The translations under genes were made by a program, and so were the position numbers. From Gammaproteobacteria bacterium (lineage in GTDB: Bacteria > Pseudomonadota > Gammaproteobacteria > Pseudomonadales > Pseudohongiellaceae), in NCBI GenBank assembly GCA_028818225.1, contig JAPPOG010000062.1, positions 1 through 64,000 on the forward strand: a stretch of DNA of 64,000 bases, in the 5' to 3' direction. A model generated the notes under the pieces. The model did not search any database and had not been told where the DNA came from. It saw nothing but the letters and a program-made list of their open reading frames with translations. Positions 1 through 64,000 of the stretch are shown one piece after another. The stretch's first letter is position 1, and the number at the start of each line of letters is the position of its first letter.

Positions 1-1
1 G

Positions 2-1531
2 CAGGAAGGTGGCAACGCCACCGACGACATCATCGCCATGGACGGCGTGCTGGCGGTAGTCCGACCCCACATGAACGGCATTGGCGGCGACGCATTTGGC
101 ATTTTCTATGATGGGGAAACACGGGAAATTTCCGCACTTAACGCGAGCGGTCGCGCTGGCTCAGTAGCTACCCCCGAATTCTTTGCCGCTGCGGGAGTAG
201 CGCGTGTTCCTGGAAGTGGACCGCTCTCTGTAAGTGTTCCCGGTGCGGTGGCTGGCTGGGTGGATGCCCACGAACGCTTCGGTACACTGGATTTTGCTTA
301 CTTGTTAGAACCAGCGATCGAGTATGCCCGTGGTGGTTTTGCAGTTTCAACCCGTCTGGCCATGGACTTCGAAGAACAGGGCGACAATTTAAATGAAGAC
401 GGAAAAAATCTTTACCTGCCCAATGGTTCTGCACCCCCTGTTGGCACATTATTGATCAATGAACCGCTGGCCGATTCATTAGAAATTGTGGCGAATGATG
501 GTAAAGAAGGTTTCTACCGGGGACCAATTGGCAAACAGCTTGCAGCGTACATCACCGAACTGGACGGCCACTTAAGAGAGGATGATTTTTCAAATCACAC
601 ATCCACCTGGGTCGATGTGGTACGGGGGGATTATCTGAACCATACGATGCTTGTTATGCCTCCAAACACGCAGGGTGTTACCCAACTCGCCCTCATGGAG
701 ATGTCCAAGTCACATCCGGTTCAGGCCATGGGCCATAATAGCACCGAGTATTTACACACGCTTATTGAATTAAAGAAACTGGCTTTCGCCGATCGCAATC
801 GCTGGGTAGCCGACATGGATATGGCTGATGTGCCTGTTGAAGCTTTACTGGATGCGGATTACCTGCGCGAGCGTGCTGGTCTGGTGGATCCCAACATGGC
901 CGTTGAAGATGTTGACCCGGGTTTCGGGGACGAGATCTTTTCCGAGTCTGACAAAGAACGTGAGGATTCAGGAGACACGGTCTATATCACTGCCATCGAT
1001 CAATGGGGCAATGCAGTGAGCTGGATTCAGAGTAATTTCGCCGGCTTCGGTTCCGGTTTGCTTGAATCAGAAACTGGAATTCTCCTGCATAATCGTGGCG
1101 CCCTGTTTTCACTGGAAACCGGCCATCCTAATGAAGTCGCGCCGGGCAAACGCCCTTATCATACGCTATCGCCAATGATGGCTTTATATCCTGGTGGGGA
1201 TTTCGCTTTCGCTCTGGGCACACCTGGTGGTGATAGCCAGACTCAATCCCTGTTGCAGATAGTGCACAACATGTTGCTTTTTGACATGACTCCCCAGCAA
1301 GCGATAGAAGCTCCCCGCTTCCGGTCATCCGCAGGATTCAATGTCGCCATCGAAAACCGGGTTACTGCTGATGTATTAGCCGGTCTGGATGCGCTGGGAC
1401 ATAAACTGGATTTAATCGATGGCTGGACTGCCACTTTCGGTGGCGCACAGATGATTCATCGCAATTCAGAAACTGGCGTGATAACCGCAGCAGCTGACCC
1501 CAGACGGGAAGCCTATTCACTGGCATACTGA
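2..1531 (+). CDS. ggt: Gamma-glutamyltransferase, 5' partial
   Basis: The reading frame is open from the left edge, so the N-terminus, with any signal peptide, lies outside the window. The first visible residues (QEGGNATDDIIA) match the conserved start of the large subunit of the family. The frame carries the autoprocessing Thr in SGDTVYITAID (about visible residue 326), which becomes the nucleophile of the small subunit, and the later motif PGKRPYHTLSPMM near residues 380-395. About 509 residues are visible. Family members hydrolyse or transfer the gamma-glutamyl group of glutathione and related amides, normally in the periplasm. The gene is followed after 29 bp by an exported serine hydrolase on the same strand, so the two may be co-transcribed. 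Family membership is clear; the substrate is not shown by the sequence. Confidence 0.93.
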   Translation, partial: QEGGNATDDIIAMDGVLAVVRPHMNGIGGDAFGIFYDGETREISALNASGRAGSVATPEFFAAAGVARVPGSGPLSVSVPGAVAGWVDAHERFGTLDFAYLLEPAIEYARGGFAVSTRLAMDFEEQGDNLNEDGKNLYLPNGSAPPVGTLLINEPLADSLEIVANDGKEGFYRGPIGKQLAAYITELDGHLREDDFSNHTSTWVDVVRGDYLNHTMLVMPPNTQGVTQLALMEMSKSHPVQAMGHNSTEYLHTLIELKKLAFADRNRWVADMDMADVPVEALLDADYLRERAGLVDPNMAVEDVDPGFGDEIFSESDKEREDSGDTVYITAIDQWGNAVSWIQSNFAGFGSGLLESETGILLHNRGALFSLETGHPNEVAPGKRPYHTLSPMMALYPGGDFAFALGTPGGDSQTQSLLQIVHNMLLFDMTPQQAIEAPRFRSSAGFNVAIENRVTADVLAGLDALGHKLDLIDGWTATFGGAQMIHRNSETGVITAAADPRREAYSLAY

Positions 1532-1560
1532 TTAGCGTTAAAACTTAAGAGGTAACAATA

Positions 1561-2859
1561 ATGAACAAAAAATTTCTAAGCAGCTTTTTTGCGCTAGCCT
1601 CCATCTTTTGGCTGTCACTAGCAACAGCCCAAAATGGTTTAACATTTGTCGACCCGGAAGAAGTCGGCTTTTCTTCGGAACAGCTTGGAAAAATAGAAAG
1701 CTATTTCCAGGGTCGAGTGGATCGCGGTGAGATTGCCGGCATTGTTACCCTGGTTGCCCGGGATGGCAAAATTGCCCATCTCAGCGCGGTTGGTTATCAG
1801 GATGCAGAACAACGCATTCCCATGGAAACCGATTCCCTGTTTCGCATTTATTCCATGACCAAGCCCATCGCGTCGACAGCGTTGATGATGCTGTACCAGG
1901 ATGGTTTGTTTCAATTAAATGATCCCTTATCGAAGTTCATCCCGGAATTTGCCAATCTGCGCGTACTCAGAGACCCAAATGGCCCGCTGGATGAAACCGT
2001 GGCCATGGAAAGAGAACCCACGGTTCAAGATGTCTTGCGACACACTGCTGGCTTTTCCCATGGCCTGGGTCGCAGCGAATATGATGAGCTCTTTGTGGGC
2101 ACCGGCATCTTTCGCCCGGAAACTTCTCTTGAAGAAATGATGACTGCGCTATCCACCGTACCTTTAATGAATCAGCCAGGTACTGCGTACCGTTACAGCA
2201 TTGGCCCTGACGTAGCTCTGCGTCTGGTAGAGATTATTTCAGGTATGGAAGCAGATGAGTATCTGGAACAGCGCATGTTTGATCCGCTGGGCATGGACGA
2301 TACTGGTTACGTAGTCACTTCCGATAATGCGCATCGTTTGGCACCTATTCACTGGCTGAAAGACGGCGAATTGGTGGCCATCAACGAAACAAACGGCAGC
2401 CCATTTGGTGGCGTGCTGGTGGAGAACTGGTCAGTAAACAACTACACAGTTGATCATGACTATAAAGGTGGCAGCATCGGCCTGGTTTCTACCGCCGAGG
2501 ACTACTGGCGCTTTGCCCAGGCCATGCTAAACGGAGGCGAACTGGACGGCGAGCGCATAATCGGACGCAAAACTGTCGAATACATGGCCCAGAACCACTT
2601 AACCCCACAGCAACATGAAAGCTTTAGTCCAGCTATGGGATTTGGTTTGGGATTTGCCACGATAGAAATACCAGCCGGCGTTAGCTATACCACCTCAAAA
2701 GGAAACTTTTACTGGGCCGGCGCTGCCGCAACCAACTTTTGGATCGATCCCACTGAAAATATTGTTGTTGTAGCAATGACTCAGCACATGGGTGTGCGTG
2801 GTACTGGCGCCCTGCGCGGAGAACTTCACTCCCTGGTGTACGGCGCCTTAGTCGACTAG
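1561..2859 (+). CDS. Exported serine hydrolase (beta-lactamase/PBP4* fold)
   Basis: This 432-residue protein has a Sec signal peptide (about residues 1-23, ending in TATAQ). The class C beta-lactamase-like catalytic motif is S98-M-T-K101. A Tyr motif, YRYS, lies near residue 217 where the family usually has YxN; here the third position is not Asn. RBS-like AGAGG lies about 8 bases before the ATG. This fold includes esterases, D-aminopeptidases and carboxypeptidases, so an antibiotic-resistance role should not be assumed. It sits among other exported amide and ester hydrolases: gamma-glutamyltransferase upstream and a second beta-lactamase-fold protein at 5961. The fold assignment is firm and the substrate is unknown. 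Confidence 0.9.
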   Translation: MNKKFLSSFFALASIFWLSLATAQNGLTFVDPEEVGFSSEQLGKIESYFQGRVDRGEIAGIVTLVARDGKIAHLSAVGYQDAEQRIPMETDSLFRIYSMTKPIASTALMMLYQDGLFQLNDPLSKFIPEFANLRVLRDPNGPLDETVAMEREPTVQDVLRHTAGFSHGLGRSEYDELFVGTGIFRPETSLEEMMTALSTVPLMNQPGTAYRYSIGPDVALRLVEIISGMEADEYLEQRMFDPLGMDDTGYVVTSDNAHRLAPIHWLKDGELVAINETNGSPFGGVLVENWSVNNYTVDHDYKGGSIGLVSTAEDYWRFAQAMLNGGELDGERIIGRKTVEYMAQNHLTPQQHESFSPAMGFGLGFATIEIPAGVSYTTSKGNFYWAGAAATNFWIDPTENIVVVAMTQHMGVRGTGALRGELHSLVYGALVD

Positions 2860-2870
2860 GCGAATAGACG

Positions 2871-2908
2871 ATCGAGAGTCAGATAACTCACCCTTTCTGA
2901 TTCTCGAT
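2871..2908. terminator. Inverted repeat after serine hydrolase gene
   Basis: Arms 2871-2882 and 2897-2908 pair over 12 bp (one G-U pair) around a 14-base loop, just after the stop codon at 2859. No clear T-run follows, so it is either a weak or Rho-assisted terminator or an mRNA 3'-end stabiliser. The structure is visible; the role is inferred. Confidence 0.4.
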
Positions 2909-2933
2909 TCGTTACCGCTGGATTAACTGATTT

Positions 2934-3383
2934 ATGAAAATCTGGGTAGACGCCGATGCGTGCCCCGTAGCGATCAAGGAAATTCTTTATCGCGCGGCAG
3001 AAAGAAAGAAAATTCCTTTAGTGCTAGTCGCAAATCAATCCTTACAGACTCCACCTTCCTCCTATATAAGTTCGTTGCGGGTACAAAGTGGCTTTGACAA
3101 AGCGGATGATGAAATCGTGGCACGCCTGGAAGCCAGTGATCTAGTTATTACTGCTGACATTCCATTGGCGGCAGAAGCCCTCGAAAAAGGGGCTTATGCC
3201 TTAAGTCCGCGGGGAGAAATGTTTAGCCAGGGAACTATAGGTGCGCGCCTTAATATGAGGGACTTTCTGGACACCATGCGCAGTAGTGGTGAACATACCG
3301 GAGGACCCCCGCCCCTGAGTCAAACCGATAGAAAAACCTTTGCCGACCAGCTCGACAGATTTTTACAAAAAATTGAATTGTAA
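2934..3383 (+). CDS. yaiI: YaiI/YqxD family protein (DUF188)
   Basis: The 149-residue protein is full length for the family. It begins [11 protein letters not shown], the conserved Asp-rich N-terminal strand, and carries further family segments: [32 protein letters not shown] and the C-terminal [21 protein letters not shown]. The family belongs to the PIN-like nuclease fold group and is cytoplasmic; its cellular role is not established. The conserved acidic residues (D6, D8, the DD of KADDEIV, and D of ITADIP) are present. The ATG has only a weak ribosome-binding site. It is a single gene between exported proteins, with no obvious functional partner. Confidence 0.93.
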
Positions 3384-3524
3384 TAATTGGCTGAGCGCAT
3401 TAATGCCGCTCTGTGGCAATGCAGCAAACAAGCTGCATGCTTTCAGATCTTGTCATTTTTCGAAAGGATTCCTGATTCCGAAGTTGTTATACTCGAAAGC
3501 GACGTCACCTTGGAGTGGGTAATT

Positions 3525-3683
3525 ATGAAAAATCCTAACCTTGTAGCGAAAGTCAGTTTAACTGTTCTGACACTAGTCATAGTGCTAATGATTGTTGCCG
3601 CTGTCATTATTCCTAATATGGTCGAGGACGGGTCGGAATCCCAGGCATCAACTTCCTTTCTTATGCTAGACGAATACAGTTAA
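3525..3683 (+). CDS. Small single-pass membrane protein (52 aa)
   Basis: A 52-residue frame starts at an ATG preceded by TTGGAGTGGG, a good ribosome-binding site. A longer reading from 3387 lacks a comparable site and would include unconvincing sequence. Residues 8-33 form one strongly hydrophobic helix (VSLTVLTLVIVLMIVAAVII), followed by a short acidic and polar tail. No family was recognised. It lies between yaiI and the TAXI lipoprotein gene, on the same strand. The good ribosome-binding site and coherent membrane-protein composition favour a real gene, but there is no homology support. Confidence 0.55.
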   Translation: MKNPNLVAKVSLTVLTLVIVLMIVAAVIIPNMVEDGSESQASTSFLMLDEYS

Positions 3684-3712
3684 ACAGTCTGAGTTAAAAA
3701 AATAAAAATTAC

Positions 3713-4702
3713 GTGACTCGACTCCACATACTTGTTTTCTTCCTGCTGCTGACGGCATGTTCTGATCAGCTCGGTCAGCGGCAGACTTACGTGCTTACGA
3801 CAGGAACTACCAGCGCCACTTACTATCCTGTCGGTGTTGCACTGGCCACCCTTGTATCAGCTCAAGAAGAGCTTGATTTCTCCCTCAATGCAATCAGTTC
3901 CGCCGGTTCATTAGAAAATGTAAAACTATTGCGGGATAACCAGGCACAATTTAGCACCATGCTCTCGATTTTTGCTGCCTGGTCTTATGCGGGCGAAGGA
4001 CCGATTCAGAATCCGCAGGAACATATTCGCGGTGTAACTGCACTATGGCCCAATGTAGAACACCTGCTTCTGCGAACCGAGCTGGTTACACAAGGAACCT
4101 TTACCGATTATTCGCGGCTTAACGGAGAAAGAGTTTCCATCGGCATGAGAAACTCGGGAGCAGAGATTACCGGTTTCTATATTTTTGACGCCCTTGGTAT
4201 AGACCACCAGCAAGATCTGAGCGTAGCCTACCTGGGGTACGGTCCGTCGGCGGATGCCCTGCAGGATGGCAATATTGTAGGACTGAACGCGCCAGGCGGG
4301 CCTCCCATGGCCGCCTTAACCAGGGCCCATGCGTTGTTAGGTGATGAGCTAACAATTCTTAGTATCAATCAGGAAGAGCTGGATGCAATCAATTGGGAAT
4401 ATCCAATCTGGAATTTTTATGAGCTGGCTCCGGGTACTTATCCCAGTCAGGATGCCACAGTTAGAACCGCTGCCAGTGCTAACGTATTGGTGGCCAGGGA
4501 TGATGTGCCAGAAGAAATTGTATATAAGCTGACAAAATTGCTCTGGGAGAATCTCGCAGTCTTGCAGGAAATTCACAATGCAACAAAATCGATGGAAATT
4601 GAAAAAGCGCTGCAGGGAATTCCAGTTCCCTTGCATAAGGGTGCTTTGCGCTACTACCGGGAAATTGGATTAAATATCCCGGAACACTTGTTAGGTGGTT
4701 AG
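3713..4702 (+). CDS. TAXI-family TRAP transporter solute-binding lipoprotein
   Basis: The 329-residue protein starts at GTG 3713. Its signal peptide ends in a lipobox, LLTAC16. The mature part opens with the TAXI signature (YVLTTGTTSATYYPVGVALATLV), then SAGSLENVKLL, and has a later conserved segment around GMRNSGAEITG. Family members bind small organic acids or amino acids such as glutamate and deliver them to a fused DctQM permease. No TRAP permease gene lies nearby, so this is an orphan receptor in the window. It is followed after 20 bp by the acetamidase/formamidase homologue, which could supply or consume its ligand; that link is a guess. Confidence 0.88.
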   Translation: MTRLHILVFFLLLTACSDQLGQRQTYVLTTGTTSATYYPVGVALATLVSAQEELDFSLNAISSAGSLENVKLLRDNQAQFSTMLSIFAAWSYAGEGPIQNPQEHIRGVTALWPNVEHLLLRTELVTQGTFTDYSRLNGERVSIGMRNSGAEITGFYIFDALGIDHQQDLSVAYLGYGPSADALQDGNIVGLNAPGGPPMAALTRAHALLGDELTILSINQEELDAINWEYPIWNFYELAPGTYPSQDATVRTAASANVLVARDDVPEEIVYKLTKLLWENLAVLQEIHNATKSMEIEKALQGIPVPLHKGALRYYREIGLNIPEHLLGG

Positions 4703-4722
4703 TTTATTTTGGAGCGATTCTT

Positions 4723-5952
4723 ATGAGAAAACTTTGTACTGTAATTATTTGTATTAACTTCTTAAGTTTTGCTTACGCTCAGGACGGTGATGTAATTATC
4801 GTGGGTGGTAGCGGGGATAATTGCCTGGAAGATCCCGGTTGCGTCAATCGCTTGCATCCTGACATTCCCATGGCGGCCCGCGCTCAACCGGGGCAAACAA
4901 TCTTATTCCGTACCCGCGACAGTGGCGATTGGTTAGGAACGGTTTCCGCACAGACTACCGAACCGGAAACCTCAAGTGGTGATTTTGGCGCCGTTCATCC
5001 CATGGCAGGACCGGTACATATAGAAGGGGCCGAGATTGGGGATGTACTGAAAGTTACGCTGCTAAATATCGATCCAGGAAAATACGCCTATACCTATGGA
5101 GGCGGTGGCGGTTTTGTTCCGGACCTGGTTGAGGGCGAATTCCTGACCATTTGGCGATTAAATCGTGATTACGCAGAGAGTGATGATATTCCCGGTGTGC
5201 GTATTCCCAATTCCAGCTTCCCCGGCGTTGTGTCTACTTTGCCGGGCCCGAACCAATTACGCATCATGCTGGAGCGCGAACAGGAATTAGCGGATGCCGG
5301 AGGGCAGGTTTCCCTGCCCTCTCCCGGCGGCGCTTCGCCAGCAGAAATTTGTGGACCTGATGGCTCTGCTCGAAATGAGTGTCTGCGCACTATCCCGCCA
5401 CGGGAGCACGGCGGCAACATGGACATCCGCTATCTACAGGCCGGAGTGTCCATCTACCTTCCCTGTTTCGTGGAAGGATGCGGCCTGACTATCGGTGATC
5501 TGCACTATGCCCAGGGTGATGGCGAAGTGTCCGGCACCGCTATAGAAATGTCTGCGAATGTCTGGGCAACCACTGAAATCATTAAAGATGGACCCGACCT
5601 TTCCCGCGGCCCCCATTACGAAGGCTCATCACAGCTGCTGGAAATTCCTTCCCGACGTTTTTATGCAGTAACCGGAATCCCGGTTAAAGAACCGGGCGAA
5701 GTTCCACCTGACATGCAATATCTGAATTCCGATGTTGTTGCAGGCTTAAGCAACTTATCCAATGATATTAACCTCGCCGCCAGAAATGCTATCGACGGCA
5801 TTATTGATTATATGGTTACCGAGTATGGACTCACCCGCAATCAGGCCTATGTAGTAGCAAGTGTAGCGGTTGATTTGCGCATTAGTCAGTTAGTGGATGC
5901 GCCAAATGTGGGAGTAACTGCATTACTGCCATTGGACATCTTTAATAATTAG
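4723..5952 (+). CDS. Exported acetamidase/formamidase family protein
   Basis: The 409-residue protein has a Sec signal peptide (about residues 1-19, ending FAYAQ). The mature part carries the FmdA/AmdA fold pattern: an early HP..P..RAQPG segment, then VHPMAGPVHIEGAEIGDVLKV, then a GNMDIRYLQAG..YLPCFVEG segment followed by GDLHYAQGDGEVSGTAIE, which is the family's typical core. Classical members are cytoplasmic and hydrolyse formamide or short amides to ammonia and acid. Here the signal peptide places the enzyme outside the cytoplasm. A GGAG ribosome-binding site precedes the start. It is tightly spaced with its neighbours at 3713 and 5961, suggesting one transcript. Confidence 0.9.
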   Translation: MRKLCTVIICINFLSFAYAQDGDVIIVGGSGDNCLEDPGCVNRLHPDIPMAARAQPGQTILFRTRDSGDWLGTVSAQTTEPETSSGDFGAVHPMAGPVHIEGAEIGDVLKVTLLNIDPGKYAYTYGGGGGFVPDLVEGEFLTIWRLNRDYAESDDIPGVRIPNSSFPGVVSTLPGPNQLRIMLEREQELADAGGQVSLPSPGGASPAEICGPDGSARNECLRTIPPREHGGNMDIRYLQAGVSIYLPCFVEGCGLTIGDLHYAQGDGEVSGTAIEMSANVWATTEIIKDGPDLSRGPHYEGSSQLLEIPSRRFYAVTGIPVKEPGEVPPDMQYLNSDVVAGLSNLSNDINLAARNAIDGIIDYMVTEYGLTRNQAYVVASVAVDLRISQLVDAPNVGVTALLPLDIFNN

Positions 5953-5960
5953 AGGCAACG

Positions 5961-6881
5961 ATGAAAAATATAATTTATGGAATTGCTTCTTCATTGCTGT
6001 TATTTGCAGGTAATAATGCCATCGCACAAGCACAGCATCTGCAAATAATCCGTGACAAATTGCAAGCGGATATCGAAACAATAGTTAACAACTATGAAGG
6101 TGTTGCCGGTGTGCATGTGCTGGATCTATCGAGCGGTAATCGTTGGACCTATCGTGATGAACTGGTATTTCCTCAAGCGAGCGCAATCAAGATTCCAATC
6201 ATACTGGAGCTGTTTCGAAGAGCAGAGTCCGATCCCGAGCTATTAGGCAGACGGGTTGAAATGACTGACGCAGTTCGCACCGGTGGCAGTGGTGTGTTAT
6301 CAGTCCTGACTGATGGTGGTTCCGCATTCTCACTGGAAGACTATGCGATTTACATGATTCTCCATTCCGATAACACAGCAACCAATGTATTGATTGATGA
6401 ACTCGGCATGGACGCAATCAATCGATTGTCAGCTTCACTGGGCGCGAATCAGACGTTGCTGCAACGCAAAATGATCCGTCCGGACCAGTCACTTATAGGC
6501 AATGAGAATCTTTCCACGCCAAAAGATGCCGCATTAATCATGGAAAGAATTGCCAACTGTGATTTACCCATGAGCCCACAAAGTTGTGAGCGAGTGCGCC
6601 AAATTCTGGAAATCTACAAGGGTGGACCTATTCGCAATCCTGTGCCACGAGATGTAGCTATCGCCTTTAAGCCTGGAGGTATCACCGGGGTGAGCACGGT
6701 ATGGGGTATCATCGATGTACCCGATCGACCCTTTGTGTTGGCAGTCATGTCCAATTATGGCGGCAACGGTGGCGAAGTTATCGAAAAGATTTCCTCAGTC
6801 ACCTATGACTATTTTAGTCGACTATCGGGCATTACTGATTTTGGTACACGAGTGCCGCTGGAATTAAAAAATAGTCGATAA
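5961..6881 (+). CDS. Exported class A beta-lactamase-like serine hydrolase
   Basis: The 306-residue protein has a signal peptide of about 22 residues. It carries the serine acyl-enzyme triad of this fold: S74-A-I-K77, S136-D-N138, and K237-P-G in the place of KTG. A clear counterpart of the class A general base (ExxLN) is not obvious, although ENLSTPKDA lies in the expected region. It therefore belongs to the beta-lactamase2-type hydrolases, but true beta-lactamase activity is uncertain. The stop is 3 bp before the next gene. Its last 66 codons (from codon 241) were copied by the 817-bp tandem duplication and reappear as a headless fragment at 7498-7698. Confidence 0.88.
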   Translation: MKNIIYGIASSLLLFAGNNAIAQAQHLQIIRDKLQADIETIVNNYEGVAGVHVLDLSSGNRWTYRDELVFPQASAIKIPIILELFRRAESDPELLGRRVEMTDAVRTGGSGVLSVLTDGGSAFSLEDYAIYMILHSDNTATNVLIDELGMDAINRLSASLGANQTLLQRKMIRPDQSLIGNENLSTPKDAALIMERIANCDLPMSPQSCERVRQILEIYKGGPIRNPVPRDVAIAFKPGGITGVSTVWGIIDVPDRPFVLAVMSNYGGNGGEVIEKISSVTYDYFSRLSGITDFGTRVPLELKNSR

Positions 6882-6884
6882 AAG

Positions 6885-7373
6885 ATGAACGCAATTGATC
6901 AGCTTTACCTCGTTGCAGAAATCTCGGCAACTATACTTGGCTTTATCGCAGTTTTTATTGCTCTTTCCAAGAATGACGGCCGCTTTTCAGAAGCCGATCG
7001 TCATTTTATTCAGGCATTAGTGCTGGCCTCAGCGATTGCAATAGTCCTGGGACTGACCCCAACTACCCTCATGAATTACTACGATGAAGAATTGTCCTGG
7101 CGTTATTCCCTCTACATAGGAATGATCGCAGGCCTGGTTATGACACTTTTAATGGCGTGGGAGCAATACAATATGTCAGATCAGGAAGCACAGAGTGTGC
7201 ACTGGTTCTGGCACGTGCCACCCTGGGGTACTGGAGGTATTTCGTTTATTGTTCTTGGCAATGCGTTCTTACAGGATGCAAATTTCATGGCAGCTTATGT
7301 TACTGCAACAACATTGTTCGTTCCCATTAGCCTCTGGTGTTTTACTGCTATCGTGTTCAGAAAATTTTTCTAA
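6885..7373 (+). CDS. Hypothetical membrane protein, copy 1
   Basis: The 162-residue protein has four or five hydrophobic segments (about residues 8-26, 42-60, 72-93, 112-127 and 136-155) and few charged residues apart from a short KNDGRFSEADRH loop and a DEELSW segment. No family was recognised. It starts 3 bp after the stop of the beta-lactamase-like gene, so translational coupling is likely. It faces the TonB receptor gene remnant head-on. An identical copy is encoded at 7702-8190 because of the tandem duplication. Start at the first ATG; the preceding AAAAGATG gives a weak ribosome-binding site, fitting coupled translation. Confidence 0.75.
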   Translation: MNAIDQLYLVAEISATILGFIAVFIALSKNDGRFSEADRHFIQALVLASAIAIVLGLTPTTLMNYYDEELSWRYSLYIGMIAGLVMTLLMAWEQYNMSDQEAQSVHWFWHVPPWGTGGISFIVLGNAFLQDANFMAAYVTATTLFVPISLWCFTAIVFRKFF

Positions 7374-7377
7374 ACAA

Positions 7378-7500
7378 TTACAGGCGCAACTTTATCCCGC
7401 CATTAATCACATACCCATCCAAAGGCGCAAAGATGTCATTGAACATCGGGTTGACTAAAGTGCCACTATAAATTTCTTCGTAGCGAGTCTGGCGAGTATC
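7378..7500 (-). pseudogene. C-terminal fragment of TonB receptor gene (duplication remnant)
   Basis: On the minus strand this stretch repeats the last 41 codons, including the stop, of the receptor gene at 8195-10204 (ending GGIKLRL). It is cut at the duplication junction at 7500 and has no start of its own. It cannot encode a functional product and only marks the copied block. Confidence 0.9.
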
Positions 7501-7698
7501 ACCGGGGTGAGCACGGTATGGGGTATCATCGATGTACCCGATCGACCCTTTGTGTTGGCAGTCATGTCCAATTATGGCGGCAACGGTGGCGAAGTTATCG
7601 AAAAGATTTCCTCAGTCACCTATGACTATTTTAGTCGACTATCGGGCATTACTGATTTTGGTACACGAGTGCCGCTGGAATTAAAAAATAGTCGATAA
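7498..7698 (+). pseudogene. 3' fragment of beta-lactamase-like gene (duplication remnant)
   Basis: This stretch repeats codons 241-306 plus the stop of the gene at 5961-6881, beginning ITGVSTVWG. The catalytic Ser, the SDN motif and the KPG motif are all absent because they lie upstream of the copied block. An internal GTG at 7507 could start a 63-residue peptide, but without the active site it would not be a serine hydrolase. Confidence 0.9.
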
Positions 7699-8317
7699 AA
7701 GATGAACGCAATTGATCAGCTTTACCTCGTTGCAGAAATCTCGGCAACTATACTTGGCTTTATCGCAGTTTTTATTGCTCTTTCCAAGAATGACGGCCGC
7801 TTTTCAGAAGCCGATCGTCATTTTATTCAGGCATTAGTGCTGGCCTCAGCGATTGCAATAGTCCTGGGACTGACCCCAACTACCCTCATGAATTACTACG
7901 ATGAAGAATTGTCCTGGCGTTATTCCCTCTACATAGGAATGATCGCAGGCCTGGTTATGACACTTTTAATGGCGTGGGAGCAATACAATATGTCAGATCA
8001 GGAAGCACAGAGTGTGCACTGGTTCTGGCACGTGCCACCCTGGGGTACTGGAGGTATTTCGTTTATTGTTCTTGGCAATGCGTTCTTACAGGATGCAAAT
8101 TTCATGGCAGCTTATGTTACTGCAACAACATTGTTCGTTCCCATTAGCCTCTGGTGTTTTACTGCTATCGTGTTCAGAAAATTTTTCTAAACAATTACAG
8201 GCGCAACTTTATCCCGCCATTAATCACATACCCATCCAAAGGCGCAAAGATGTCATTGAACATCGGGTTGACTAAAGTGCCACTATAAATTTCTTCGTAG
8301 CGAGTCTGGCGAGTATC
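7501..8317. repeat. Tandem duplication, unit 2 (817 bp)
   Basis: This is the second unit, offset from the first by exactly 817 bp. It ends inside the intact TonB receptor gene: after 8317 the sequence runs on into the receptor, whereas after 7500 it returns to the start of the unit. The ancestral order was therefore hydrolase, membrane protein, receptor, with one copy of each. Confidence 0.95.
7702..8190 (+). CDS. Hypothetical membrane protein, copy 2
   Basis: This encodes the same 162 residues as the gene at 6885-7373. In this copy the upstream hydrolase gene is truncated, so its expression would rely on read-through from copy 1 or on a promoter inside the duplicated block. It converges on the receptor gene, whose stop begins at 8195, five bases after this gene's stop. 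If the duplication is real, it doubles the gene dosage of this protein alone among the three genes affected. Confidence 0.75.
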   Translation: MNAIDQLYLVAEISATILGFIAVFIALSKNDGRFSEADRHFIQALVLASAIAIVLGLTPTTLMNYYDEELSWRYSLYIGMIAGLVMTLLMAWEQYNMSDQEAQSVHWFWHVPPWGTGGISFIVLGNAFLQDANFMAAYVTATTLFVPISLWCFTAIVFRKFF

Positions 8318-10204
8318 GGTGAAGTTCTCAAAGTTCAGGAAAACCGAATAATCATCTGATACAACTTTTTCCATCATGAGACCGAAGATCCAGTAGTCAC
8401 GACCACGACTGCCATCAGTAAGAGCTTGCTGACCAAAATAATAGGCTTCAAGCCCAATTCGAAAATCATCTTCGCGCTCGTAAACGAAAACAGTATTAAC
8501 TCGATCTTCTGGAATTAACCTGCTTTCACTCGTGCCTCCCGGACCGTGTTCCTCCACATCAGTATGTGTGTACCCAAAAAATAGTTTGAAATCATTCCAG
8601 AACCAGGCGGCATTGATTTCAGTTCCTTTGGCATCAAGATAGTCTTGCGGTTGCGCGAACGCATATTGATCCGGCGACTGAATCACGAGCTGCAGCGGGT
8701 CATCTACACGGGTATAAAAGATCAATGCATTTAAATTGAGTGACACGCCATTTGAAAATTCAAATGATTGATTTAGATCGACATTGACCCCAGCGGACTG
8801 CTCAGCATCCAGTTGATCTTCATTAAATGGAAGAATATTTAGAAACTGTAGCGCTTCGGATTCTTCAGTAAACAGCGTTGGCTCTTTGTATCCCAGCCCG
8901 CCTCCAATACGCAGCGTGGTGTCATCCGCAACGTTATACATCAAAGAAATTCTTGGAAGCACAAAACTACCGTAAGCGGAAGCATGATCTATTCGTAATC
9001 CACTCTCTAACATCCAGCGATCAGAGAGTGATGCAGTAGACTGGGCAAAAAGACCAAATGTGTGACTGTTAAAGTCCTGAGATAAACCTGGCAAAGGATT
9101 ATCTTGTTCGAAATCTTCAGTCCAGAGGTTCGCGCCTACCACCCAATCCATTGAGCTATTGGATCCAAGCATATGAACTTCAGAAAAACTTGAAGTTTGA
9201 GTACCACCAAAACTTGCTCCGGGAATCCTAAGTTCCCTTTCGAATCGGCTTACACTATTGCGCAAAACCAGCTCTCTGCCGGAATTCAATCGCTGCACAT
9301 GTTCTAACTGGGTTGAAATACGAGTCGTATCACTGTCTTCAAAATAGTTAGGTAGAACTCTACTACCCCTGATGTAATTCATGCTGCCACCAAGGCGATC
9401 TTCAGTGACGAGACTGAATCCCATCGTGGTATCGCTGTTGTCTCCTTCAAAAAACAATCGCGGTTTCAAAGTCCAGCGCTCGAATTCCGGTATGGCGCTG
9501 AAGCCATTATCTGCTGGATCATAGGCGTCGCTGGTGTTGTAAGAAGTGAATAAGGTCGCGCCCAGGTTTCCGCTGCTTCTCGAGAAAAATCCACTAGCAT
9601 CAATGCCTTTGGACGAAGTCGCATTTAACATAAATGAATTCTCTGGCTCGCTACCCGGCCCTCGCGTAACAAGATTTACTAATCCAGCAATCGCACCACC
9701 GCCAAAGAGCGTGGAATTTGATCCTTTGATTACTTCAACTTGTTGTAAATCCAGCGGGGCAATTTGCAACAGACTCAAGCCGCCACTGTAACCGCCATAG
9801 AGTGGCATTCCATCACGCAATAATTGGGTGTACTTGCCATCGAGTCCCTGGATACGAATAGTAGAATTAAAACTGGTTGCCGATGTTTGCTGCACATAGA
9901 TTCCCGTGCTCTCATTTAGCAACATTCGAATATCGCCCGGTTTCATGTTGGCTTTTTCACCAATCTCCTCTCCTCCCAGAATCTCCACTCGGGTGGGTTG
10001 ATTTTCAAAACTACGACGAGTACGCGTTGAGGTAACCAGTATCTCTTCCAGTTCTTCGTCATGTTGGGCGAAAGAAATTTCTGAAATGGAAAGAGTGCCC
10101 ATCGCAATAAAGCAACAAACTAAACTCTGGCAAATTTTTTTCGTCCTTGTAACCAAAGCGCAACAAAAAAGACCAGACTTGGATGCCTGCATCAAAAAGG
10201 GCAT
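8195..10204 (-). CDS. TonB-dependent outer-membrane receptor
   Basis: The 669-residue protein has a long signal region (about residues 1-47, ending ISFAQ). A TonB-box-like stretch (EEILVTSTRTRR) follows, then a plug domain at about residues 60-165 (LLNESTGIYVQQTSATSFNS, IRIQGLDGKYTQLLRDGMPLYG, then GSNSTLFGGGAIAGLVNL). The beta-barrel ends in KLRL. Such receptors import siderophores, haem, cobalamin, metals or oligomers using TonB energy. No ligand is evident; the adjacent upstream gene (10234-10785) is an unknown membrane-anchored protein and may be co-transcribed. Several in-frame Met codons precede the hydrophobic core, so the exact start is uncertain (10204 or 10192). The last 41 codons are duplicated at 7378-7500. 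Confidence 0.93.
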   Translation of the reverse strand: MPFLMQASKSGLFCCALVTRTKKICQSLVCCFIAMGTLSISEISFAQHDEELEEILVTSTRTRRSFENQPTRVEILGGEEIGEKANMKPGDIRMLLNESTGIYVQQTSATSFNSTIRIQGLDGKYTQLLRDGMPLYGGYSGGLSLLQIAPLDLQQVEVIKGSNSTLFGGGAIAGLVNLVTRGPGSEPENSFMLNATSSKGIDASGFFSRSSGNLGATLFTSYNTSDAYDPADNGFSAIPEFERWTLKPRLFFEGDNSDTTMGFSLVTEDRLGGSMNYIRGSRVLPNYFEDSDTTRISTQLEHVQRLNSGRELVLRNSVSRFERELRIPGASFGGTQTSSFSEVHMLGSNSSMDWVVGANLWTEDFEQDNPLPGLSQDFNSHTFGLFAQSTASLSDRWMLESGLRIDHASAYGSFVLPRISLMYNVADDTTLRIGGGLGYKEPTLFTEESEALQFLNILPFNEDQLDAEQSAGVNVDLNQSFEFSNGVSLNLNALIFYTRVDDPLQLVIQSPDQYAFAQPQDYLDAKGTEINAAWFWNDFKLFFGYTHTDVEEHGPGGTSESRLIPEDRVNTVFVYEREDDFRIGLEAYYFGQQALTDGSRGRDYWIFGLMMEKVVSDDYSVFLNFENFTDTRQTRYEEIYSGTLVNPMFNDIFAPLDGYVINGGIKLRL

Positions 10205-10233
10205 AAGTTAACTATAAAGTTTTTTAAGAATTA

Positions 10234-10785
10234 TCAGGTTCTCGAAGTCACCCGAAATGTCCACCAGTGATCGAAGCGTTCCTGATCGAGTGGAGGCCTC
10301 GGCGTCACCATGGTTTCAATATCCGTGTATTGAAGCTTCTGTACCCGCGCCCTGAATGCGCGATCCATGGTTGTCGGATCGGTTTCCCTGTTTATATGAA
10401 CTGGATAAACAAGATTACCAAGTCTTAGCAGAGCTTCTTCATCTTGCTCAACCCGAGCTGCCCAATACTTGCGATCACACACAGAACAACTCAAAAACAA
10501 TTCGCCCTCAGGTGTGGCCATGCAATTCAAATTGATGGAGTGAGGGCGAATTCCTGCCCAGATTTGCAACTGACAGAGATTCTCCTGATTAGCCGTAGTG
10601 TCGTTCCAGTTGGCTACTGGCTCCTGTACTGTTTCACCAAACAGATAGCCACCGGGCATAGTGGCGCAGGGACAGATATTGGAAAAAACAACAAAACCAG
10701 CAGCTCCCAGTAAGGCAACCGATACCAGGCCACCTCCAATCCACTTTTTAAGTCGTACGCTTTTAGCTGGAGCCTCTTCAGTCAT
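10234..10785 (-). CDS. Hypothetical membrane-anchored protein
   Basis: The 183-residue protein has a short charged N-terminus and a single transmembrane helix (about residues 16-35), which together predict an inner-membrane anchor with a periplasmic domain. The soluble part contains six cysteines, including CPC right after the helix and CSVCDRKYW near residue 97; these suggest disulfides or a metal site. No family was recognised. It lies 29 bp upstream of the TonB receptor on the same strand, so a shared role in uptake is possible. A GGAGACACCT-type ribosome-binding sequence precedes the ATG, supporting the start. Confidence 0.75.
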   Translation of the reverse strand: MTEEAPAKSVRLKKWIGGGLVSVALLGAAGFVVFSNICPCATMPGGYLFGETVQEPVANWNDTTANQENLCQLQIWAGIRPHSINLNCMATPEGELFLSCSVCDRKYWAARVEQDEEALLRLGNLVYPVHINRETDPTTMDRAFRARVQKLQYTDIETMVTPRPPLDQERFDHWWTFRVTSRT

Positions 10786-10949
10786 TAGGTGTCTCCTGAA
10801 TTGTTCTTATTTTCCGGCATTATAACCAAATGGATTCTTGCAGGAGTAGTTTGAATCAGGAGAAAAACCGCAGACCTGCAATTCAGCTATTGTAAAAAAA
10901 CTGGCCAGGAGGCATCCTCAGTTTGGATTGCAATTATCGGAGAGAGCTT

Positions 10950-12074
10950 GTGAACAGAACTGCTATGGCATGTGTATTTTCGGTTTGCTGCATTGTTATT
11001 CCTGCCCAGCTTGTGTCCCAGACACCTGCTTCACTGTCAGATGCCTGGAATCAGGAGCTCGCCGCCGAATTTCTTGACGCACGGGCGGCATGGTGGCGGA
11101 TCTGGCCACTAGCCAAGCGCGATCATGATACTTCTTGCGCCTCTTGTCATTCCACGGTGCCCTATGCGCTGGCTCGCTCCACACTGCGTTTAACCCTGGG
11201 CGAAACCGGACCCTCCGTGGCAGAAGCAGAACTGCTGGGAGACACAGTCAAGCGGGTGAATTTATGGAATGAAATTGATCCTTATTATCCCGATCAAAGA
11301 GTCGGCCTGCCCAAAACCAGTGAATCCAGAGGAGTCGAGTCAATTCTGAATGCCCTGGTCCTCTCCAGCCGTGATGCTTATGTGGGACAATTGAGCAACG
11401 AGACGCGACAAGCGTTTGCGAACATGTGGAAACTGCAGTTCACCCGTGGCGATTTGGAAGGTGGTTGGGCCTGGCTGTATTTTGATCTCGCGCCCTGGGA
11501 ATCGGAGGATGCAGCATACTTCGGTGCTGCGATGGCTGCTGTTGCCGTGGGAATTGCGCCTGAAAATTACGCAAACGCCACCGAGATCGAAAAACAGCTT
11601 GAGTCACTCCGGGAATATCTGCTGCAAGACTATGCAGACCGATCGGCATTCGACAAAGCCATGTTACTTTGGGCCTCCGCTGAATTGTCTGGTCTTCTGA
11701 CAGAGGCACAAACCAGTTCCATCGTCGATGAAATCCTGAGCCTGCAGAATAGAGACGGCGGTTGGGGCCTTGCCTTACTGGATTCCTGGGGCGAAGGAGA
11801 GGATGGGTACATTGCCGCCTCTGACAGCGATGGCTACGCGACAGGTTTAATCGCCTTTGCCCTGCAAAAAGCCGGTGTTTCACCCAGGCAAGCAAAGCTC
11901 GACCGGGCCATCGAATGGTTAGTACGCAACCAAAATCCCATCAATGGCAACTGGCCCGCTTCGTCACTCAACAAAGAGCGGGATCCCACAACTGAGCGAG
12001 GCCTGCTCATGTCAGACGCGGCCACCGCCTTTGCAGTTTTGGCTCTGAAGCAAGCAGAAGCTTCGTACAAGTAA
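10950..12074 (+). CDS. Secreted CxxCH protein with terpenoid-cyclase-like repeats
   Basis: The GTG at 10950 is chosen because GGAGAGAG lies about five bases upstream; a TTG at 10923 has no such site. The product has 374 residues with a signal peptide (about 1-25). A single haem c motif, C63-A-S-C-H67, is followed by STVPYALARSTLR. From about residue 165 to the end there are Gly/Trp-rich repeats (GGWAWLYFDLAPWES, NRDGGWGLALLDSWG, DSDGYATGLIAFAL) like the QW-type repeats of squalene/prenyltransferase alpha/alpha toroids. The cyclase DxDD acid motif was not seen, so it is unlikely to be a terpene cyclase. The PQQ dehydrogenase gene starts 35 bp downstream. A role as electron acceptor or partner of that dehydrogenase is inferred. 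Confidence 0.8.
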   Translation: MNRTAMACVFSVCCIVIPAQLVSQTPASLSDAWNQELAAEFLDARAAWWRIWPLAKRDHDTSCASCHSTVPYALARSTLRLTLGETGPSVAEAELLGDTVKRVNLWNEIDPYYPDQRVGLPKTSESRGVESILNALVLSSRDAYVGQLSNETRQAFANMWKLQFTRGDLEGGWAWLYFDLAPWESEDAAYFGAAMAAVAVGIAPENYANATEIEKQLESLREYLLQDYADRSAFDKAMLLWASAELSGLLTEAQTSSIVDEILSLQNRDGGWGLALLDSWGEGEDGYIAASDSDGYATGLIAFALQKAGVSPRQAKLDRAIEWLVRNQNPINGNWPASSLNKERDPTTERGLLMSDAATAFAVLALKQAEASYK

Positions 12075-12109
12075 CATTTTAAATGAACTGAGCATATCCA
12101 GGGTGCACC

Positions 12110-14029
12110 ATGAAGACTCGCTTAACTTTCATACCAGTTATTCTGACTTTGGGTGGTTTGCTTTCGTTTACATCCAGCGCGCAACAGGGCAGTAGTGGCT
12201 CAGAATGGCTGAGCTATGGTGGCGATAGTGGTCACAGCAAGTATTCACCGCTCGATCAGATAAACGCAGACAATGTCCAACGTCTGGAAGTTGCCTGGAC
12301 CTGGGATTCAGTTGATCAGGCAGTCCGCGAGAGTAATGAAATAATTCGTGAACGCGGCTCTTTTCGTAGCTATGCCTATGAAGTCACTCCCCTGGTAGTG
12401 GACGGCGTACTCTATACCACAACTTCCCTTGGCCAGGTCGCAGCTATTGATCCAACTGATGGGGAAACTCTGTGGAGTTTTGATCCTGTTCTCTATGTAG
12501 ATGGCAGGCCGGCGGTACACGGCTTCATGACCCGAGGACTGGCTTATTGGACCGACGGTGAGCAGGAACGGCTTTTGTACGCAGGCGGACGCACCTATTT
12601 ATTGTCCATCGATCCCTCGACCGGAAGATTGGATCCCGAATTTGGACGCGGTGGGCGCGTCGATTTAAAACGCGGGCTGGGCCGCACCATCGATCCCTCA
12701 CTCTATGCCGTGAGTTCACCCCCTGTAGTTGTTGGTGATGTAGTGGTTGTAGGTTCGGCCATGACCGAAGGTACGGATTTCAGGGAAGCTCCACCGGGTC
12801 ATGTGCGGGGATTCAATGTCCGCAGTGGAGAAATGCAGTGGATTTTTCACACTATTCCACAGCCCGGTGAATTTGGCGCAGATACCTGGCCGGACGATGC
12901 CTGGGAATATACCGGCGGCGCCAATGTCTGGACCATGATGAGTGCCGATGAAGAGTTGGGGCTAGTTTATCTACCTGTTGGTACTACGGTGCCTGATTAT
13001 TACGGCGGACATCGCCTCGGTGACAATCTTTTCTCTAATTCACTGGTCGCTCTAAACGCCGAAACTGGCGAGAGGATATGGCACTACCAGATGGTGCATC
13101 ACTCAGTATGGGATTATGATCCACCGGCCGCACCCAACCTGATTGATATAGAGATCGATGGCGAAACCATAAAAGCTGTTGCACAAATTACCAAGCAGGG
13201 ATTTACCTTTGTATTTGACAGAGAAACTGGCGAACCTGTTTGGCCGATTGAAGAACGACCTGTTCCCCAATCACAAGTGTTAGAAGAAGTAACTTCCCCT
13301 ACTCAACCGTTTCCGACTAAACCACCCTTGTTCTTGACTAACGGTGCAACTGAGGATGATTTAATCGATTTCACTCCGGAGCTTAAAGCGGAAGCGCTGG
13401 AAATATTCCGTGAGTACAATAGCGGCCCCTTGTATACTCCCCCGGCTCCCGGCGACAACATTATTCGACCCGGTTGGAGTGGCGGCGCTAATTGGTGGGG
13501 AGCCGCCTTTGATCCGGAAACTCAGCGTCTTTTCGTTCCTTCCTGGGCACACTTTTCTACAGTGAACATCAGCCCTCCGGATGCCAGCGATTCCGATCTT
13601 ACTATCCGACCGCGAGTTAGAGACCTGAGTGGACCCCGCGGCTTGCCCCTGTTTAAACCCCCCTATTCACAATTGGTTGCCTTTGATATGAATGCGGGAG
13701 AAAAACTCTGGCATGTTCCGGTAGGGGAAGGCCCGAGCGATCATGCAGACTTGCAAGGACTGGAACTGCCCCCTATGGGAAACTTTGAAAAGCTAGGCGG
13801 TCCACTATTAACAAAATCTCTACTTTTTATTGGGCAGGGATTTGAGACCAACCGTCTGGGTGTCTACGATAAAGATACAGGGGAGGAAATCTGGTGGATG
13901 CAACTGCCTGCGCGCTTTCACGCAGCTCCTATTACCTTCATGGCCGAAGGAAAACAATACATCGTTTTTGCTTTAGGTGGCGGTGCCCGCGGCGAACCGG
14001 AACAATTAATGGCGTTGGCACTGCCGTAA
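12110..14029 (+). CDS. Exported PQQ-dependent dehydrogenase (quinoprotein)
   Basis: The 639-residue protein has a Sec signal peptide (about 1-24, ending TSSAQ). The mature N-terminus, EWLSYGGDSGHSKYSPLDQIN, is typical of eight-bladed quinoproteins. The motif W334-D-Y-D337 carries the active-site Asp of the glucose dehydrogenase type. The late segments PGWSGGANWWGAAFDPE and GGPLLTKSLLFIGQ are also family features. The sequence contains no cysteine, so it lacks both the vicinal disulfide of methanol/ethanol dehydrogenases and any fused haem c domain. It also lacks the N-terminal membrane helices of GcdA. An external electron acceptor is needed, and the CxxCH protein just upstream is a candidate. 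The substrate (sugar, polyol or alcohol) is not determined. Confidence 0.9.
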   Translation: MKTRLTFIPVILTLGGLLSFTSSAQQGSSGSEWLSYGGDSGHSKYSPLDQINADNVQRLEVAWTWDSVDQAVRESNEIIRERGSFRSYAYEVTPLVVDGVLYTTTSLGQVAAIDPTDGETLWSFDPVLYVDGRPAVHGFMTRGLAYWTDGEQERLLYAGGRTYLLSIDPSTGRLDPEFGRGGRVDLKRGLGRTIDPSLYAVSSPPVVVGDVVVVGSAMTEGTDFREAPPGHVRGFNVRSGEMQWIFHTIPQPGEFGADTWPDDAWEYTGGANVWTMMSADEELGLVYLPVGTTVPDYYGGHRLGDNLFSNSLVALNAETGERIWHYQMVHHSVWDYDPPAAPNLIDIEIDGETIKAVAQITKQGFTFVFDRETGEPVWPIEERPVPQSQVLEEVTSPTQPFPTKPPLFLTNGATEDDLIDFTPELKAEALEIFREYNSGPLYTPPAPGDNIIRPGWSGGANWWGAAFDPETQRLFVPSWAHFSTVNISPPDASDSDLTIRPRVRDLSGPRGLPLFKPPYSQLVAFDMNAGEKLWHVPVGEGPSDHADLQGLELPPMGNFEKLGGPLLTKSLLFIGQGFETNRLGVYDKDTGEEIWWMQLPARFHAAPITFMAEGKQYIVFALGGGARGEPEQLMALALP

Positions 14030-14074
14030 TGGAACAGATATTTTTTAGTTTAAGTAGTCGTCAGTGAGAGAACA

Positions 14075-15154
14075 ATGAGAAGTACCCGCAGAAAATTTAT
14101 GAAACATTCGGCAATTGCCGGACTGGGTAGCAGTCTTTTTCCTGCCAGCCTGTTTGCACAAAGTAATAGCGTGAGACCCGCACCGTTAATGCCGGAGCCA
14201 AACTTTATTGAGAGTAATGGCATTAATATGGCGGTGTATGAAAAAGGTGAAGGTCCGGCAGTTGTGTTTTGTCACGGCTGGCCGGAGCTGGCTTTTAGCT
14301 GGCGCAGTCAGATTGATGCAGTAGCGGCGGCAGGATATCACGCCATCGCACCTGACCAGCGTGGCTTTGGTTTAACTGATGGTCCGGAAGATCCCATGCA
14401 ATATGACATCGGTATCTTCTGTGATGATTTGCTGGGCCTGATGGATGCCAAAGGCATCGATAAAGCCGTGTTTGTGGGGCATGACTGGGGTGGCGCCGTG
14501 GTGTGGGCAATGCCCAGATTACATCCTGATCGCTGCCTCGGAGTTATTGGTTTGAATACTTCGGCAGCGCGACCGCCGAATTTGCCTGCAGTCGAGGGCA
14601 GCGAACCTTCGCTGATCATTCAAACACCCCGCTATTACTTCGCAACGTTTCAACAACCTGGTTATGCTGAAGAAATACTTGCTGCCGATGTGCGTAAGAC
14701 TTTCGATTTTATTCTTTCCCGCGGTGGCATCTGGGATAAAGAAAACTTCGCTCAGCTCCCGGAAGATTCCGATGAAAGACGCATGGATTTACTCGCCATG
14801 GTGCAAAGAGATGATCCGCCAGGCGATCCCTTCATGTCTGATGAAGTCATGGAATACTTCACAGAAACATACGCAGCTACTGGTTTTACCGGTGGGTTAA
14901 ACTGGTATCGCGCCGCCGGACGCATTGGAACCATAATGGCTAATGCAGAATCTCGAATCGAAGTGCCAAGCCTTTATATCGGTGCCGAGAATGATGTCAT
15001 TCTTCCCCCTTCTTCGGCTGATGGGATGGAAGATTTCATCACTGATTTAGAAAAATACACGGTGATGGATAGTGGACACTGGACGCAGCAGGAAAAACCG
15101 GAAGAAGTAAATCGGGTTATCGTTGATTGGTTGAATCGTAAAGTCCGCGCTTAA
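14075..15154 (+). CDS. Tat-exported epoxide-hydrolase-like alpha/beta hydrolase
   Basis: The 359-residue protein starts with a twin-arginine-like signal (STRRKFMKHSAIAG) ending near SLFAQS. The catalytic core has HGWPE (oxyanion), PDQRGFGLTDGP, the nucleophile in GHD137WGG, and the base in DSGH335W. Cap-domain Tyr residues (PRYYFA and NWYRAAGR) fit soluble epoxide hydrolases; Asp in place of Ser or Cys as nucleophile separates it from esterases and allows epoxide hydrolases or dehalogenases. Export of such an enzyme is uncommon. It follows the PQQ dehydrogenase by 45 bp on the same strand. Its stop overlaps that of the convergent DUF6152 gene by four bases. Confidence 0.88.
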   Translation: MRSTRRKFMKHSAIAGLGSSLFPASLFAQSNSVRPAPLMPEPNFIESNGINMAVYEKGEGPAVVFCHGWPELAFSWRSQIDAVAAAGYHAIAPDQRGFGLTDGPEDPMQYDIGIFCDDLLGLMDAKGIDKAVFVGHDWGGAVVWAMPRLHPDRCLGVIGLNTSAARPPNLPAVEGSEPSLIIQTPRYYFATFQQPGYAEEILAADVRKTFDFILSRGGIWDKENFAQLPEDSDERRMDLLAMVQRDDPPGDPFMSDEVMEYFTETYAATGFTGGLNWYRAAGRIGTIMANAESRIEVPSLYIGAENDVILPPSSADGMEDFITDLEKYTVMDSGHWTQQEKPEEVNRVIVDWLNRKVRA

Positions 15155-16176
15155 TCGAACTGCAAATGCCGGCGAGCTGCAACCGGATCACAGGGCTCGT
15201 CGGTAAATTCATAATCCGGAACCAAACGAAAGTTTCTTCCCAGTTGAACTGATTCGGTGAGATATTGCGGATCAGTAATGGTGTAAGTTAACTCCAATCC
15301 ATATCCACCATCGGTAAGTCGATAGGTTTCAACAACGACTTTCTGGTCACTGGATGAAACACCTCTTTCACTTCCCCACTTGGTATCTGCAAATCCTCTG
15401 GTGGTAATAGTCAGACTTCCCTGAGCATCGATGCGGCCAGTTGAATAGCCATTCTGATCCGGCACATGGCTCGCAGGTACTACATCCTCTGCATTCATAT
15501 TAACCGTGCGTACCGTCGTCGCCTGTTCATGGGTGATTATGAGATTGCCATCCACAACTTCCCAGAGCTGATTGTAGGGAAAGCGCATAATGCGCGGCAT
15601 GGGATAGGATTCGCAATCCAATCCAGGATCGTCGTTGATATCAAAGATCGCAACTTCGGCTAAGCCTTTCTCGGTATAGGGCCAATCGGCAGGAGGTTCG
15701 AAACCGCCCACCAGGGTCTGGCGCAAAATCAAGATAGGTCTCCAGGTGCCGGAAAAATCTGTGGAAGGAGCGATGGGGCGACGAGGAGGCGGCGCATCTT
15801 CCGGCGGCCGACTGAATGCATACAGGGTTTCACCGTTAGCACGGGTAACGTGGTTAAGCAGGCCAAAAGTCCGTTGCGGATCGCGATTAGGTCGGGCATC
15901 CACTACCACTCTCTCGCCAATCTCGAAGGAATTCGGGGACCAGCCATTACGCATCAATCCCGCAATTGAATGACCTTCGAAAGTCCACTCCATGGTATTG
16001 CCGTCCTCATCAATGGATTCGACAACAACAAAGGCATGAGGATTACGCCAGGCTAATTCTACCAGTGTCCCTTCTATTTCTATGTTTGAATCGAGATTAA
16101 ATGCCGCTCGTGAATGGTGGGCATTGGCGACATCACTCGCTAACAGGACAAACAACATCAGACATCTGGTATTCAT
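15151..16176 (-). CDS. DUF6152 family exported protein
   Basis: The start at 16176 is preferred over a reading from 16224 because it places the signal peptide (MNTRCLMLFVLLASDVANA) at the N-terminus and has GGGTGAAAT upstream. The predicted mature protein begins His-His-Ser, followed by the family core: IEIEGTLVELAWRNPHAFVVV, MEWTFEGHSIAGLMRNGW and GERVVVDARPNRDP (about residues 30-110). A C-terminal part of about 200 residues, of a type often found attached to this domain, follows. The family is of unknown function. An N-terminal His-His suggests copper or other metal binding, which is inference. It lies downstream of the pca operon on the same strand, with a 100-bp gap. Confidence 0.75.
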   Translation of the reverse strand: MNTRCLMLFVLLASDVANAHHSRAAFNLDSNIEIEGTLVELAWRNPHAFVVVESIDEDGNTMEWTFEGHSIAGLMRNGWSPNSFEIGERVVVDARPNRDPQRTFGLLNHVTRANGETLYAFSRPPEDAPPPRRPIAPSTDFSGTWRPILILRQTLVGGFEPPADWPYTEKGLAEVAIFDINDDPGLDCESYPMPRIMRFPYNQLWEVVDGNLIITHEQATTVRTVNMNAEDVVPASHVPDQNGYSTGRIDAQGSLTITTRGFADTKWGSERGVSSSDQKVVVETYRLTDGGYGLELTYTITDPQYLTESVQLGRNFRLVPDYEFTDEPCDPVAARRHLQFD

Positions 16177-16276
16177 GGATTTCACCCGTATAGAATGTGA
16201 AACTCGAGCCAAAGGTAGCGCCACCCAAAGCGCTTTGTCCAGCGTTAATATCCTGTGGCTTGAAGAAGAAAGTGGG

Positions 16277-17593
16277 TTAATTGTTGGCCAATACTTTCTT
16301 AATAGTTTCTTCTGCTGAACCTAAATAATTTTCAGGGCGCTTTAAGGACTCCCAATCAATAGCAGCAGAACAGATTCTCTGTAATTCATCTAGCATGTGA
16401 GTATGCTTGGACAAGCTTGCATTACAAGCTTTTGCAACCAAACTGGATGCCTCTGCTTTTGCCATCGCTTTGCTTAGGGTAAATACCGCCGCTTCCGCCA
16501 ATACCCGATCATTATCAGCCTGCAAGTTATCGACCATAGCTTGTTGATTGACTTGCATGGTATTTATACAGGAAATGCCTTGACTAACAGCAGCCGCAGC
16601 GGCGCAAATCAACTGCGGAAAAGCGAGTCGTTCAATGTGCATGCTCACACCATCTCGCTCATGACTCGCTGACAAACTTTGCGACAGTAAATCCGCCTGA
16701 CTGCGGCAAAAAATGGCGAGACTAACTAATGTTTCTGCTTGCACCGGATTTGATTTGTTAGGCATGGTTGACGATTTACCTGTATCGGTAAAACTTATTT
16801 CCCCGATCTCACTTTGAGCCATCAGCAAAATATCCTGAGCCATCTTGCCTATTACACTCGCTGTCAGGCTTAACCAGTTACCAAACTCGACAATAGCATC
16901 CCGCTGTACGTGCCAGGGCGCAGCAGTTGGGTTCAAATCCAATACCTCTGCCAATGCGGTATTTACTTTCTGACCCCCTTCCCCCAAGGCTGCGTTAGTT
17001 CCTACGGCACCACCAAATTGCACGACCAGCAAGCGCGGTCGTAGCTCTTTTAATCTTTGCCGTTGACGTTGTAAGGGCGCCAGCCAATTAGCCACTTTAA
17101 GCCCAAAGACAATGGGGGCAGCGTTTTGATTGCGGGTGCGTCCAAGCATAATGCTGGATTTATGTTTTATCGCCAGGGCGCCGAGCTCAGAATTAAGCTC
17201 AGCAAGATCTTTATCAATGATCGCAGTGGCAGCTTTAATGCGGATAACCAAGGCAGTATCGAGAATATCGTGGCTGGTTGCACCAAAATGCAGGAAGTCT
17301 TTTGCTGGCGAATCAATTTGAGCACGGAGTTGCGCCAACAAGCCGGGAATTGCAATACCATCTTGGGCAAAACCCGCGGCCAGTGATTCCAGGTCCACAT
17401 TAACTGTATCCAACTTCGTGACAATTTCTTGCCCCAACTCGTTGGGTATAATATTCAGCGCGCTCTGGATCCGCGCTAATTCCTGTTCAACCTTTATTAA
17501 TGCTTTAACTTCTTCTTCATCACTGAACAATTCAGCGACTTCCGAATGGGAAAACGCTGAAGCAGTGATTACTGAATCAATAGCACTAACCAT
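16277..17593 (-). CDS. pcaB: 3-Carboxy-cis,cis-muconate cycloisomerase
   Basis: The 438-residue protein belongs to the fumarase/aspartase superfamily. It has the signature GKSSTMPNKSNPVQAE around residue 270 and the subfamily segments HFGATSHDILDTA and MLGRTRNQNAAPI. PcaB cycloisomerises 3-carboxy-cis,cis-muconate to 4-carboxymuconolactone in the protocatechuate branch of the beta-ketoadipate pathway, in the cytoplasm. Gene order pcaC-pcaH-pcaG-pcaB with gaps of 14, 0 and 11 bp supports the call over argininosuccinate or adenylosuccinate lyase. The length is close to the usual for PcaB (about 350-450). Confidence 0.95.
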   Translation of the reverse strand: MVSAIDSVITASAFSHSEVAELFSDEEEVKALIKVEQELARIQSALNIIPNELGQEIVTKLDTVNVDLESLAAGFAQDGIAIPGLLAQLRAQIDSPAKDFLHFGATSHDILDTALVIRIKAATAIIDKDLAELNSELGALAIKHKSSIMLGRTRNQNAAPIVFGLKVANWLAPLQRQRQRLKELRPRLLVVQFGGAVGTNAALGEGGQKVNTALAEVLDLNPTAAPWHVQRDAIVEFGNWLSLTASVIGKMAQDILLMAQSEIGEISFTDTGKSSTMPNKSNPVQAETLVSLAIFCRSQADLLSQSLSASHERDGVSMHIERLAFPQLICAAAAAVSQGISCINTMQVNQQAMVDNLQADNDRVLAEAAVFTLSKAMAKAEASSLVAKACNASLSKHTHMLDELQRICSAAIDWESLKRPENYLGSAEETIKKVLANN

Positions 17594-17604
17594 TACTTAA
17601 CTTC

Positions 17605-18168
17605 CTAGATCGAAAAGAATACCGTTTCTTTATCACCTTGCATGTGGATATTGAATTCATAGGTGACAACTCCATCTGAATCATTGCGCTGAGCAATAAG
17701 TGTGTCCCGTCGACCGTCATCAATCTGTGCGAGTATCGCATCTTCTGCATTCGCATCTATTTCATCTGAAAAATAGATACGTGTATAGACATGAGTTAAC
17801 AAGCCGCGCATGTAAACTATTGCGCTTATGTATGGCGCAGCTGAAGAACCAGTCGCACCAGGTTTTATAGTCTTCAAAAGATAATAGCCATCCGTATTGT
17901 TGCCAGTATGACTGCGGGCAAATCCCAAAAAATCTGGATTGGTAAAACTACCAGCGGCGTCTGCCTGAAAGATTTCGATGAGTGCGTCCGGCACCATGTT
18001 TTGTTCACCATCGAAAACCCTGCCGACCAGTATGACAGGTTCCCCCATGCCACTAATTTCATTGCCAACCGGGCTGGACAGGCGACCTTCATTTTCACAA
18101 TTACTCATGGCAATGGTGAAAAATGGCCCGACAGTCTGCGAGGGCGTTAGTGGAAGAGTAGCTTTCAT
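17605..18168 (-). CDS. pcaG: Protocatechuate 3,4-dioxygenase, alpha subunit
   Basis: The 187-residue protein has the alpha-subunit N-terminus LPLTPSQTVGPFFTIAM and the intradiol-dioxygenase beta-sandwich segments VLVGRVFDGEQNMVPDALIEIFQAD, FLGFARS and YYLLKTIKPG. It pairs with PcaH to form the Fe(III) enzyme that opens protocatechuate to 3-carboxy-cis,cis-muconate. The alpha subunit lacks the full set of iron ligands found in PcaH, as expected: the position of PQHIHF in PcaH is replaced by APYISAIV. The start codon directly abuts the pcaH stop, so translation is probably coupled. Confidence 0.96.
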   Translation of the reverse strand: MKATLPLTPSQTVGPFFTIAMSNCENEGRLSSPVGNEISGMGEPVILVGRVFDGEQNMVPDALIEIFQADAAGSFTNPDFLGFARSHTGNNTDGYYLLKTIKPGATGSSAAPYISAIVYMRGLLTHVYTRIYFSDEIDANAEDAILAQIDDGRRDTLIAQRNDSDGVVTYEFNIHMQGDKETVFFSI

Positions 18169-18897
18169 TTAGTTATGTCCACCTTCGTCCAGATCATTCT
18201 CAACCGGAGTAGCATTAATTCCCGCAAGCACAATATCGAAGCGATAACCCAATGCGAAATCGGCTTCGGTGATACCCAGGTCGAAATTCGAAATTAACCG
18301 CTCCCTCGCATTTGCAGGCACAGCAGAGAAAATTGGGTCGTATTCAAGAAGAGGGTCTCCCGGAAAATACATTTGCGTTACCAGACGATCAGCAATGGTC
18401 TCGCCGATCAATGAAAAATGAATATGCTGTGGGCGCCACGCATTGGGGTGATTTTTCCAGGGATAGGCGCCGGGCTTAATTGTATAAAATCGATAATTTC
18501 CATCCCGATCGGTAACGCAGCGTCCGACACCGAGAAAATTTGGATCGATGGGCGCATCATGCTGGTCCACTCTATGGGCATAACGACCACTGGCATTGGC
18601 CTGCCAGGCTTCTACCAGCACCCCTGCCTCTGGTTTTCCCCACTGATTCACCACACAGCCGGAAACCACCATTCGTTCCCCGAGTGGCAAGCCACCTTGC
18701 TGTCCGTTGCGAATCAAATCATGATCGAGTTTGCCCACGCTAAAACGATTAACGAGACTCCCACTACGCTCTCCTGATTCTCTCTGGTTAGTTAGGCCGA
18801 CAAGATCGATTGGAGATTGTAGCGGACCCCGGCTTACCGAAGATTTGTAATCTGGATAGATAAACGGCGGGTGTTGAGATAAGTCGATAGGGGACAT
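18169..18897 (-). CDS. pcaH: Protocatechuate 3,4-dioxygenase, beta subunit
   Basis: The 242-residue catalytic subunit has the intradiol signature: VVSGCVVNQWGKPEAGVLVEAWQAN, then NASGRYAH, DPNFLGVGRCVTDRDG, the Tyr-rich YRFYTIKPGAYPW and RPQHIHFSLIG. The last two stretches supply the Tyr and His iron ligands. It forms the Fe(III) dioxygenase with PcaG. The N-terminus (HPPFIYPDYKSSVSRGP) matches typical PcaH. It is the second gene of the pca operon after pcaC, with a 14-bp gap. Confidence 0.97.
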   Translation of the reverse strand: MSPIDLSQHPPFIYPDYKSSVSRGPLQSPIDLVGLTNQRESGERSGSLVNRFSVGKLDHDLIRNGQQGGLPLGERMVVSGCVVNQWGKPEAGVLVEAWQANASGRYAHRVDQHDAPIDPNFLGVGRCVTDRDGNYRFYTIKPGAYPWKNHPNAWRPQHIHFSLIGETIADRLVTQMYFPGDPLLEYDPIFSAVPANARERLISNFDLGITEADFALGYRFDIVLAGINATPVENDLDEGGHN

Positions 18898-18911
18898 GCT
18901 TGAAAATTATC

Positions 18912-19316
18912 CTAACTCTTGGCCTGTTCATCCAGCTCAGCGAAAACTTGTTTCGCCACTCTAAAGGCACTGTTCGCAGCTGGCACCCCTGAATATACCC
19001 CGACCTGCATTAAGGCTTCTTTTATATCTTCCCGTGATAGGCCGGTGTTAATTGTCGCTCTTAAATGCAGCGCCAGTTCTTCATGGTGTCCCAGACTGGC
19101 CAATTGGGTAATGGTGATCAGGCTTCGATCTCTTCGGGATAAAGTATCTCTCCCCCACACAGAGCCCCAGGCCGTTGCCGTGATCAGACGCTGAAAATCA
19201 TCATCAAGGTCGGTGGCTTTCGCCAGCGCTGCATCCACATAGTCATCGCCCAACACCTCTCTTCTGACTTGCATGCCAAGTTCAAATAACTCTTTATCAG
19301 GTTTTTCTTCTGCCAC
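18912..19316 (-). CDS. pcaC: 4-Carboxymuconolactone decarboxylase
   Basis: The 134-residue protein is the usual length for PcaC alone (no PcaD fusion). It carries the CMD family core: GMQVRREVLGDDYVDAAL, TATAWGSVWGRDTLSRRDRSLITI, LGHHEELALHLRATINTGL and KEALMQVGVYSGVPAANSAFRVA. It decarboxylates 4-carboxymuconolactone to beta-ketoadipate enol-lactone. It is the first gene of the pcaCHGB operon and is divergent from pobA across a 190-bp intergenic region that should hold both promoters. No pcaD, pcaIJ or pcaF lies in the window, so the later steps must be encoded elsewhere. Confidence 0.95.
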   Translation of the reverse strand: MAEEKPDKELFELGMQVRREVLGDDYVDAALAKATDLDDDFQRLITATAWGSVWGRDTLSRRDRSLITITQLASLGHHEELALHLRATINTGLSREDIKEALMQVGVYSGVPAANSAFRVAKQVFAELDEQAKS

Positions 19317-19506
19317 AAGTAATTCACCAATTTTTGTTTGTACTTTTCATATTCACACTTTCAGGACTGTCATGATGGTAACAGCTGCAGGCACCAACTA
19401 ATACTCAAGCTGCTTCCCGGAGACGCAAAAAGTAGTTCAATAATGCTGTTATTCAGGCTTTAATGCCACTATTTACAGAGGGTTCAGCCAGCCTATACAA
19501 ACAAGC

Positions 19507-20685
19507 ATGCTTCATACTCAGATCGGAATAATTGGTGCCGGCCCTGCGGGCCTCCTGCTTTCGCACCTCCTCGCCCGCGCTGGCATTGATTCTATTGTGC
19601 TGGAAAACCGCAGTCGTGGATATGTCGAAAATCGAGTACGAGCCGGTGTTCTCGAACAGGGGACGGTAAACCTGTTAAGCGAAGTTGGTTTAGGCGAGCG
19701 ATTGCACAAGGAAGGCATGGCGCATCATGGAATTGAGATTCGTTTTAACAAAAAGTCCCATCGTATTGATTTTGACGAGCTGACTGATGGCAAAGGAATT
19801 ACTATTTATGGCCAACAAGAAGTTGTTAAAGATCTGATCGCAGCGCGCTTAAAACAAGATGGAAAAATTCTTTTCGACGTGAGTAATGTCAGTATTGATG
19901 ACCCAAACAGCGATGCCGTTAAGATTAAGTTTCATCACGCGGACAGTGAGCAGGAGTTACATTGCGATTATGTAGCGGGCTGCGATGGATTTCACGGCGT
20001 CAGCCGAGAATCCATACCCGGGGATGAACGGGTTGAATTCAACCGCGAGTACCCGTTTGCCTGGTTAGGAATACTGGTTGCAGCCCCTCCTTCAGCAGAT
20101 GAACTTGTTTACGCAAACGGACCTGATGGTTTTGCCCTGCATAGCATGCGCTCTCCCTCGATAACACGTAACTATATTCAATGTGATCCTGAGGATTCGA
20201 TTGAGGCATGGTCAGATGATCGCATCTGGCAAGGCTTGCATGATCGGCTCGAAACAGTTGCCGACTGGAAACTACAAGAAGGCGAAATTTTGGAAAAAGG
20301 AATAACGCCAATGCGTAGTTATGTTTGTGAAACCATGCGCTATGGCCGTTTGTTTCTGGCGGGCGATGCGGCACACATCGTACCGCCAACTGGCGCCAAG
20401 GGTATGAACCTGGCGATTTCCGATATAAGCTATCTCAGTACAGCGTTTATAGAGAGGTTTAAAACGGGTTCAGAAAAATTGTTGGAAAGTTATGCCGCAA
20501 ATTGTCTACGGCATGTGTGGCGAGGTGAGCATTTTTCCTGGTACATGACATCTTTACTGCACAAGTTTCCGCAGAGCAGCCCTTTTCAGGAAAGGCTGCA
20601 AAGCGCGGAACTGGAGTATCTACGCCAATCGACACCAGCTTCCCGCAGCCTGGCGGAAAACTACGTAGGTTTCAATTTTGACTGA
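19507..20685 (+). CDS. pobA: 4-Hydroxybenzoate 3-monooxygenase
   Basis: The 392-residue flavoprotein is the typical length of PobA. It has the FAD-binding GAGPAG at residues 8-13, the Glu-rich strand VLENRSRGYVENRVRAG, the DG motif (CDGFHGVSRESIP) and the GD motif LFLAGDAAHIVPPTGAKGMNLAISD. The enzyme uses NADPH and O2 to convert 4-hydroxybenzoate to protocatechuate, the substrate of the adjacent PcaGH. Divergent arrangement with pcaCHGB makes a compact catabolic island. No PobR- or PcaQ-type regulator gene is present nearby, and no convincing operator palindrome was seen in the 19317-19506 intergenic region. Confidence 0.97.
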   Translation: MLHTQIGIIGAGPAGLLLSHLLARAGIDSIVLENRSRGYVENRVRAGVLEQGTVNLLSEVGLGERLHKEGMAHHGIEIRFNKKSHRIDFDELTDGKGITIYGQQEVVKDLIAARLKQDGKILFDVSNVSIDDPNSDAVKIKFHHADSEQELHCDYVAGCDGFHGVSRESIPGDERVEFNREYPFAWLGILVAAPPSADELVYANGPDGFALHSMRSPSITRNYIQCDPEDSIEAWSDDRIWQGLHDRLETVADWKLQEGEILEKGITPMRSYVCETMRYGRLFLAGDAAHIVPPTGAKGMNLAISDISYLSTAFIERFKTGSEKLLESYAANCLRHVWRGEHFSWYMTSLLHKFPQSSPFQERLQSAELEYLRQSTPASRSLAENYVGFNFD

Positions 20686-20694
20686 AGATAATTG

Positions 20695-20820
20695 CTAGAA
20701 AATCATACCGCCTACAATGCGGCCGATTAGCAAAATAGTCACATAGCCAGCAAAGCAATACAGCGCTACTGGCAATAATTTTTCTCGTTCAGCGTCATTC
20801 TGTTCAATTACATCCGTCAT
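20695..20820 (-). CDS. Small single-pass membrane protein (41 aa)
   Basis: A 41-residue frame on the minus strand begins ATG with GGAGCAGGATT just upstream, a good ribosome-binding site. The N-terminal 15 residues are charged (MTDVIEQNDAEREKL); residues 16-41 form one hydrophobic helix with Gly-rich spacing (GYVTILLIGRIVGG). No family was recognised. It converges on pobA with a 9-bp gap. The polar head and hydrophobic tail, with a well-placed ribosome-binding site, favour a real small protein of the inner membrane. Confidence 0.55.
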   Translation of the reverse strand: MTDVIEQNDAEREKLLPVALYCFAGYVTILLIGRIVGGMIF

Positions 20821-20974
20821 AATCCTGCTCCAATTTGTAATACTGGAGCAAAGTCTACCCTTTAAAGAAATGACGAATTTTGATTCAAATCAGGATTAGT
20901 TTTAATCGAATCCATGGACCCATCGAAAAGCTTTTACTTTGTGTATGCGGTTCTAAAAGCAATCAATTAGCCGA

Positions 20975-22015
20975 CTAATTTGTGGCACCTTGTGGTAAAT
21001 ACGCACTAGCGATCTCAAATACAGAATTAAACCACGCCTGCTCATCATTAAGATTGGGCACAAGTTCGAATGACTCACCACCAGCTTCGATGAATTCTTC
21101 GCGATACTCTTTTCCGATCTCAAATAGCGTTTCAAGACAGTCTGAAATAAAAGAAGGACTGACTACGGCAATGCGCTTCTTGCCATTATCCAGCAAAGCT
21201 TTCAGGTGCTCATCAAGGTATGGTTGTAACCACGGAAGTGGTCCAAACCTGGATTGAAAAGCCACGGAATATCGACCTTCATCCCAGCCTAATGCTCGCA
21301 CTATAGCCTCGGTAGTCTGTACGCATTGGGCGCGATAACAATAGCGATTGGCTGAAGTGATAGAATTACAGCAGTCTCCAAACTGGCATACGTTTTCCTT
21401 GTCTGATTTTTTGATGGTTTTTTCCGGTACTCCATGATAACTGAACACTACATGATCAATTTGATCCTGTTGCAAATATTTGGTTATCACTATTGACCAG
21501 GCGCGAATGAAAGCAGGCTCCTGGAACAAATCATTGATAAAAACCAGATTGGGTTTTTCCTGCCATTTGGCTACTGCGATTTCTACCTGATTAAAGGCCG
21601 ATGCCGTTGTAGCAGTGGAGTACTGTGGAAACATTGGCAGCACTAACAGATCACTTACCTTGCGCCGCTCCAATTCCTGCATGACGTCCCAGATAAAGGG
21701 TTCGCTGTATGCCATGCCATTAACAACAATGACTTCTTCGCCGGACTGATCAAATAATTCCTGAACACTATGCTGCATGCGATCAGCATAGACTTTCAGT
21801 GGTGACCCCTCTTCCATCCATATGCTGGCATAGTCCTTGGCTACTCGCGGTGCCCGAAAGGGCAAAATTATCAGGTTGCGCAGTATCCACCTTCCAATGG
21901 CGTTGAAATCGAATACGTAAGGATCAGAAAAGAAATATTTATAAAACTTACGCAGACCTTTGGGGGTAGGTTCTGCCGGTGTACCGAGATTGAGTAAAAG
22001 AATTGCCTTTGCCAT
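20975..22015 (-). CDS. hemH: Ferrochelatase
   Basis: The protein has 346 residues from ATG 22015; a longer reading from TTG 22057 adds 14 unconvincing residues. Conserved features are the N-terminal AILLLNLGTPAEPT, the metal-binding His in VFSYHGVPE, the SFQSRFGPLPWLQPY segment, and VSPSFISDCLETLFEIGKEY with its catalytic Glu region. It inserts Fe2+ into protoporphyrin IX in the last step of haem b synthesis. Cysteines in CQFGDCC and CYRAQC resemble those seen in some bacterial ferrochelatases, but an iron-sulfur cluster is not demonstrated here. It stands alone with 367 bp of non-coding DNA upstream. Confidence 0.95.
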   Translation of the reverse strand: MAKAILLLNLGTPAEPTPKGLRKFYKYFFSDPYVFDFNAIGRWILRNLIILPFRAPRVAKDYASIWMEEGSPLKVYADRMQHSVQELFDQSGEEVIVVNGMAYSEPFIWDVMQELERRKVSDLLVLPMFPQYSTATTASAFNQVEIAVAKWQEKPNLVFINDLFQEPAFIRAWSIVITKYLQQDQIDHVVFSYHGVPEKTIKKSDKENVCQFGDCCNSITSANRYCYRAQCVQTTEAIVRALGWDEGRYSVAFQSRFGPLPWLQPYLDEHLKALLDNGKKRIAVVSPSFISDCLETLFEIGKEYREEFIEAGGESFELVPNLNDEQAWFNSVFEIASAYLPQGATN

Positions 22016-22382
22016 AGCTTGATCAAAATTAGTGCGAAGTTTATTCAGGGGGCGCAATGTAGCTGATCTAAATACAGAACTCCAATGCCCACCTAACTAG
22101 TTTACGTCGATCATGAGAATTTGGCTCAATATGGTATTTGTTGAATTTTTGATCAGTTCAAATAACTAGTAACTCTTGTCAACAAGCCTACTCATGATGA
22201 GCCAGCCAGTTTACAGCTACTGATTTCTTGAAGGCCTTAAGTTTAGTGGGCTCCAGAGCATTTGTTTCCGTTGGTAACAAAAACCCAAAAATCAGCTGCA
22301 TTCGGCTGGAAATTCAGTAAACTAGAGGGGTCTGGACTTCATTAACCCTGTTTCAAATATAGTTAACTCAGAGGATTTATTC
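22016..22382. other. Intergenic region between hemH and haem/copper monooxygenase gene
   Basis: This 367-bp A/T-rich stretch separates two divergent genes. No convincing coding frame or RNA gene was found. It should contain the promoters for both genes. The last bases hold AGAGGATTT, the ribosome-binding site for the GTG start at 22383. The hexamer ACTAGT occurs twice (near 22099 and 22167) but without a symmetric arrangement that would define an operator. Confidence 0.5.
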
Positions 22383-24242
22383 GTGAAAAAATCACTGCAT
22401 TTCCTGCTAGTTGCGCTTATCACCACCTTTACAACGGCTGTTGCTGCCGGTGAAAGAATTGGCGATTTCGCGCTAATCGACAACCAAGGTGCACAGCATC
22501 ATATGGGATGGTATGACGATCAGAATGCGATCGTAATTCTGCCCCAGGCTGTGGGTGAAACTGATACTGCTGCGCTCGCCGTAATCCAGGATCTGGAAAC
22601 CAAATTTTCAGAGCAAGGAGTGGTATTCTTTTTAATGAATCCCGGCGTTCAAACTGACCGTGCAGCAGTGACCGCCGATATTGCCTCTTTGGGTGTTGAT
22701 TTCCCTGTATTGATGGACGATGCCCAACTGGCGACTGAAGCGCTGGGTATTACTCGTCTGGACGAAGCAGTTGTTTACGATCCTGCGAGTTTTGAGTTGA
22801 CTTACCGCGGTCCCGCTGATGCCGGATTGGAAGCAGCGGTTCAGCGCCTGCTAAATGAAGAAGACTCCCTGGTGGTCTTTGCCACTGATGGCGCAACGAT
22901 CGAATCCACAGGTCCTGGTGCAGACACAGCGCCCTCCTATGTCGCCGATGTTGCGCCAATCATTAAGGAGAACTGTGCTAACTGTCACCGTGAAGGTGGT
23001 ATTGCGCCATTCGCCATGGATAGCAAGCTAGCTATGCAGGGCTGGTCTCCAATGATTCGTGAAGTGGTAATGACCAAGCGCATGCCTCCCGGTCAGATCG
23101 ACAACAAAGTTAGCCACCGCATGAAAAATGAAATGAACCTTACCGATGCGGAAATGCAGACACTGGTTCGTTGGGTGAATGCTGGTTCTCCAATTGATGG
23201 CGCTATGGATCCGCTAGCAGGACTTGAGTGGCCTGAAACCAAGTGGACTATTGCCGAAGAGTTGGGCGAGCCCGACCTGATTGTGAAGATCCCACCTCAG
23301 TCGATTCCTGCAACTGGTGTGGTTGATTACATGGATATACCAATCGATCTTGGGCTCACCGAAGATCGTTGGGTACGCGGCTCTGAAGTTGCTCCTGATC
23401 AGAAAGAGGTTCTTCACCATATCATCACTACCGTAATTCCTCCTGGCGGCGCGGAAGATCGTCAATCCGCTTTTATCAATGCAATTAACAGCCTGCCTGA
23501 AGAACGCGCGGCGGCAATTCGCGCCGAAATGTTTGCGGCTCTCGCCGCGGGTCAGTCTCCTGACATCGACAAGATTTTCCAGGAAAACCCGGATATCGAT
23601 GTAGGCTCATTACTGGGTGGCAGCGATCCTGACCTTGGCTCGGTGGCCGGATATGCGCCTGGTAATAGCGTTTCCATTAACGAAGAAGGTGTCGGTGGCC
23701 TGCTCAAAGCTGGCACTACCCTGAGCCTGCAAATGCACTACACGACCTCTGGTAAAGAAGTGACCGACGAAACTGAAATCGGAATCTGGTTCTACCCTGA
23801 AGGTGTGGTCCCTGAAGAGCGCATGTCTGGCGGCGTTGGCAACGCATTTACTATTGCGATTCCACCGCAGGCAAAAGATCATGAAATGCGGTTAGTGACT
23901 CATGTCACTGAAGAAGTGGATCTTTATAGCTTAATGCCTCACATGCATTTCCGCGGTAAGCGTATGAAGTTTACTGCCAAGTACCCGGATGGCAGCGAAG
24001 AGTTACTCCTGTCTGTACCGGATTACGACTTTAACTGGCAATTAGCTCACGAGTTTGCAGAACCCTATCGCATACCTGCTGGCACTCAAATCATTGCAGT
24101 GGGCGCTTTCGACAATTCAGAACAGAACGCTGCTAACCCTGACCCTTCCATTGAAGTTAATTGGGGTGAGCAGAGCTGGGAAGAGATGTTTATGGGATTC
24201 TACTCATGGAAGAACATCGACCAAGGCGGCGGCGAGGACTAG
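22383..24242 (+). CDS. Exported three-module protein: thioredoxin-fold, haem c, copper type II monooxygenase-like
   Basis: The 619-residue protein starts at GTG with AGAGGATTT upstream and has a Sec signal peptide (about 1-22). Residues 25-170 resemble a peroxiredoxin/thioredoxin fold but lack the catalytic Cys. A haem c motif, C198-A-N-C-H202, follows with distal Met candidates in TKRMPPG. Residues about 300-615 resemble peptidylglycine/dopamine monooxygenases: H345-H346 (LHH), H452 (MHYT), H520-M-H522 (PHMHFRG) and M602 in EEMF match the CuH and CuM ligand pattern in order. It is therefore a putative periplasmic copper oxygenase with a built-in electron carrier; its substrate is unknown. 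A strong terminator follows the gene. Confidence 0.82.
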   Translation: MKKSLHFLLVALITTFTTAVAAGERIGDFALIDNQGAQHHMGWYDDQNAIVILPQAVGETDTAALAVIQDLETKFSEQGVVFFLMNPGVQTDRAAVTADIASLGVDFPVLMDDAQLATEALGITRLDEAVVYDPASFELTYRGPADAGLEAAVQRLLNEEDSLVVFATDGATIESTGPGADTAPSYVADVAPIIKENCANCHREGGIAPFAMDSKLAMQGWSPMIREVVMTKRMPPGQIDNKVSHRMKNEMNLTDAEMQTLVRWVNAGSPIDGAMDPLAGLEWPETKWTIAEELGEPDLIVKIPPQSIPATGVVDYMDIPIDLGLTEDRWVRGSEVAPDQKEVLHHIITTVIPPGGAEDRQSAFINAINSLPEERAAAIRAEMFAALAAGQSPDIDKIFQENPDIDVGSLLGGSDPDLGSVAGYAPGNSVSINEEGVGGLLKAGTTLSLQMHYTTSGKEVTDETEIGIWFYPEGVVPEERMSGGVGNAFTIAIPPQAKDHEMRLVTHVTEEVDLYSLMPHMHFRGKRMKFTAKYPDGSEELLLSVPDYDFNWQLAHEFAEPYRIPAGTQIIAVGAFDNSEQNAANPDPSIEVNWGEQSWEEMFMGFYSWKNIDQGGGED

Positions 24243-24276
24243 CAAGAATCTCGTAGCAATATGGTTGCAAGAGAAG

Positions 24277-24305
24277 GCGGGGTCTGAAAAGGCCCCGCTT
24301 TTTTT
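24277..24305 (+). terminator. Rho-independent terminator
   Basis: A GC-rich stem (GCGGGG at 24277-24282 with CCCCGC at 24293-24298, extended inward by a U-G and a C-G pair) is followed directly by seven T. It ends the transcript of the haem/copper monooxygenase-like gene. Confidence 0.9.
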
Positions 24306-24351
24306 AGCACTGGCAAAACCAATTGGGGCACTGACTTGTTTTCACTAAATA

Positions 24352-24930
24352 CTATTGCCCTCTGGGAGGCGGTGGGGTCCAGTCGCAACTATCACAATTG
24401 GGATCCACATCATTTTGAGCCAATACCTCAAATATGAAGTCACGCCAGACCTCGTTTGGCTGCCAAACCGTATTCATATCTGCCTTGGCCTCCTCCACTG
24501 ACACATCATCATAGATGACGCGATAAAGAAAACTAAACGCTGTAGCCCTGGCATTCACCTGACAGTGCAATAATGTTTTCTTATTGCGATTGCGTTCCAT
24601 GGAGTCAGCGAATGCATAGAATTCATCCGGCAGGGGATTGGAAAAATCCACTGGCACCTGCATGTATTCCATTCCTAATTGTTTAACCAACTGATCTGCG
24701 TCAGGCAACGCATTGGGGTTATTGGTAAAAGCGATATAGACTATTCGCTCAAACCCTTGATCAGCAATCGCCTGAAATTGTTCGCGAGTGGGCTGTCCGG
24801 CACTGGCAAAACTGTCACTGTATTGTCGGAAGTTTACTATTTCCGCCAGCTCAGGAGCCGGTTCTTCTACCGCGAATGAAACTGGCGAAAATAGAGAAAA
24901 GGATATAATTCCCAGCAGTAATTTTTTCAT
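24352..24930 (-). CDS. Exported protein-tyrosine-phosphatase-like protein
   Basis: The 192-residue protein has a Sec signal peptide (about 1-20). It carries the cysteine phosphatase P-loop H122-C123-Q-V-N-A-R128. The preceding region (FRQYSDSFASAGQPTREQFQAIADQGFERIVYIAF) matches the DUF442/beta-lactamase-inducing PTP-like family. The general acid could be D95 in PVDFSNP. Phosphatase activity is likely from the intact HC(X5)R loop, but the substrate and the reason for export are unknown. It is divergent from dmeF across 112 bp. Confidence 0.83.
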   Translation of the reverse strand: MKKLLLGIISFSLFSPVSFAVEEPAPELAEIVNFRQYSDSFASAGQPTREQFQAIADQGFERIVYIAFTNNPNALPDADQLVKQLGMEYMQVPVDFSNPLPDEFYAFADSMERNRNKKTLLHCQVNARATAFSFLYRVIYDDVSVEEAKADMNTVWQPNEVWRDFIFEVLAQNDVDPNCDSCDWTPPPPRGQ

Positions 24931-25042
24931 TGTTGCTCCAAATTGTGCAAAATCATTTATTCGTTAATTGGATACATAGATACTATAACAAACGGAAAAA
25001 GTTATATCTCCCAGCTGAGGCGCGACGCAGTGTCGCACGGTT

Positions 25043-25969
25043 ATGAAAGAAAAAATAGTAGACAGCAAACGTCATGCTCATACTTTTGGCCAGGATCTTA
25101 AGAGGCCAGGAGAATTTCGCACATTCATAGTAATCGCTTTAACAGCCAGCATGATGGTTGTCGAAATTGCCGCCGGGATTGCCTTTGGCTCGATGGCACT
25201 GCTGGCGGATGGGCTGCACATGGGCAGTCATGCGGTCGCCCTGGGAATCAGCGCTTTCGCCTATGTTTACGCACGCCGCCACGCTCATAATGAGCGCTAC
25301 AGTTTTGGCACTGGCAAAGTAAACACCCTGGGAGGCTATACCGGGGCGATCCTGCTTGCTGTCTTCGCTGCCATGATGGCTTTCGAAAGTGTTCTGCGCC
25401 TGATCAATCCAGTTGAGATCGCGTTCAATCAGGCCATCTTCGTTGCAGTACTTGGCCTGATAGTGAATGGCGCTTCCGTGTTTATTCTTGATGTCGGTCA
25501 CGATCATCACCATGACCACCATCATCACCATGACCACCACCATCATGACCATAATTTAAAATCCGCCTATTTACATGTGTTAGCAGATGCCGTTACCTCG
25601 CTATTGGCGATCTTCGCGCTTTTAATCGGCAAATACTTTGGCGCTGTATGGATGGATCCAATCATGGGAATTGTTGGTGCAATACTTGTAGCACGATGGT
25701 CGATAGGCTTATTGAAGACGACCAGTGCGATTTTGCTTGACGAGCAGGTATCGCTACAAACCCGCACCAACATTCAGGAAGCTATCGAAGCAGATGATAG
25801 TAATCGTGTAGTAGACTTGCACTTGTGGACAGTGGGTCCGGGAGTGTTTTCGGCAATCGTCTCCATAGTATCTCGAAATCCACAACAACCTGATCATTAC
25901 AAGTTAATGATCGAAGAGCACATCAGTTTGCATCACGTAGTCGTAGAAGTGCACGCTTATGAGGAATAA
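25043..25969 (+). CDS. dmeF: Cation diffusion facilitator, DmeF-type metal exporter
   Basis: The 308-residue protein has six transmembrane helices of the CDF family. Its N-terminus HAHTFGQDLKRPGEFRT is characteristic of DmeF. Helix 2 has the metal-binding HxxxD pattern (ADGLHMGSHA), helix 5 has HVLADAVTS, and the cytoplasmic loop at about residues 152-172 is a run of His and Asp. Members export Co2+, Ni2+ or Zn2+ in exchange for protons. DmeF is often controlled by an adjacent RcnR/CsoR-type DmeR, but none lies here. A small inverted repeat (GCGAC/GTCGC, 25022-25036) overlaps the leader just before the ATG. Confidence 0.92.
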   Translation: MKEKIVDSKRHAHTFGQDLKRPGEFRTFIVIALTASMMVVEIAAGIAFGSMALLADGLHMGSHAVALGISAFAYVYARRHAHNERYSFGTGKVNTLGGYTGAILLAVFAAMMAFESVLRLINPVEIAFNQAIFVAVLGLIVNGASVFILDVGHDHHHDHHHHHDHHHHDHNLKSAYLHVLADAVTSLLAIFALLIGKYFGAVWMDPIMGIVGAILVARWSIGLLKTTSAILLDEQVSLQTRTNIQEAIEADDSNRVVDLHLWTVGPGVFSAIVSIVSRNPQQPDHYKLMIEEHISLHHVVVEVHAYEE

Positions 25970-25989
25970 TACTTAGTGGTAAAAAAAAA

Positions 25990-26024
25990 TGACGAACATG
26001 GTTTGCTCATGTTCGCCATTTCAT
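25990..26024. terminator. Bidirectional terminator between convergent genes
   Basis: An 8-bp perfect stem (25993-26000 with 26008-26015) with a seven-base loop separates the convergent dmeF and amidohydrolase genes. It has an A-run on its left (25981-25989) and a T-rich stretch on its right, so it could end transcripts from both strands. Confidence 0.75.
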
Positions 26025-26077
26025 TTGAGTTTTTCTTGGTTAAAGCACTATACGATTAGTCTAGTGCGATCTCCCTA

Positions 26078-27550
26078 CTATCCACCCCATTTAAGAAAGT
26101 TTAAGAACTCTCTGCGGTTTTTAGGCCCATAAGTCAGAAAATTTGGTTGAGGATCCTCCTGATAAGCCAACTTTTCTTTCGTCACAATATCCGCAGAGGT
26201 TAATGCACGCACTTCTGCTTCATCAATGCCATAGGGGCGAGTGGCATTCAATCCAAAAATCTTGGCCCTTATTTCAGGAGTGATTTCCGGATAGCCATAT
26301 CGATCCTGAAATTCTTCTGATATCTGAAAGGTTCTGAATGCCTGAATCTGATCCTGTGGTGAGCCATACCAGATTGAATCGGTTCCCCAAATTACATTGT
26401 TTTCGCCACAGTAAGTTAATAATTTGCCGAGGGAGTGGGCAGCATTATCCGGATCACGCATTAGCAGTCGCCAGGTGCTTCCTAATTCGGCATAAACATT
26501 CGAATCGGGCCCGACTTCGTTATCCACCAGAGACTGAATCAAGGTATCGATTCCATCACGTCCTGCTCCGTCTGCAAAAGCCTGCTCTTGATTGCTGCTG
26601 ACAAAGCTGGAGTGATAGATCAGGAAATTCATGTCGGGAAACATTTTGGCCACGATTCCGATATCGCTGGATTGGCTATGCTCATAGGAGCGTGGACCAA
26701 ACGGCAGTCCTTTATGGATACAGATATTACGCACACCCAGCCGCTGCGCTCTTTCGATCATCGCAACACCTATATCATCATGGAGAAAGTATCCAATACC
26801 GCCCGGGCCATATTGGGTATAGGTTTTGAAAGCCGAGATATCCCAGTTCTCCGCCAACTCGTCCATGGCCTCCAGATCACCTTCCTGATTGGGATTGACC
26901 CGCCCATGAATCATCAGACGCTTACTACCTTCTAACTCTGCGACTATTTCTCGTGTTTTCGCAGCATCCTCGATAGTGACCGGCTCGGTCTCACGCGTCG
27001 ATGGCACAAAAGACAACACCATGATATCGGTGTCGCTATCCATAAAAATGTCTTTGATGAATTCACTCTCAGAGAGACAGCCCATGTAACCGCGATCACC
27101 ACCGCTATTTGCTGCCTCGCATTGTGCTTTTTCCATGCCGGCATATGGCCTTGCATCGGGAGGAATACGGCTCAGCCAATCTCCTTCCGGATTTACATAA
27201 TGCCCCTGCACGTCAAAAATAAACTCACCACCGCCAACTTCGGCATTCGCCGAATCATTATCAAGCGCACTTTCCTGGGTGATATCAAAGAAACCACCAT
27301 TCTTTCCGTGATAGGCGTTGGCGTGATTCATTGCCAACAAAGTGCTGGCTGCGCCGCAACTGGACACAAGGAATTCACGGCGGGATTGGCCTTTGCGTTT
27401 CGCATTCTCTGTTGCCCACTCCATGGCGAGATTATTACCCTTTTGATTGCATTCCGATATCGGAAGCGGTTCGTACTCACCATTGGAAGTACTGTCGATT
27501 TTAATTGGAAGCCTGAGGCCTTCTTTATCGAGCGGATCTACTTTTGCCAT
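26078..27550 (-). CDS. Tat-exported amidohydrolase family protein
   Basis: The 490-residue protein has an amidohydrolase-2 type TIM barrel: LMIHGRVNPN, FLIYHSSF and VIWGTDSIWYGSPQ carry the usual His and Asp metal-site positions. The twin-arginine motif (QSRREFLVSSCG) sits at about residues 54-65, unusually far from the start. The ATG at 27550 has a good ribosome-binding site (AGAGGCG), while the internal ATG at 27424 does not, so a 50-residue leader before the Tat motif is probably real. The product hydrolyses or decarboxylates an unknown substrate outside the cytoplasm. It lies 22 bp downstream of the penicillin acylase gene, suggesting co-transcription. Confidence 0.85.
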   Translation of the reverse strand: MAKVDPLDKEGLRLPIKIDSTSNGEYEPLPISECNQKGNNLAMEWATENAKRKGQSRREFLVSSCGAASTLLAMNHANAYHGKNGGFFDITQESALDNDSANAEVGGGEFIFDVQGHYVNPEGDWLSRIPPDARPYAGMEKAQCEAANSGGDRGYMGCLSESEFIKDIFMDSDTDIMVLSFVPSTRETEPVTIEDAAKTREIVAELEGSKRLMIHGRVNPNQEGDLEAMDELAENWDISAFKTYTQYGPGGIGYFLHDDIGVAMIERAQRLGVRNICIHKGLPFGPRSYEHSQSSDIGIVAKMFPDMNFLIYHSSFVSSNQEQAFADGAGRDGIDTLIQSLVDNEVGPDSNVYAELGSTWRLLMRDPDNAAHSLGKLLTYCGENNVIWGTDSIWYGSPQDQIQAFRTFQISEEFQDRYGYPEITPEIRAKIFGLNATRPYGIDEAEVRALTSADIVTKEKLAYQEDPQPNFLTYGPKNRREFLNFLKWGG

Positions 27551-27572
27551 TGTTATCGCCTCTTTTTCTTTT

Positions 27573-30005
27573 TCAATTTGTCGGATTCAGTTCCAGCTTT
27601 TCATAGAGTACAGACTCTATCTTATTGCGTGAATAGAATGCTGGAAATACTTTGTCGTTTGCCCACAGGTCAAAGAGATTGTCATACAGTGGGCTGTCTG
27701 GGTCGCCAACCTGACCGGGAGTATTCATGCCCAGGGTATTGTCCCAATCACGGGTATCTACAAAAATTCGAAATGAAGCACCTGAAGTCTGGTTATCTCC
27801 GCTGCCGGTATTACCGAGGGTAAATCCATTGCCACCTCTCGGCGCAGACCCTACATCCAGTCTCGCCCGTAATTCTTCATTCACCGCAGGCCCCAATGGG
27901 TGCCTTATAATTGCATGCTTGTAATCTTCCTGACCGTAAACCCAATCTTCGATATTGGGCCCCAGTTTTTCCCGCAGGTTTGCAACCCCTTCGGCCAGGG
28001 TTCTCAACAGGAATTCATCTCGTCCTTGAATGGGATCTTCGCCAAAATCTCCATCAGGTGCTAACAACATATCGATTGTGGTTTTCATCCCAATGGAAAT
28101 ATAACTCTGTGCATTCTCCGGCACTTTTAATAGTTCGATGTTATCCAAGAGTTGTCGTTCAAACGCTACATAAATACCTGCCTCGATTGAATTCTTATCC
28201 AGCACAAAATCCCAGTTCATCAACATCTGTCGCGCCTGTTCCACCTGGGGATTGTCTGCTTCCAGATCACGAAAGAAAGGGATCAGGGAGCGGGCAGGTA
28301 TGGAAAGATAATCGTGTTGTAATTCAATCATGTCAGTCATGTTGAACTTACGACCGGAGCCCAGTACTTCACTACCTCTTGCCCAGCGGAACGGATCAGT
28401 CCAGGTATAGCCAATCGCATCAAGATAAGGGAAATCCGGCGGCGTGTAATTACTGTTTGAAGTTTCGATAAAACCACGGGCCGGATTATATTCATGGGGC
28501 TTCGCTTTTATTGGCAGATAACCATCCCATTCATAGCGACCATCACCGGACACCGGTACCATGCCGCTAAAATTTCGACGAATGGGTGCAATACCGACTG
28601 CCTGCCAGCCAATATTGCCGTCGCGATCTGCCCAGATCATGTTTTCGCCAGGAATATTGCTGTAATTGGATGCTTCCCGAAACTCTTCCCAGTTCCTGGA
28701 TTGATTCATGCGTAAAGAAGCAAGATAGGGCGCGCCACCTACTTCCATCCATGCTGGTCTTACCGCATAGGCCAGGTTGTTTTCTCCATCTTCGTAAGCT
28801 ATAGGTCCGTGGCGTGTGTATTTCAATTCAACTGTAACGGGATCGGCACCCTTGACATTGAATGTCTCAGTAATGATGCGCATCTCTTCCCACTGCCCGT
28901 TATAGAGATACTGGTTGGGATTAGACGCATTGGTTTCATACACGTAAAGGTCTTCGCCGTCCGTGTTAAATACAGTGAGACCCCAGGCGCCGTATTCATT
29001 ATGACCGATGGAGATTCCCGGAATCTCCGGCTCACCACCACCGATTACATTCCATCCCGGCCCGATCAGATGTGCCCAATAGCGCAGGGATGGAACTGCC
29101 TGAGCACGATGAGGGTCATTAATCATCATGGGCCAGCCATCCTGGGTCAGGTCTCCACTTACTACCCAGTTATTACTGCCAATGTCATCAATACTGCGTT
29201 TTTGTAACTCCTGCTCTTCCTCAGTCAGGACTGCGGCAATACTCTGAAACGCGGAGTCGTCGTTGCGGTACTGCGCAAGTACGATATCGTCAGGTTGAAA
29301 ACGGATACTTCTCCGGTAACTGTTGTATAAATGCAGAATGTCATTATTAACGAGAGAAACGCAGTTGATCTTTTCATCAAGAGTTAAAATTGGATCGTGG
29401 GGATGAAAGTAGCGTAGCTCTCTCACCTTATCTTCACCGATTTCACATACTGCTCGACCAGTAGCAAGCTCTAATCCGATATTGCCCAATAAACCCTGAT
29501 GTCTGGAGATAACTACTTCTGGAGTCCAGTGTTTTGGTTGAATACCGAGTAGATGAAAAGGTAGTGGTAAGTCTTCTGGTTCTTGCAGCGCTTCATCAAT
29601 GTAGGCGTTAACTCCGTCGACAAAAGCCGTGATAATTTCAGCACCGCGAGGATGGTAGTGATTCATCTCCTGGGTCATGTCGCCACGAAATTTGAAAAGT
29701 CGCGTGCCATGATCCCTGTCGATCGCTCTTGGTCCGAGAATTTCCGCAGTAGTACCCGTCGCCTGGGCACGCCAGATTTCAAACTGAAAAAGACGATCTC
29801 TTGCGGCGTTATACCCTTGCGCGAAGAACAAATCATGCTCGGTTTCGGCGTAGATGTGAGAAATTCCCCAGCGATCTTTCAGAATTTCCACGGGTTGCTC
29901 CAGGCCTTCGACATTTATGCGGGAAGCAGACTGAGCGAGCACAAAATTAGTAAAGATAAGCGCAAAGATTCCAATGAGAGCCTTGCGGAGGACTGCAATC
30001 ATCAT
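27573..30005 (-). CDS. Exported penicillin-acylase-family N-terminal nucleophile hydrolase
   Basis: The 810-residue precursor has a signal peptide (about 1-25). The alpha-chain starts with the family's VEILKDRWGISHIYAETEHDLFFAQGYNAARDRLFQ. The autocatalytic cleavage site is before S277 in IGS-NNWVVSGD, which becomes the catalytic N-terminal Ser of the beta chain. Later segments (NDPHRAQAVPSLRYWAHL, NGFTLGNTGSGDNQ) are typical. Family members cleave amide bonds of acyl-homoserine lactones, penicillins, lipopeptides or other N-acyl amines in the periplasm. AAGGGG precedes the start. The amidohydrolase gene follows after 22 bp. Confidence 0.93.
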   Translation of the reverse strand: MMIAVLRKALIGIFALIFTNFVLAQSASRINVEGLEQPVEILKDRWGISHIYAETEHDLFFAQGYNAARDRLFQFEIWRAQATGTTAEILGPRAIDRDHGTRLFKFRGDMTQEMNHYHPRGAEIITAFVDGVNAYIDEALQEPEDLPLPFHLLGIQPKHWTPEVVISRHQGLLGNIGLELATGRAVCEIGEDKVRELRYFHPHDPILTLDEKINCVSLVNNDILHLYNSYRRSIRFQPDDIVLAQYRNDDSAFQSIAAVLTEEEQELQKRSIDDIGSNNWVVSGDLTQDGWPMMINDPHRAQAVPSLRYWAHLIGPGWNVIGGGEPEIPGISIGHNEYGAWGLTVFNTDGEDLYVYETNASNPNQYLYNGQWEEMRIITETFNVKGADPVTVELKYTRHGPIAYEDGENNLAYAVRPAWMEVGGAPYLASLRMNQSRNWEEFREASNYSNIPGENMIWADRDGNIGWQAVGIAPIRRNFSGMVPVSGDGRYEWDGYLPIKAKPHEYNPARGFIETSNSNYTPPDFPYLDAIGYTWTDPFRWARGSEVLGSGRKFNMTDMIELQHDYLSIPARSLIPFFRDLEADNPQVEQARQMLMNWDFVLDKNSIEAGIYVAFERQLLDNIELLKVPENAQSYISIGMKTTIDMLLAPDGDFGEDPIQGRDEFLLRTLAEGVANLREKLGPNIEDWVYGQEDYKHAIIRHPLGPAVNEELRARLDVGSAPRGGNGFTLGNTGSGDNQTSGASFRIFVDTRDWDNTLGMNTPGQVGDPDSPLYDNLFDLWANDKVFPAFYSRNKIESVLYEKLELNPTN

Positions 30006-30135
30006 TCGACCCCTTCTTATTTTTTATGATTCCTGACACCGAGACGCCCATACTACGGGGCCTTCAGTAATTTTCACCAATTTTTCGTGAAAAGGATTCC
30101 AACTATACCCCAGAAGAGTCGAATCGAGCTATGGC

Positions 30136-30534
30136 TCACTCTTCCAATTCGGTGAGTAGATGCAGGGCGAGTTCGGCTTTTTCTGCTGGGACGAAGACGT
30201 GATCGTGGAAATGAGCGGCAACAACATTGGAGGGGATGCCATTGTTGGCAAGCTTATTCGAAACCGCAGCGGTAAATCCCACCGCATCAAGACTTGAATG
30301 TACGGCCAGGGTTATGCCTCTAAATACAGATTCGTATTGAAGCTGGGCCTTATCGGCAGAAGCTTTTGAAAGCAGAAGACTGAGGCCTTCTGCCTCCAGG
30401 AAACTACTCAGTGGATTAAGCTCAGCATAATCACCATAGCTTTTTCCTTCCACGGAGCAAAACACATATTCACCATCGAGTAATTCCGGTTGCATTAATG
30501 CGAGCAATTTTTCTAAATCTGTTTCCCCAGCCAC
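30136..30534 (-). CDS. ACT-domain protein
   Basis: The 132-residue cytoplasmic protein matches the ACT_7/DUF2241-type family: an N-terminal half with GEYVFCSVEGKSYGDYAELNPLSSFLEAEGLSLLLSK and a C-terminal ACT-like half with GITLAVHSSLDAVGFTAAVSNKLANNGIPSNVVAAHFHDHVFVP. Such domains bind amino acids or other small ligands and usually act as allosteric modules; free-standing members have no assigned function. It lies 22 bp after the metallo-beta-lactamase-fold gene on the same strand. Confidence 0.85.
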   Translation of the reverse strand: MAGETDLEKLLALMQPELLDGEYVFCSVEGKSYGDYAELNPLSSFLEAEGLSLLLSKASADKAQLQYESVFRGITLAVHSSLDAVGFTAAVSNKLANNGIPSNVVAAHFHDHVFVPAEKAELALHLLTELEE

Positions 30535-30556
30535 AATAAATCCTAACTACTAATTA

Positions 30557-31426
30557 CTAATCTAACTCTGCAGAGATTTCCTCATAGAATCCCGGAATGC
30601 TACGCTGCATAAATAACCCGCTCTCTGCCTGGGTCCAGCTTAAATTACCATCCCTGATTTCTGTTGGGGCATCATCTGCATCCAGGCCATTTCGAATTAG
30701 TTCAGCCATGCGATCTCGGACAGCTTCCATTTGATTGCGAAAATTAAGTACGTCTCTGCGATCCATCACAACACCGTGCCCTGGAATTGCAGTGTCAAAA
30801 TCCAGGGAGAGGATATTGTTCATGGTACCTACCCAACCATGACTGGTACCGCCATTGCCATAATCGATAAACGGCGCAGTTCCGTGCAATAAATCTCCAC
30901 CGTGTACGGTTTTCAAATCTGGAAAGTAGACAACGGAATCTCCATTGGTATGACCTCTACCCATGTGAAAAACCTGTACTTCCACACCCCCCAGAAATAC
31001 CGAAGTTTCATCACTATAGACAACCCGCGGTAATCCATCCTGGTTGCCACGAATCATATTTTCCCGAGCATTTTTATGAGCGATAACTTCAGCGATTGGC
31101 AAAAAGCCAGGATTACTTCCGGAATGATCACCATGATGATGGGTATTAATTACATAACGCACTGGCAAACTGCTGACTGTTGCCACCAGGGATTGAATCT
31201 CGTCGAAATCCTGGGGGAATTTGTCATCGATCAGGATGACACCTTCTGAAGTTACGCGGACACCGATATTACCACCGGGCCCGGTAATCATGTGCAGTCC
31301 GTCTTTTACTTCTTCTATAGCCAATCGATTCTGTGCAGTCGCAGTGAACGATGTTGCGATACCTATTGCTAGAATGAAACAGGCGAAAAATAGACGACCA
31401 AGCACGGTTATTATTTTACTTATCAT
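30557..31426 (-). CDS. Exported metallo-beta-lactamase-fold hydrolase
   Basis: The protein has 289 residues from ATG 31426, which has AAAAGG nine bases upstream; an in-frame ATG at 31435 lies too close to that site. A signal peptide of about 30 residues precedes a complete metal-binding motif, THHHGDHSGSN. Later ligands are present in GRGHTNGDSVVYFP, VHGGDLLHG and IPGHGVVMDRRD. The pattern is that of the exported MBL-fold family often annotated as cyclase or quinoprotein relay protein, and beta-lactamase activity is not implied. It sits among exported amide hydrolases, so a substrate with an ester, thioester or lactone bond is plausible. Confidence 0.88.
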   Translation of the reverse strand: MISKIITVLGRLFFACFILAIGIATSFTATAQNRLAIEEVKDGLHMITGPGGNIGVRVTSEGVILIDDKFPQDFDEIQSLVATVSSLPVRYVINTHHHGDHSGSNPGFLPIAEVIAHKNARENMIRGNQDGLPRVVYSDETSVFLGGVEVQVFHMGRGHTNGDSVVYFPDLKTVHGGDLLHGTAPFIDYGNGGTSHGWVGTMNNILSLDFDTAIPGHGVVMDRRDVLNFRNQMEAVRDRMAELIRNGLDADDAPTEIRDGNLSWTQAESGLFMQRSIPGFYEEISAELD

Positions 31427-31643
31427 TGTTATCATCCTTTTTAGTCTTTCCTCGAAGGAAGCACATAATTACACCATCAATATTAGTGGTGCAATCAAAA
31501 TTAGTCCGGAGCCGGGAAGGCATTTATAAAACTAAACGCCAACTCTGTAGAGCCATTATCACGCAATCAGCTGAGCTTTTCCTGAGCTTGCTCAATATTT
31601 GCTATTTCTCCTGCTGGAATCCACCTTGAAACTACAATGGCAT
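31427..31643. other. Non-coding stretch upstream of MBL-fold gene
   Basis: Together with the GST remnant (31644-31799) this forms a 383-bp gap without an intact gene. It should carry the promoter of the MBL-fold gene. Open frames here on the plus strand have no recognisable protein features. Confidence 0.4.
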
Positions 31644-31799
31644 TTACCCAATAGGATTAATAGCCAGATACTTGGGATCCTTCATCTCTTCACCGTAATT
31701 AATCCAATGAGTAGTGTAAGGCTCACCCAATTCTTCCAGCATCCAGTGGACTATGCCGCTCCGAGATTATGGATTTGTATAAAATTGGATATCACTCAT
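31644..31799 (-). pseudogene. Decayed glutathione S-transferase N-terminal domain
   Basis: Reading the minus strand from ATG 31799 in one frame gives MSDIQFYTNP, stop, SRSGIVHWMLEELGEP, YTTHWINYGEEMKD, PKYLAINPIG, stop, MPL, stop. This is the thioredoxin-fold N-terminal half of a glutathione S-transferase, in which the first two stops fall where the family normally has Gln (NPQSR) and Lys (NPxGKMP). Each stop is a single-base change away from the expected codon. After the third stop no GST sequence is recognisable, so the C-terminal domain is lost. The gene is clearly dead. An intact but different GST gene lies at 54052. Confidence 0.85.
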
Positions 31800-31809
31800 A
31801 GCTACCCAC

Positions 31810-32142
31810 TTAGTGCGCAATGGATTCGGAAAAACTGTACATAACAGTAACCCCTGCAACAATCAGAAGTATGCCAATTATCGCTGGCACATCGAGCTTC
31901 TGATTAAAGACTACCCAACCGATCAAGGTAATCAGGGCAATACCAACACCAGACCAGATTGCATAAGCGATACCGACCGGGATTGATCTTAAGGTTAAAG
32001 AAAGGAAATAGAATGCTGAGCTATAGCCAAACACCACGATTATCGAAGGAATCAATACAGTAAATCCTTCGCTCGCTTTCAGAGCAGAAGTACCAATGAC
32101 TTCTGAAATTATTGCTACCAGTAGAAAAATCCAGTTTTTCAT
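31810..32142 (-). CDS. emrE: SMR-family multidrug efflux pump, EmrE-like
   Basis: The protein has 110 residues from ATG 32142, which is preceded by CACGGGAAC; a reading from 32169 adds nine polar residues. Four transmembrane helices are present. The essential membrane Glu is E14 in AIISEVIGTSALKASEGFT. Helix 3 has the near-invariant IPVGIAYAIWSGVGIALITLIGW, and helix 4 has DVPAIIGILLIVAGV. Members work as dual-topology dimers exchanging protons for cationic drugs or compatible solutes. It is a single gene between the GST remnant and the DUF5946 stub. Confidence 0.93.
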   Translation of the reverse strand: MKNWIFLLVAIISEVIGTSALKASEGFTVLIPSIIVVFGYSSAFYFLSLTLRSIPVGIAYAIWSGVGIALITLIGWVVFNQKLDVPAIIGILLIVAGVTVMYSFSESIAH

Positions 32143-32204
32143 TTGTCGTTCCCGTGCTGATTTATCCAAGAATTGATTTGATCATTTAGATTACGCCTGG
32201 CATT

Positions 32205-32474
32205 TCAGGTTTCATTAGCCCATCGTGCAAACAGAGCAAGATGAACTGTCGTAGAGGAAATTGTTTGGGGAGGAGGACTATCTGGATGCTGCAAAGCGCA
32301 AGCATCACCACTTAGCTTGTCGTTTTTGGCATAGCTATAATCTGCAAAGTCTTTTTCCAATACCTGTCCAAACGCTGCCCAACAATCTGGCGCAGAGCCC
32401 AGGTAGAGTTTTATCGGCCCCTCACTTTCTGTGGCAACAGCACCGCAAGCCAGGCCGGCACTTTGTGCGCCCAT
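32205..32474 (-). pseudogene. DUF5946 family protein, 3'-truncated
   Basis: The 89-residue frame matches the N-terminal part of DUF5946 proteins: a Cys pair region (LACGAV), YLGSAPDCWAAFGQVLEKDFADYSYAK, then DACALQHPDSPPPQTISSTTVHLALF. Family members are usually well over 100 residues and continue past the VHL segment, but here the frame ends eight residues later at a TGA (ARWANET). It is probably a truncated remnant, although a short functional version cannot be excluded. It lies 27 bp downstream of the membrane protein gene at 32502 on the same strand. Confidence 0.6.
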
Positions 32475-32501
32475 AAATCAACCATATATTAATTAACTGA
32501 A

Positions 32502-32960
32502 TTAAGACCCGCCTTCCCTTGCTTCTGATTCCATCGAAATACCAGGGTTAATCCGGGATCCAATCTGGATACCAAACCAGGCCATCGGTATATAAGCTGC
32601 AAGAATATCCGCTACTACAAACCATGTTGGTGCTGGAATCATAAAGGAATTAGCGACTCCGGCAATAAGGAACAACACACCGACAGCATAGGCAAAGATA
32701 TTTTTGTTGCGGGCAGCTACGAGGAAAGCGATGACTGCGCCAACCAGGGTTCCTAAGGCATGAGCAAGAAAGGGAAAGATAAAATGCTGAACCTGAAATT
32801 GATCCATTGCCGCCGCAATGCTTTCGGCATTAGTTACATCGACACCAGCGGGAGCGGGAATTATTGAGGAACCAACCAGTATCAGGCCGATGTTCACAAG
32901 GCTACCAACAATTGCGCCGATTAAAATAGCGGCGATGTTTCTTGCGATACTTTCCATCAT
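32502..32960 (-). CDS. Four-helix membrane protein, unknown function
   Basis: The 152-residue protein has four predicted transmembrane helices (about residues 8-33, 62-83, 87-108 and 112-136) with a polar loop at 38-58. The pattern resembles small integral membrane proteins widely annotated as hypothetical; no named family was recognised. Two adjacent ATG codons (32960, 32957) follow AAGAGG; the second has the better spacing. It lies 14 bp downstream of the PhoD-like gene, so it is probably in the same transcript. Confidence 0.75.
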   Translation of the reverse strand: MMESIARNIAAILIGAIVGSLVNIGLILVGSSIIPAPAGVDVTNAESIAAAMDQFQVQHFIFPFLAHALGTLVGAVIAFLVAARNKNIFAYAVGVLFLIAGVANSFMIPAPTWFVVADILAAYIPMAWFGIQIGSRINPGISMESEAREGGS

Positions 32961-32974
32961 CGGCCTCTTATTGT

Positions 32975-34555
32975 TTATCGATTAATTGTAAATGTAGAAA
33001 ACGGTTCCAGGTTGTCGATAGCATCTAAACCCAATTCAGGTAACCAGGCAAACTGTCTTACCTCGATACTATCTGTGCTGACATCAAAAATTGAAAATCC
33101 ATTATTTTCGAGCGGATGTACTCTTTCTTCCACCTCCAGGTCAGTTGGTACCTGAGCACCAATGCCACGAACCCCGCTTGGCCAACCGGTTCCAGTGCTT
33201 ACAGGGCCAGCCAGTATTGAGTGAACAGGATTATCAAAGATTAGTGGGCCGCTTCGAGTAATCAATCCAGAACCAATTGCATGCAAGTCGCCGGATACCA
33301 TGATCGGTATGCGCTCATCCTGGTTCGCGATGCTGGATAAGATGCGCTGATGTTGTTGAAACCATCCTGGCTGCCAATAAGGTTTGGGATTTTCAATGCC
33401 AAGCTGGCCGCCGGGTTGCAGAAAATCGGGGTACCATTCACCCCACTTCCCTGCCGTCCAACCAAATGGTGTCGAAGGAATGTGTATTAAATGTCGCGTA
33501 CTGGACTCATCTGCAGTTCTCGTCGCCATCCAGCGTTCAGTTTGTTCTTCGATAAATACAGCCGTGGGTCCGGCGAGCGTAATAAATCGACGACAATCAT
33601 AGAGTAATAATTCAAGTAGCGATCCCCAGCGATAAGACCCATAGGATTCACTTAATCCGTTTACGGCAGAGCCGGCCAAATGTGTGGGACGATTGAGTTC
33701 CGGCAAATACTCGGGAAAATAAAGCTGCTGTGATGCCCTGCCTAACTGCGCAGTAAAATTACGCGGTGGAAAGGTAACAATGTCATCAGTGCCTTCATCA
33801 TTTTCGAAATAGTCATGATCATCCTGAGTGAGAATCAGTGGCGTCGAACGAAAATTCGTGCTGTACAGAGAGGCAATTTGTTCATCAAGGCAGGAAGTCA
33901 GAGCTGCTTCGTTTGATGAACCAAACACAGGCAAATCTTCATCAAAACTACCATAGCGCCCCCAGATTCTCTCTCTATTAGCCTGGGCCCTGGCATCTCC
34001 GCGCCAACGTCGGGCAATATTCTGATCCCAATAAACCTGGTCACCAATACCTATTGCAAGATCGGGCACGAAGGACAGGGCTCGATCAAATAGTCTTTGC
34101 CGGATTGAAACAGGCAGATAACGCCAGGCGCCGCTCTCGGTTTGAGCGTTATCAGGCCCACCAGCACAACTGAATACCAACAATCGCATAGATTCAGCTT
34201 CAGCGCTCGCTGCTGGTGTCGTGTTTAAAGGCCAGGAATCTGCGTAGCGACTCCCCTGCTGTTGAAGGCTAAGCTCGTACTCTTGCGAACTTTCCAGTTC
34301 GTCCGCGCTGAACGTCCAGAATCGACCGAGGGTATCTGTCTGCATACCTTCAATCGCGCGCGATCCTACTCTTAATACCGGATTGCGTTGTGGCTCGACA
34401 AAGGAAACCTTTATTAAAATAGAATCATGATTAGTCAGGGGTACAAGGTGTTGGATCTGACCTCCAGACCAATTATCTGCTGCTGCGCTGAATGAAGGCC
34501 AGACTAAAGAACTCGTAAGTAGCCCACTATTGCGAATGAACTTTCTGCGGTCCAT
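32975..34555 (-). CDS. PhoD-like alkaline phosphatase/metallophosphatase, Tat-exported
   Basis: The 526-residue protein starts with a twin-arginine-like signal (MDRRKFIRNSGLLTSS). An N-terminal beta-rich domain (about 30-125) is followed by the PhoD metallophosphatase domain: LVFSCAGG, IGDQVYWDQN, LTQDDHDYFEND, IPIMVSGDLHA and IFDNPVHSILAGPVSTG. The Asp, Asn and His pattern fits a binuclear-metal phosphodiesterase/phosphomonoesterase. PhoD enzymes usually release phosphate from phosphodiesters. No Pho regulon partner is adjacent, although a PhoA-type enzyme begins at 62542. The FecR-domain gene lies 75 bp upstream on the same strand. Confidence 0.88.
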   Translation of the reverse strand: MDRRKFIRNSGLLTSSLVWPSFSAAADNWSGGQIQHLVPLTNHDSILIKVSFVEPQRNPVLRVGSRAIEGMQTDTLGRFWTFSADELESSQEYELSLQQQGSRYADSWPLNTTPAASAEAESMRLLVFSCAGGPDNAQTESGAWRYLPVSIRQRLFDRALSFVPDLAIGIGDQVYWDQNIARRWRGDARAQANRERIWGRYGSFDEDLPVFGSSNEAALTSCLDEQIASLYSTNFRSTPLILTQDDHDYFENDEGTDDIVTFPPRNFTAQLGRASQQLYFPEYLPELNRPTHLAGSAVNGLSESYGSYRWGSLLELLLYDCRRFITLAGPTAVFIEEQTERWMATRTADESSTRHLIHIPSTPFGWTAGKWGEWYPDFLQPGGQLGIENPKPYWQPGWFQQHQRILSSIANQDERIPIMVSGDLHAIGSGLITRSGPLIFDNPVHSILAGPVSTGTGWPSGVRGIGAQVPTDLEVEERVHPLENNGFSIFDVSTDSIEVRQFAWLPELGLDAIDNLEPFSTFTINR

Positions 34556-34630
34556 TTTTCTTCCTCGCTAACTCGGTACTGAAACCATACCAGAAACAAG
34601 GCGAACAGGACTACTGATTAAAGTACAGAC

Positions 34631-35260
34631 TTAGCACAGTCTCTGGGTACCGGAAAGCAATGTGTTGGATATGCGAAAAGGTGAATTTGCGAGCCTTTCT
34701 GGCGGATCCCCGACGATGACTTTTGCGAAATCAAACGCTCGATCCAGACCAATAAAAACAGAATCGATTGCATTAGATACAGTTATCGCCCCATCATAAA
34801 CACCAAATGTGTTTTCGGTCTCGGAAACAATTTCGACTTCATAGTCGGTTCCGCTAACTTCAATTTCTGCAATGTCAGTGGTGAAGCGATAATTTCTGAA
34901 CTGTATCGCACCGGTAATAGTGCGCATCCGACCCTCGGCAAGATGTAATTCAACTCGGTCGGAGGGTCTATCTAAATACTGATAGTCTCTAAGCTGCAAT
35001 TCTGAGGCGCAGTTAAGCGCCAGCAGTGCATTATCGGAAAAGCGTAACTGCAACCAGGCGTCACCGGAAGTCTCCAGGACATCACCTACTTTTATTCCAT
35101 CTCTTCGCGCCAGTATGCGCCGCTCGCCTTCAACACCCCAGGCGTAGACAGTGCCCTGTAAGGCGACGACTTGAGCTGCATCCTTACCAGGTTCCTGGGC
35201 GAGACTGAGTACTGGAAAAAAGCAATAGACTAAAGTTAGTCTGACGAGGAGTCCTTTCAT
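34631..35260 (-). CDS. Exported FecR-domain protein
   Basis: The 209-residue protein has a signal peptide (about 1-21). Its FecR-like domain spans about residues 28-165: VVALQGTVYAWG, GIKVGDVLETSGDAWLQLRFSDNALLALN, ELQLRDYQY, HLAEGRMRTITG, FTTDIAEIEVSGTDYEVE and FGVYDGAITVSN. Classical FecR is a membrane anti-sigma regulator, but this protein has a cleavable signal instead and no sigma-70 ECF gene lies nearby. It is therefore a periplasmic or surface FecR-fold protein of unknown role. Two cysteines (CASEL and the C-terminal Cys) could form a disulfide. Confidence 0.82.
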   Translation of the reverse strand: MKGLLVRLTLVYCFFPVLSLAQEPGKDAAQVVALQGTVYAWGVEGERRILARRDGIKVGDVLETSGDAWLQLRFSDNALLALNCASELQLRDYQYLDRPSDRVELHLAEGRMRTITGAIQFRNYRFTTDIAEIEVSGTDYEVEIVSETENTFGVYDGAITVSNAIDSVFIGLDRAFDFAKVIVGDPPERLANSPFRISNTLLSGTQRLC

Positions 35261-35307
35261 ATCAGGTTTGTCGGCGAACGATGTGCAATCTAACAGCTCA
35301 GCTTTAG

Positions 35308-36735
35308 TTATGAGGCCGGCACCATTTTCCTTATTTTGCCGTCCCCTTTGGTGAGAAAATAAAGCTCACCCTGGGAATCGATACCGAGCCTCAGTCCCGC
35401 ACGGTTTCCCCTTGAATAAGTATTTGGAAAACCAAGCGCATCGGCTACATTCCGTTCGACACCAAAAAATTCCACTCGTAATTCCAGAATCGTGGCCGGA
35501 TTACCCGGCTCAAGGTTGTCTGTATCGATATAAAACACTCTGCCGGTCACCATGTCGGTAAAAACAAACTTGCCCAGCAATTCCGGAATTGCAGAGCCAC
35601 GATAAACAAAACCACTGCTAATGGCATTGCCTTCATCATGATCGAATTGTGCAACAGGATAAGTGAATTCCTGTTCATCTTCGGGTTTCGGATAAACAGG
35701 ATTCGGCCGCACACCACCGATGCCAAAGGCAGTTGCAAATGTACCCTCGCGAAGTCGCCATCCGTAATTGGCACCGGGAACTCCGATGTTAACTTCTTCG
35801 ATTTGAGTTTGCCCGATATCGCAAATATACATAGTGCCATCAGAATCAAATGAAAATGCCTGGGCATGGCGTAACCCATAGGCCCAGATCTCGGGCGCGA
35901 AATCAGCGTTTCCTACGAACGGATTATCGCCGGGAATGCCATAGGCCTTATCCCCTTCCCCTCCCAATGGATCGATTCTGAATATTCCCGCCATGGGATC
36001 ACTGGTGGATTGACCGAATTCCATCGGGTCATTTGCTCCTCCGCCATCCCCAAGGCTGCCATAAAGCATGCCATAGTCCGCATCACCAGGCGCAGCCGCA
36101 GGATTAAATGCCAGGGTGCCTATATTGTGATTCTGATCGAATTGTCCAATGCGAAATATTTCACGGGAAGTTCCGGCAAAAGAATTGGCAGCAGGATCAT
36201 TAGTGGTCCATTCCCTGACAACACTCTCATGATTTTCAGCATTATCATCCAAATAGTCGGCAACTCCGCTATCGGAGGTCACACTAATCGCGGTATAAAA
36301 CTTTCCATAACCAATAGCCCCTTCTCTGGCAAAGTCAGGATGGAATGCAACTCCCTGCAGGCCAGTTTCATTGGGAAACATGGAATCGTCAAAATCGATG
36401 TCGTAATCACGCATATCCAGGTAGAGTGATGGCTCTCCCCCGGATTCCGAAACCAGATAGAGAAGCCCGCGTAAATCATTGACTACCAATCGGCCCGACC
36501 CATCCGGCAGTGGCGTCATGAATTGAATACGCGCATAGGCAGCATTGGTTCTCGCGGGAGTAGCAGATTCAACCGACTGCGGAATTTGTACAAAATTTTC
36601 CAGCGCAACAGATACCGTTCCTTTCTGGATCTTTGCGGGAATCGGATCCAGCAGTGGTTCAGGCCGGGATTCCGCAGCGAGGAGAGGCAAACTAACCATC
36701 AGAGCGATAAATAATGGGCCGAGAGTTGTTTTCAT
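35308..36735 (-). CDS. Exported PQQ-dependent sugar dehydrogenase/HHIP-like protein
   Basis: The 475-residue protein has a signal peptide (about 1-20). It belongs to the glucose/sorbosone dehydrogenase six-bladed propeller family: GLLYLVSESG, ETGLQGVAFHPDF, FDQNHNIGTLAFNP, YGSLGDGGGANDP, GIPGDNPFVG, EIWAYGLRHAQAFSFDSDG and DIGQTQIEEVN. The conserved catalytic His/Arg-type positions of the family fall in NHNIGTL and YGLRHAQ. Members oxidise sugars with PQQ, but many homologues have unproven cofactor use. It is divergent from the enoyl-CoA hydratase gene, with 188 bp between them. Confidence 0.87.
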   Translation of the reverse strand: MKTTLGPLFIALMVSLPLLAAESRPEPLLDPIPAKIQKGTVSVALENFVQIPQSVESATPARTNAAYARIQFMTPLPDGSGRLVVNDLRGLLYLVSESGGEPSLYLDMRDYDIDFDDSMFPNETGLQGVAFHPDFAREGAIGYGKFYTAISVTSDSGVADYLDDNAENHESVVREWTTNDPAANSFAGTSREIFRIGQFDQNHNIGTLAFNPAAAPGDADYGMLYGSLGDGGGANDPMEFGQSTSDPMAGIFRIDPLGGEGDKAYGIPGDNPFVGNADFAPEIWAYGLRHAQAFSFDSDGTMYICDIGQTQIEEVNIGVPGANYGWRLREGTFATAFGIGGVRPNPVYPKPEDEQEFTYPVAQFDHDEGNAISSGFVYRGSAIPELLGKFVFTDMVTGRVFYIDTDNLEPGNPATILELRVEFFGVERNVADALGFPNTYSRGNRAGLRLGIDSQGELYFLTKGDGKIRKMVPAS

Positions 36736-36923
36736 GATTTTATTCCGTTTGCTAAATTACACACTGGAGTCGGGAATAGCTAACAAGATATCCTGAATCC
36801 CCACAGTAAGTAGAGTATGGCAATATCCAATTTAACCAGAAATAGTATCGCTTTCTAGTAGTACGAGATAAAGCACAACTCAAGAGTATTGATCCAACCT
36901 ATTACATAGAGATGAGCAAGTAG

Positions 36924-37712
36924 ATGTCTGACTCCGCCTTTTCCACACTTCAATACGAAGTCATAGATAACACCGCCAAAATAATTTTGGATCGTCCACC
37001 TGCGAATCTAATCAACAAAGAGATGACGCTGGAGTATCACTCCGCTTTAAAAAAGGCTGATTCAGATCCTGATGTTCGAGTAATAGTGCTCGCAGGAAAT
37101 GGCAACGGGCTTTCCGGGGGAGTTGATCTCAACTATGTGGAGAACTTTGACTCCAGTGAAATGGAAGAATTCTTGCGCCTCTTTTACATTGGCACGATGG
37201 CGATTGTCAGGGGGCTATCCAAGCCGATAATTGCGGCAATACACGGTTATGCGCGTGAAGGTGCCTGCACACTCGCTTTTGCCTGCGACATGATTATTGC
37301 TGCCGACGATGCTGATTTTGGTTATCCCGGCGTACCTAACCTGGCCGCACCTCCGGGCATGCATGTGTGGATTTTGCAACGGCTCATTGGTCGCATGAAA
37401 GCAGCCGAACTCATCTTTACCGGAAAATCTCTTGGCGCGGCACAGGCCGAGCGTATGGGCTTGATTACTAAAGTAGTTGGAGCCGGCAGTTTAATGTATG
37501 AAGCAGAAAAAATGGCCAGCAAGATCGCAGAAATGTCTCCGCTGGCATTGAAGCGCACTCGCGATCTGCTCTATCAAATGGAAGATATGGATTTCCAGCA
37601 AGTGCCGGAAACCGCGGTATTAGCGCTGTCTTCGGCCTTCGACAGTGAAGACAGCCGCGAGGCTAGAAAAGCCTACATCGAGAAAAGAAAGCCTGTTTGG
37701 ACTGGACGATAG
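36924..37712 (+). CDS. Enoyl-CoA hydratase/isomerase family protein
   Basis: The 262-residue protein has full family length. It carries the crotonase-fold segments AKIILDRPPANLINKEM, VIVLAGNGNGLSGGVDLNYV (oxyanion hole), KPIIAAIHGYAREGACTLAFACDMIIAADDADFGYPGV and a C-terminal EARKAYIEKRKPVW. The Glu pair of a classical hydratase is not clearly preserved (YAREGACTLAFACD; then PNLAAPPGM), so the exact reaction (hydratase, isomerase or lyase) is uncertain. It is a single gene on the plus strand. Confidence 0.9.
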   Translation: MSDSAFSTLQYEVIDNTAKIILDRPPANLINKEMTLEYHSALKKADSDPDVRVIVLAGNGNGLSGGVDLNYVENFDSSEMEEFLRLFYIGTMAIVRGLSKPIIAAIHGYAREGACTLAFACDMIIAADDADFGYPGVPNLAAPPGMHVWILQRLIGRMKAAELIFTGKSLGAAQAERMGLITKVVGAGSLMYEAEKMASKIAEMSPLALKRTRDLLYQMEDMDFQQVPETAVLALSSAFDSEDSREARKAYIEKRKPVWTGR

Positions 37713-37853
37713 TTAAGCAATCTCGTTATAGGTGTTTGAATTACTTATAAATTTGCCTGAATTGAGCTATTCCTGCAGCAGGAGTAGACTTATCTAAGCA
37801 ACAGGTCTGAGAATCCAAAGACCTTTGTATCTTGTTTGATTGGAGTTTTTCAC

Positions 37854-38411
37854 GTGGCAGTAAGCAAAAAGATCGCAAGACCCATTGTGTTAGCTGGCTT
37901 AGCTGCACTCACTCTTGCGAGTTGCTCCTTTCCCGGCATACGACTTTATGAAAGTTCAGACCAGGGTGAATCTCTGAATGTTGGCGAAGCAAAAAATGTT
38001 CATTTTTTCACCAAAGATCCTAATTTTGATACCGGGATTAATTTACAGTCTGGAGCACGCTATGCAATGGACATCAAGATACTGAGTTACTGGATAGACA
38101 GTTACATCGAAGAAAACGAAAACCGGGAACCATTGGATGAGCGCGGGTTTGCAAACAGCGTCATGCCGTTTGAATTTTTAGCTTCTACCAAACGCGTCAA
38201 TGGAAGTCGCTGGTTTGAACTTATGTTATACCAATCTCGCTGCAGTCGTGAAAGTCTGCGCGGGGTAACAGAACTCGAAGTTGATGAAAGCGGTAGTTAC
38301 AACTTCGTCGCAACATGTGACGGCGAACTAACCCTGTTTGTAAACGACAGTCATGGTTTTTATAGCAACAATGTAGGTTACGCTAATATAGCTCTGTCGC
38401 GGGTAAACTGA
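37854..38411 (+). CDS. Hypothetical lipoprotein
   Basis: A GTG at 37854 is chosen because GGAG lies eight bases upstream and it puts a lipobox signal at the N-terminus (LAALTLASC, acylated Cys at about residue 24). The product has 185 residues; the mature part is a beta-rich, extracytoplasmic domain with segments GARYAMDIKILSYWIDSYIEENENREPLDERGF and YNFVATCDGELTLFVNDS. No family was recognised. It sits 32 bp upstream of a CBS-domain gene on the same strand. Confidence 0.7.
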   Translation: MAVSKKIARPIVLAGLAALTLASCSFPGIRLYESSDQGESLNVGEAKNVHFFTKDPNFDTGINLQSGARYAMDIKILSYWIDSYIEENENREPLDERGFANSVMPFEFLASTKRVNGSRWFELMLYQSRCSRESLRGVTELEVDESGSYNFVATCDGELTLFVNDSHGFYSNNVGYANIALSRVN

Positions 38412-38443
38412 TTGCCGTCACCTAGTTAAAAAGGGGGTGAACG

Positions 38444-38875
38444 ATGCATACAGTACATCAAATTTTAAATCAAAAGCAGATCAACGAAATCTGGTTTATC
38501 GGTCCCGACGCCAGTGTGTTCGAGGCTATTCAAATGATGGCTGATAAGCGCTGTGGCGCATTGGTGGTAATGTCTGGCCCTGAATTGGTGGGGATTATCT
38601 CTGAGCGAGACTATGCCAGAGAGGTAATTCTTAAGGGCAGACAATCCCGGGAAACCAGGGTCGAGGAAATAATGAGCGCGAAAGTGCTTACCGTACCCTC
38701 CACCGAAAGTGTACAGGCCTCCCTGGCATTAATGACTGACAACCACATTCGCCATTTACCCGTTGTAGATGATGGTCGTGTGGCTGGCGTGCTTTCAATC
38801 GGCGATCTGGTGAAAGATATTATTAGCGATCAGCAGTCAACTATCGAACAGCTGGAAAGCTATATTCGAGGTTAA
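38444..38875 (+). CDS. CBS-domain protein
   Basis: The 143-residue cytoplasmic protein is a free-standing pair of CBS motifs: the first around residues 10-60 (IGPDASVFEAIQMMADKRCGALVVMSGPELVGIISERDYAREV) and the second around 75-130 (VLTVPSTESVQASLALMTDNHIRHLPVVDDGRVAGVLSIGDLVKDI). Such pairs (a Bateman module) bind adenine nucleotides and sense energy status or regulate partners. AAGGGGGTGA gives a strong ribosome-binding site. The stop overlaps that of the convergent ModF-like gene by four bases. Confidence 0.93.
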   Translation: MHTVHQILNQKQINEIWFIGPDASVFEAIQMMADKRCGALVVMSGPELVGIISERDYAREVILKGRQSRETRVEEIMSAKVLTVPSTESVQASLALMTDNHIRHLPVVDDGRVAGVLSIGDLVKDIISDQQSTIEQLESYIRG

Positions 38876-40383
38876 GCCGGGTATTCTGACACCTTAAAGC
38901 CACCCGTACTCGCAGCCTCAAAACTCAGTCGGCGATTAATGCAGCGCGGCTTTTCATCTTTTACGTGACTCACGTAAATCAGCCTCGTTTCAGTTTGCTC
39001 CGCAATCTTATCAAGTACGCCCAGAATCAAAATTCTGTGGTAATCATCAAGGCCCACACAGGGCTCATCAAGCACCAAGATTTTTGGTTGCTTGACCATT
39101 GCTCTCGCTAATAACACAAGTCGCTGCTGACCAAAGGAAATTTCATGGTAAAAATGATTATCCAGTGCCGAAATCCCCAGGGTAATGAGCCAGTCTCGGG
39201 CAACTGCGATTTCCTGTGTGCCGCTATCGTCATAAAGACCTACCGAATCGAAGAAGCCGGATACGACAACGTCCAATACTTTCCAGCCCTTGATGTACTT
39301 ATTGTGAAGCTCATTAGAAACCACACCGAACCTGGCCTTGATATCCCAGACTGTTTCACCACTGCCCCTCTTGATTCCAAAGAGGGTAACGTCCTGCCCA
39401 TAGGCCTTATGATTCTCGCCATCGATTAAGCTCAGCAATGTAGATTTACCACAACCATTTGTGCCTTCTATAAGTACATGCTGATCAGGCTCCATGGTCC
39501 AGCTGAAATCAGTTAGTACCTGCAATTCGCCATAACTGGCGTTGATCCGATTTAACTCTATCAGTGGAGAATTTCTATCTACCCCATCGATATTGGCTTT
39601 AATAGAATTTACCGGAAGCTTGTTCGGAATAGCAGGATGTTGATCCAACACTGCATTAAATGCTTTACCGGTTTCCACCTTGTTGCGATTCCCCTGATCA
39701 GCAATGGAAAGATTATTCATTACTGCAAGATGAGTGACACCAGGCAGAATGTCAGCCTGCCGTCTCGAAAGCTGAATGCTGGAAAATCCAGAATGAAGAA
39801 ATTTTTCTATGCTTTTCCTGATCCGCTCCTGTGAATCGATGTCGATGCTTTCCAGGGGGTCATCAAGAATGAGCAATTGAGCAGATTTCGGATGATAAGC
39901 ATAGAGAGCGCGCGCAATTAGCACTTTTCTAATCTGACCTGATGACAGAAAGCGAATACCTTTATTTGCAATTTGCCCGATATCGAGCTCGGTAATTAGT
40001 TGGTCCAAAAGCACTTGATCATGATGGGCTGCCCCTCTCGCGCTCCTGATCAATTCATCTACCAGGGTACCAGCATCCTGTGCATCTTCGCTGTATTCAC
40101 TAATATCCAGGCGATTATCTCGACGCCAGAGCTTTTGTTGCTCTTCAAAAGAAACGATATGAAGGTCACGACGCACATCGAACCCTTCGGCATAACGAAC
40201 ATATTTGCCGGATTCAATTCGCTTGCCAGCAACCAGATTAGCCAATAGTGATTTACCACTGCCGTTTGGGCCAAACAAACACCAATGCTGGCCTTGCTCA
40301 ATGCGATACTCCTGAATCCGCATTACCTGATGCCGGCCAATTCGACACAGCGCATTTTCAATAGCAACTAATGCAGCCATCAT
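38872..40383 (-). CDS. modF: Double ABC ATPase, ModF/PhrA-like
   Basis: The 503-residue protein has two nucleotide-binding domains and no membrane segments. Domain 1 has Walker A GPNGSGKS, signature LSSGQIRKV and Walker B LLILDDP. Domain 2 has GTNGCGKS, then SFGQQRLVL and ILVLDEP. The signature motifs depart from LSGGQ, as is common in ModF. The length and arrangement match ModF, whose role in E. coli is unproven. No modABC genes are near. The start overlaps the stop of the upstream phytanoyl-CoA dioxygenase-type gene (ATGATGA), so translation is probably coupled. Confidence 0.83.
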   Translation of the reverse strand: MMAALVAIENALCRIGRHQVMRIQEYRIEQGQHWCLFGPNGSGKSLLANLVAGKRIESGKYVRYAEGFDVRRDLHIVSFEEQQKLWRRDNRLDISEYSEDAQDAGTLVDELIRSARGAAHHDQVLLDQLITELDIGQIANKGIRFLSSGQIRKVLIARALYAYHPKSAQLLILDDPLESIDIDSQERIRKSIEKFLHSGFSSIQLSRRQADILPGVTHLAVMNNLSIADQGNRNKVETGKAFNAVLDQHPAIPNKLPVNSIKANIDGVDRNSPLIELNRINASYGELQVLTDFSWTMEPDQHVLIEGTNGCGKSTLLSLIDGENHKAYGQDVTLFGIKRGSGETVWDIKARFGVVSNELHNKYIKGWKVLDVVVSGFFDSVGLYDDSGTQEIAVARDWLITLGISALDNHFYHEISFGQQRLVLLARAMVKQPKILVLDEPCVGLDDYHRILILGVLDKIAEQTETRLIYVSHVKDEKPRCINRRLSFEAASTGGFKVSEYPA

Positions 40384-41237
40384 TTACCCAGGGGGTTAAG
40401 TTTTTTTAATCCATTAATCAATGTTTTTTGAAATCGCTGAAGCCAGGGGGTTGGCGGCATGTAAGCTCGTGCAGGCAGGACATAATCTGGAGTATCAGGA
40501 ATCCAGATCGGATTGCGAAACCGCTTCATCAAAAAACGACTATAGAGAGGCGTGTAGTATTTACAGTCCTCAAAATAGCAATAAGTAACCTGAGAATGCC
40601 TGCTCCTTGATTGATTTATTTGCGGCGCGCCTCCGTGCAATAAATTTGCATGCCAGATAATAGCTTCACCTTTTTTAATAATCCCTAACTTGGGAGTTAG
40701 TTGTTCTCTTTCAATTAATCTTTGAATCTCTTGCTCATACTTCGGATAAAATGCATGGCCGCGGCCCAGACTGAAGCTGCGCATACTGTATTCTTTTAGC
40801 TTGTGACTACCGGGATAGTAGATTAAAGGCCCATTCTCTTCATCAATATCCTCCAGCGCTACCCAAACCCCGGCCATGAAACCACCCGGAATTGAATTGA
40901 AGTGCAGCGTATCGGAGTGGGGCAATTGCTCAGTGCCAATTGGGAAATTCAGCGTTTGGAATGGTTTCGCTTTTCTTCCAAATAATTGACTCAAGGCATT
41001 AAGTATTGACCTGTGCATGGCTAATTGCCTGATTTCGTCTACTTGTTTCCAGCCATCCTGAATCCGCACCCCGGAAACTTGTTCCTCCAATAAACCCCGA
41101 TCATAAAGCGCCATCGTTTTCTGCACGATGCTATCTAACAAGTCTAAATTGAGACCAAAGTCCACTTGTAACAATCCCTCTTCTATGCAGGACTGTATTT
41201 GATATTCACTGAGCTGAAATTCTTCGTTGCTATGCAT
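40380..41237 (-). CDS. Phytanoyl-CoA dioxygenase family protein
   Basis: The 285-residue protein has the non-haem Fe(II)/2-oxoglutarate oxygenase pattern: H-S-D in LPHSDTLHF supplies the first two iron ligands and HGGAP carries the distal His (WHANLLHGGAP). The 2-oxoglutarate-binding Arg is likely in RSRHSQVTYCYF. The segment VALEDIDEENGPLIYYPGSHK is typical of the PhyH family. Family members hydroxylate or halogenate varied lipids and small molecules, so the substrate is unknown. It lies 2 bp downstream of the esterase gene and overlaps the ModF-like gene, forming a three-gene unit. Confidence 0.88.
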   Translation of the reverse strand: MHSNEEFQLSEYQIQSCIEEGLLQVDFGLNLDLLDSIVQKTMALYDRGLLEEQVSGVRIQDGWKQVDEIRQLAMHRSILNALSQLFGRKAKPFQTLNFPIGTEQLPHSDTLHFNSIPGGFMAGVWVALEDIDEENGPLIYYPGSHKLKEYSMRSFSLGRGHAFYPKYEQEIQRLIEREQLTPKLGIIKKGEAIIWHANLLHGGAPQINQSRSRHSQVTYCYFEDCKYYTPLYSRFLMKRFRNPIWIPDTPDYVLPARAYMPPTPWLQRFQKTLINGLKKLNPLGK

Positions 41238-41239
41238 GA

Positions 41240-42241
41240 TCAGGGGCGATTGCCCAGAGCTCTGCGCATTACTTCATGCTGAATAGTCATCATGTGACCT
41301 ATGGACCGGCGCCAGTATTCCGCGTTGTGAGCACCGCGCGCTTGCATGTAGTCAAACGGGACATTGTTTACCATTAATAGCTGAGCTAGCTCACGGGCTT
41401 CAGCAATGAGCCCGTCTTCTGTGCCGGAATCTATGTAAATATGGGGCATCTGGCTTCTGGGGACGTTGTAAATAATCTCGAACGGATCGTAGGCTTTGGC
41501 CTGTTCCTCTGTTTCGAAACGCGTGCCTTTCGGAGTACGTTCGTCCTGGTTTGAGAAACCGGGGATAGCGATGATTTCTGCAATAAAAGCATCAGCTTCC
41601 GCAAATTGCATTTCTTCCTGAGGACTTCGCTGTTGTGTTTGTGATTCTAAGCCGGACGCAATAGACGCAGCACTACTTCGCGCATAACTCAGGGCGCCGC
41701 TGGTAGATCCGATTGAAATAAACATTTCCGGATGACGCAATCCCATTGCAAACGCTCCGAATCCTCCCATAGATAAACCAGAAATCGCTCGACCTTCTCG
41801 ACGTGCCTCGGTACGAAAATTTTGATCAACGTAATTAATTACATCTTCAATAATGTGGTCTTCCCAGTTGTTTGTTTGACCATCCTCACTTCTGGCGTAA
41901 TTCACAAACCAGCTATTACCGCCATCCGGTAGCACGAGAATTAAATCATCCAAATTGCGGGCATAGAATCCTGCTGCAAGATTACGCCCCCAAACCGTAT
42001 AGTTCTGCATGTACCCATGCAACAAATACAGTACCGGGTAACGATTCTCGGTTTCCCAGTAATCACTGGGAAATACGATATCGAATTTCATCATGCGATC
42101 CACCGCAGTGCTAAAGAACTCGACCGTTTCCAGTCCCGGTGGTCGTGGTGCAGCGACCGGTTGCGCATTTTGTGCCTGGGCAACAGGACCTAGCAGTAGC
42201 ACTAGCGCAAACATTACTCGCATTAAAATGAATAACTTCAT
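41240..42241 (-). CDS. Exported esterase, FrmB/antigen 85-like
   Basis: The 333-residue protein has a signal peptide (about 1-23, ending VAQA). It carries the esterase-D type alpha/beta hydrolase core: YPVLYLLHGYMQNYTVW (oxyanion), ILVLPDGGNSWFVN, the nucleophile in ISGLSMGGFGAFAMGLRHPEMF, an acidic site in YIDSGTEDGLIAEARELAQLL, and the His in RGAHNAEYWRRS. Homologues are S-formylglutathione hydrolases or carboxylesterases. Export argues against formaldehyde detoxification; a secreted carboxylesterase is more likely. It is divergent from the cytochrome c gene. Confidence 0.88.
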   Translation of the reverse strand: MKLFILMRVMFALVLLLGPVAQAQNAQPVAAPRPPGLETVEFFSTAVDRMMKFDIVFPSDYWETENRYPVLYLLHGYMQNYTVWGRNLAAGFYARNLDDLILVLPDGGNSWFVNYARSEDGQTNNWEDHIIEDVINYVDQNFRTEARREGRAISGLSMGGFGAFAMGLRHPEMFISIGSTSGALSYARSSAASIASGLESQTQQRSPQEEMQFAEADAFIAEIIAIPGFSNQDERTPKGTRFETEEQAKAYDPFEIIYNVPRSQMPHIYIDSGTEDGLIAEARELAQLLMVNNVPFDYMQARGAHNAEYWRRSIGHMMTIQHEVMRRALGNRP

Positions 42242-42362
42242 GGTTTGTTCGTCAAGCTATTTCCAGACACAATTTATAGCATTTTTTAGAAGGCAGATCT
42301 CCCGCCATGCTATGAGTTAACACATGATATAGTTAGCTAATCAAGGCGATGGAATTTTTCGA

Positions 42363-42713
42363 TTGAAGTTAAAGAAGTGTTTAATACCTGCCCTGGCCGG
42401 TTGCCTGGTGGGCTTTCAGACTTATGCCGCTGACGAATCAGGCCAGCGACTTTTTCTGGAGAATTGTGCTGAATGCCATCAGGAAGATGGCATGGGAATT
42501 CCAAATATATATCCTGCATTGGCCGGAAACGAGCTGGTTCAGGGGAGCGGTGTCGATGTTGCCCTGGTACTCATAATAGGAAGAGGCGAGATGCCTTCCT
42601 TCAGTGGTGCAATATCCAATGAAGATATGGCGAGTATAATTAATTACGTGCGAAATGCATTTGGCAATGAAGGTGAACTAATTAGCCCTGAAACTATCGA
42701 GCAACTTAATTAA
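42363..42713 (+). CDS. Exported mono-haem cytochrome c
   Basis: The 116-residue protein starts at TTG 42363, which places a Lys-rich signal peptide (about 1-22) correctly; no better start exists nearby, and the ribosome-binding site is weak. The haem c motif is C35-A-E-C-H39, followed by the class I pattern GMGIPNIYPALAGN and the distal Met in GRGEMPSFSG, then an EDMASIINYVRNAFGN C-terminal helix. It is a small soluble electron carrier of the periplasm. The partner is unknown; the next gene (NTF2-fold) starts 19 bp downstream. Confidence 0.87.
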   Translation: MKLKKCLIPALAGCLVGFQTYAADESGQRLFLENCAECHQEDGMGIPNIYPALAGNELVQGSGVDVALVLIIGRGEMPSFSGAISNEDMASIINYVRNAFGNEGELISPETIEQLN

Positions 42714-42732
42714 TTCTTACAAAGGTTTTAGT

Positions 42733-43221
42733 ATGATCAAAAGAACATTGAAAATTGTTTCACTACATTTATTGCTACTTTACGGATTGCATATATTCGC
42801 TCAGGAAAGCGAGCGCACTGCCATCCTTGCCACCATACAAAAATTCTTCGATTCGATAGAGACACGTGATCGCGAATTGCTGGAGTCAATACTGGTTCGC
42901 GATTCGCTCAATATTTCAGTTCGAACATTAGCTAACGGTGATACCAATTTCAACATTATGAGCTATGACGATGTAGTCAACGCCCTGACCCGGCCTGGCA
43001 GAGATGCCCTGGAACGCTCCTGGGATGAGACCGTTTTAATCCGGGGAAATATTGCCGTTGTCTGGACGCCTTATGATTTCCATATTGATGGTGAGTTTTC
43101 CCATTGCGGTGTTGATTCCTTTCAACTAATTAAACAAGAAGGTCGCTGGCTGATCAGTAATTCCAGTTGGACCCTGGAAACGGAAGATTGTCCTGAGAGC
43201 CCCTTGGGCCCAATTGATTAA
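42733..43221 (+). CDS. Exported NTF2-fold (SnoaL/DUF4440-like) protein
   Basis: The 162-residue protein has a Sec signal peptide (about 1-23). The mature domain resembles NTF2/SnoaL-like folds: AILATIQKFFDSIETRDRELLESILVRDS, then NIAVVWTPYDFHIDGEFSHCGVDSFQLIKQEGRWLISNSSWT. Such domains bind small hydrophobic ligands or act as enzymes; no catalytic set is evident. Two Cys (SHCG, EDC) could form a disulfide. It follows the cytochrome c gene and converges on the ALDH gene with an 8-bp gap. Confidence 0.78.
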   Translation: MIKRTLKIVSLHLLLLYGLHIFAQESERTAILATIQKFFDSIETRDRELLESILVRDSLNISVRTLANGDTNFNIMSYDDVVNALTRPGRDALERSWDETVLIRGNIAVVWTPYDFHIDGEFSHCGVDSFQLIKQEGRWLISNSSWTLETEDCPESPLGPID

Positions 43222-43229
43222 TTTACTGA

Positions 43230-44663
43230 CTAAAGGTTCTTACTCTTGAGCACCAGCATCTTTGCAACCTGCATATCTTCATAGGTGTAAGGTATACCTC
43301 CCACCCCGTAACCAGATTCCTTGAGCCCCGCAAATGGCATCCAGTCAACGCGAAATGCGGTATGGTCATTCACCATGACCGCTGATGCGTTCAATCTCCG
43401 GTACGCATACATCGCTTTATCAATATCCTGGCTCATTACCGAGGCCTGGAAAGAGTAAGGCACATCATTTGCCATGGCGACAGCTTGTTCGAGATCTTCA
43501 TAGGCATTGACACTGATCACCGGACCAAAGACTTCATGCTTACGCAGAGTGACCTCTGCTGGTGGATTTAACAATACTGTCGGTTGATAAAACGCGTCGG
43601 AAATTTTCGCGCCACCACATATAAGTTTTGCGCCAGCTGTAACCGCTTCATCGACCCATGCAGCAACCCGATCGGTTTCTTGATGACGAATAATCGGACC
43701 GACTTCTGTTTTTGGATCTGCCGGATCCCCAATCTTTAATGCATTGGCCATTTCACCCAGGCGATTGGCGATTTCTTCCGCAATCGAATGATGGGCAAAG
43801 ATTCTTTGTACAGAAACACATACCTGTCCGGCATGATAGAACCCTCCTTTAGCCAGGAGAGGTAGCATGGCATCAAGATCAGCATCTTCTGCGAGGATTA
43901 CTGGTGCTGCACCGCCATGCTCCAGAGCACATCGTGTTCCTGGTGCCAGCTTACTTTTTAACATCCAGCCCACGGCACCGCTGCCAATAAAACTGAAAAA
44001 AGCTATACGTGGATCCGTAACCATATCGGTAGCAATATCATTACTGCTAACTACCACTGCCTGGGCATATTCTTCGGGAAGCCCCGCTTCTCTTAACAAC
44101 TCAACAAATTTGAAACAGGACAGCGCTGTGTCGCTAGCGGGTTTAACGATTACCGGGCAACCCGAGGCAACAGCAGGGCCTACCTGGTGCACGATTAAAT
44201 TAAGCGGATGATTAAATGCACTCACTGCCATAACCGGACCAATAGGTTCTTTGGAAGTCATGGCAAGACGATGCATTGACGCTGGATTAATTCCCATTGG
44301 AATTTCCATGCCATGCTCCGAACGCACGCATTCGACACAGTTCTTGACACCATCGATAGCACGAGCAACTTCAACTTGCGAATCGGTATAAGGTTTACCT
44401 CCTTCACTAAGCGCCAACATTACCAGTTTGTCGAATTGAGCCTCCATGAGCTCTGCTGTTTTTTCCAAAACAGCAACTCGTTCATGAACCGCCATCCAGC
44501 GCGAACGGTCTTTAAATAGTTGATCCGCATTATTGAGTGCGAGTTCCGCACCACGATCATCAACGCGCTCAACGGTTCCGACCACTGAACCGTCATAAGG
44601 CGATGTGATTTCTGCGGTATCTATCGCAGTTGAACCGGGGACCATAATTTTAAATGACTGCAT
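43230..44663 (-). CDS. Aldehyde dehydrogenase family protein
   Basis: The 477-residue protein has the ALDH catalytic Cys in HAGQVCVSVQRI and the general-base Glu in CALEHGGAAPVI. The second motif reads EHGG, not the commoner ELGG. NAD(P)-binding segments VSAFNHPLNLIVHQVGPAVASGCPVIVKPAS and FIGSGAVGWML are present, as are KHEVFGPVISVNAYE and the C-terminal FAGLKESGYGVGG. It oxidises an unknown aldehyde to acid in the cytoplasm. It lies 43 bp downstream of an SDR gene, and the pair probably oxidises an alcohol through aldehyde to acid. Confidence 0.93.
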   Translation of the reverse strand: MQSFKIMVPGSTAIDTAEITSPYDGSVVGTVERVDDRGAELALNNADQLFKDRSRWMAVHERVAVLEKTAELMEAQFDKLVMLALSEGGKPYTDSQVEVARAIDGVKNCVECVRSEHGMEIPMGINPASMHRLAMTSKEPIGPVMAVSAFNHPLNLIVHQVGPAVASGCPVIVKPASDTALSCFKFVELLREAGLPEEYAQAVVVSSNDIATDMVTDPRIAFFSFIGSGAVGWMLKSKLAPGTRCALEHGGAAPVILAEDADLDAMLPLLAKGGFYHAGQVCVSVQRIFAHHSIAEEIANRLGEMANALKIGDPADPKTEVGPIIRHQETDRVAAWVDEAVTAGAKLICGGAKISDAFYQPTVLLNPPAEVTLRKHEVFGPVISVNAYEDLEQAVAMANDVPYSFQASVMSQDIDKAMYAYRRLNASAVMVNDHTAFRVDWMPFAGLKESGYGVGGIPYTYEDMQVAKMLVLKSKNL

Positions 44664-44706
44664 TATTCACACCTGCTTTAATCTGAGCTTGTAGTTTAAA
44701 GTGCCT

Positions 44707-45465
44707 TCAAGTTCTTAAATAAGAAGCACCGTTTACATCGATGATGGTACCAGTAGTAAATTCTGCGCCATCGGAAGCTAAAAACAATACTGCGTGAGCG
44801 ACCTCTTCAGGCTTCGCTATGCGATGCAGTGGGCTCTGTTGCCGAATCTCAGCCCCCTCTTCACCCATTAGTAATGCTTCAGTCATCTCTGTATGCACAT
44901 AGCCCGGTGCAACGGTTCCGACAAAGATTTTATGGGGAGCCAATGAAATGGCCAAAGATTGACTCAGGGAATTTAATCCAGCCTTGCTGGCTCCATAAGC
45001 GGGTTGCGTGGGCTCACCGCGAAAAGCACCGCGGGAACTGACATTAACAATCCGACCTCCACCGTTGTCTATCATGTGCTGCGAAACGCAAAAGCTCATA
45101 TTGGCAGGACCAATCAAATTGGTCTGCAATGTTTGCTGCCACGCTGCTTGCCAATCATTAAGACCTACCTTATCGACCTGGTGATCAATGCCTATCCCAG
45201 CGTTGTTTACCAGGATATCGATCTGACCAAGTTTCTTTATAACCTCGTCAACCATGCGCTCAGCATCATTGGCAATGCCCACGTCACCCTGAGTCATGCA
45301 ATGACCATTTCCAAAAAGCTGGTCAACCGTTTTCTGTGCTGCTTCTGCATTAGATCGGTAGACAATGGCGACTCGTGCACCTTTGTTCGCAAAGGCCACC
45401 GCAATAGCCTGTCCGATACCTCGGGAACCACCGGTAATCAGCACTGACTTATCACTAAAATCCAT
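44707..45465 (-). CDS. Short-chain dehydrogenase/reductase
   Basis: The 252-residue protein is a classical SDR: TGGSRGIGQAIA (dinucleotide binding), NNAGIGI, a catalytic Ser-Tyr-Lys set (VSSRGAF, then PAYGASKAG) and the C-terminal HAVLFLASDGAEFTTGTIIDVNGASY. It resembles FabG-like 3-ketoacyl reductases. The substrate is unknown. It is in a minus-strand run thiolase-like, SDR remnant, DUF1428, SDR, ALDH, with a 22-bp gap to DUF1428, so beta-oxidation-like catabolism is the likely context. Confidence 0.93.
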   Translation of the reverse strand: MDFSDKSVLITGGSRGIGQAIAVAFANKGARVAIVYRSNAEAAQKTVDQLFGNGHCMTQGDVGIANDAERMVDEVIKKLGQIDILVNNAGIGIDHQVDKVGLNDWQAAWQQTLQTNLIGPANMSFCVSQHMIDNGGGRIVNVSSRGAFRGEPTQPAYGASKAGLNSLSQSLAISLAPHKIFVGTVAPGYVHTEMTEALLMGEEGAEIRQQSPLHRIAKPEEVAHAVLFLASDGAEFTTGTIIDVNGASYLRT

Positions 45466-45487
45466 TATGAATAACTACCCCAAGAGG

Positions 45488-45844
45488 TTATACAAAAGAG
45501 CGGAATCCACCATAGGCCATACGACCAGGATCGAATCCCGAATCAACAGAGGTCATTATTTCCGTCATTCTTGGATCAGCAGCGACTTTCTCGTTTGCCA
45601 AATCTCGAGCTTCCCTGGATTCGAATACCACCCAACCAAATAAAATTGTTTCATTTTCACCGGCCGCTAAAAGCTTGACGAAAGAACTGGTGCCTTCCAA
45701 ATTCATATCGTCACCGACAAATTCCTGGTAACTAAGAGCCCCATGCTCCTTCCAGACTTCTGCTGCTACTTCAACAACACGTTTGTACTCGTTTAATCGA
45801 TCCCGAGGAATTGGAAAAGCAAAGCCGTCTATATAATTAGCCAT
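45488..45844 (-). CDS. DUF1428 family protein
   Basis: The 118-residue cytoplasmic protein matches DUF1428: YIDGFAFPIPRDRLNEYKRVVEVAAEVWKEHGALSYQEFVGDDM, FVKLLAAGENETILFGWVVFESREARDLANEKV, and a final ADPRMTEIM. The fold is a dimeric alpha/beta barrel of the ABM/EthD-like class; function is unknown. It is encoded upstream of the SDR gene in the same direction. Confidence 0.9.
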   Translation of the reverse strand: MANYIDGFAFPIPRDRLNEYKRVVEVAAEVWKEHGALSYQEFVGDDMNLEGTSSFVKLLAAGENETILFGWVVFESREARDLANEKVAADPRMTEIMTSVDSGFDPGRMAYGGFRSFV

Positions 45845-45952
45845 AAGCGCTCCGTTTTTTTGGATTTCCTTTTAATCAATGTTCGTGCGATTTATAAAAA
45901 CTACGCATTCAACATTTTTTCAGTCACATCTCACAAGCGTAATGCACTCTCT

Positions 45953-46114
45953 TCAGTTGCAGCCCGGGGCGCGAGTAGTTTCCGGGCCGATGCCTGAATA
46001 GCCTCCTGTGACAACTGCAGTCTTACCCTCAAGGTCAAGACCATCTAATATTTCTTTTGGTTTTGATTTAGGAAGAAATCCAGAGCCGATCTTCTTCTGT
46101 GCACATTGCGTCAT
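45953..46114 (-). pseudogene. SDR gene remnant (N-terminal nucleotide-binding segment)
   Basis: From ATG 46114 on the minus strand a 53-codon frame reads MTQCAQKKIGSGFLPKSK, then ILDGLDLEGKTAVVTGGYSGIGPETTRA, and stops at TGA after PGCN. The middle is the N-terminal strand and TGGxxGIG dinucleotide loop of a short-chain dehydrogenase of the type with a lead-in helix before the fold. The rest of an enzyme of about 300 residues is missing. No ribosome-binding site of note is present. It lies in the gap between thiolase-like and DUF1428 genes and is best read as a remnant. Confidence 0.8.
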
Positions 46115-46136
46115 CTACGAATCCTGTTTCTAAAAA

Positions 46137-47678
46137 TCAATCGGATGGAACAAACAGATTCAATCCTCCCTTGTTTGTCACTGTGCCTTGTCTGCCAATT
46201 TGCTCCGACTGGGTCATCGACAGCAATAGCTCTGCATCCACAGGTGTATTTGCCACAAATCTTTCATTTGATTGCGCTAGCCTGCCTATTACAATGCCTT
46301 TTTCAGGTTGTCCTTTGGCAAAACACACGGTGTAAGTTTCAATTACAGCAGGACCATCAGGGGTTTCTGTTACTTGCGGACCGGTCAACTCATCGACTTC
46401 CTGTTGGTAGTTCGCAGGATTCTCTCTCTGCCATAATCCTGCAAAAGGCCTGGCACTGTAAATTCCGGTTGCATGCTTGGATAAATAACCTCCATTAGCT
46501 GTCACCATGCCGAAATGTTCAGGATTAGCACGCAACCTGGGTAGCATTGCTGCCAGACCATGAGTGGAATAATTATTTCCGGGCCCACCGAAAAATGGCA
46601 AGCCACCGGTAACCGTAAAACCGCGCGGATCATCATAGTCCAGACCGAGTTCTTCGCAAGCAAGTTCTACCGCCGAAGGAAAACAGGAATAAAAATCGAA
46701 GCAGTTAATATCGCTCACTGAAATACCGGCCATAGCCATGGCATGGCGTGTGTTAACACCAATCGCTGGCGCCGAGTAATAGTTCACTCGATCCGTGACA
46801 TTTATTTTTTCATTGGCTTCGGCACAGCCATGCAGAAAAACCCATTTAGCTGGATCGATTCCCAGTTCTCTCGCTTTACCTACCGATGTCAGCACTACCG
46901 CAGCACCCTGATTAACACTATCCATAGCATTGACCCATTTGGGATAGGGAAAACTTATCCAGCGATTTTCCGGCGTTACCGTAATCAGTTCTTCTGCAGT
47001 CCTGTATTTGCCATAAAAAGAATAAGAATTATTTGCTGCAACCGCCGAGAATTTTTCAAACAAAGCCCCCATTTTTCGCATATGGTCTTCGATACTCAAT
47101 CCCTTGTGATGGCGCAATGCATTTTCAAACAAAGGGTAGGTTTGAATCGGTATACCAACGCCATGGGCAAACTCATGGGGCGTAAACAGTTTTTCACCCA
47201 GCCCTCGATCATCCAGCGAACCTGCATGCTGTTCCTGCCAGTCCAGCATGATGTCATTGCGCATTGCAGTTTGCGCTGTCTTTATCGCTTCTGATCCCGC
47301 AATTAGCGCTACTCCCACTTCGCCCTCAGTAATACGTTCGGCTAATTCATTGATATATTTCTGCGGTGTGTTGCCACCTACATTGCCGTAGATTGCATTG
47401 GCAGGATTCGCACCGATGCGCGCTGCCACGGCACGGGGTGGATTTTCCGCGCGACCAAATGGTATTTGTAAGCGCGGCCGATTGGTGGAGTCGGGGAAAA
47501 TGCGGATAGATACAATTGTGTCAATATGCGCTGCCAGCGCATCACCTATCCCTGTATCAGCTAGTGCCGCTTTCGCCGCTTCGCCGGCTATTCCCATGGG
47601 TGCTTGCGCTTGTTCCGGAATAACATCCTTTTCCGTGAACTGGCCTCCACCGACCACGATTGGTGTTGAATCTTCCAC
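46137..47678 (-). CDS. Thiolase-like acetyl-CoA acetyltransferase family protein
   Basis: The 513-residue protein has the SCP-2-type thiolase pattern: VVGGGQFTEKDV, IDTIVSIRIFPDS, YGNVGGNTPQKYINELAERITEGEVGVALIAGSEAIKT, then DINCFDFYSCFPSAVELACEELGL, VTGGLPFFGGPGNNYSTHGLAAML and GMVTANGGYLSKHATGIYS. The usual nucleophilic Cys region at the N-terminal third (VGGNTPQ) lacks Cys, as in many members annotated as acetyl-CoA acetyltransferases, so thiolytic activity is uncertain. It is the first gene of the minus-strand catabolic run. Confidence 0.87.
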   Translation of the reverse strand: MEDSTPIVVGGGQFTEKDVIPEQAQAPMGIAGEAAKAALADTGIGDALAAHIDTIVSIRIFPDSTNRPRLQIPFGRAENPPRAVAARIGANPANAIYGNVGGNTPQKYINELAERITEGEVGVALIAGSEAIKTAQTAMRNDIMLDWQEQHAGSLDDRGLGEKLFTPHEFAHGVGIPIQTYPLFENALRHHKGLSIEDHMRKMGALFEKFSAVAANNSYSFYGKYRTAEELITVTPENRWISFPYPKWVNAMDSVNQGAAVVLTSVGKARELGIDPAKWVFLHGCAEANEKINVTDRVNYYSAPAIGVNTRHAMAMAGISVSDINCFDFYSCFPSAVELACEELGLDYDDPRGFTVTGGLPFFGGPGNNYSTHGLAAMLPRLRANPEHFGMVTANGGYLSKHATGIYSARPFAGLWQRENPANYQQEVDELTGPQVTETPDGPAVIETYTVCFAKGQPEKGIVIGRLAQSNERFVANTPVDAELLLSMTQSEQIGRQGTVTNKGGLNLFVPSD

Positions 47679-47869
47679 TTATACTTCCCAATAAATTATT
47701 GAATCAATATCTAACGCTGGAAAATAAAGTCAGGGGAAAAATTATGCAAGGAGATACTATGTTCATTCTTGCTAGACCTCCCGCTGACTATATTCAATAC
47801 AAGAAAGGATTGCTGTAGATAGTAGCGCTGGTGTTAGACTCTATTTGTTAATGATTAAGTGGCTAAAAG

Positions 47870-48808
47870 ATGTCTCTAGATCCTCAAGCAAAAGCACTAT
47901 TGGAAGCAGTTGAACAATCAGGCGCCCCACCCTTCAATGCCTATTCGGCACAAGAAGCACGGATAGTTTATGATCAGGCCAGCGATCTGGTTAGAGGCGA
48001 TCCACCTAAGCCTTTCAGTATCGAGGAAATTGAAATTCCAGGAAGCGGCGGCTCTATACCAGCATGGATTTACCGACCCTCTGAACAACCCCGCTTTCCC
48101 ATCCTGGTTTATTTCCATGGTGGCGGCTACACCATTGGCTCACTCAAGAGTCATGACTGTATCTGCCGTGGTCTGTGCGTGGAAGCAGAGTGCATAGTAG
48201 TCTCTGTCGATTACCGACTGGCACCGGAAAATAAATATCCAGCGGCAGTGGAAGATGCATGGGATGCTGCAAGATGGGTTGCTGCAAATGCAGTAGCGCT
48301 GGGCGGGGATCCTGACAAAGTTGCGATTGGAGGAGACAGCGCTGGTGGCAACCTGACCGCTGTAGTTTCTCTTCTGGCAAAAGAAAATGGCAGCCCAGAC
48401 TTCGTGTTTCAATTGCTGGTCTATCCCGGCACTGATATGACTTGTTCATTCGAGTCGCACAATAAATTTGGCAATGGCTACCGCCTTACTAATGAATTAA
48501 TAGCATGGTTTTATGCTCATTACTTCACGGAAGGCGATGACATCACGCATTGGAAAGCTTCTCCTCTTAATGCCGAAGATTTAAGCGATTTACCTCCTGC
48601 ATTTATGATTAGCGCCGGATTCGACCCACTGCAGGATGAAAACAGGGCCTATGCAGAAAAACTGAAAAGCGCTGGAGTATCAGTAAAACATTCTCACTAT
48701 GGGGGTATGATCCATGGGTTCCTGACAATGCCTGGCGCACTGGATAAAGCCAGAGAAGGAATCAACGAGTGCGCCCAAGAATTGCGAGATGCATTCAACA
48801 GCGACTGA
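47870..48808 (+). CDS. HSL-family alpha/beta hydrolase (esterase/lipase)
   Basis: The 312-residue cytoplasmic protein has the hormone-sensitive-lipase signature HGGGYTIGS (oxyanion), the nucleophile in GGDSAGGNL, the acid in SAGFDPLQDE and the His in MIHGFLTMPG. Segments VVSVDYRLAPENKYPAAVEDAW and ASPLNAEDLSDLPPA are also typical. It hydrolyses short- or medium-chain esters; the physiological substrate is unknown. It is divergent from the thiolase-like gene. Confidence 0.93.
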   Translation: MSLDPQAKALLEAVEQSGAPPFNAYSAQEARIVYDQASDLVRGDPPKPFSIEEIEIPGSGGSIPAWIYRPSEQPRFPILVYFHGGGYTIGSLKSHDCICRGLCVEAECIVVSVDYRLAPENKYPAAVEDAWDAARWVAANAVALGGDPDKVAIGGDSAGGNLTAVVSLLAKENGSPDFVFQLLVYPGTDMTCSFESHNKFGNGYRLTNELIAWFYAHYFTEGDDITHWKASPLNAEDLSDLPPAFMISAGFDPLQDENRAYAEKLKSAGVSVKHSHYGGMIHGFLTMPGALDKAREGINECAQELRDAFNSD

Positions 48809-48867
48809 ATCTATTTTGTCACTTATTCATTTTAAATTTACACAGTGGATTACTAGAAGACTGAATC

Positions 48868-50550
48868 ATGAACCACAAGGCTAGATTAATACTCCTATGC
48901 GCTGCACTGCTTGTTAGCACGAGTGTGTTCGCGCAATGTGATCCGAATCGCACTGGTGTAGAAAACGCCCATGGTTTCGTTTTTGCGGACATCAATGAGA
49001 ACGGAATGAAAGATGCCATGGAACCAGGAATCGCCTCTATTCCGGTATCCAATGGCTGTGAGGTTGTCTTGAGTAATTCGGACGGTAGCTACTCCCTGAG
49101 CGTCGCGCCAACAGAAGTGCTTTTTATCAGTAAACCTGCCGATTTTCAGATCCCTGTAGATGAATTCAATGTGCCACAATTCTTCTATCGACATTACCCG
49201 GAGGGTGTTCCTGCGCAAATAGCTGGAACTTCGGTGGAATGGTTATGGCCGGTATCGGAGGCCTCAGGTCCTTTACCGGATTCGGTAAATTTTCCATTAG
49301 TTCCAATTACTGCTGTGAAAGAAGACTTTCTTGCCCATGGGTTTGCCGATACCCAGGCTCAATATGAAAACGGTCAGGATATGATTCGTGAAGAACTGGT
49401 GAATCCCTTGATTGGTAATCCATTCGAAGTCGAATTTGGCCTAACAGTGGGCGATGTGGTATTCGACAACCTGGCGCTATACGATCGGCACAAAACCATG
49501 ATGGGCCTGATGGATATCCCACAATGGTATCTACCGGGCAATCATGACATGAATTTCGAATCGCCCAATGCAAGATATGCCAATGAGACCTACATAAAAC
49601 ACTTTGGCCCCACTTACTATTCCTTCAATTATGGCAATGTGCATTTCGTAGCACTTAATAATGTTGAGTATGCCGGTGATGGCAGGGAATTCGATAGAGG
49701 CGTCTATCGTGGCTATATCAGTGATGTTCAACTACAGTGGCTACGCAATGATTTGGCTCATGTTTCTCCTGATAAACTCATCGTAATTGCCAGCCACATA
49801 CCATTAATTGCTGAAGCAAGTGATGGAGTTTCTGCTGTTCTTACCGGTCCTGGCACCGAAAACTTTTCCGAGTTGCTGGAGATTCTTGAACCATTTGAAC
49901 ACCTTTACGGCTTGGCGGGCCACGACACCAGTAATAGCTTTAAAGTAGAAGTTAATCATCAACATGGTTGGAATGGCAGACCCTGGATAGCTCACACCTT
50001 GGGAGAAGTTCGAGGCAGCGGCTGGACCAGGGGACCGAGAGATTTTCGTGGCGTACGTGATGCGATGATGGAAGACGGCAATCCTAACGGGTTTTATGTT
50101 TTGCGCTTTAATGATTCAAGCCTTATACCTGAATTTATCCCCTTCCCTTCCAGCGCAGATGGAACCAATAGAATGAGAGTTGTGCTGGATCCACCACTCA
50201 TCCAAATCGAAACAGGAAGCGTTCAACGGGGAATTCTGCAATCCAATACAAAATTAGTTGTTAATCTTTTTGATGGCGGCATACGGGACCAGGTCTGGGC
50301 ATCAATAGATGGCGGAGCGCAACAGCAAATGATCTACACTTTGAGAACCGACCCTCTGGTCGAGAATTTATATCAAGAATTCTTGAATAGCGATGACGCT
50401 TATCCAACCCCGGATCGATCGGCACATATTTGGGAGTTACCATTACCAGAGGAATTAGGTGTCGGACTCCATCATATTGTCGTAAACAGCACGGATGAAT
50501 TCGGACAAACCCGGCGAGGCACTCTCACCTTTGAGATTGAGAACAATTAA
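48868..50550 (+). CDS. Exported calcineurin-like phosphoesterase, three-domain
   Basis: The 560-residue protein has a signal peptide (about 1-23). Residues 30-150 form an N-terminal beta domain (GFVFADINENGMKDAMEPGI, SDGSYSL) related to MetallophosN/SdrD-B-like folds. The phosphoesterase core follows at about 150-410: LTVGDVVFDN, WYLPGNHDMNFE, VIASHIPL and GLAGHDTSN supply the binuclear-metal ligands. A C-terminal domain (about 420-555) binds as the calcineurin-like phosphoesterase C-terminal family. The usual first motif (D-x-H) is not clear, which may affect one metal site. The substrate is unknown. Confidence 0.87.
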   Translation: MNHKARLILLCAALLVSTSVFAQCDPNRTGVENAHGFVFADINENGMKDAMEPGIASIPVSNGCEVVLSNSDGSYSLSVAPTEVLFISKPADFQIPVDEFNVPQFFYRHYPEGVPAQIAGTSVEWLWPVSEASGPLPDSVNFPLVPITAVKEDFLAHGFADTQAQYENGQDMIREELVNPLIGNPFEVEFGLTVGDVVFDNLALYDRHKTMMGLMDIPQWYLPGNHDMNFESPNARYANETYIKHFGPTYYSFNYGNVHFVALNNVEYAGDGREFDRGVYRGYISDVQLQWLRNDLAHVSPDKLIVIASHIPLIAEASDGVSAVLTGPGTENFSELLEILEPFEHLYGLAGHDTSNSFKVEVNHQHGWNGRPWIAHTLGEVRGSGWTRGPRDFRGVRDAMMEDGNPNGFYVLRFNDSSLIPEFIPFPSSADGTNRMRVVLDPPLIQIETGSVQRGILQSNTKLVVNLFDGGIRDQVWASIDGGAQQQMIYTLRTDPLVENLYQEFLNSDDAYPTPDRSAHIWELPLPEELGVGLHHIVVNSTDEFGQTRRGTLTFEIENN

Positions 50551-50556
50551 CTGGAA

Positions 50557-51060
50557 TTATAGCCAGCGCCTTACCCGGCGCTTGTATTCCAGGTATTCCT
50601 CACCAAACTTTTCTTCGAGATAGCTTTCTTCTTTCTTTATAGCTATGTGATATACCAGTATGGCACCGGGAATGGCAGTTAGAACTATCCACAAGCTGTT
50701 TACTGCAACACCAATGCCGATGTTAAACAGGCAGAATCCAGTGTAGATGGGATTACGGGACCAGCGATACAAACCAGTGGTAATTAGTTGTGTGGTTGGC
50801 TTCCAGGGCTCAATTGCTGTACCTGCTCGTTTGAAGACAGCATTCACCAGTATAACCACAGTCACTCCGAACAGGGTAATAGCGATACCTATAGGCTGAA
50901 AAGATTCCGGCACCCCCATTCCAATAGGCCACAAGTAGTTCAGCCCTACTCCGACAAGTATCAGAATGACAAATAGCAAAGGTGGCGTAAATTTTACTGC
51001 CGCCCCTTTTATGTCCTGTGGGTTGTTGCTAGCTATCGATTGTTCGATTTCATCTGCCAT
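50557..51060 (-). CDS. Isoprenylcysteine-carboxyl/phospholipid methyltransferase-like membrane protein
   Basis: The 167-residue protein has four hydrophobic segments. The C-terminal half carries the ICMT/PEMT-like signature: TTGLYRWSRNPIYTGFCLFNIGIG, then YHIAIKKEESYLEEKFGEEYLEYKRRVRRWL. Such bacterial proteins use S-adenosylmethionine to methylate lipids or isoprenoid/thiol groups in the membrane; the substrate is unknown. It converges on the phosphoesterase gene with a 6-bp gap. Confidence 0.87.
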   Translation of the reverse strand: MADEIEQSIASNNPQDIKGAAVKFTPPLLFVILILVGVGLNYLWPIGMGVPESFQPIGIAITLFGVTVVILVNAVFKRAGTAIEPWKPTTQLITTGLYRWSRNPIYTGFCLFNIGIGVAVNSLWIVLTAIPGAILVYHIAIKKEESYLEEKFGEEYLEYKRRVRRWL

Positions 51061-51168
51061 AGGCTCAACCTACCAAATATTCAGAATAGAGAACATTAGG
51101 CCAAAATCATAATCCCATCTCAAGGATATAAGCAGAAAACGAGAGAGATGATGGCATTTAAGGCAGCA

Positions 51169-52083
51169 CTATCTGTGCGCTTTGTAGTTGAACCTGAGTA
51201 TCTTTAAGGCTCTATCCGGAAATCTGTCTTTAAATTCTTCTGCTGCGGGTATCGATTCGACGAATTCTGCAGTTGGTGCATATTGGGCAAATTTATCCAG
51301 GAGAAATTGCTGTCCGAGGAATGGACTGTTCAGGGTAGCAATAATTTCTGCCTTATCATGGCAAAGCTTTGCCAGTTTCCTTATTACCGCACCATAGTTC
51401 TTTTCCACATCAAACCCCCGACGCTGTCTTGTCGGCGGATCAATTATCACCAGATCATAGCGGCCAAACTGCCTGATTCGACCCCAGGAGGTAAACACAT
51501 TGTAGGGAATCTGATTAACCAAACCACAGTCTTGCTGATTATGCCTGTGGTTTTCCAAGCCCCAGCTTATACTGCTCTTGGATATATCCACATTGGTGAC
51601 TGCGCTGGCGCCGCCGGCTAGGGCCGCAACAGAAAAAGAACAGGTGTAAGCAAATAGATTCAGGACATTTTTGTCTTTGCTGTTTGATTTGACCCAGTTG
51701 CGCAAAGGGCGCATATCAAGGAACAACCCACTGTTCTGTTGTTTACCCGGGCGCACCTCAAAAAGCAGCTGATCTTCTCGTGCCAGGATTTTGACAGGCA
51801 TTACACCTTTTAGCATTTCCGCCGGTGCACCAGACTCATAGCGCTTTTGCAAAACAATCCCTTTGACCTGGGTATGGCAATCTGCTGCTTCGATGTTTGC
51901 CAGCAAATGATCAACATTCGAAATAGGATCATAGGCAGTAATAAGCAAAACCGGGGCGTACCAGTCCAAGCATATATGCTCAAAACCTGTATGGAACTGT
52001 CCACGACCATGAAAAACTCTTCGCGCTTCCACCTGTTCTTGCTGGAAGAAGGAACAGATGGCAGCTTTAAGGGGGTCAGGCAT
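51169..52083 (-). CDS. Class I SAM-dependent methyltransferase, RlmI/K-like
   Basis: The 304-residue protein has an N-terminal beta-rich part (VFHGRGQFHTGFEHICLDWYAPVLLITAY) and a Rossmann methyltransferase domain: SGLFLDMRPLRNW, NVLNLFAYTCSFSVAALAGGASAVTNVDISKSSISWGLENHRHN and YDLVIIDPPTRQRRGFDVEKNY. The pattern (NLFAYTC, DPPT) resembles the 23S rRNA 5-methylcytosine group, but the PUA domain of RlmI is absent, so the substrate is uncertain. Its start overlaps the 3' end of the enoyl-CoA hydratase stub by eight bases. Confidence 0.87.
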   Translation of the reverse strand: MPDPLKAAICSFFQQEQVEARRVFHGRGQFHTGFEHICLDWYAPVLLITAYDPISNVDHLLANIEAADCHTQVKGIVLQKRYESGAPAEMLKGVMPVKILAREDQLLFEVRPGKQQNSGLFLDMRPLRNWVKSNSKDKNVLNLFAYTCSFSVAALAGGASAVTNVDISKSSISWGLENHRHNQQDCGLVNQIPYNVFTSWGRIRQFGRYDLVIIDPPTRQRRGFDVEKNYGAVIRKLAKLCHDKAEIIATLNSPFLGQQFLLDKFAQYAPTAEFVESIPAAEEFKDRFPDRALKILRFNYKAHR

Positions 52084-52336
52084 TTACGTTGTCTTCAGCT
52101 ATCAAATGATCCATGTCGCCCTGCTCCGCCAACCAAGCGTTCTGCCCCAGCCTGAAACTGCCGCCAACGCCTGTTAATACGGCAACTCGAGCTTCATCGT
52201 CACTTTCAAATGCCGCGAAAGCAGCATGGAATCCCTGCATGGTTGCGATATTGCACATATTTCTACCTTCAGCGCGATTCATCGATACCGTGGTTACCGG
52301 GCCATTTTTATCGATTAGTACTGTAGACTCAGTCAT
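52076..52336 (-). pseudogene. Enoyl-CoA hydratase gene stub (N-terminal third)
   Basis: The 86-residue frame matches the start of crotonase-family proteins: VLIDKNGPVTTVSMNRAEGRNMCNIATMQGFHAAFAAFESDDEARVAVLTGVGGSF, with the oxyanion-hole segment as FRLGQN. The family usually has about 255 residues. The frame stops at TGA shortly after (DNVNA) where the methyltransferase gene begins. A shortened, presumably inactive crotonase fragment is the likeliest reading. It may still be translated and could set up coupled translation of the methyltransferase through the overlap. Confidence 0.78.
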
Positions 52337-52435
52337 GATTATTCTCTCAACCTAGAACACTGTATTCTTTAGTTTTACTATTCAGTTAGTGAAGGTAAGT
52401 TTGAACTGTGAAACAGATTACACCAGCGTGAAGGA

Positions 52436-54049
52436 ATGCCAAAACAATACGATTATATAATTGTCGGCGCAGGCACCGCGGGCTGCGTCCTTGCCAATCG
52501 GCTATCCAAAGATTCCAATAATGAAGTGTTGTTAATGGAAGCCGGGGGTAAAGACAACTACTTCTGGATCGATATTCCCGTCGGTTACCTGTATACAATT
52601 GCAAATCCCAGAACCGACTGGTGCTATGAGATAGAACCTGACGCCGGACTTAATGGCAGGACTATTGGATACGCCAGAGGGAAAGTGTTAGGTGGCTGCT
52701 CTTCTATTAATGCCATGATCTACATGCGTGGCCAAAAGAGTGATTATGACTATTGGGCATCGCTTGGTAACAGAGGTTGGAGTTGGGATGAAGTCTTGCC
52801 AGTTTTCAAAAAATCAGAAGACTATCAGCATGGCTCCGATGAGTTCCATGGCAGTGGCGGCGAACTTCGAGTGGAAGAACGCCGAGTAAACTGGGAAATT
52901 CTTGACGCCTGGCGAGACGCAGCAGAAGAATGTGGCATTCCCAAGATCGAGGAGTTTAACCGGGGTGACAATTTTGGAAATGCCTACTTTCAAATGAACC
53001 AGCGCCGTGGTTCTCGCTGGAGCGCCACTAAAGCCTATCTGCGACCAGTGCTATCCCGCCCTAATTTAACTGTATTAACTAATGCCCATGTGGAGAAAAT
53101 CGCCTTCCATGAAAATTCTGCCAGCCTCACGGCTAAAGGCATTCATGTCCGCGTCGGTGAGGAAAAGTCACAATTAATTCAGGCTAATAAAGAAGTCTTG
53201 CTGTCAGCGGGATCCATTGGATCCCCGCAAATCCTGCAACTATCAGGCATCGGACCTGGCAAACTGCTTAATGAAAAAGGGATAGAAATGCGATTCGATC
53301 TGGAGGGAGTTGGTGAAAACCTCCATGACCACTTGCAGGTTCGCAGCATCTACAAAGTTGAAAACACCGTCACATTGAATCAAAGAGCAAATTCGTTATT
53401 CGGCAAACTGGCTATGGGGCTGGAATATTTTCTATTAAAGACCGGGCCGTTAACCATGCCGCCTTCACAACTGGGCGCTTTTGCTAAAAGCGACGAAGGG
53501 CAAGCTTCGGCAAATATCGAATGGCATGTGCAGCCACTGTCACTGGACAAATTTGGCGACCCATTACATCCCTATAATGCAATAACACCTTCCGTCTGTA
53601 ATCTACGCCCTGCCAGCCGCGGGCATGTTCGCATTAAGACAAGTGATCCCACTGACTATCCAGCAATATCCCTGAATTACTTGTCAGCAACCGAAGATGA
53701 GGAAGTTGCAGTAAACGGCCTAAAATTTACCCGAAGAATTATGGCATCCAACGCCCTGCAAAAATTTAATCCCTCTGAACTCAAACCAGGCCCAGAGATT
53801 CAAACAGACGAGCAACTGCTGGATGCAGCCAGAAACCTGGGCACCACAATTTTTCATCCTGTAGGAACCTGCAAGATGGGCAGCGATGACAAGTCTGTCG
53901 TAAACGACAGACTGCAGGTACATGGTGTTGACAGATTGCGCGTCATTGACGCATCAGTCATGCCACGTATTACCTCAGGAAATACCAATGCTCCAACTGT
54001 GATGATTGCCGAGAAAGGCGCCGAATTTATTCTGAAAGGAGAAACCTGA
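52436..54049 (+). CDS. GMC-family FAD oxidoreductase (choline dehydrogenase-like)
   Basis: The 537-residue protein has the GMC architecture. The N-terminal GAGTAGCVLANRLS binds FAD ADP (about residues 11-24). GMC signature 1 is ARGKVLGGCSSINAMIYMRG; signature 2 is GSIGSPQILQLSGIGP. The C-terminal motif is FHPVGTCKMG, followed by RVIDASVMPRITSGNTNAPTVMIAEKGAEFI. The catalytic His of the family is in the HPVGTC region. Members oxidise alcohols such as choline, polyethylene glycol or terpene alcohols. The adjacent GST gene starts 2 bp downstream. Confidence 0.93.
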   Translation: MPKQYDYIIVGAGTAGCVLANRLSKDSNNEVLLMEAGGKDNYFWIDIPVGYLYTIANPRTDWCYEIEPDAGLNGRTIGYARGKVLGGCSSINAMIYMRGQKSDYDYWASLGNRGWSWDEVLPVFKKSEDYQHGSDEFHGSGGELRVEERRVNWEILDAWRDAAEECGIPKIEEFNRGDNFGNAYFQMNQRRGSRWSATKAYLRPVLSRPNLTVLTNAHVEKIAFHENSASLTAKGIHVRVGEEKSQLIQANKEVLLSAGSIGSPQILQLSGIGPGKLLNEKGIEMRFDLEGVGENLHDHLQVRSIYKVENTVTLNQRANSLFGKLAMGLEYFLLKTGPLTMPPSQLGAFAKSDEGQASANIEWHVQPLSLDKFGDPLHPYNAITPSVCNLRPASRGHVRIKTSDPTDYPAISLNYLSATEDEEVAVNGLKFTRRIMASNALQKFNPSELKPGPEIQTDEQLLDAARNLGTTIFHPVGTCKMGSDDKSVVNDRLQVHGVDRLRVIDASVMPRITSGNTNAPTVMIAEKGAEFILKGET

Positions 54050-54051
54050 TT

Positions 54052-54675
54052 GTGATTTTTTACTATGCCATTCAAACCGTTTCCGTAGCTACCCAAATCG
54101 CCCTGGAAGAAGCAGGTGCTGAATACGAAGAAAGGCTGATTGATTTCAGAACTACTGAACAGAAATCAGAAGAATACCTGAAGATAAATCCAAAGGGTCG
54201 AGTTCCAGCATTGGTTACGCATCAAGGCATTATCACCGAAACTCCGGCATTACTGGTTTTCGTTGCACAATCTTTCCCCGAAGCAAATCTTGCGCCGCTG
54301 CATGACCCTTTTCAGTTTGCCAAACTACAGGAAATTAATAATTACCTCTGCTCAACAGTTCACGTCAACCATGCTCATAAGATGAGAGGCAGTCGTTGGG
54401 TTGAAGATGACGACGAACAGTCAAAAGCGGCAATGACAGCAAAAGTACCCAAGACAATGCATGAATCATTCGATCTGGTGGAAAAAGAAATGTTTGTTGG
54501 CCCTTGGGTGCTGGGCGAGAACTTCAGTGTATGCGATTGTTATATTTTTTGTATTTCGAACTGGTTAGCGGGAGATCAGGTCGACCTCAAAGATTTTCCA
54601 AAAATCTATGATCACCATTTGCGTATGCGAGAACGGCCAAGCGTACAAAAAGTCATGGCGATTCATAAACTCTAG
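54052..54675 (+). CDS. Glutathione S-transferase family protein
   Basis: The 207-residue protein starts at GTG 54052, 2 bp after the GMC stop. The N-terminal thioredoxin fold has TVSVATQIALEEAGAEYEERLIDF, then YLKINPKGRVPALVTHQGIITETPALLVFVAQ (cis-Pro and glutathione-binding E-T). The C-terminal helical domain includes WVLGENFSVCDCYIFCISNWL. A Ser or Thr in the first helix probably activates glutathione. Coupling to an alcohol oxidase suggests detoxifying or cleaving the product, which is inferred. An unrelated GST remnant lies at 31644. Confidence 0.92.
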   Translation: MIFYYAIQTVSVATQIALEEAGAEYEERLIDFRTTEQKSEEYLKINPKGRVPALVTHQGIITETPALLVFVAQSFPEANLAPLHDPFQFAKLQEINNYLCSTVHVNHAHKMRGSRWVEDDDEQSKAAMTAKVPKTMHESFDLVEKEMFVGPWVLGENFSVCDCYIFCISNWLAGDQVDLKDFPKIYDHHLRMRERPSVQKVMAIHKL

Positions 54676-55187
54676 CCTTCTTTCTTTTTATAAAGTCCAT
54701 TAAACCACGGATCCCATTGCTCACTGTCGTGATTGTATTGCTCAAAAAACTGCCGCACTGAACCATCGGAATTTGGTATCCAGGTGCCGCGGAAATCCCA
54801 AACTGCTCCGGCGAAATTATAGATGCTACCTTCCAGTACCATGGCTCCTGCCCTTATACCGCCGACGATATCGATTGAGTAGCGGCCAGCGGAAACCCAC
54901 ACCTGGCGCCATTCGTTGGTCACAGGATTGAAGTAGTTCAGACTGGTACCCGTATCACCCTGAGCACTGGTCCAGCTCTCCATGATCATGCAACCAGCCT
55001 CCATTTTCTGGATACTGTTTTCGCCCACCTTGATCGTACCACTGCTCTCAAATACCTCCCATTCTCCTACCCAAAAATCAAACTGATCGAAACCAGCAAG
55101 AGAGTCGCAGCCTATTTCCTGGGATAAGACGGTATTGCTGAGAAGCAGTGACAAGAGCGTTAAATGCAGGAATTGGCTTTTTTTCAT
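54672..55187 (-). CDS. Exported DUF1579-like protein
   Basis: The 171-residue protein has a signal peptide (about 1-22, ending VLSQ). The mature domain begins FDQFDFWVGEWEV and continues through MEAGCMIMESWTS, NYFNPVTNEWRQVWVSAGRY and WDFRGTWIPNSDGSVRQFFEQ. This WxGxW-rich beta pattern resembles DUF1579/lipocalin-like calycins that bind small hydrophobic ligands. Its function is unknown. It converges on the GST gene with a four-base overlap at the stops. Confidence 0.8.
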   Translation of the reverse strand: MKKSQFLHLTLLSLLLSNTVLSQEIGCDSLAGFDQFDFWVGEWEVFESSGTIKVGENSIQKMEAGCMIMESWTSAQGDTGTSLNYFNPVTNEWRQVWVSAGRYSIDIVGGIRAGAMVLEGSIYNFAGAVWDFRGTWIPNSDGSVRQFFEQYNHDSEQWDPWFNGLYKKKEG

Positions 55188-55342
55188 CAGGGAAATCTCG
55201 AAGCGCAGAAAAATTAATTCCTTAGAATCAACATATTACAGTGGACGCGCCCCACGCACCAACGGGTGGAAAGAAGAATTTGCAATACTTCAAGGGACTT
55301 GGCAACCTTATGCTGTCTCTAACTAATATCAGAGGATTGAGT

Positions 55343-56923
55343 ATGAAAAACCGCATCTCATCGGCTGTTCTTATAGCGCTCTTTTTCAGTCTTTCGTTTA
55401 GCTTGAACGGCGCAGAGTTTGAGCGAGTAGGGACTTATGATTTCCCTTCGACGCTTGCACCCGAAGCACAAGAACACTTCCTCCTGGGAGTAGGCTATCT
55501 CCATAGCTTTGGCAGTACCCAGGCTCAGCGGGAATTTCGCTTGGTCCAGGAACTTGATCCAGATTTTGTGCTGGGTTACTGGGGTGAGGCATTTACCTAT
55601 CAGCATCCATTCTTTGGACCAAAGCATGATGGCCCCGGCGAAACTCTGATGCGACTGGGTGCCACTGCTGAAGAACGCCACGCCAAGGCAAGAAATGATA
55701 AAGAGTTGGGTTTCCTAAAAGCGGCCGAAGCCTATGCTCTTACCGTAGGTGATATGCCAGAACGACGCGTCGCCTGGAAAAATGCCATGGCTGAGCTGTA
55801 TGAGAAATATCCTGAAGATGACGAAGTAAAAGCTTTTTATGCAGTATCGATTCTTTCTGCTGCAGGAGCCTCAGGTGACATGGCGCCTCGCATGCGGATG
55901 CAAGCCGGCGCACTGGCTATGGAACTCTTTAAGAAAAATGATAATCATCCAGGTGCTGCACATTATGTAATTCACGCTTTCGATGATCCGGAACATGCCC
56001 CGATAGCGCTGGAAGCCGCCTTCAAATATGCAGACATTGCTCCTGCCGTTTCCCATGCGCGACACATGCCTACTCATATTTTTATTCAACACGGCAAATG
56101 GAATGAAGTAGCGCTGTGGAATGAATCTGCCTATCAAGTAGCGCGCGAGCTTTGGCAACCAGGTGATGCGGTTGGCGAGCAAAACCATGCCACTGATTGG
56201 GGACAGTATGGTGATCTGCAAATGGGGGACGTAGCACGATCCGAACGCTGGATAGCAAGAGCCGAAGAAACCCTGAGCGAAAACCCCGGTGATACTCGCT
56301 CAATCAGCACTCTCAAAACAGTAAAAGCTCGACACATTATCGAAACCGAACAGTGGGAGTTACAGGAAATAAATGACGACCTGTCCGGCGATCAGTTGCT
56401 GGCCTTGGGTCTTAGTGCAATTAACCTGGGTGATGCTGAATTGGCGCAACAAGTGGCCGATCGAATGGCAGTCCTGCTTGAAGAAAGCCCAAACAACAGC
56501 GCTTTGAAAGTTGCACACTTAGAAGTGGCCGGTTTGTCCCAATTGTTAGGCTCTCATGATTCGAGTGGTCCCGTTGCCATGCAGATGCAAGAGGCAGGAA
56601 TAGCAATGCTTGATGAGGCCGTTGCACTGGCTAATGCTGGCCCGCTGCCGCGCGGCGCCGCTACGCCTCTCAAACCAGCGCATGAAGTCGCAGGTGATGC
56701 CTATCTGCATGCGGGTAATGCTGAAAAAGCGGCGGCACTTTTTGAACAATCCTTATTACGCACTCCAAATCGTCCCCATTCACTCATAGGCGCAGCCCGT
56801 GCCTATGACCAGATGAATGAGGTTTCCAAAGCAGCAGACATGTACATTGCCCTGCTAGGTATATGGAACGACGATAGCCATCCTGCAGTTCAGGAAGCGA
56901 AAAAGTATCTTTCATATAACTAA
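55343..56923 (+). CDS. Secreted tetratricopeptide-repeat protein
   Basis: The start at 55343 is chosen because AGAGGATTGAGT lies just upstream and it gives a signal peptide at once (about residues 1-24). The 526-residue product is almost entirely alpha-helical TPR-like repeats, with recognisable units around TQAQREFRLVQELDPDFVLGYWG and the C-terminal AEKAAALFEQSLLRTPNRPHSLIGAARAYDQMN. A His-rich central stretch (HPGAAHYVIHAFDDPEHAP, then SHARHMPTHIFIQHGKW) is unusual and may bind a metal or cofactor. TPR domains mediate protein contacts. It stands 14 bp upstream of the sulfite dehydrogenase gene, so it may assist that complex. Confidence 0.8.
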   Translation: MKNRISSAVLIALFFSLSFSLNGAEFERVGTYDFPSTLAPEAQEHFLLGVGYLHSFGSTQAQREFRLVQELDPDFVLGYWGEAFTYQHPFFGPKHDGPGETLMRLGATAEERHAKARNDKELGFLKAAEAYALTVGDMPERRVAWKNAMAELYEKYPEDDEVKAFYAVSILSAAGASGDMAPRMRMQAGALAMELFKKNDNHPGAAHYVIHAFDDPEHAPIALEAAFKYADIAPAVSHARHMPTHIFIQHGKWNEVALWNESAYQVARELWQPGDAVGEQNHATDWGQYGDLQMGDVARSERWIARAEETLSENPGDTRSISTLKTVKARHIIETEQWELQEINDDLSGDQLLALGLSAINLGDAELAQQVADRMAVLLEESPNNSALKVAHLEVAGLSQLLGSHDSSGPVAMQMQEAGIAMLDEAVALANAGPLPRGAATPLKPAHEVAGDAYLHAGNAEKAAALFEQSLLRTPNRPHSLIGAARAYDQMNEVSKAADMYIALLGIWNDDSHPAVQEAKKYLSYN

Positions 56924-56937
56924 ATGGGTTGGGCAAG

Positions 56938-58209
56938 ATGACCGAGAAGAAGCTTGAAAAAGTCGCTGGCAACGGGCTCATTAGCCGGCGGCACTTATTG
57001 GGCATGGGAGCTACCGGAGTTGGATTAGCGGCGTCGAATAGTGTACTTGGCCAGAATTCTGGTATTAACTTCGAGATACCAGGATGGTCCCGCACTCCTG
57101 GACCCGGCCCAAGCAATTACGGCAGTCGTTCCAGATATACTGCAGCTGTTCAACGCTCTACAGCGTTTCAAAACCCTACCTATCCCGGAGGCGGCGCGTC
57201 CCGATCTCCATTGCAACATCTGCAGGGAACCATCACCCCAAACGCGCTCCATTTTGAAAGACATCATGCTGGTATTCCAGACATTGACCCGGCAGGACAT
57301 AAACTGGTCATCAATGGATTGGTGCGCCAGGCTCTGGCTTTTAGCTATGAAGATCTTCTGAAGTATCCAATGGTTAGCAGCGTCTATTTTCTCGAGTGTG
57401 CCGGAAACAGCGGTGCCTTGCTCCGCGGTGGAAATGAAGACGGTACCGCCCAGAGTATTCACGGCCTGGTATCTTGTGCGGAATGGACAGGTATTCCCTT
57501 GTCGACCCTTTTAGATGAAGCCGGAGTGCTGCCTGAAGCGAGATGGGTGGCTGCAGTGGGAGCCGATGCCGCCAGCATGGGAAGATCAATACCAATCGAA
57601 AAAGCGCTGGACGATGTTATGGTTGCGCTGTTTCAGAATGGTGAGCCGGTAATGCCAGGGCAAGGATATCCCATGCGCTTGTTCGTGCCAGGATGGGAAG
57701 GAAACATCAGCGTTAAGTGGTTAACTCAAATTAAACTGACCCGTGCCGCTGCTCAATTCAGGGATGAAACAAGCAAGTATTCCGACACTCTGCCGGATCG
57801 TTCCAGTTACCAGTTTACTTTCCCCATGGGAACGAAATCCCTGATTACCTCCCCCTCGGGTCAAATGTCCCTGCGTAATGCAGGAATTTATCAGATCACA
57901 GGTATAGCCTGGAGCGGCAGTGGCAGCATCAGTCGAGTTGAAGTAAGCGCAGACGGCGGCCAAACCTGGGCCGACGCATCGATACAGGGATTACAACTTG
58001 ATAAGGCGCTGACTCGTTTCACCATCCCATGGGAATGGAATGGCGGTCCGGCAGTGCTGCAAAGTCGAGCTACGGACAGCCGAGGCAATGTCCAGCCGAC
58101 TCGAGATGTCATTCTGGCAGAAAGAGGCAACATTAGTTTTTATCACAACCACTGTATTCAGAGTTGGGCTGTAAGTAATTCCGGTGAGGTAACAAACGTT
58201 TATGTATAA
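56938..58209 (+). CDS. soxC: SoxC-type molybdopterin sulfite dehydrogenase
   Basis: The 423-residue protein has a twin-arginine signal (ISRRHLLGMGATGVG) as expected for a cofactor-loaded periplasmic molybdoenzyme. The Mo ligand Cys is C154 in FLECAGNSGALL. Segments GITPNALHFERHH (written TPNALHFERHH), VPGWEGNISVKWLTQIKL and the C-terminal immunoglobulin-like dimer domain (VEVSADGGQTWADA) match SoxC. ATG 56938 is preferred to TTG 56929. It oxidises sulfite to sulfate, passing electrons to the haem c subunit whose gene overlaps its 3' end by eight bases. The rest of the Sox system (soxXYZAB) is not in the window. Confidence 0.9.
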   Translation: MTEKKLEKVAGNGLISRRHLLGMGATGVGLAASNSVLGQNSGINFEIPGWSRTPGPGPSNYGSRSRYTAAVQRSTAFQNPTYPGGGASRSPLQHLQGTITPNALHFERHHAGIPDIDPAGHKLVINGLVRQALAFSYEDLLKYPMVSSVYFLECAGNSGALLRGGNEDGTAQSIHGLVSCAEWTGIPLSTLLDEAGVLPEARWVAAVGADAASMGRSIPIEKALDDVMVALFQNGEPVMPGQGYPMRLFVPGWEGNISVKWLTQIKLTRAAAQFRDETSKYSDTLPDRSSYQFTFPMGTKSLITSPSGQMSLRNAGIYQITGIAWSGSGSISRVEVSADGGQTWADASIQGLQLDKALTRFTIPWEWNGGPAVLQSRATDSRGNVQPTRDVILAERGNISFYHNHCIQSWAVSNSGEVTNVYV

Positions 58210-58741
58210 GAAAATAGTTTTTCCCCTATTGGCAATTTGTATTGCTTTAAATTCTCTGGTTGTTAACTCGCAAGAAAGAGTGCGCCTTGGCACTCCCATT
58301 TCGGAAGCTGATCTTGAGGGATTTGACCTGATAGCTGAACCCGATGGATCCGGTTTTCCATCGGGCGGCGGCACAGCCAGGCAAGGAAAGGCAGTTTATG
58401 ACATCAATTGTGCCGTTTGCCATGGTGCCAATGGTGAGGGCACTTCAGGTAATACCATAATTGTTGGTGGCGATATGCAATCTGAAGGACCTCCCCTGCG
58501 AACCGTAGGCAGTTACTGGCCTTACGCCAGCACGGTTTTCGATTTCATTCGCCGCGCAATGCCGGCAACAGCACCCAAGTCGCTTACTAATGCGCAGGTA
58601 TACCAGGTAACTGCCTACATTTTGTTTATGAATGGCATTATCGGTGAAGACACCGAGTTAAATGCCAATACCCTGGTAAATATCGAAATGCCGAATGCCG
58701 ATGGCTTTGTCGATCGTAGTCATATTCACTCAATAGAATAA
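58202..58741 (+). CDS. Haem c subunit of sulfite dehydrogenase (short SoxD-like)
   Basis: The 179-residue protein has a signal peptide (about 1-22). Its haem c motif is C70-A-V-C-H74; the likely distal Met is in RRAMPATAPKSLTNAQVYQVTAYILFMN, a typical class I cytochrome C-terminus. SoxD itself is about twice as long with two domains, so this is a short variant like the c subunit in many SoxC-type pairs. The overlap with soxC shows a paired unit. A terminator follows 14 bp after the stop. Confidence 0.88.
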   Translation: MYKKIVFPLLAICIALNSLVVNSQERVRLGTPISEADLEGFDLIAEPDGSGFPSGGGTARQGKAVYDINCAVCHGANGEGTSGNTIIVGGDMQSEGPPLRTVGSYWPYASTVFDFIRRAMPATAPKSLTNAQVYQVTAYILFMNGIIGEDTELNANTLVNIEMPNADGFVDRSHIHSIE

Positions 58742-58754
58742 ATTTAAGGTACGG

Positions 58755-58779
58755 AAAAGGGCGCTCAGACGCCTTTTTT
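58755..58779 (+). terminator. Rho-independent terminator after sulfite dehydrogenase genes
   Basis: A stem built from AAAAGGGCG (58755-58763) and CGCCTTTTTT (58770-58779) with a six-base loop ends in a T-run. It closes the TPR-soxC-cytochrome transcript. Confidence 0.85.
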
Positions 58780-59025
58780 CTATCGCGAGATAATGCTGGC
58801 AGGAGCTAAGGCAAACCCCGATTAGCTGAAAACATCACCTTCGTCAGGAAGAATTGCTGCCTGCACCAAAAAGCACTACGGAATCAGCCAGACAGTAATC
58901 CGTCACAGCACAATCATTCAATTGCGCTAAATCAAACTCCATACTAAATCCGATTTACCCTAGGGAATTCCGGTTAGCTTCTGGGTTAGAATCTGCAAAT
59001 CGCACTACTTGTATAGCTCCAGATC

Positions 59026-59775
59026 ATGATCTTCCAGCAATTGTTTGAACCTCTCTCCAATTCTTACACCTATCTATTTGGCTGCGAAGAAACTGGCAAG
59101 GCGGTATTAGTCGATCCGGTAGTGCCTACACTGGAGAGAGACCTTGAAGCGATCAGCAAGCTGGGCATGAAGCTAGTCTCCACGCTCGAAACTCATATCC
59201 ATGCAGATCACATTACGGCGGCATTAGCTTTAAGAGAAGCTGTTAATTGCAAGATTGGTTTTCCCGCAATCGACAATCTTCCCTGCGCCGACATCCATAT
59301 AAAAGACGAAGAACCGCTGCGCTTTGGCTCAATTGCGATAAATCCAATCTTCACCCCGGGACATACTGACGACCATTTCAGTTTCCTGGTAAACGATAAG
59401 TTGCTTAGTGGCGACAGCTTGTTAATTGATGGCTGCGGTCGAACAGATTTCCAGAATGGCGATGCAGCAATACTTTATAGAAGCATTACGGAAAAACTGT
59501 TTAGGCTACCAGATGAAACTCTGGTCTATCCTGGTCACGACTACAATGCCAGATGGGTATCCAGCATTGCCCAGGAAAAAGCGAGAAACTCCCGAATCGC
59601 CATTGGCACTTCAGAAGCCCAGTTCGTCAAAACCATGGCAGAGCTAAAACTTCCTCACCCGAATTTTATTGATTATGCCGTCCCGGGAAATCTACTCTGC
59701 GGACAATGCCCAAGCGATCTTCCAGAAAATATGGAAAAGTACTGCCAGCAAATGACTGAGAGCCCGCAGGGTTAG
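59026..59775 (+). CDS. ETHE1-type persulfide dioxygenase (MBL fold)
   Basis: The 249-residue protein has the MBL motif THIHADHITAA, further ligands in FTPGHTDDHFSF, LLSGDSLLIDGCGRTDFQNGD and the family's VYPGHDYN. The CGRTDFQNGD segment is diagnostic for the ETHE1/persulfide dioxygenase branch, in which a mononuclear iron oxidises glutathione persulfide to sulfite. It is next to SoxC-type sulfite dehydrogenase, so the sulfite formed would be oxidised to sulfate. No sulfide:quinone reductase or rhodanese lies in the window. It is separated from soxC and its cytochrome by a terminator, so it is a distinct transcript. Confidence 0.93.
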   Translation: MIFQQLFEPLSNSYTYLFGCEETGKAVLVDPVVPTLERDLEAISKLGMKLVSTLETHIHADHITAALALREAVNCKIGFPAIDNLPCADIHIKDEEPLRFGSIAINPIFTPGHTDDHFSFLVNDKLLSGDSLLIDGCGRTDFQNGDAAILYRSITEKLFRLPDETLVYPGHDYNARWVSSIAQEKARNSRIAIGTSEAQFVKTMAELKLPHPNFIDYAVPGNLLCGQCPSDLPENMEKYCQQMTESPQG

Positions 59776-59777
59776 AG

Positions 59778-60290
59778 CTACGCCATACGTTTCAGGAACG
59801 GTTGTTTATCAATGAACTGGTGCTTGATCGCCGCCAGAATATGTAGCGCGATAAGCGCCAGAAATATCTTTGATGCAACATTGTGAATCAGGTTGAACAG
59901 AGCCATTAGTGATTCATTGTGCCCTGCTGTGATATTCACAACTCCGAACACTCTGACATCTTGCTCGAAGAACACGCCCTGTAAAATTCCAGTTAGCGCC
60001 ATAACTGCCACCAGAATATAAAAAGCCAAATGAATGCGCACACTCCAGGTTTGTTCCCAGGACCTCAGGCTCGACATTGGCTGAACCAAGTTTTTGCGCC
60101 GTTTCGAGTAACGCCACATCATCAAGGCAAAAATGATCAGGGCGCCTCCTGAATGAAACATGAGAATCATGCCCTTTTGCTCACCTTCCGATGATGCAGC
60201 GAGTTGTCCGGAAACCAAGAGCCAGAATGAAACCAGAACCGCTAACAGCCAGTGCAGAACTTTTTGACCACGAGTATAGGAATCAGCCAT
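59778..60290 (-). CDS. Cytochrome b561-family membrane protein
   Basis: The 170-residue protein has four transmembrane helices. Haem b-ligating His residues are in KVLHWLLAVLV (helix 1), MFHSGGALIIF (helix 2), SVRIHLAFYI (helix 3) and ALIALHILAAIKHQF (helix 4), the bacterial b561 pattern. It transfers electrons between quinol and periplasmic or cytoplasmic partners. It converges on the persulfide dioxygenase gene with a 2-bp gap. Confidence 0.9.
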   Translation of the reverse strand: MADSYTRGQKVLHWLLAVLVSFWLLVSGQLAASSEGEQKGMILMFHSGGALIIFALMMWRYSKRRKNLVQPMSSLRSWEQTWSVRIHLAFYILVAVMALTGILQGVFFEQDVRVFGVVNITAGHNESLMALFNLIHNVASKIFLALIALHILAAIKHQFIDKQPFLKRMA

Positions 60291-60434
60291 GGTTTGCTCC
60301 TTCTATTTATTATTTTATAGACATCCTATTGCATTTCAGCGCCACTAACCAAACATTAGCGGCACTCACCTTTTACAGAACCCATTTAATGGGTTAGTTT
60401 TACCGTCAGCAAAACTTCAATAAGAACAAAAATC

Positions 60435-60458
60435 CTGCCATTTCGCTAAGGATGGCAG
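60435..60458 (+). promoter_or_regulatory. Hairpin in leader of OFA transporter gene
   Basis: CTGCCAT (60435-60441) pairs with ATGGCAG (60452-60458) over 7 bp, 14 bases before the ATG and directly beside AAGGAT, the likely ribosome-binding site. It could modulate translation; the role is inferred from position only. Confidence 0.3.
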
Positions 60459-60472
60459 TAAGGATTTCATAA

Positions 60473-62161
60473 ATGGCTGGACTTCTCTCCAAAGAACGCA
60501 TTATTGCGCCTGCTGATTACAACCGTTGGCGTGTTCCCGTGGCTTCCGTGGCGATCCATTTATGTATTGGATCTGTCTACGCCTGGAGCATTTACAACCC
60601 TCCCCTCACTCGAGTTCATGGCGTAGTTACCAGCTCGGCCAATGACTGGAGTCTGAGCGCCGTGGTGTGGGTGTTTACCGTTGCCATTGTTTCGCTTGGA
60701 TTAGCTGCGGCATTTGCGGGCAAATGGTTAGAAGAAGCCGGGCCTCGCAAGGTCGGCGTGGTTGCTGCCTGCTGCTGGGGCGGCGGCTACCTGGTGGGTG
60801 CAATAGGAATATTTACTCATCAATTGTGGTTACTGTATTTGGGGTATGGCGTGATTGGAGGAGTCGGCCTCGGCATGGGCTATGTGTCTCCAGTAAGCAC
60901 TCTCATTCGTTGGTTCCCTGATCGGCGCGGTATGGCCACGGGCATGGCCATTATGGGATTTGGTGGTGGCGCCATGATCGGTACGCCCATGAAAGAATTC
61001 TTAATTCGTACTTTCTATCGTGCTCCCGAATATCTTGGAACCGTTGCTGATGTAGACCTGGTAACCGAGGCAGGACGCCGATTCGCGGAAATCGGCGGCA
61101 GCTTAAGAGAAGTGGTTGTAGTCGGTGCTGCGGAAGTCCGGGATATGACTGTACCCGGGCCGGAAGGCGTTTATGTTGTAGAGACAGGCGCTGCAGGGGT
61201 TGGCGAAGCTTTCGTGGTTATTGGACTGATTTATTTAGTAGTCATGTTGCTGGCAGCATTCTCTTATCGGATACCTGCAGAAGGCTGGAAACCTGCAGGA
61301 TGGGTAGAACCAAGCGAAGAAGAAAGAGGCGCATTGATTTCAAGCCACAATGTCCATATCGATGAGGCTCTCAAGACACGGCAGTTTTATCAGTTATGGA
61401 TTGTGCTTTGTTTTAATGTGACGGCTGGTATCGGGGTGCTGGGGGTAGCCCGCACCATGATTACAGAAATATTTGGATCATCGCTGCCCCAGGTGGTGGA
61501 TACTGCTTTTGCTGCAACTTATGTAGTAATGATTAGTGCATTTAACATGGTCGGAAGATTTATCTGGGCCAGCACGTCAGACTACATTGGGAGACGAACC
61601 ACTTATTGGATATTTTTCGCTCTGGGCATTGTTCTCTATCTTTCAGTACCAATAACTGCGCAGCAAGTAAGTGTAAATCCATCGGTTGTCTGGTTAGTTT
61701 ACTTCTACGCAGCAACGATGATTATTTTTACAATGTATGGAGGTGGGTTTGCCACTATCCCTGCCTACCTTGCCGATATTTTTGGCACTAAATATGTAGG
61801 CGGAATTCATGGACGCTTGTTGACGGCATGGAGTACTGCCGGTGTTCTAGGTCCACTGGCAATTACTTCTTTGCGTCAAAACTCGGTTAACAATGCCATT
61901 GATGATCTCGTATCCGTGGTGGATCCATCGGCATTTCAGGCACAGTTCGGTGCCGGCATAGATCAACTGGAAGCACTGGTCGCTTCAAACACCGTAACTA
62001 TTTCCAGATTAATGGAGATTGCCCCTGCTGGAACAACAGACCCAACCAGCAGTCTATATAACTCGACGATGGTATTAATGGCCGCACTGTTGGCTATTGC
62101 TTTGGTAAGCAATGCATTGATGCGACCAGTGGATCCGAAACACCACCTGATAGAAAATTAA
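60473..62161 (+). CDS. OFA-family (oxalate/formate-type) MFS transporter
   Basis: The 562-residue protein has twelve transmembrane segments. The OFA signature is visible: IHLCIGSVYAWSIYNPPLTR at helix 1, GGVGLGMGYVSPVSTLIRWFPDRRGMATGMAIMGFGGGAMIG, and GGGFATIPAYLADIFGTKYVGGIHGRLLTAWSTAGVLGP in the second half. It has an extra loop of roughly 70 residues (about 190-255) between helices and another near 480-530, making it longer than most family members (about 400-430). Members exchange organic anions such as oxalate/formate or import sulfite-like and lactate-type substrates. The substrate is not determined. Confidence 0.88.
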   Translation: MAGLLSKERIIAPADYNRWRVPVASVAIHLCIGSVYAWSIYNPPLTRVHGVVTSSANDWSLSAVVWVFTVAIVSLGLAAAFAGKWLEEAGPRKVGVVAACCWGGGYLVGAIGIFTHQLWLLYLGYGVIGGVGLGMGYVSPVSTLIRWFPDRRGMATGMAIMGFGGGAMIGTPMKEFLIRTFYRAPEYLGTVADVDLVTEAGRRFAEIGGSLREVVVVGAAEVRDMTVPGPEGVYVVETGAAGVGEAFVVIGLIYLVVMLLAAFSYRIPAEGWKPAGWVEPSEEERGALISSHNVHIDEALKTRQFYQLWIVLCFNVTAGIGVLGVARTMITEIFGSSLPQVVDTAFAATYVVMISAFNMVGRFIWASTSDYIGRRTTYWIFFALGIVLYLSVPITAQQVSVNPSVVWLVYFYAATMIIFTMYGGGFATIPAYLADIFGTKYVGGIHGRLLTAWSTAGVLGPLAITSLRQNSVNNAIDDLVSVVDPSAFQAQFGAGIDQLEALVASNTVTISRLMEIAPAGTTDPTSSLYNSTMVLMAALLAIALVSNALMRPVDPKHHLIEN

Positions 62162-62167
62162 GCTGGC

Positions 62168-62383
62168 TTAGGAAAGTAACTCGGCGATTTCTCCCTCGTT
62201 GGGGAATCTGCCGAGCTTATGCTTGGAAAATATGAGCGTACCGTCGCGCTTCACGTCGAAGATACCCCCACCTCCAGCAATTAAAACAGCATCGACTCCA
62301 ACCGCTTCTTTGATTTCAGCCGACACACGGTCAGCATCGGGTTGGTAGTTTCATGCCATGCAATAGGTGATTTCAATTTCCAT
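62168..62383 (-). CDS. SelW-like selenoprotein with in-frame UGA (CxxU)
   Basis: From ATG 62383 (GGGGGTAAAT upstream) the minus strand reads MEIEITYCMA, then TGA (62351-62353), then NYQPDADRVSAEIKEAVGV, DAVLIAGGGGIFDVKRDGTL, IFSKHKLGRFPNEGEIAELLS and TAA. The 71 residues match the SelT/SelW/SelH (Rdx) thioredoxin-like family over their whole length, including the C-x-x-C/U redox motif (C8, U11), GGGGIFDV and a KxGRFP end. The UGA stands exactly where the family has Cys or selenocysteine. A hairpin downstream fits a SECIS. The role is thiol redox, details unknown. The alternative, a Cys-to-stop mutation, cannot be excluded without selA/B/C/D. It converges on the OFA gene with a 6-bp gap. Confidence 0.85.
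62319..62335 (-). promoter_or_regulatory. Putative bacterial SECIS hairpin
   Basis: In the mRNA of the SelW-like gene, GCUGAC pairs with GUCGGC over 6 bp (one U-G pair) around the loop CGUGU. The stem begins 15 bases after the UGA and the loop 21 bases after it. This matches the published bacterial SECIS consensus of a short stem-loop about 16-37 bases downstream with a G among the first two loop positions. Confidence 0.6.
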
Positions 62384-62541
62384 AGGATTTACCCCCAAAT
62401 CATTACTTATTTATTAGACCCCAGTCCCGGAATGTTTGCAAAATCCTGAATAGGGGTGAATATGACACGAATTCCTGGCTCTTTTTCAGGTAACATGTTC
62501 ACGTAACCTACAAATCGTTTCAGTTTAAATGGACATTTACA

Positions 62542-64000
62542 ATGATTCCTTCGAAAACAATGCACTGGCGGTGGCCAGCTATTTTTCTAAGCACCCTCTC
62601 TCTTTCCTGTGCAGCGCAAGAAACGCCGCAGCGATGGTATGAAGAAGGTCGAGCTACAGTTGAGCGCAACCTTTCCTATCGTTATGCCAATACCGAAGTT
62701 CCAATAGCAAAAAATGTAATTTTATTTATCGGTGACGGCATGGGCGTTTCCACGGTTACCGCAGCACGCATACTTGCTGGACAGCTGGAAGGAAATCCTG
62801 GAGAAGAAAACCAATTGTTCTTTGAAACGTTTCCCAATGTTGCACTTTCCAAAACCTATAACACTGATGCGCAAGTTGCAGACTCTGCCGGTACCATGAC
62901 AGCAATGGCGACTGGTATTAAAACTGATCGCGGTATTATCAGCATTAACCAGAATGTCGAAAGAGGTGATTGCGATTCGGTAGCTGGCAATGAATTGCAA
63001 ACTTTTCTGGAAATGGCTGAACAGAAAGGAATGTCTACTGGTGTTGTTAGTACTGCCCGCCTTACTCATGCTACACCGGCTGCAAATTATGCCCATACCA
63101 TGGATCGTGATTTTGAAGATGACCGTGACGCTGAAAACATGCGCAATGCCGGAGATTGCCCGGATATTGCACGGCAGCTAATCGAGTTTATCGACAATGT
63201 ACCCGGCAGTGATGGTATTGAAGTTGCAATGGGTGGAGGTCGCAGAAGCTTTATTCCTCGAACGGATGGGGCAGATCCTGAAACCGGAGGACTGGGAGAG
63301 CGACTGGATGGCAGAAACCTTCCCCAGGAGTGGATTGAAGTTCACGATAATGCTGCGTATGTCTGGAACAAAGCACAGTTCGATGCAATCGACGCACGAA
63401 GCACAGATCATTTATTAGGACTGTTTAATCCATCCCATATGCAATACTCCTACGATACTCCCACCGATAGTGGTGGCGAACCTACACTGACGGAAATGAC
63501 TGCAAAAGCGATCGAAATTGTCAGTAAAAATGAACAGGGTTATTACCTGAACATCGAAGCAGGCAGAATTGATCACGCTCATCATGCGGTAAACCCCTTT
63601 CGCGCTTTACGGGATACCATTGAGTTCGCAAATGCTATTCAAACCGCCACCGAGATGGTTGACCTGAATGAAACCCTGATTATTGTGACTGCCGATCATA
63701 GTCACGTATTTACAATCGCGGGTTATCCAAAACGGGGTAATCCGATATTAGGTAAAGTAGTAGGCCTGGACGCTGCTGGTCAACCAAGAACAGAGCCTAG
63801 TCTTGCGCGGGATGGCCTGCCCTACACTACCCTTGGCTATGCCAACGGTCATGGCTTTGCGGAACTTCCGAACCGAAACACCGCCGATGCTATCTACACA
63901 GTTCCTGTAGAGGAACAGCGTCGTTATGATTTGAGCGAGGTAAACACCGAGCATGAGGGGTTCCATTCTGAATCTCTGATTCCACTAGCGGATGAAACAC
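62542..64000 (+). CDS. PhoA-type alkaline phosphatase, 3' partial
   Basis: The frame is open from ATG 62542 to the right edge, giving 486 codons so far. A signal peptide (about 1-23, ending SCAAQ) precedes NVILFIGDGMGVSTVTAARI, where Asp is a zinc/magnesium ligand. The phosphorylated Ser is S115 in QVADSAGTMTAMATG. Later metal-site segments are RLTHATPAANYAH, NIEAGRIDHAHHA and TADHSHVFT. The enzyme is a periplasmic phosphomonoesterase of the alkaline phosphatase superfamily. An insert region around residues 230-300 is larger than in E. coli PhoA. The C-terminus lies outside the window. Confidence 0.93.
   Translation, partial: MIPSKTMHWRWPAIFLSTLSLSCAAQETPQRWYEEGRATVERNLSYRYANTEVPIAKNVILFIGDGMGVSTVTAARILAGQLEGNPGEENQLFFETFPNVALSKTYNTDAQVADSAGTMTAMATGIKTDRGIISINQNVERGDCDSVAGNELQTFLEMAEQKGMSTGVVSTARLTHATPAANYAHTMDRDFEDDRDAENMRNAGDCPDIARQLIEFIDNVPGSDGIEVAMGGGRRSFIPRTDGADPETGGLGERLDGRNLPQEWIEVHDNAAYVWNKAQFDAIDARSTDHLLGLFNPSHMQYSYDTPTDSGGEPTLTEMTAKAIEIVSKNEQGYYLNIEAGRIDHAHHAVNPFRALRDTIEFANAIQTATEMVDLNETLIIVTADHSHVFTIAGYPKRGNPILGKVVGLDAAGQPRTEPSLARDGLPYTTLGYANGHGFAELPNRNTADAIYTVPVEEQRRYDLSEVNTEHEGFHSESLIPLADET

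Follow-up and report, generated by a model that had tools for sequence, protein, structure and literature searches.

Predicted SelW-like selenoprotein gene with an in-frame UGA and a covarying SECIS-like stem-loop in a gammaproteobacterial draft genome

The window analysed here, the whole stretch of 64,000 nucleotides, holds a short reading frame that is broken once by a TGA, and the question raised by this locus is whether that codon ends a protein, marks an error or is read as selenocysteine (Sec). The frame (62168..62383, minus strand, stop included) starts with an ATG at 62383, stops at 62168-62170 when the TGA is read through, and encodes 71 residues beginning MEIEITYC-MA-U-NYQP. The TGA (62351..62353, minus strand) is residue 11 and the sole interruption, with 60 codons downstream of it; according to the frame and the alignment it closes a C-M-A-U redox motif running from C8 to Sec11 (62351..62362, minus strand). 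An earlier, sequence-only reading of this DNA had left the strand unstated, the frame being on the minus strand, and had placed the TGA at the second position of the motif, which holds in the sense of the second redox position, C8-x-x-U11. A probable ribosome-binding site, GGGGGT (62391..62396, minus strand), lies 7 nt upstream of the ATG and, in agreement with the plausible site proposed earlier, the same-genus relative has AGGAGGT at the matching position. The Pfam model Rdx (PF10262) covered residues 2-70 of the read-through frame (E 3e-15, 56.6 bits against a cut-off of 22.6), which bears out both the proposed 71-residue Rdx/SelW frame with the TGA as its only break and the continuation of the family match for 60 residues past it. 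TIGR02174 was likewise above its cut-off (43.4 against 34.2 bits), while NF041051 (SelTWH_Campy), despite being the top-scoring NCBIfam model, missed its curated cut-off of 88 by three bits (84.8), so that by this measure the window protein is not a member.

For fold prediction with AlphaFold the window protein was aligned with 32 relatives (33 of the 81 sequences), which gave a model with a mean pLDDT of 95.6 in which the C8-Sec11 motif sits between a strand (3-8) and a helix (14-28). Structure comparison returned 22 PDB matches at E <0.001, all of them SelW-related bacterial proteins plus MIEN1 and headed by 2FA8 (TM 0.90), 2OBK and 2OKA, and a profile search of PDB sequences yielded the same SelW-related proteins. 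Judging from this model, the product would adopt the thioredoxin-like SelW fold. In a list of open reading frames with ATG, GTG or TTG starts and at least 50 aa, the gene is seen only as a 52-aa GTG-started fragment (62168-62326), and a gene caller that stops at TGA would therefore miss or truncate it, as had been anticipated. The same fragment speaks for a different reading, namely that the frame stops at the TGA or begins only at the GTG further down, in which case the C-terminal part would be a separate 52-residue protein. Since family match and predicted fold both take in the first strand and the CxxU upstream, and since the first 10 codons are conserved across relatives, such a split is very improbable.

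Relatives were collected by scanning genome contigs with a pattern built from ten aligned TGA forms, and the best 80 of 169 were kept, their titles naming Gammaproteobacteria, Planctomycetes, Verrucomicrobiales, Acidobacteria, Chloroflexi, Nitrospirae and others. The Sec position is TGA in every one of these best 80 of 169 (80/80), a set that leans towards the TGA subgroup and is not a random sample, since the scan pattern excludes the Sec site itself but derives from TGA forms. When the window gene is compared with its same-genus counterpart, most differences are at third codon positions; after the TGA they number 16, 13 and 37 at codon positions 1, 2 and 3 (p 2e-4 against equal shares), which is the pattern of a translated frame; as dS is saturated, no dN/dS ratio is given for this pair. 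The TGA could in principle be a nonsense mutation or a sequencing error in a CxxC gene that is decayed or misread, given that draft and MAG assemblies contain errors and that most Rdx matches of the order have no internal stop. Occurrence of the TGA at the same codon throughout the kept relatives, which come from many assemblies, the third-position bias behind it, and the Sec machinery and covarying stem-loop described below leave this explanation with hardly any probability. Decay in particular, which the sequence-only reading had coupled to Cys codons in close relatives as the outcome that would speak against it, is rejected on the 80/80 TGA of the kept relatives and the third-position bias past it. 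As a separate observation, one Planctomycetota homologue (L119:1267-1488) has a second TGA, at C8, in addition to that at Sec11, which makes it a UxxU form; its single contig is of very low coverage according to the title, and an error is possible. A phage or mobile origin was also considered and rejected, as none of 116 pattern matches in viral contigs was confirmed as a relative.

Decoding of the UGA as Sec calls attention to the remainder of the genome, a near-complete draft (3.47 Mb, 89 contigs, completeness 97.5%). The sequence-only reading had proposed a search for selA, selB, selD and tRNA-Sec, with lack of selB or tRNA-Sec counting against it, and all four genes are present. The gene for tRNA-Sec is found at one end of contig C28; it scored 62.4 bits (cut-off 47) and was also called as tRNA-Sec by ARAGORN, with anticodon tca; selB (398 bits) and selA (581 bits) lie on C17 and selD (281 bits) on C28, each above its cut-off. 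A protein encoded just ahead of this tRNA gene, near the same contig end (L009:18565-19419), resembles DUF547. The selenophosphate synthetase is fused behind a pyridine-nucleotide-disulphide oxidoreductase domain (L021:4861-7227, minus strand), the known Ndh-SelD arrangement, and PMC2398784 reports fusions of this kind, all of them carrying CxxC. Formate dehydrogenase was considered as the reason for Sec use and set aside, the over-cut-off FdhA match in this genome being without an internal stop.

The presence of the machinery follows the TGA form in other genomes as well. Across 293 genomes of the order, an Rdx match was found in 98, ten of them with one TGA inside the match. A selA gene over the cut-off occurred in 10/10 TGA-form genomes, compared to 12/88 TGA-free Rdx genomes and 39/293 overall (Fisher p 5e-8, a value that ignores relatedness, with eight of the ten TGA genomes belonging to one family). 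The 88 TGA-free genomes include G188, which is under the Pfam cut-off, and G085, whose match is split and holds a TAA. These ten genomes and the 80 loci overlap, the sequence of L063 being that of L062 and the records L116 and L133 those of L056 and L058. In the class, NF041051 matched in 51/369 genomes, with a TGA in two, the window's genome and G382. When the 47 of these 51 genomes not yet tested for selA were searched, G382 was over the cut-off, as was one of the 46 TGA-free genomes, four more of which gave only weak sub-cut-off matches; selA is thus found in all 11 TGA-form genomes examined in order and class. A near-cognate tRNA placing a standard residue at the UGA, or reassignment of the codon, would likewise keep the frame open. 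The probability of this is negligible in view of the tRNA-Sec, SelA, SelB and SelD encoded in the genome, the selA found with every TGA form, the location of the TGA at the redox position of the family and the covariation of the SECIS-like element. A further genome of the same genus, G081, has selA and no Rdx match, and its Sec machinery may be kept for other selenoproteins.

Following the UGA, a bacterial SECIS-like stem-loop was identified (62319..62335, minus strand), consisting of a 6-bp stem, GCUGAC/GUCGGC, and the loop CGUGU at a UGA-to-loop distance of 21 nt; counted from the T of the TGA, positions 19-24 pair with 30-35, leaving a 5-nt loop between them. The bacterial SECIS model, as set out in a section of the 2026 review PMC13188914, has a 3-9 nt loop, a 4-16 bp stem and a distance of 16-37 nt from the UGA, and further requires a G in the first two loop positions and an MFE of <= -7.5 kcal/mol. 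The window element lies within the limits for loop, stem, G and spacing (6 bp, CGUGU, 21 nt), and its conserved helix, at -7.8 kcal/mol, is within the energy limit. Thermodynamic folding on its own counts against the element: the MFE fold of a 50-nt window (-8.5 kcal/mol) has a shifted register, with a z of -1.23 and 27/200 shuffles as good, and the conserved helix has a pair probability of about 0.18 within that fold. RNAalifold on 68 aligned sequences recovered the helix in part (5 pairs, -1.95 kcal/mol), a loose bSECIS screen requiring a Cys near the TGA and an open frame was unspecific, with 15/2282 window TGAs passing, SelW included, and Rfam gave three matches on 61900-62600, all far under gathering.

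The stem-loop alignment comprised 68 of the 81 sequences, 13 near-duplicates having been dropped by eye; 94.6% of its 408 cells are paired, double changes occur in four of the six pairs, and in none of five measures was the observed covariation reached by any of 500 shuffles. All six pairs are formed in 47/68 rows, compared to a mean of 22 under synonymous shuffles that keep the protein, and the observed mean pairing was reached in 0/2000 such shuffles, which ignore relatedness. Stem positions 21 and 33 fall on third codon positions, in codons 17 and 21, and these codons encode Ala in 68/68 and 63/68 rows, respectively, with Ser at codon 21 in the window. Where both codons are Ala, the wobble positions pair in 62/63 rows with five pair types, a regularity that selection on the protein does not explain. 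Loop position 2 is G in 68/68 rows, and the first loop base is A in 54/68 and C in 3/68. In the window element itself all six pairs form, a result equalled by 434/20000 synonymous resamplings. As a control, 49 of 60 CxxC loci could be placed (the 11 unplaced include the TGA forms L144 and L148), of which none had six pairs, three had five, 15 had four and 31 had fewer; this control is imperfect since the CxxC forms look like a separate subgroup. The divergent TGA SelW of G382 (L148, TGA at 1525-1527), from another family of the class, has a stem of other sequence, GCUCUC/GAGAGC, of the same size and in the same place, with the loop CGUGC.

These results are best explained by a SelW-like Rdx selenoprotein gene in which codon 11, a UGA, is translated as Sec on the signal of the downstream stem-loop, a reading to which we assign a probability of roughly 96%. 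The claim of a selenoprotein in a Sec-inserting organism is supported by the machinery, the TGA in the 80/80 kept relatives, the third-position bias and the conserved SECIS-like helix. By this mechanism, SelB and Sec-tRNA-Sec would decode the UGA, directed by the short mRNA stem-loop right after it, and the product would be a thioredoxin-fold protein carrying a C-x-x-U redox pair ahead of helix 1. We infer both the insertion of Sec at codon 11 and a redox role of the Cys/Sec pair from sequence, and the protein would most likely be a small thiol/selenol oxidoreductase, perhaps glutathione-linked.

A more specific role had been suggested by the gene's surroundings, in which the selenoprotein would work as the redox partner of neighbouring persulfide and sulfite oxidation genes. 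The annotation of these neighbours held up in part: the SoxC-type sulfite dehydrogenase (56929-58209, plus strand) is over its cut-off (512 against 420 bits) and is followed by a cytochrome c (58202-58741, plus strand), while the identity of the protein taken for a persulfide dioxygenase, an MBL-fold protein (59026-59775, plus strand), is not established, no NCBIfam cut-off being passed by it (best GloB with 111 of 200.8 bits; the sulfur dioxygenase model Blh with 90 of 625). With SoxC, cytochrome c, the MBL-fold protein and a cytochrome b561, the region 55241-60290 is possibly a sulfur-oxidation cluster, apparently unrelated to SelW. The MBL-fold, SoxC-type and cytochrome c genes are 2.4-4.0 kb away, the one argument for a partnership, but they are on the opposite strand with an MFS transporter and the cytochrome b561 in between. 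All three are without a match in the 8.5-kb same-genus locus L063, which shares with the window an alkaline phosphatase on the 5' side. When neighbours were clustered over the window and the 80 loci, an MBL homologue was found near one relative (L103) and SoxC and cytochrome homologues near 0/80, an absence that is incomplete since 62 of the 80 relatives have at least 4 kb on the 3' side. The proposed partnership is thus not supported by this comparison and is very unlikely, and as far as this evidence goes the proximity is a chance of position. The largest neighbour clusters (19, 10, 6, 6, 6, 5 and 5 loci) are almost all gammaproteobacterial or Proteobacteria-titled, that of 19 loci linking several unlike proteins in a chain, together with some spurious ORFs. 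The sole identified small cluster spanning phyla is selB, which is over its NCBIfam cut-off and within 4 kb upstream of SelW in 3/80 relatives, titled Nitrospirae and Alphaproteobacteria (L102:743-2620, L113:317-2239 and L130:3078-4955, all minus strand); a partial selB match (44.5 bits) was seen in L111.

The SelW gene is not the only frame of this kind in the genome. Three other families were sought, which yielded seven more frames (L177-L183), each with one TGA and located in the genome (G000) at C73:41006-41371, C89:28160-28624, C57:21347-21742, C22:37705-38052, C73:68140-68499, C37:27239-27376 and C88:33-599. The TGA occurs in 5/21 AhpC/TSA-type matches (FTGG-U, DW-U-PYC, DW-U-PFC, SW-U-GC and HW-U-PYC), in one of eight AhpD-type matches (CFY-U, weak at 22.2 bits) and in one of five DsbA-type matches (I-U-PWC). 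Read from these motifs, the TGAs of the putative thiol oxidoreductases appear to stand at the redox Cys position, and TxxU, UxxC, CxxU and UGC motifs are tabulated for AhpC/TSA-, AhpD- and DsbA-like families in parts of PMC2398784 and PMC13188914. In SelW and in six of the seven further frames the UGA is followed by the loop CGUGN on stems of 4 bp or more that are unrelated to one another, the seventh frame having UGUUA, and of 4187 TGAs in the DNA of this genome covered by the CGUG-loop test two pass it, SelW being one; the test was defined after the genes had been seen, so that the contrast is informative and the exact rate is not. Within the order, the SelW genes of a neighbouring family (eight genomes) have the loop AGUUU or AGUCU. 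A possible, still doubtful explanation is a lineage-specific SECIS code, in which SelB and the loop would have diverged together and residues 19-20 would be fixed as Arg-Val, not Ser-Leu. What is new here, modestly, is a predicted selenoproteome of several genes with a nearly uniform SECIS loop.

Ordinary gene callers do not see the SelW gene, and the same holds for at least seven more frames of the genome; a standard annotation of this lineage therefore leaves out a set of thiol-redox proteins. Selenoproteins are rarely retained by aerobic bacteria, according to a passage of the 2026 review PMC13188914. At least eight selenoprotein genes are predicted in the present lineage, which would make it a useful counter-example provided that the organism is aerobic.

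Among known structures, the bacterial Rdx/SelW-related proteins 2FA8, 2OBK, 2OKA, 2P0G, 2OJL and 3DEX have the fold of the window model (query TM-score 0.81-0.92) at 23-32% identity. These six carry a CxxC motif. Rdx forms lacking the TGA, in both order and class, have W/F-x-LRA after the motif and look like another subgroup. Mouse SelW (2NPB) shares the Rdx fold and is a weaker structural match (TM 0.63, E 3.7e-3); its motif is CxxU. The eukaryotic SECIS is located in the 3' UTR, unlike the bacterial one, as stated in a part of PMC1088965. The closest known system is the bacterial SelW-like (SELENOW-like) family, PF10262, for which the 2026 review (PMC13188914) gives CxxU as the motif and, in the section concerned, a rating of predicted with high confidence. 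PMC1088965 puts SelW-like proteins first in abundance among the families of the Sargasso Sea data and reports an interaction with glutathione, calling the function unclear; a table in PMC2398784 places the family at the top of the GOS marine data with 427 sequences and 56 Cys homologues, and, according to PMC1794560, organisms that contain Sec have few Cys homologues of it, if any. The window gene is like this family in its domain, its CxxU and a SECIS after the UGA, and differs in lineage and in its SECIS loop, CGUGU; it is an addition to the already known SelW-like CxxU family that is abundant in marine metagenomes.
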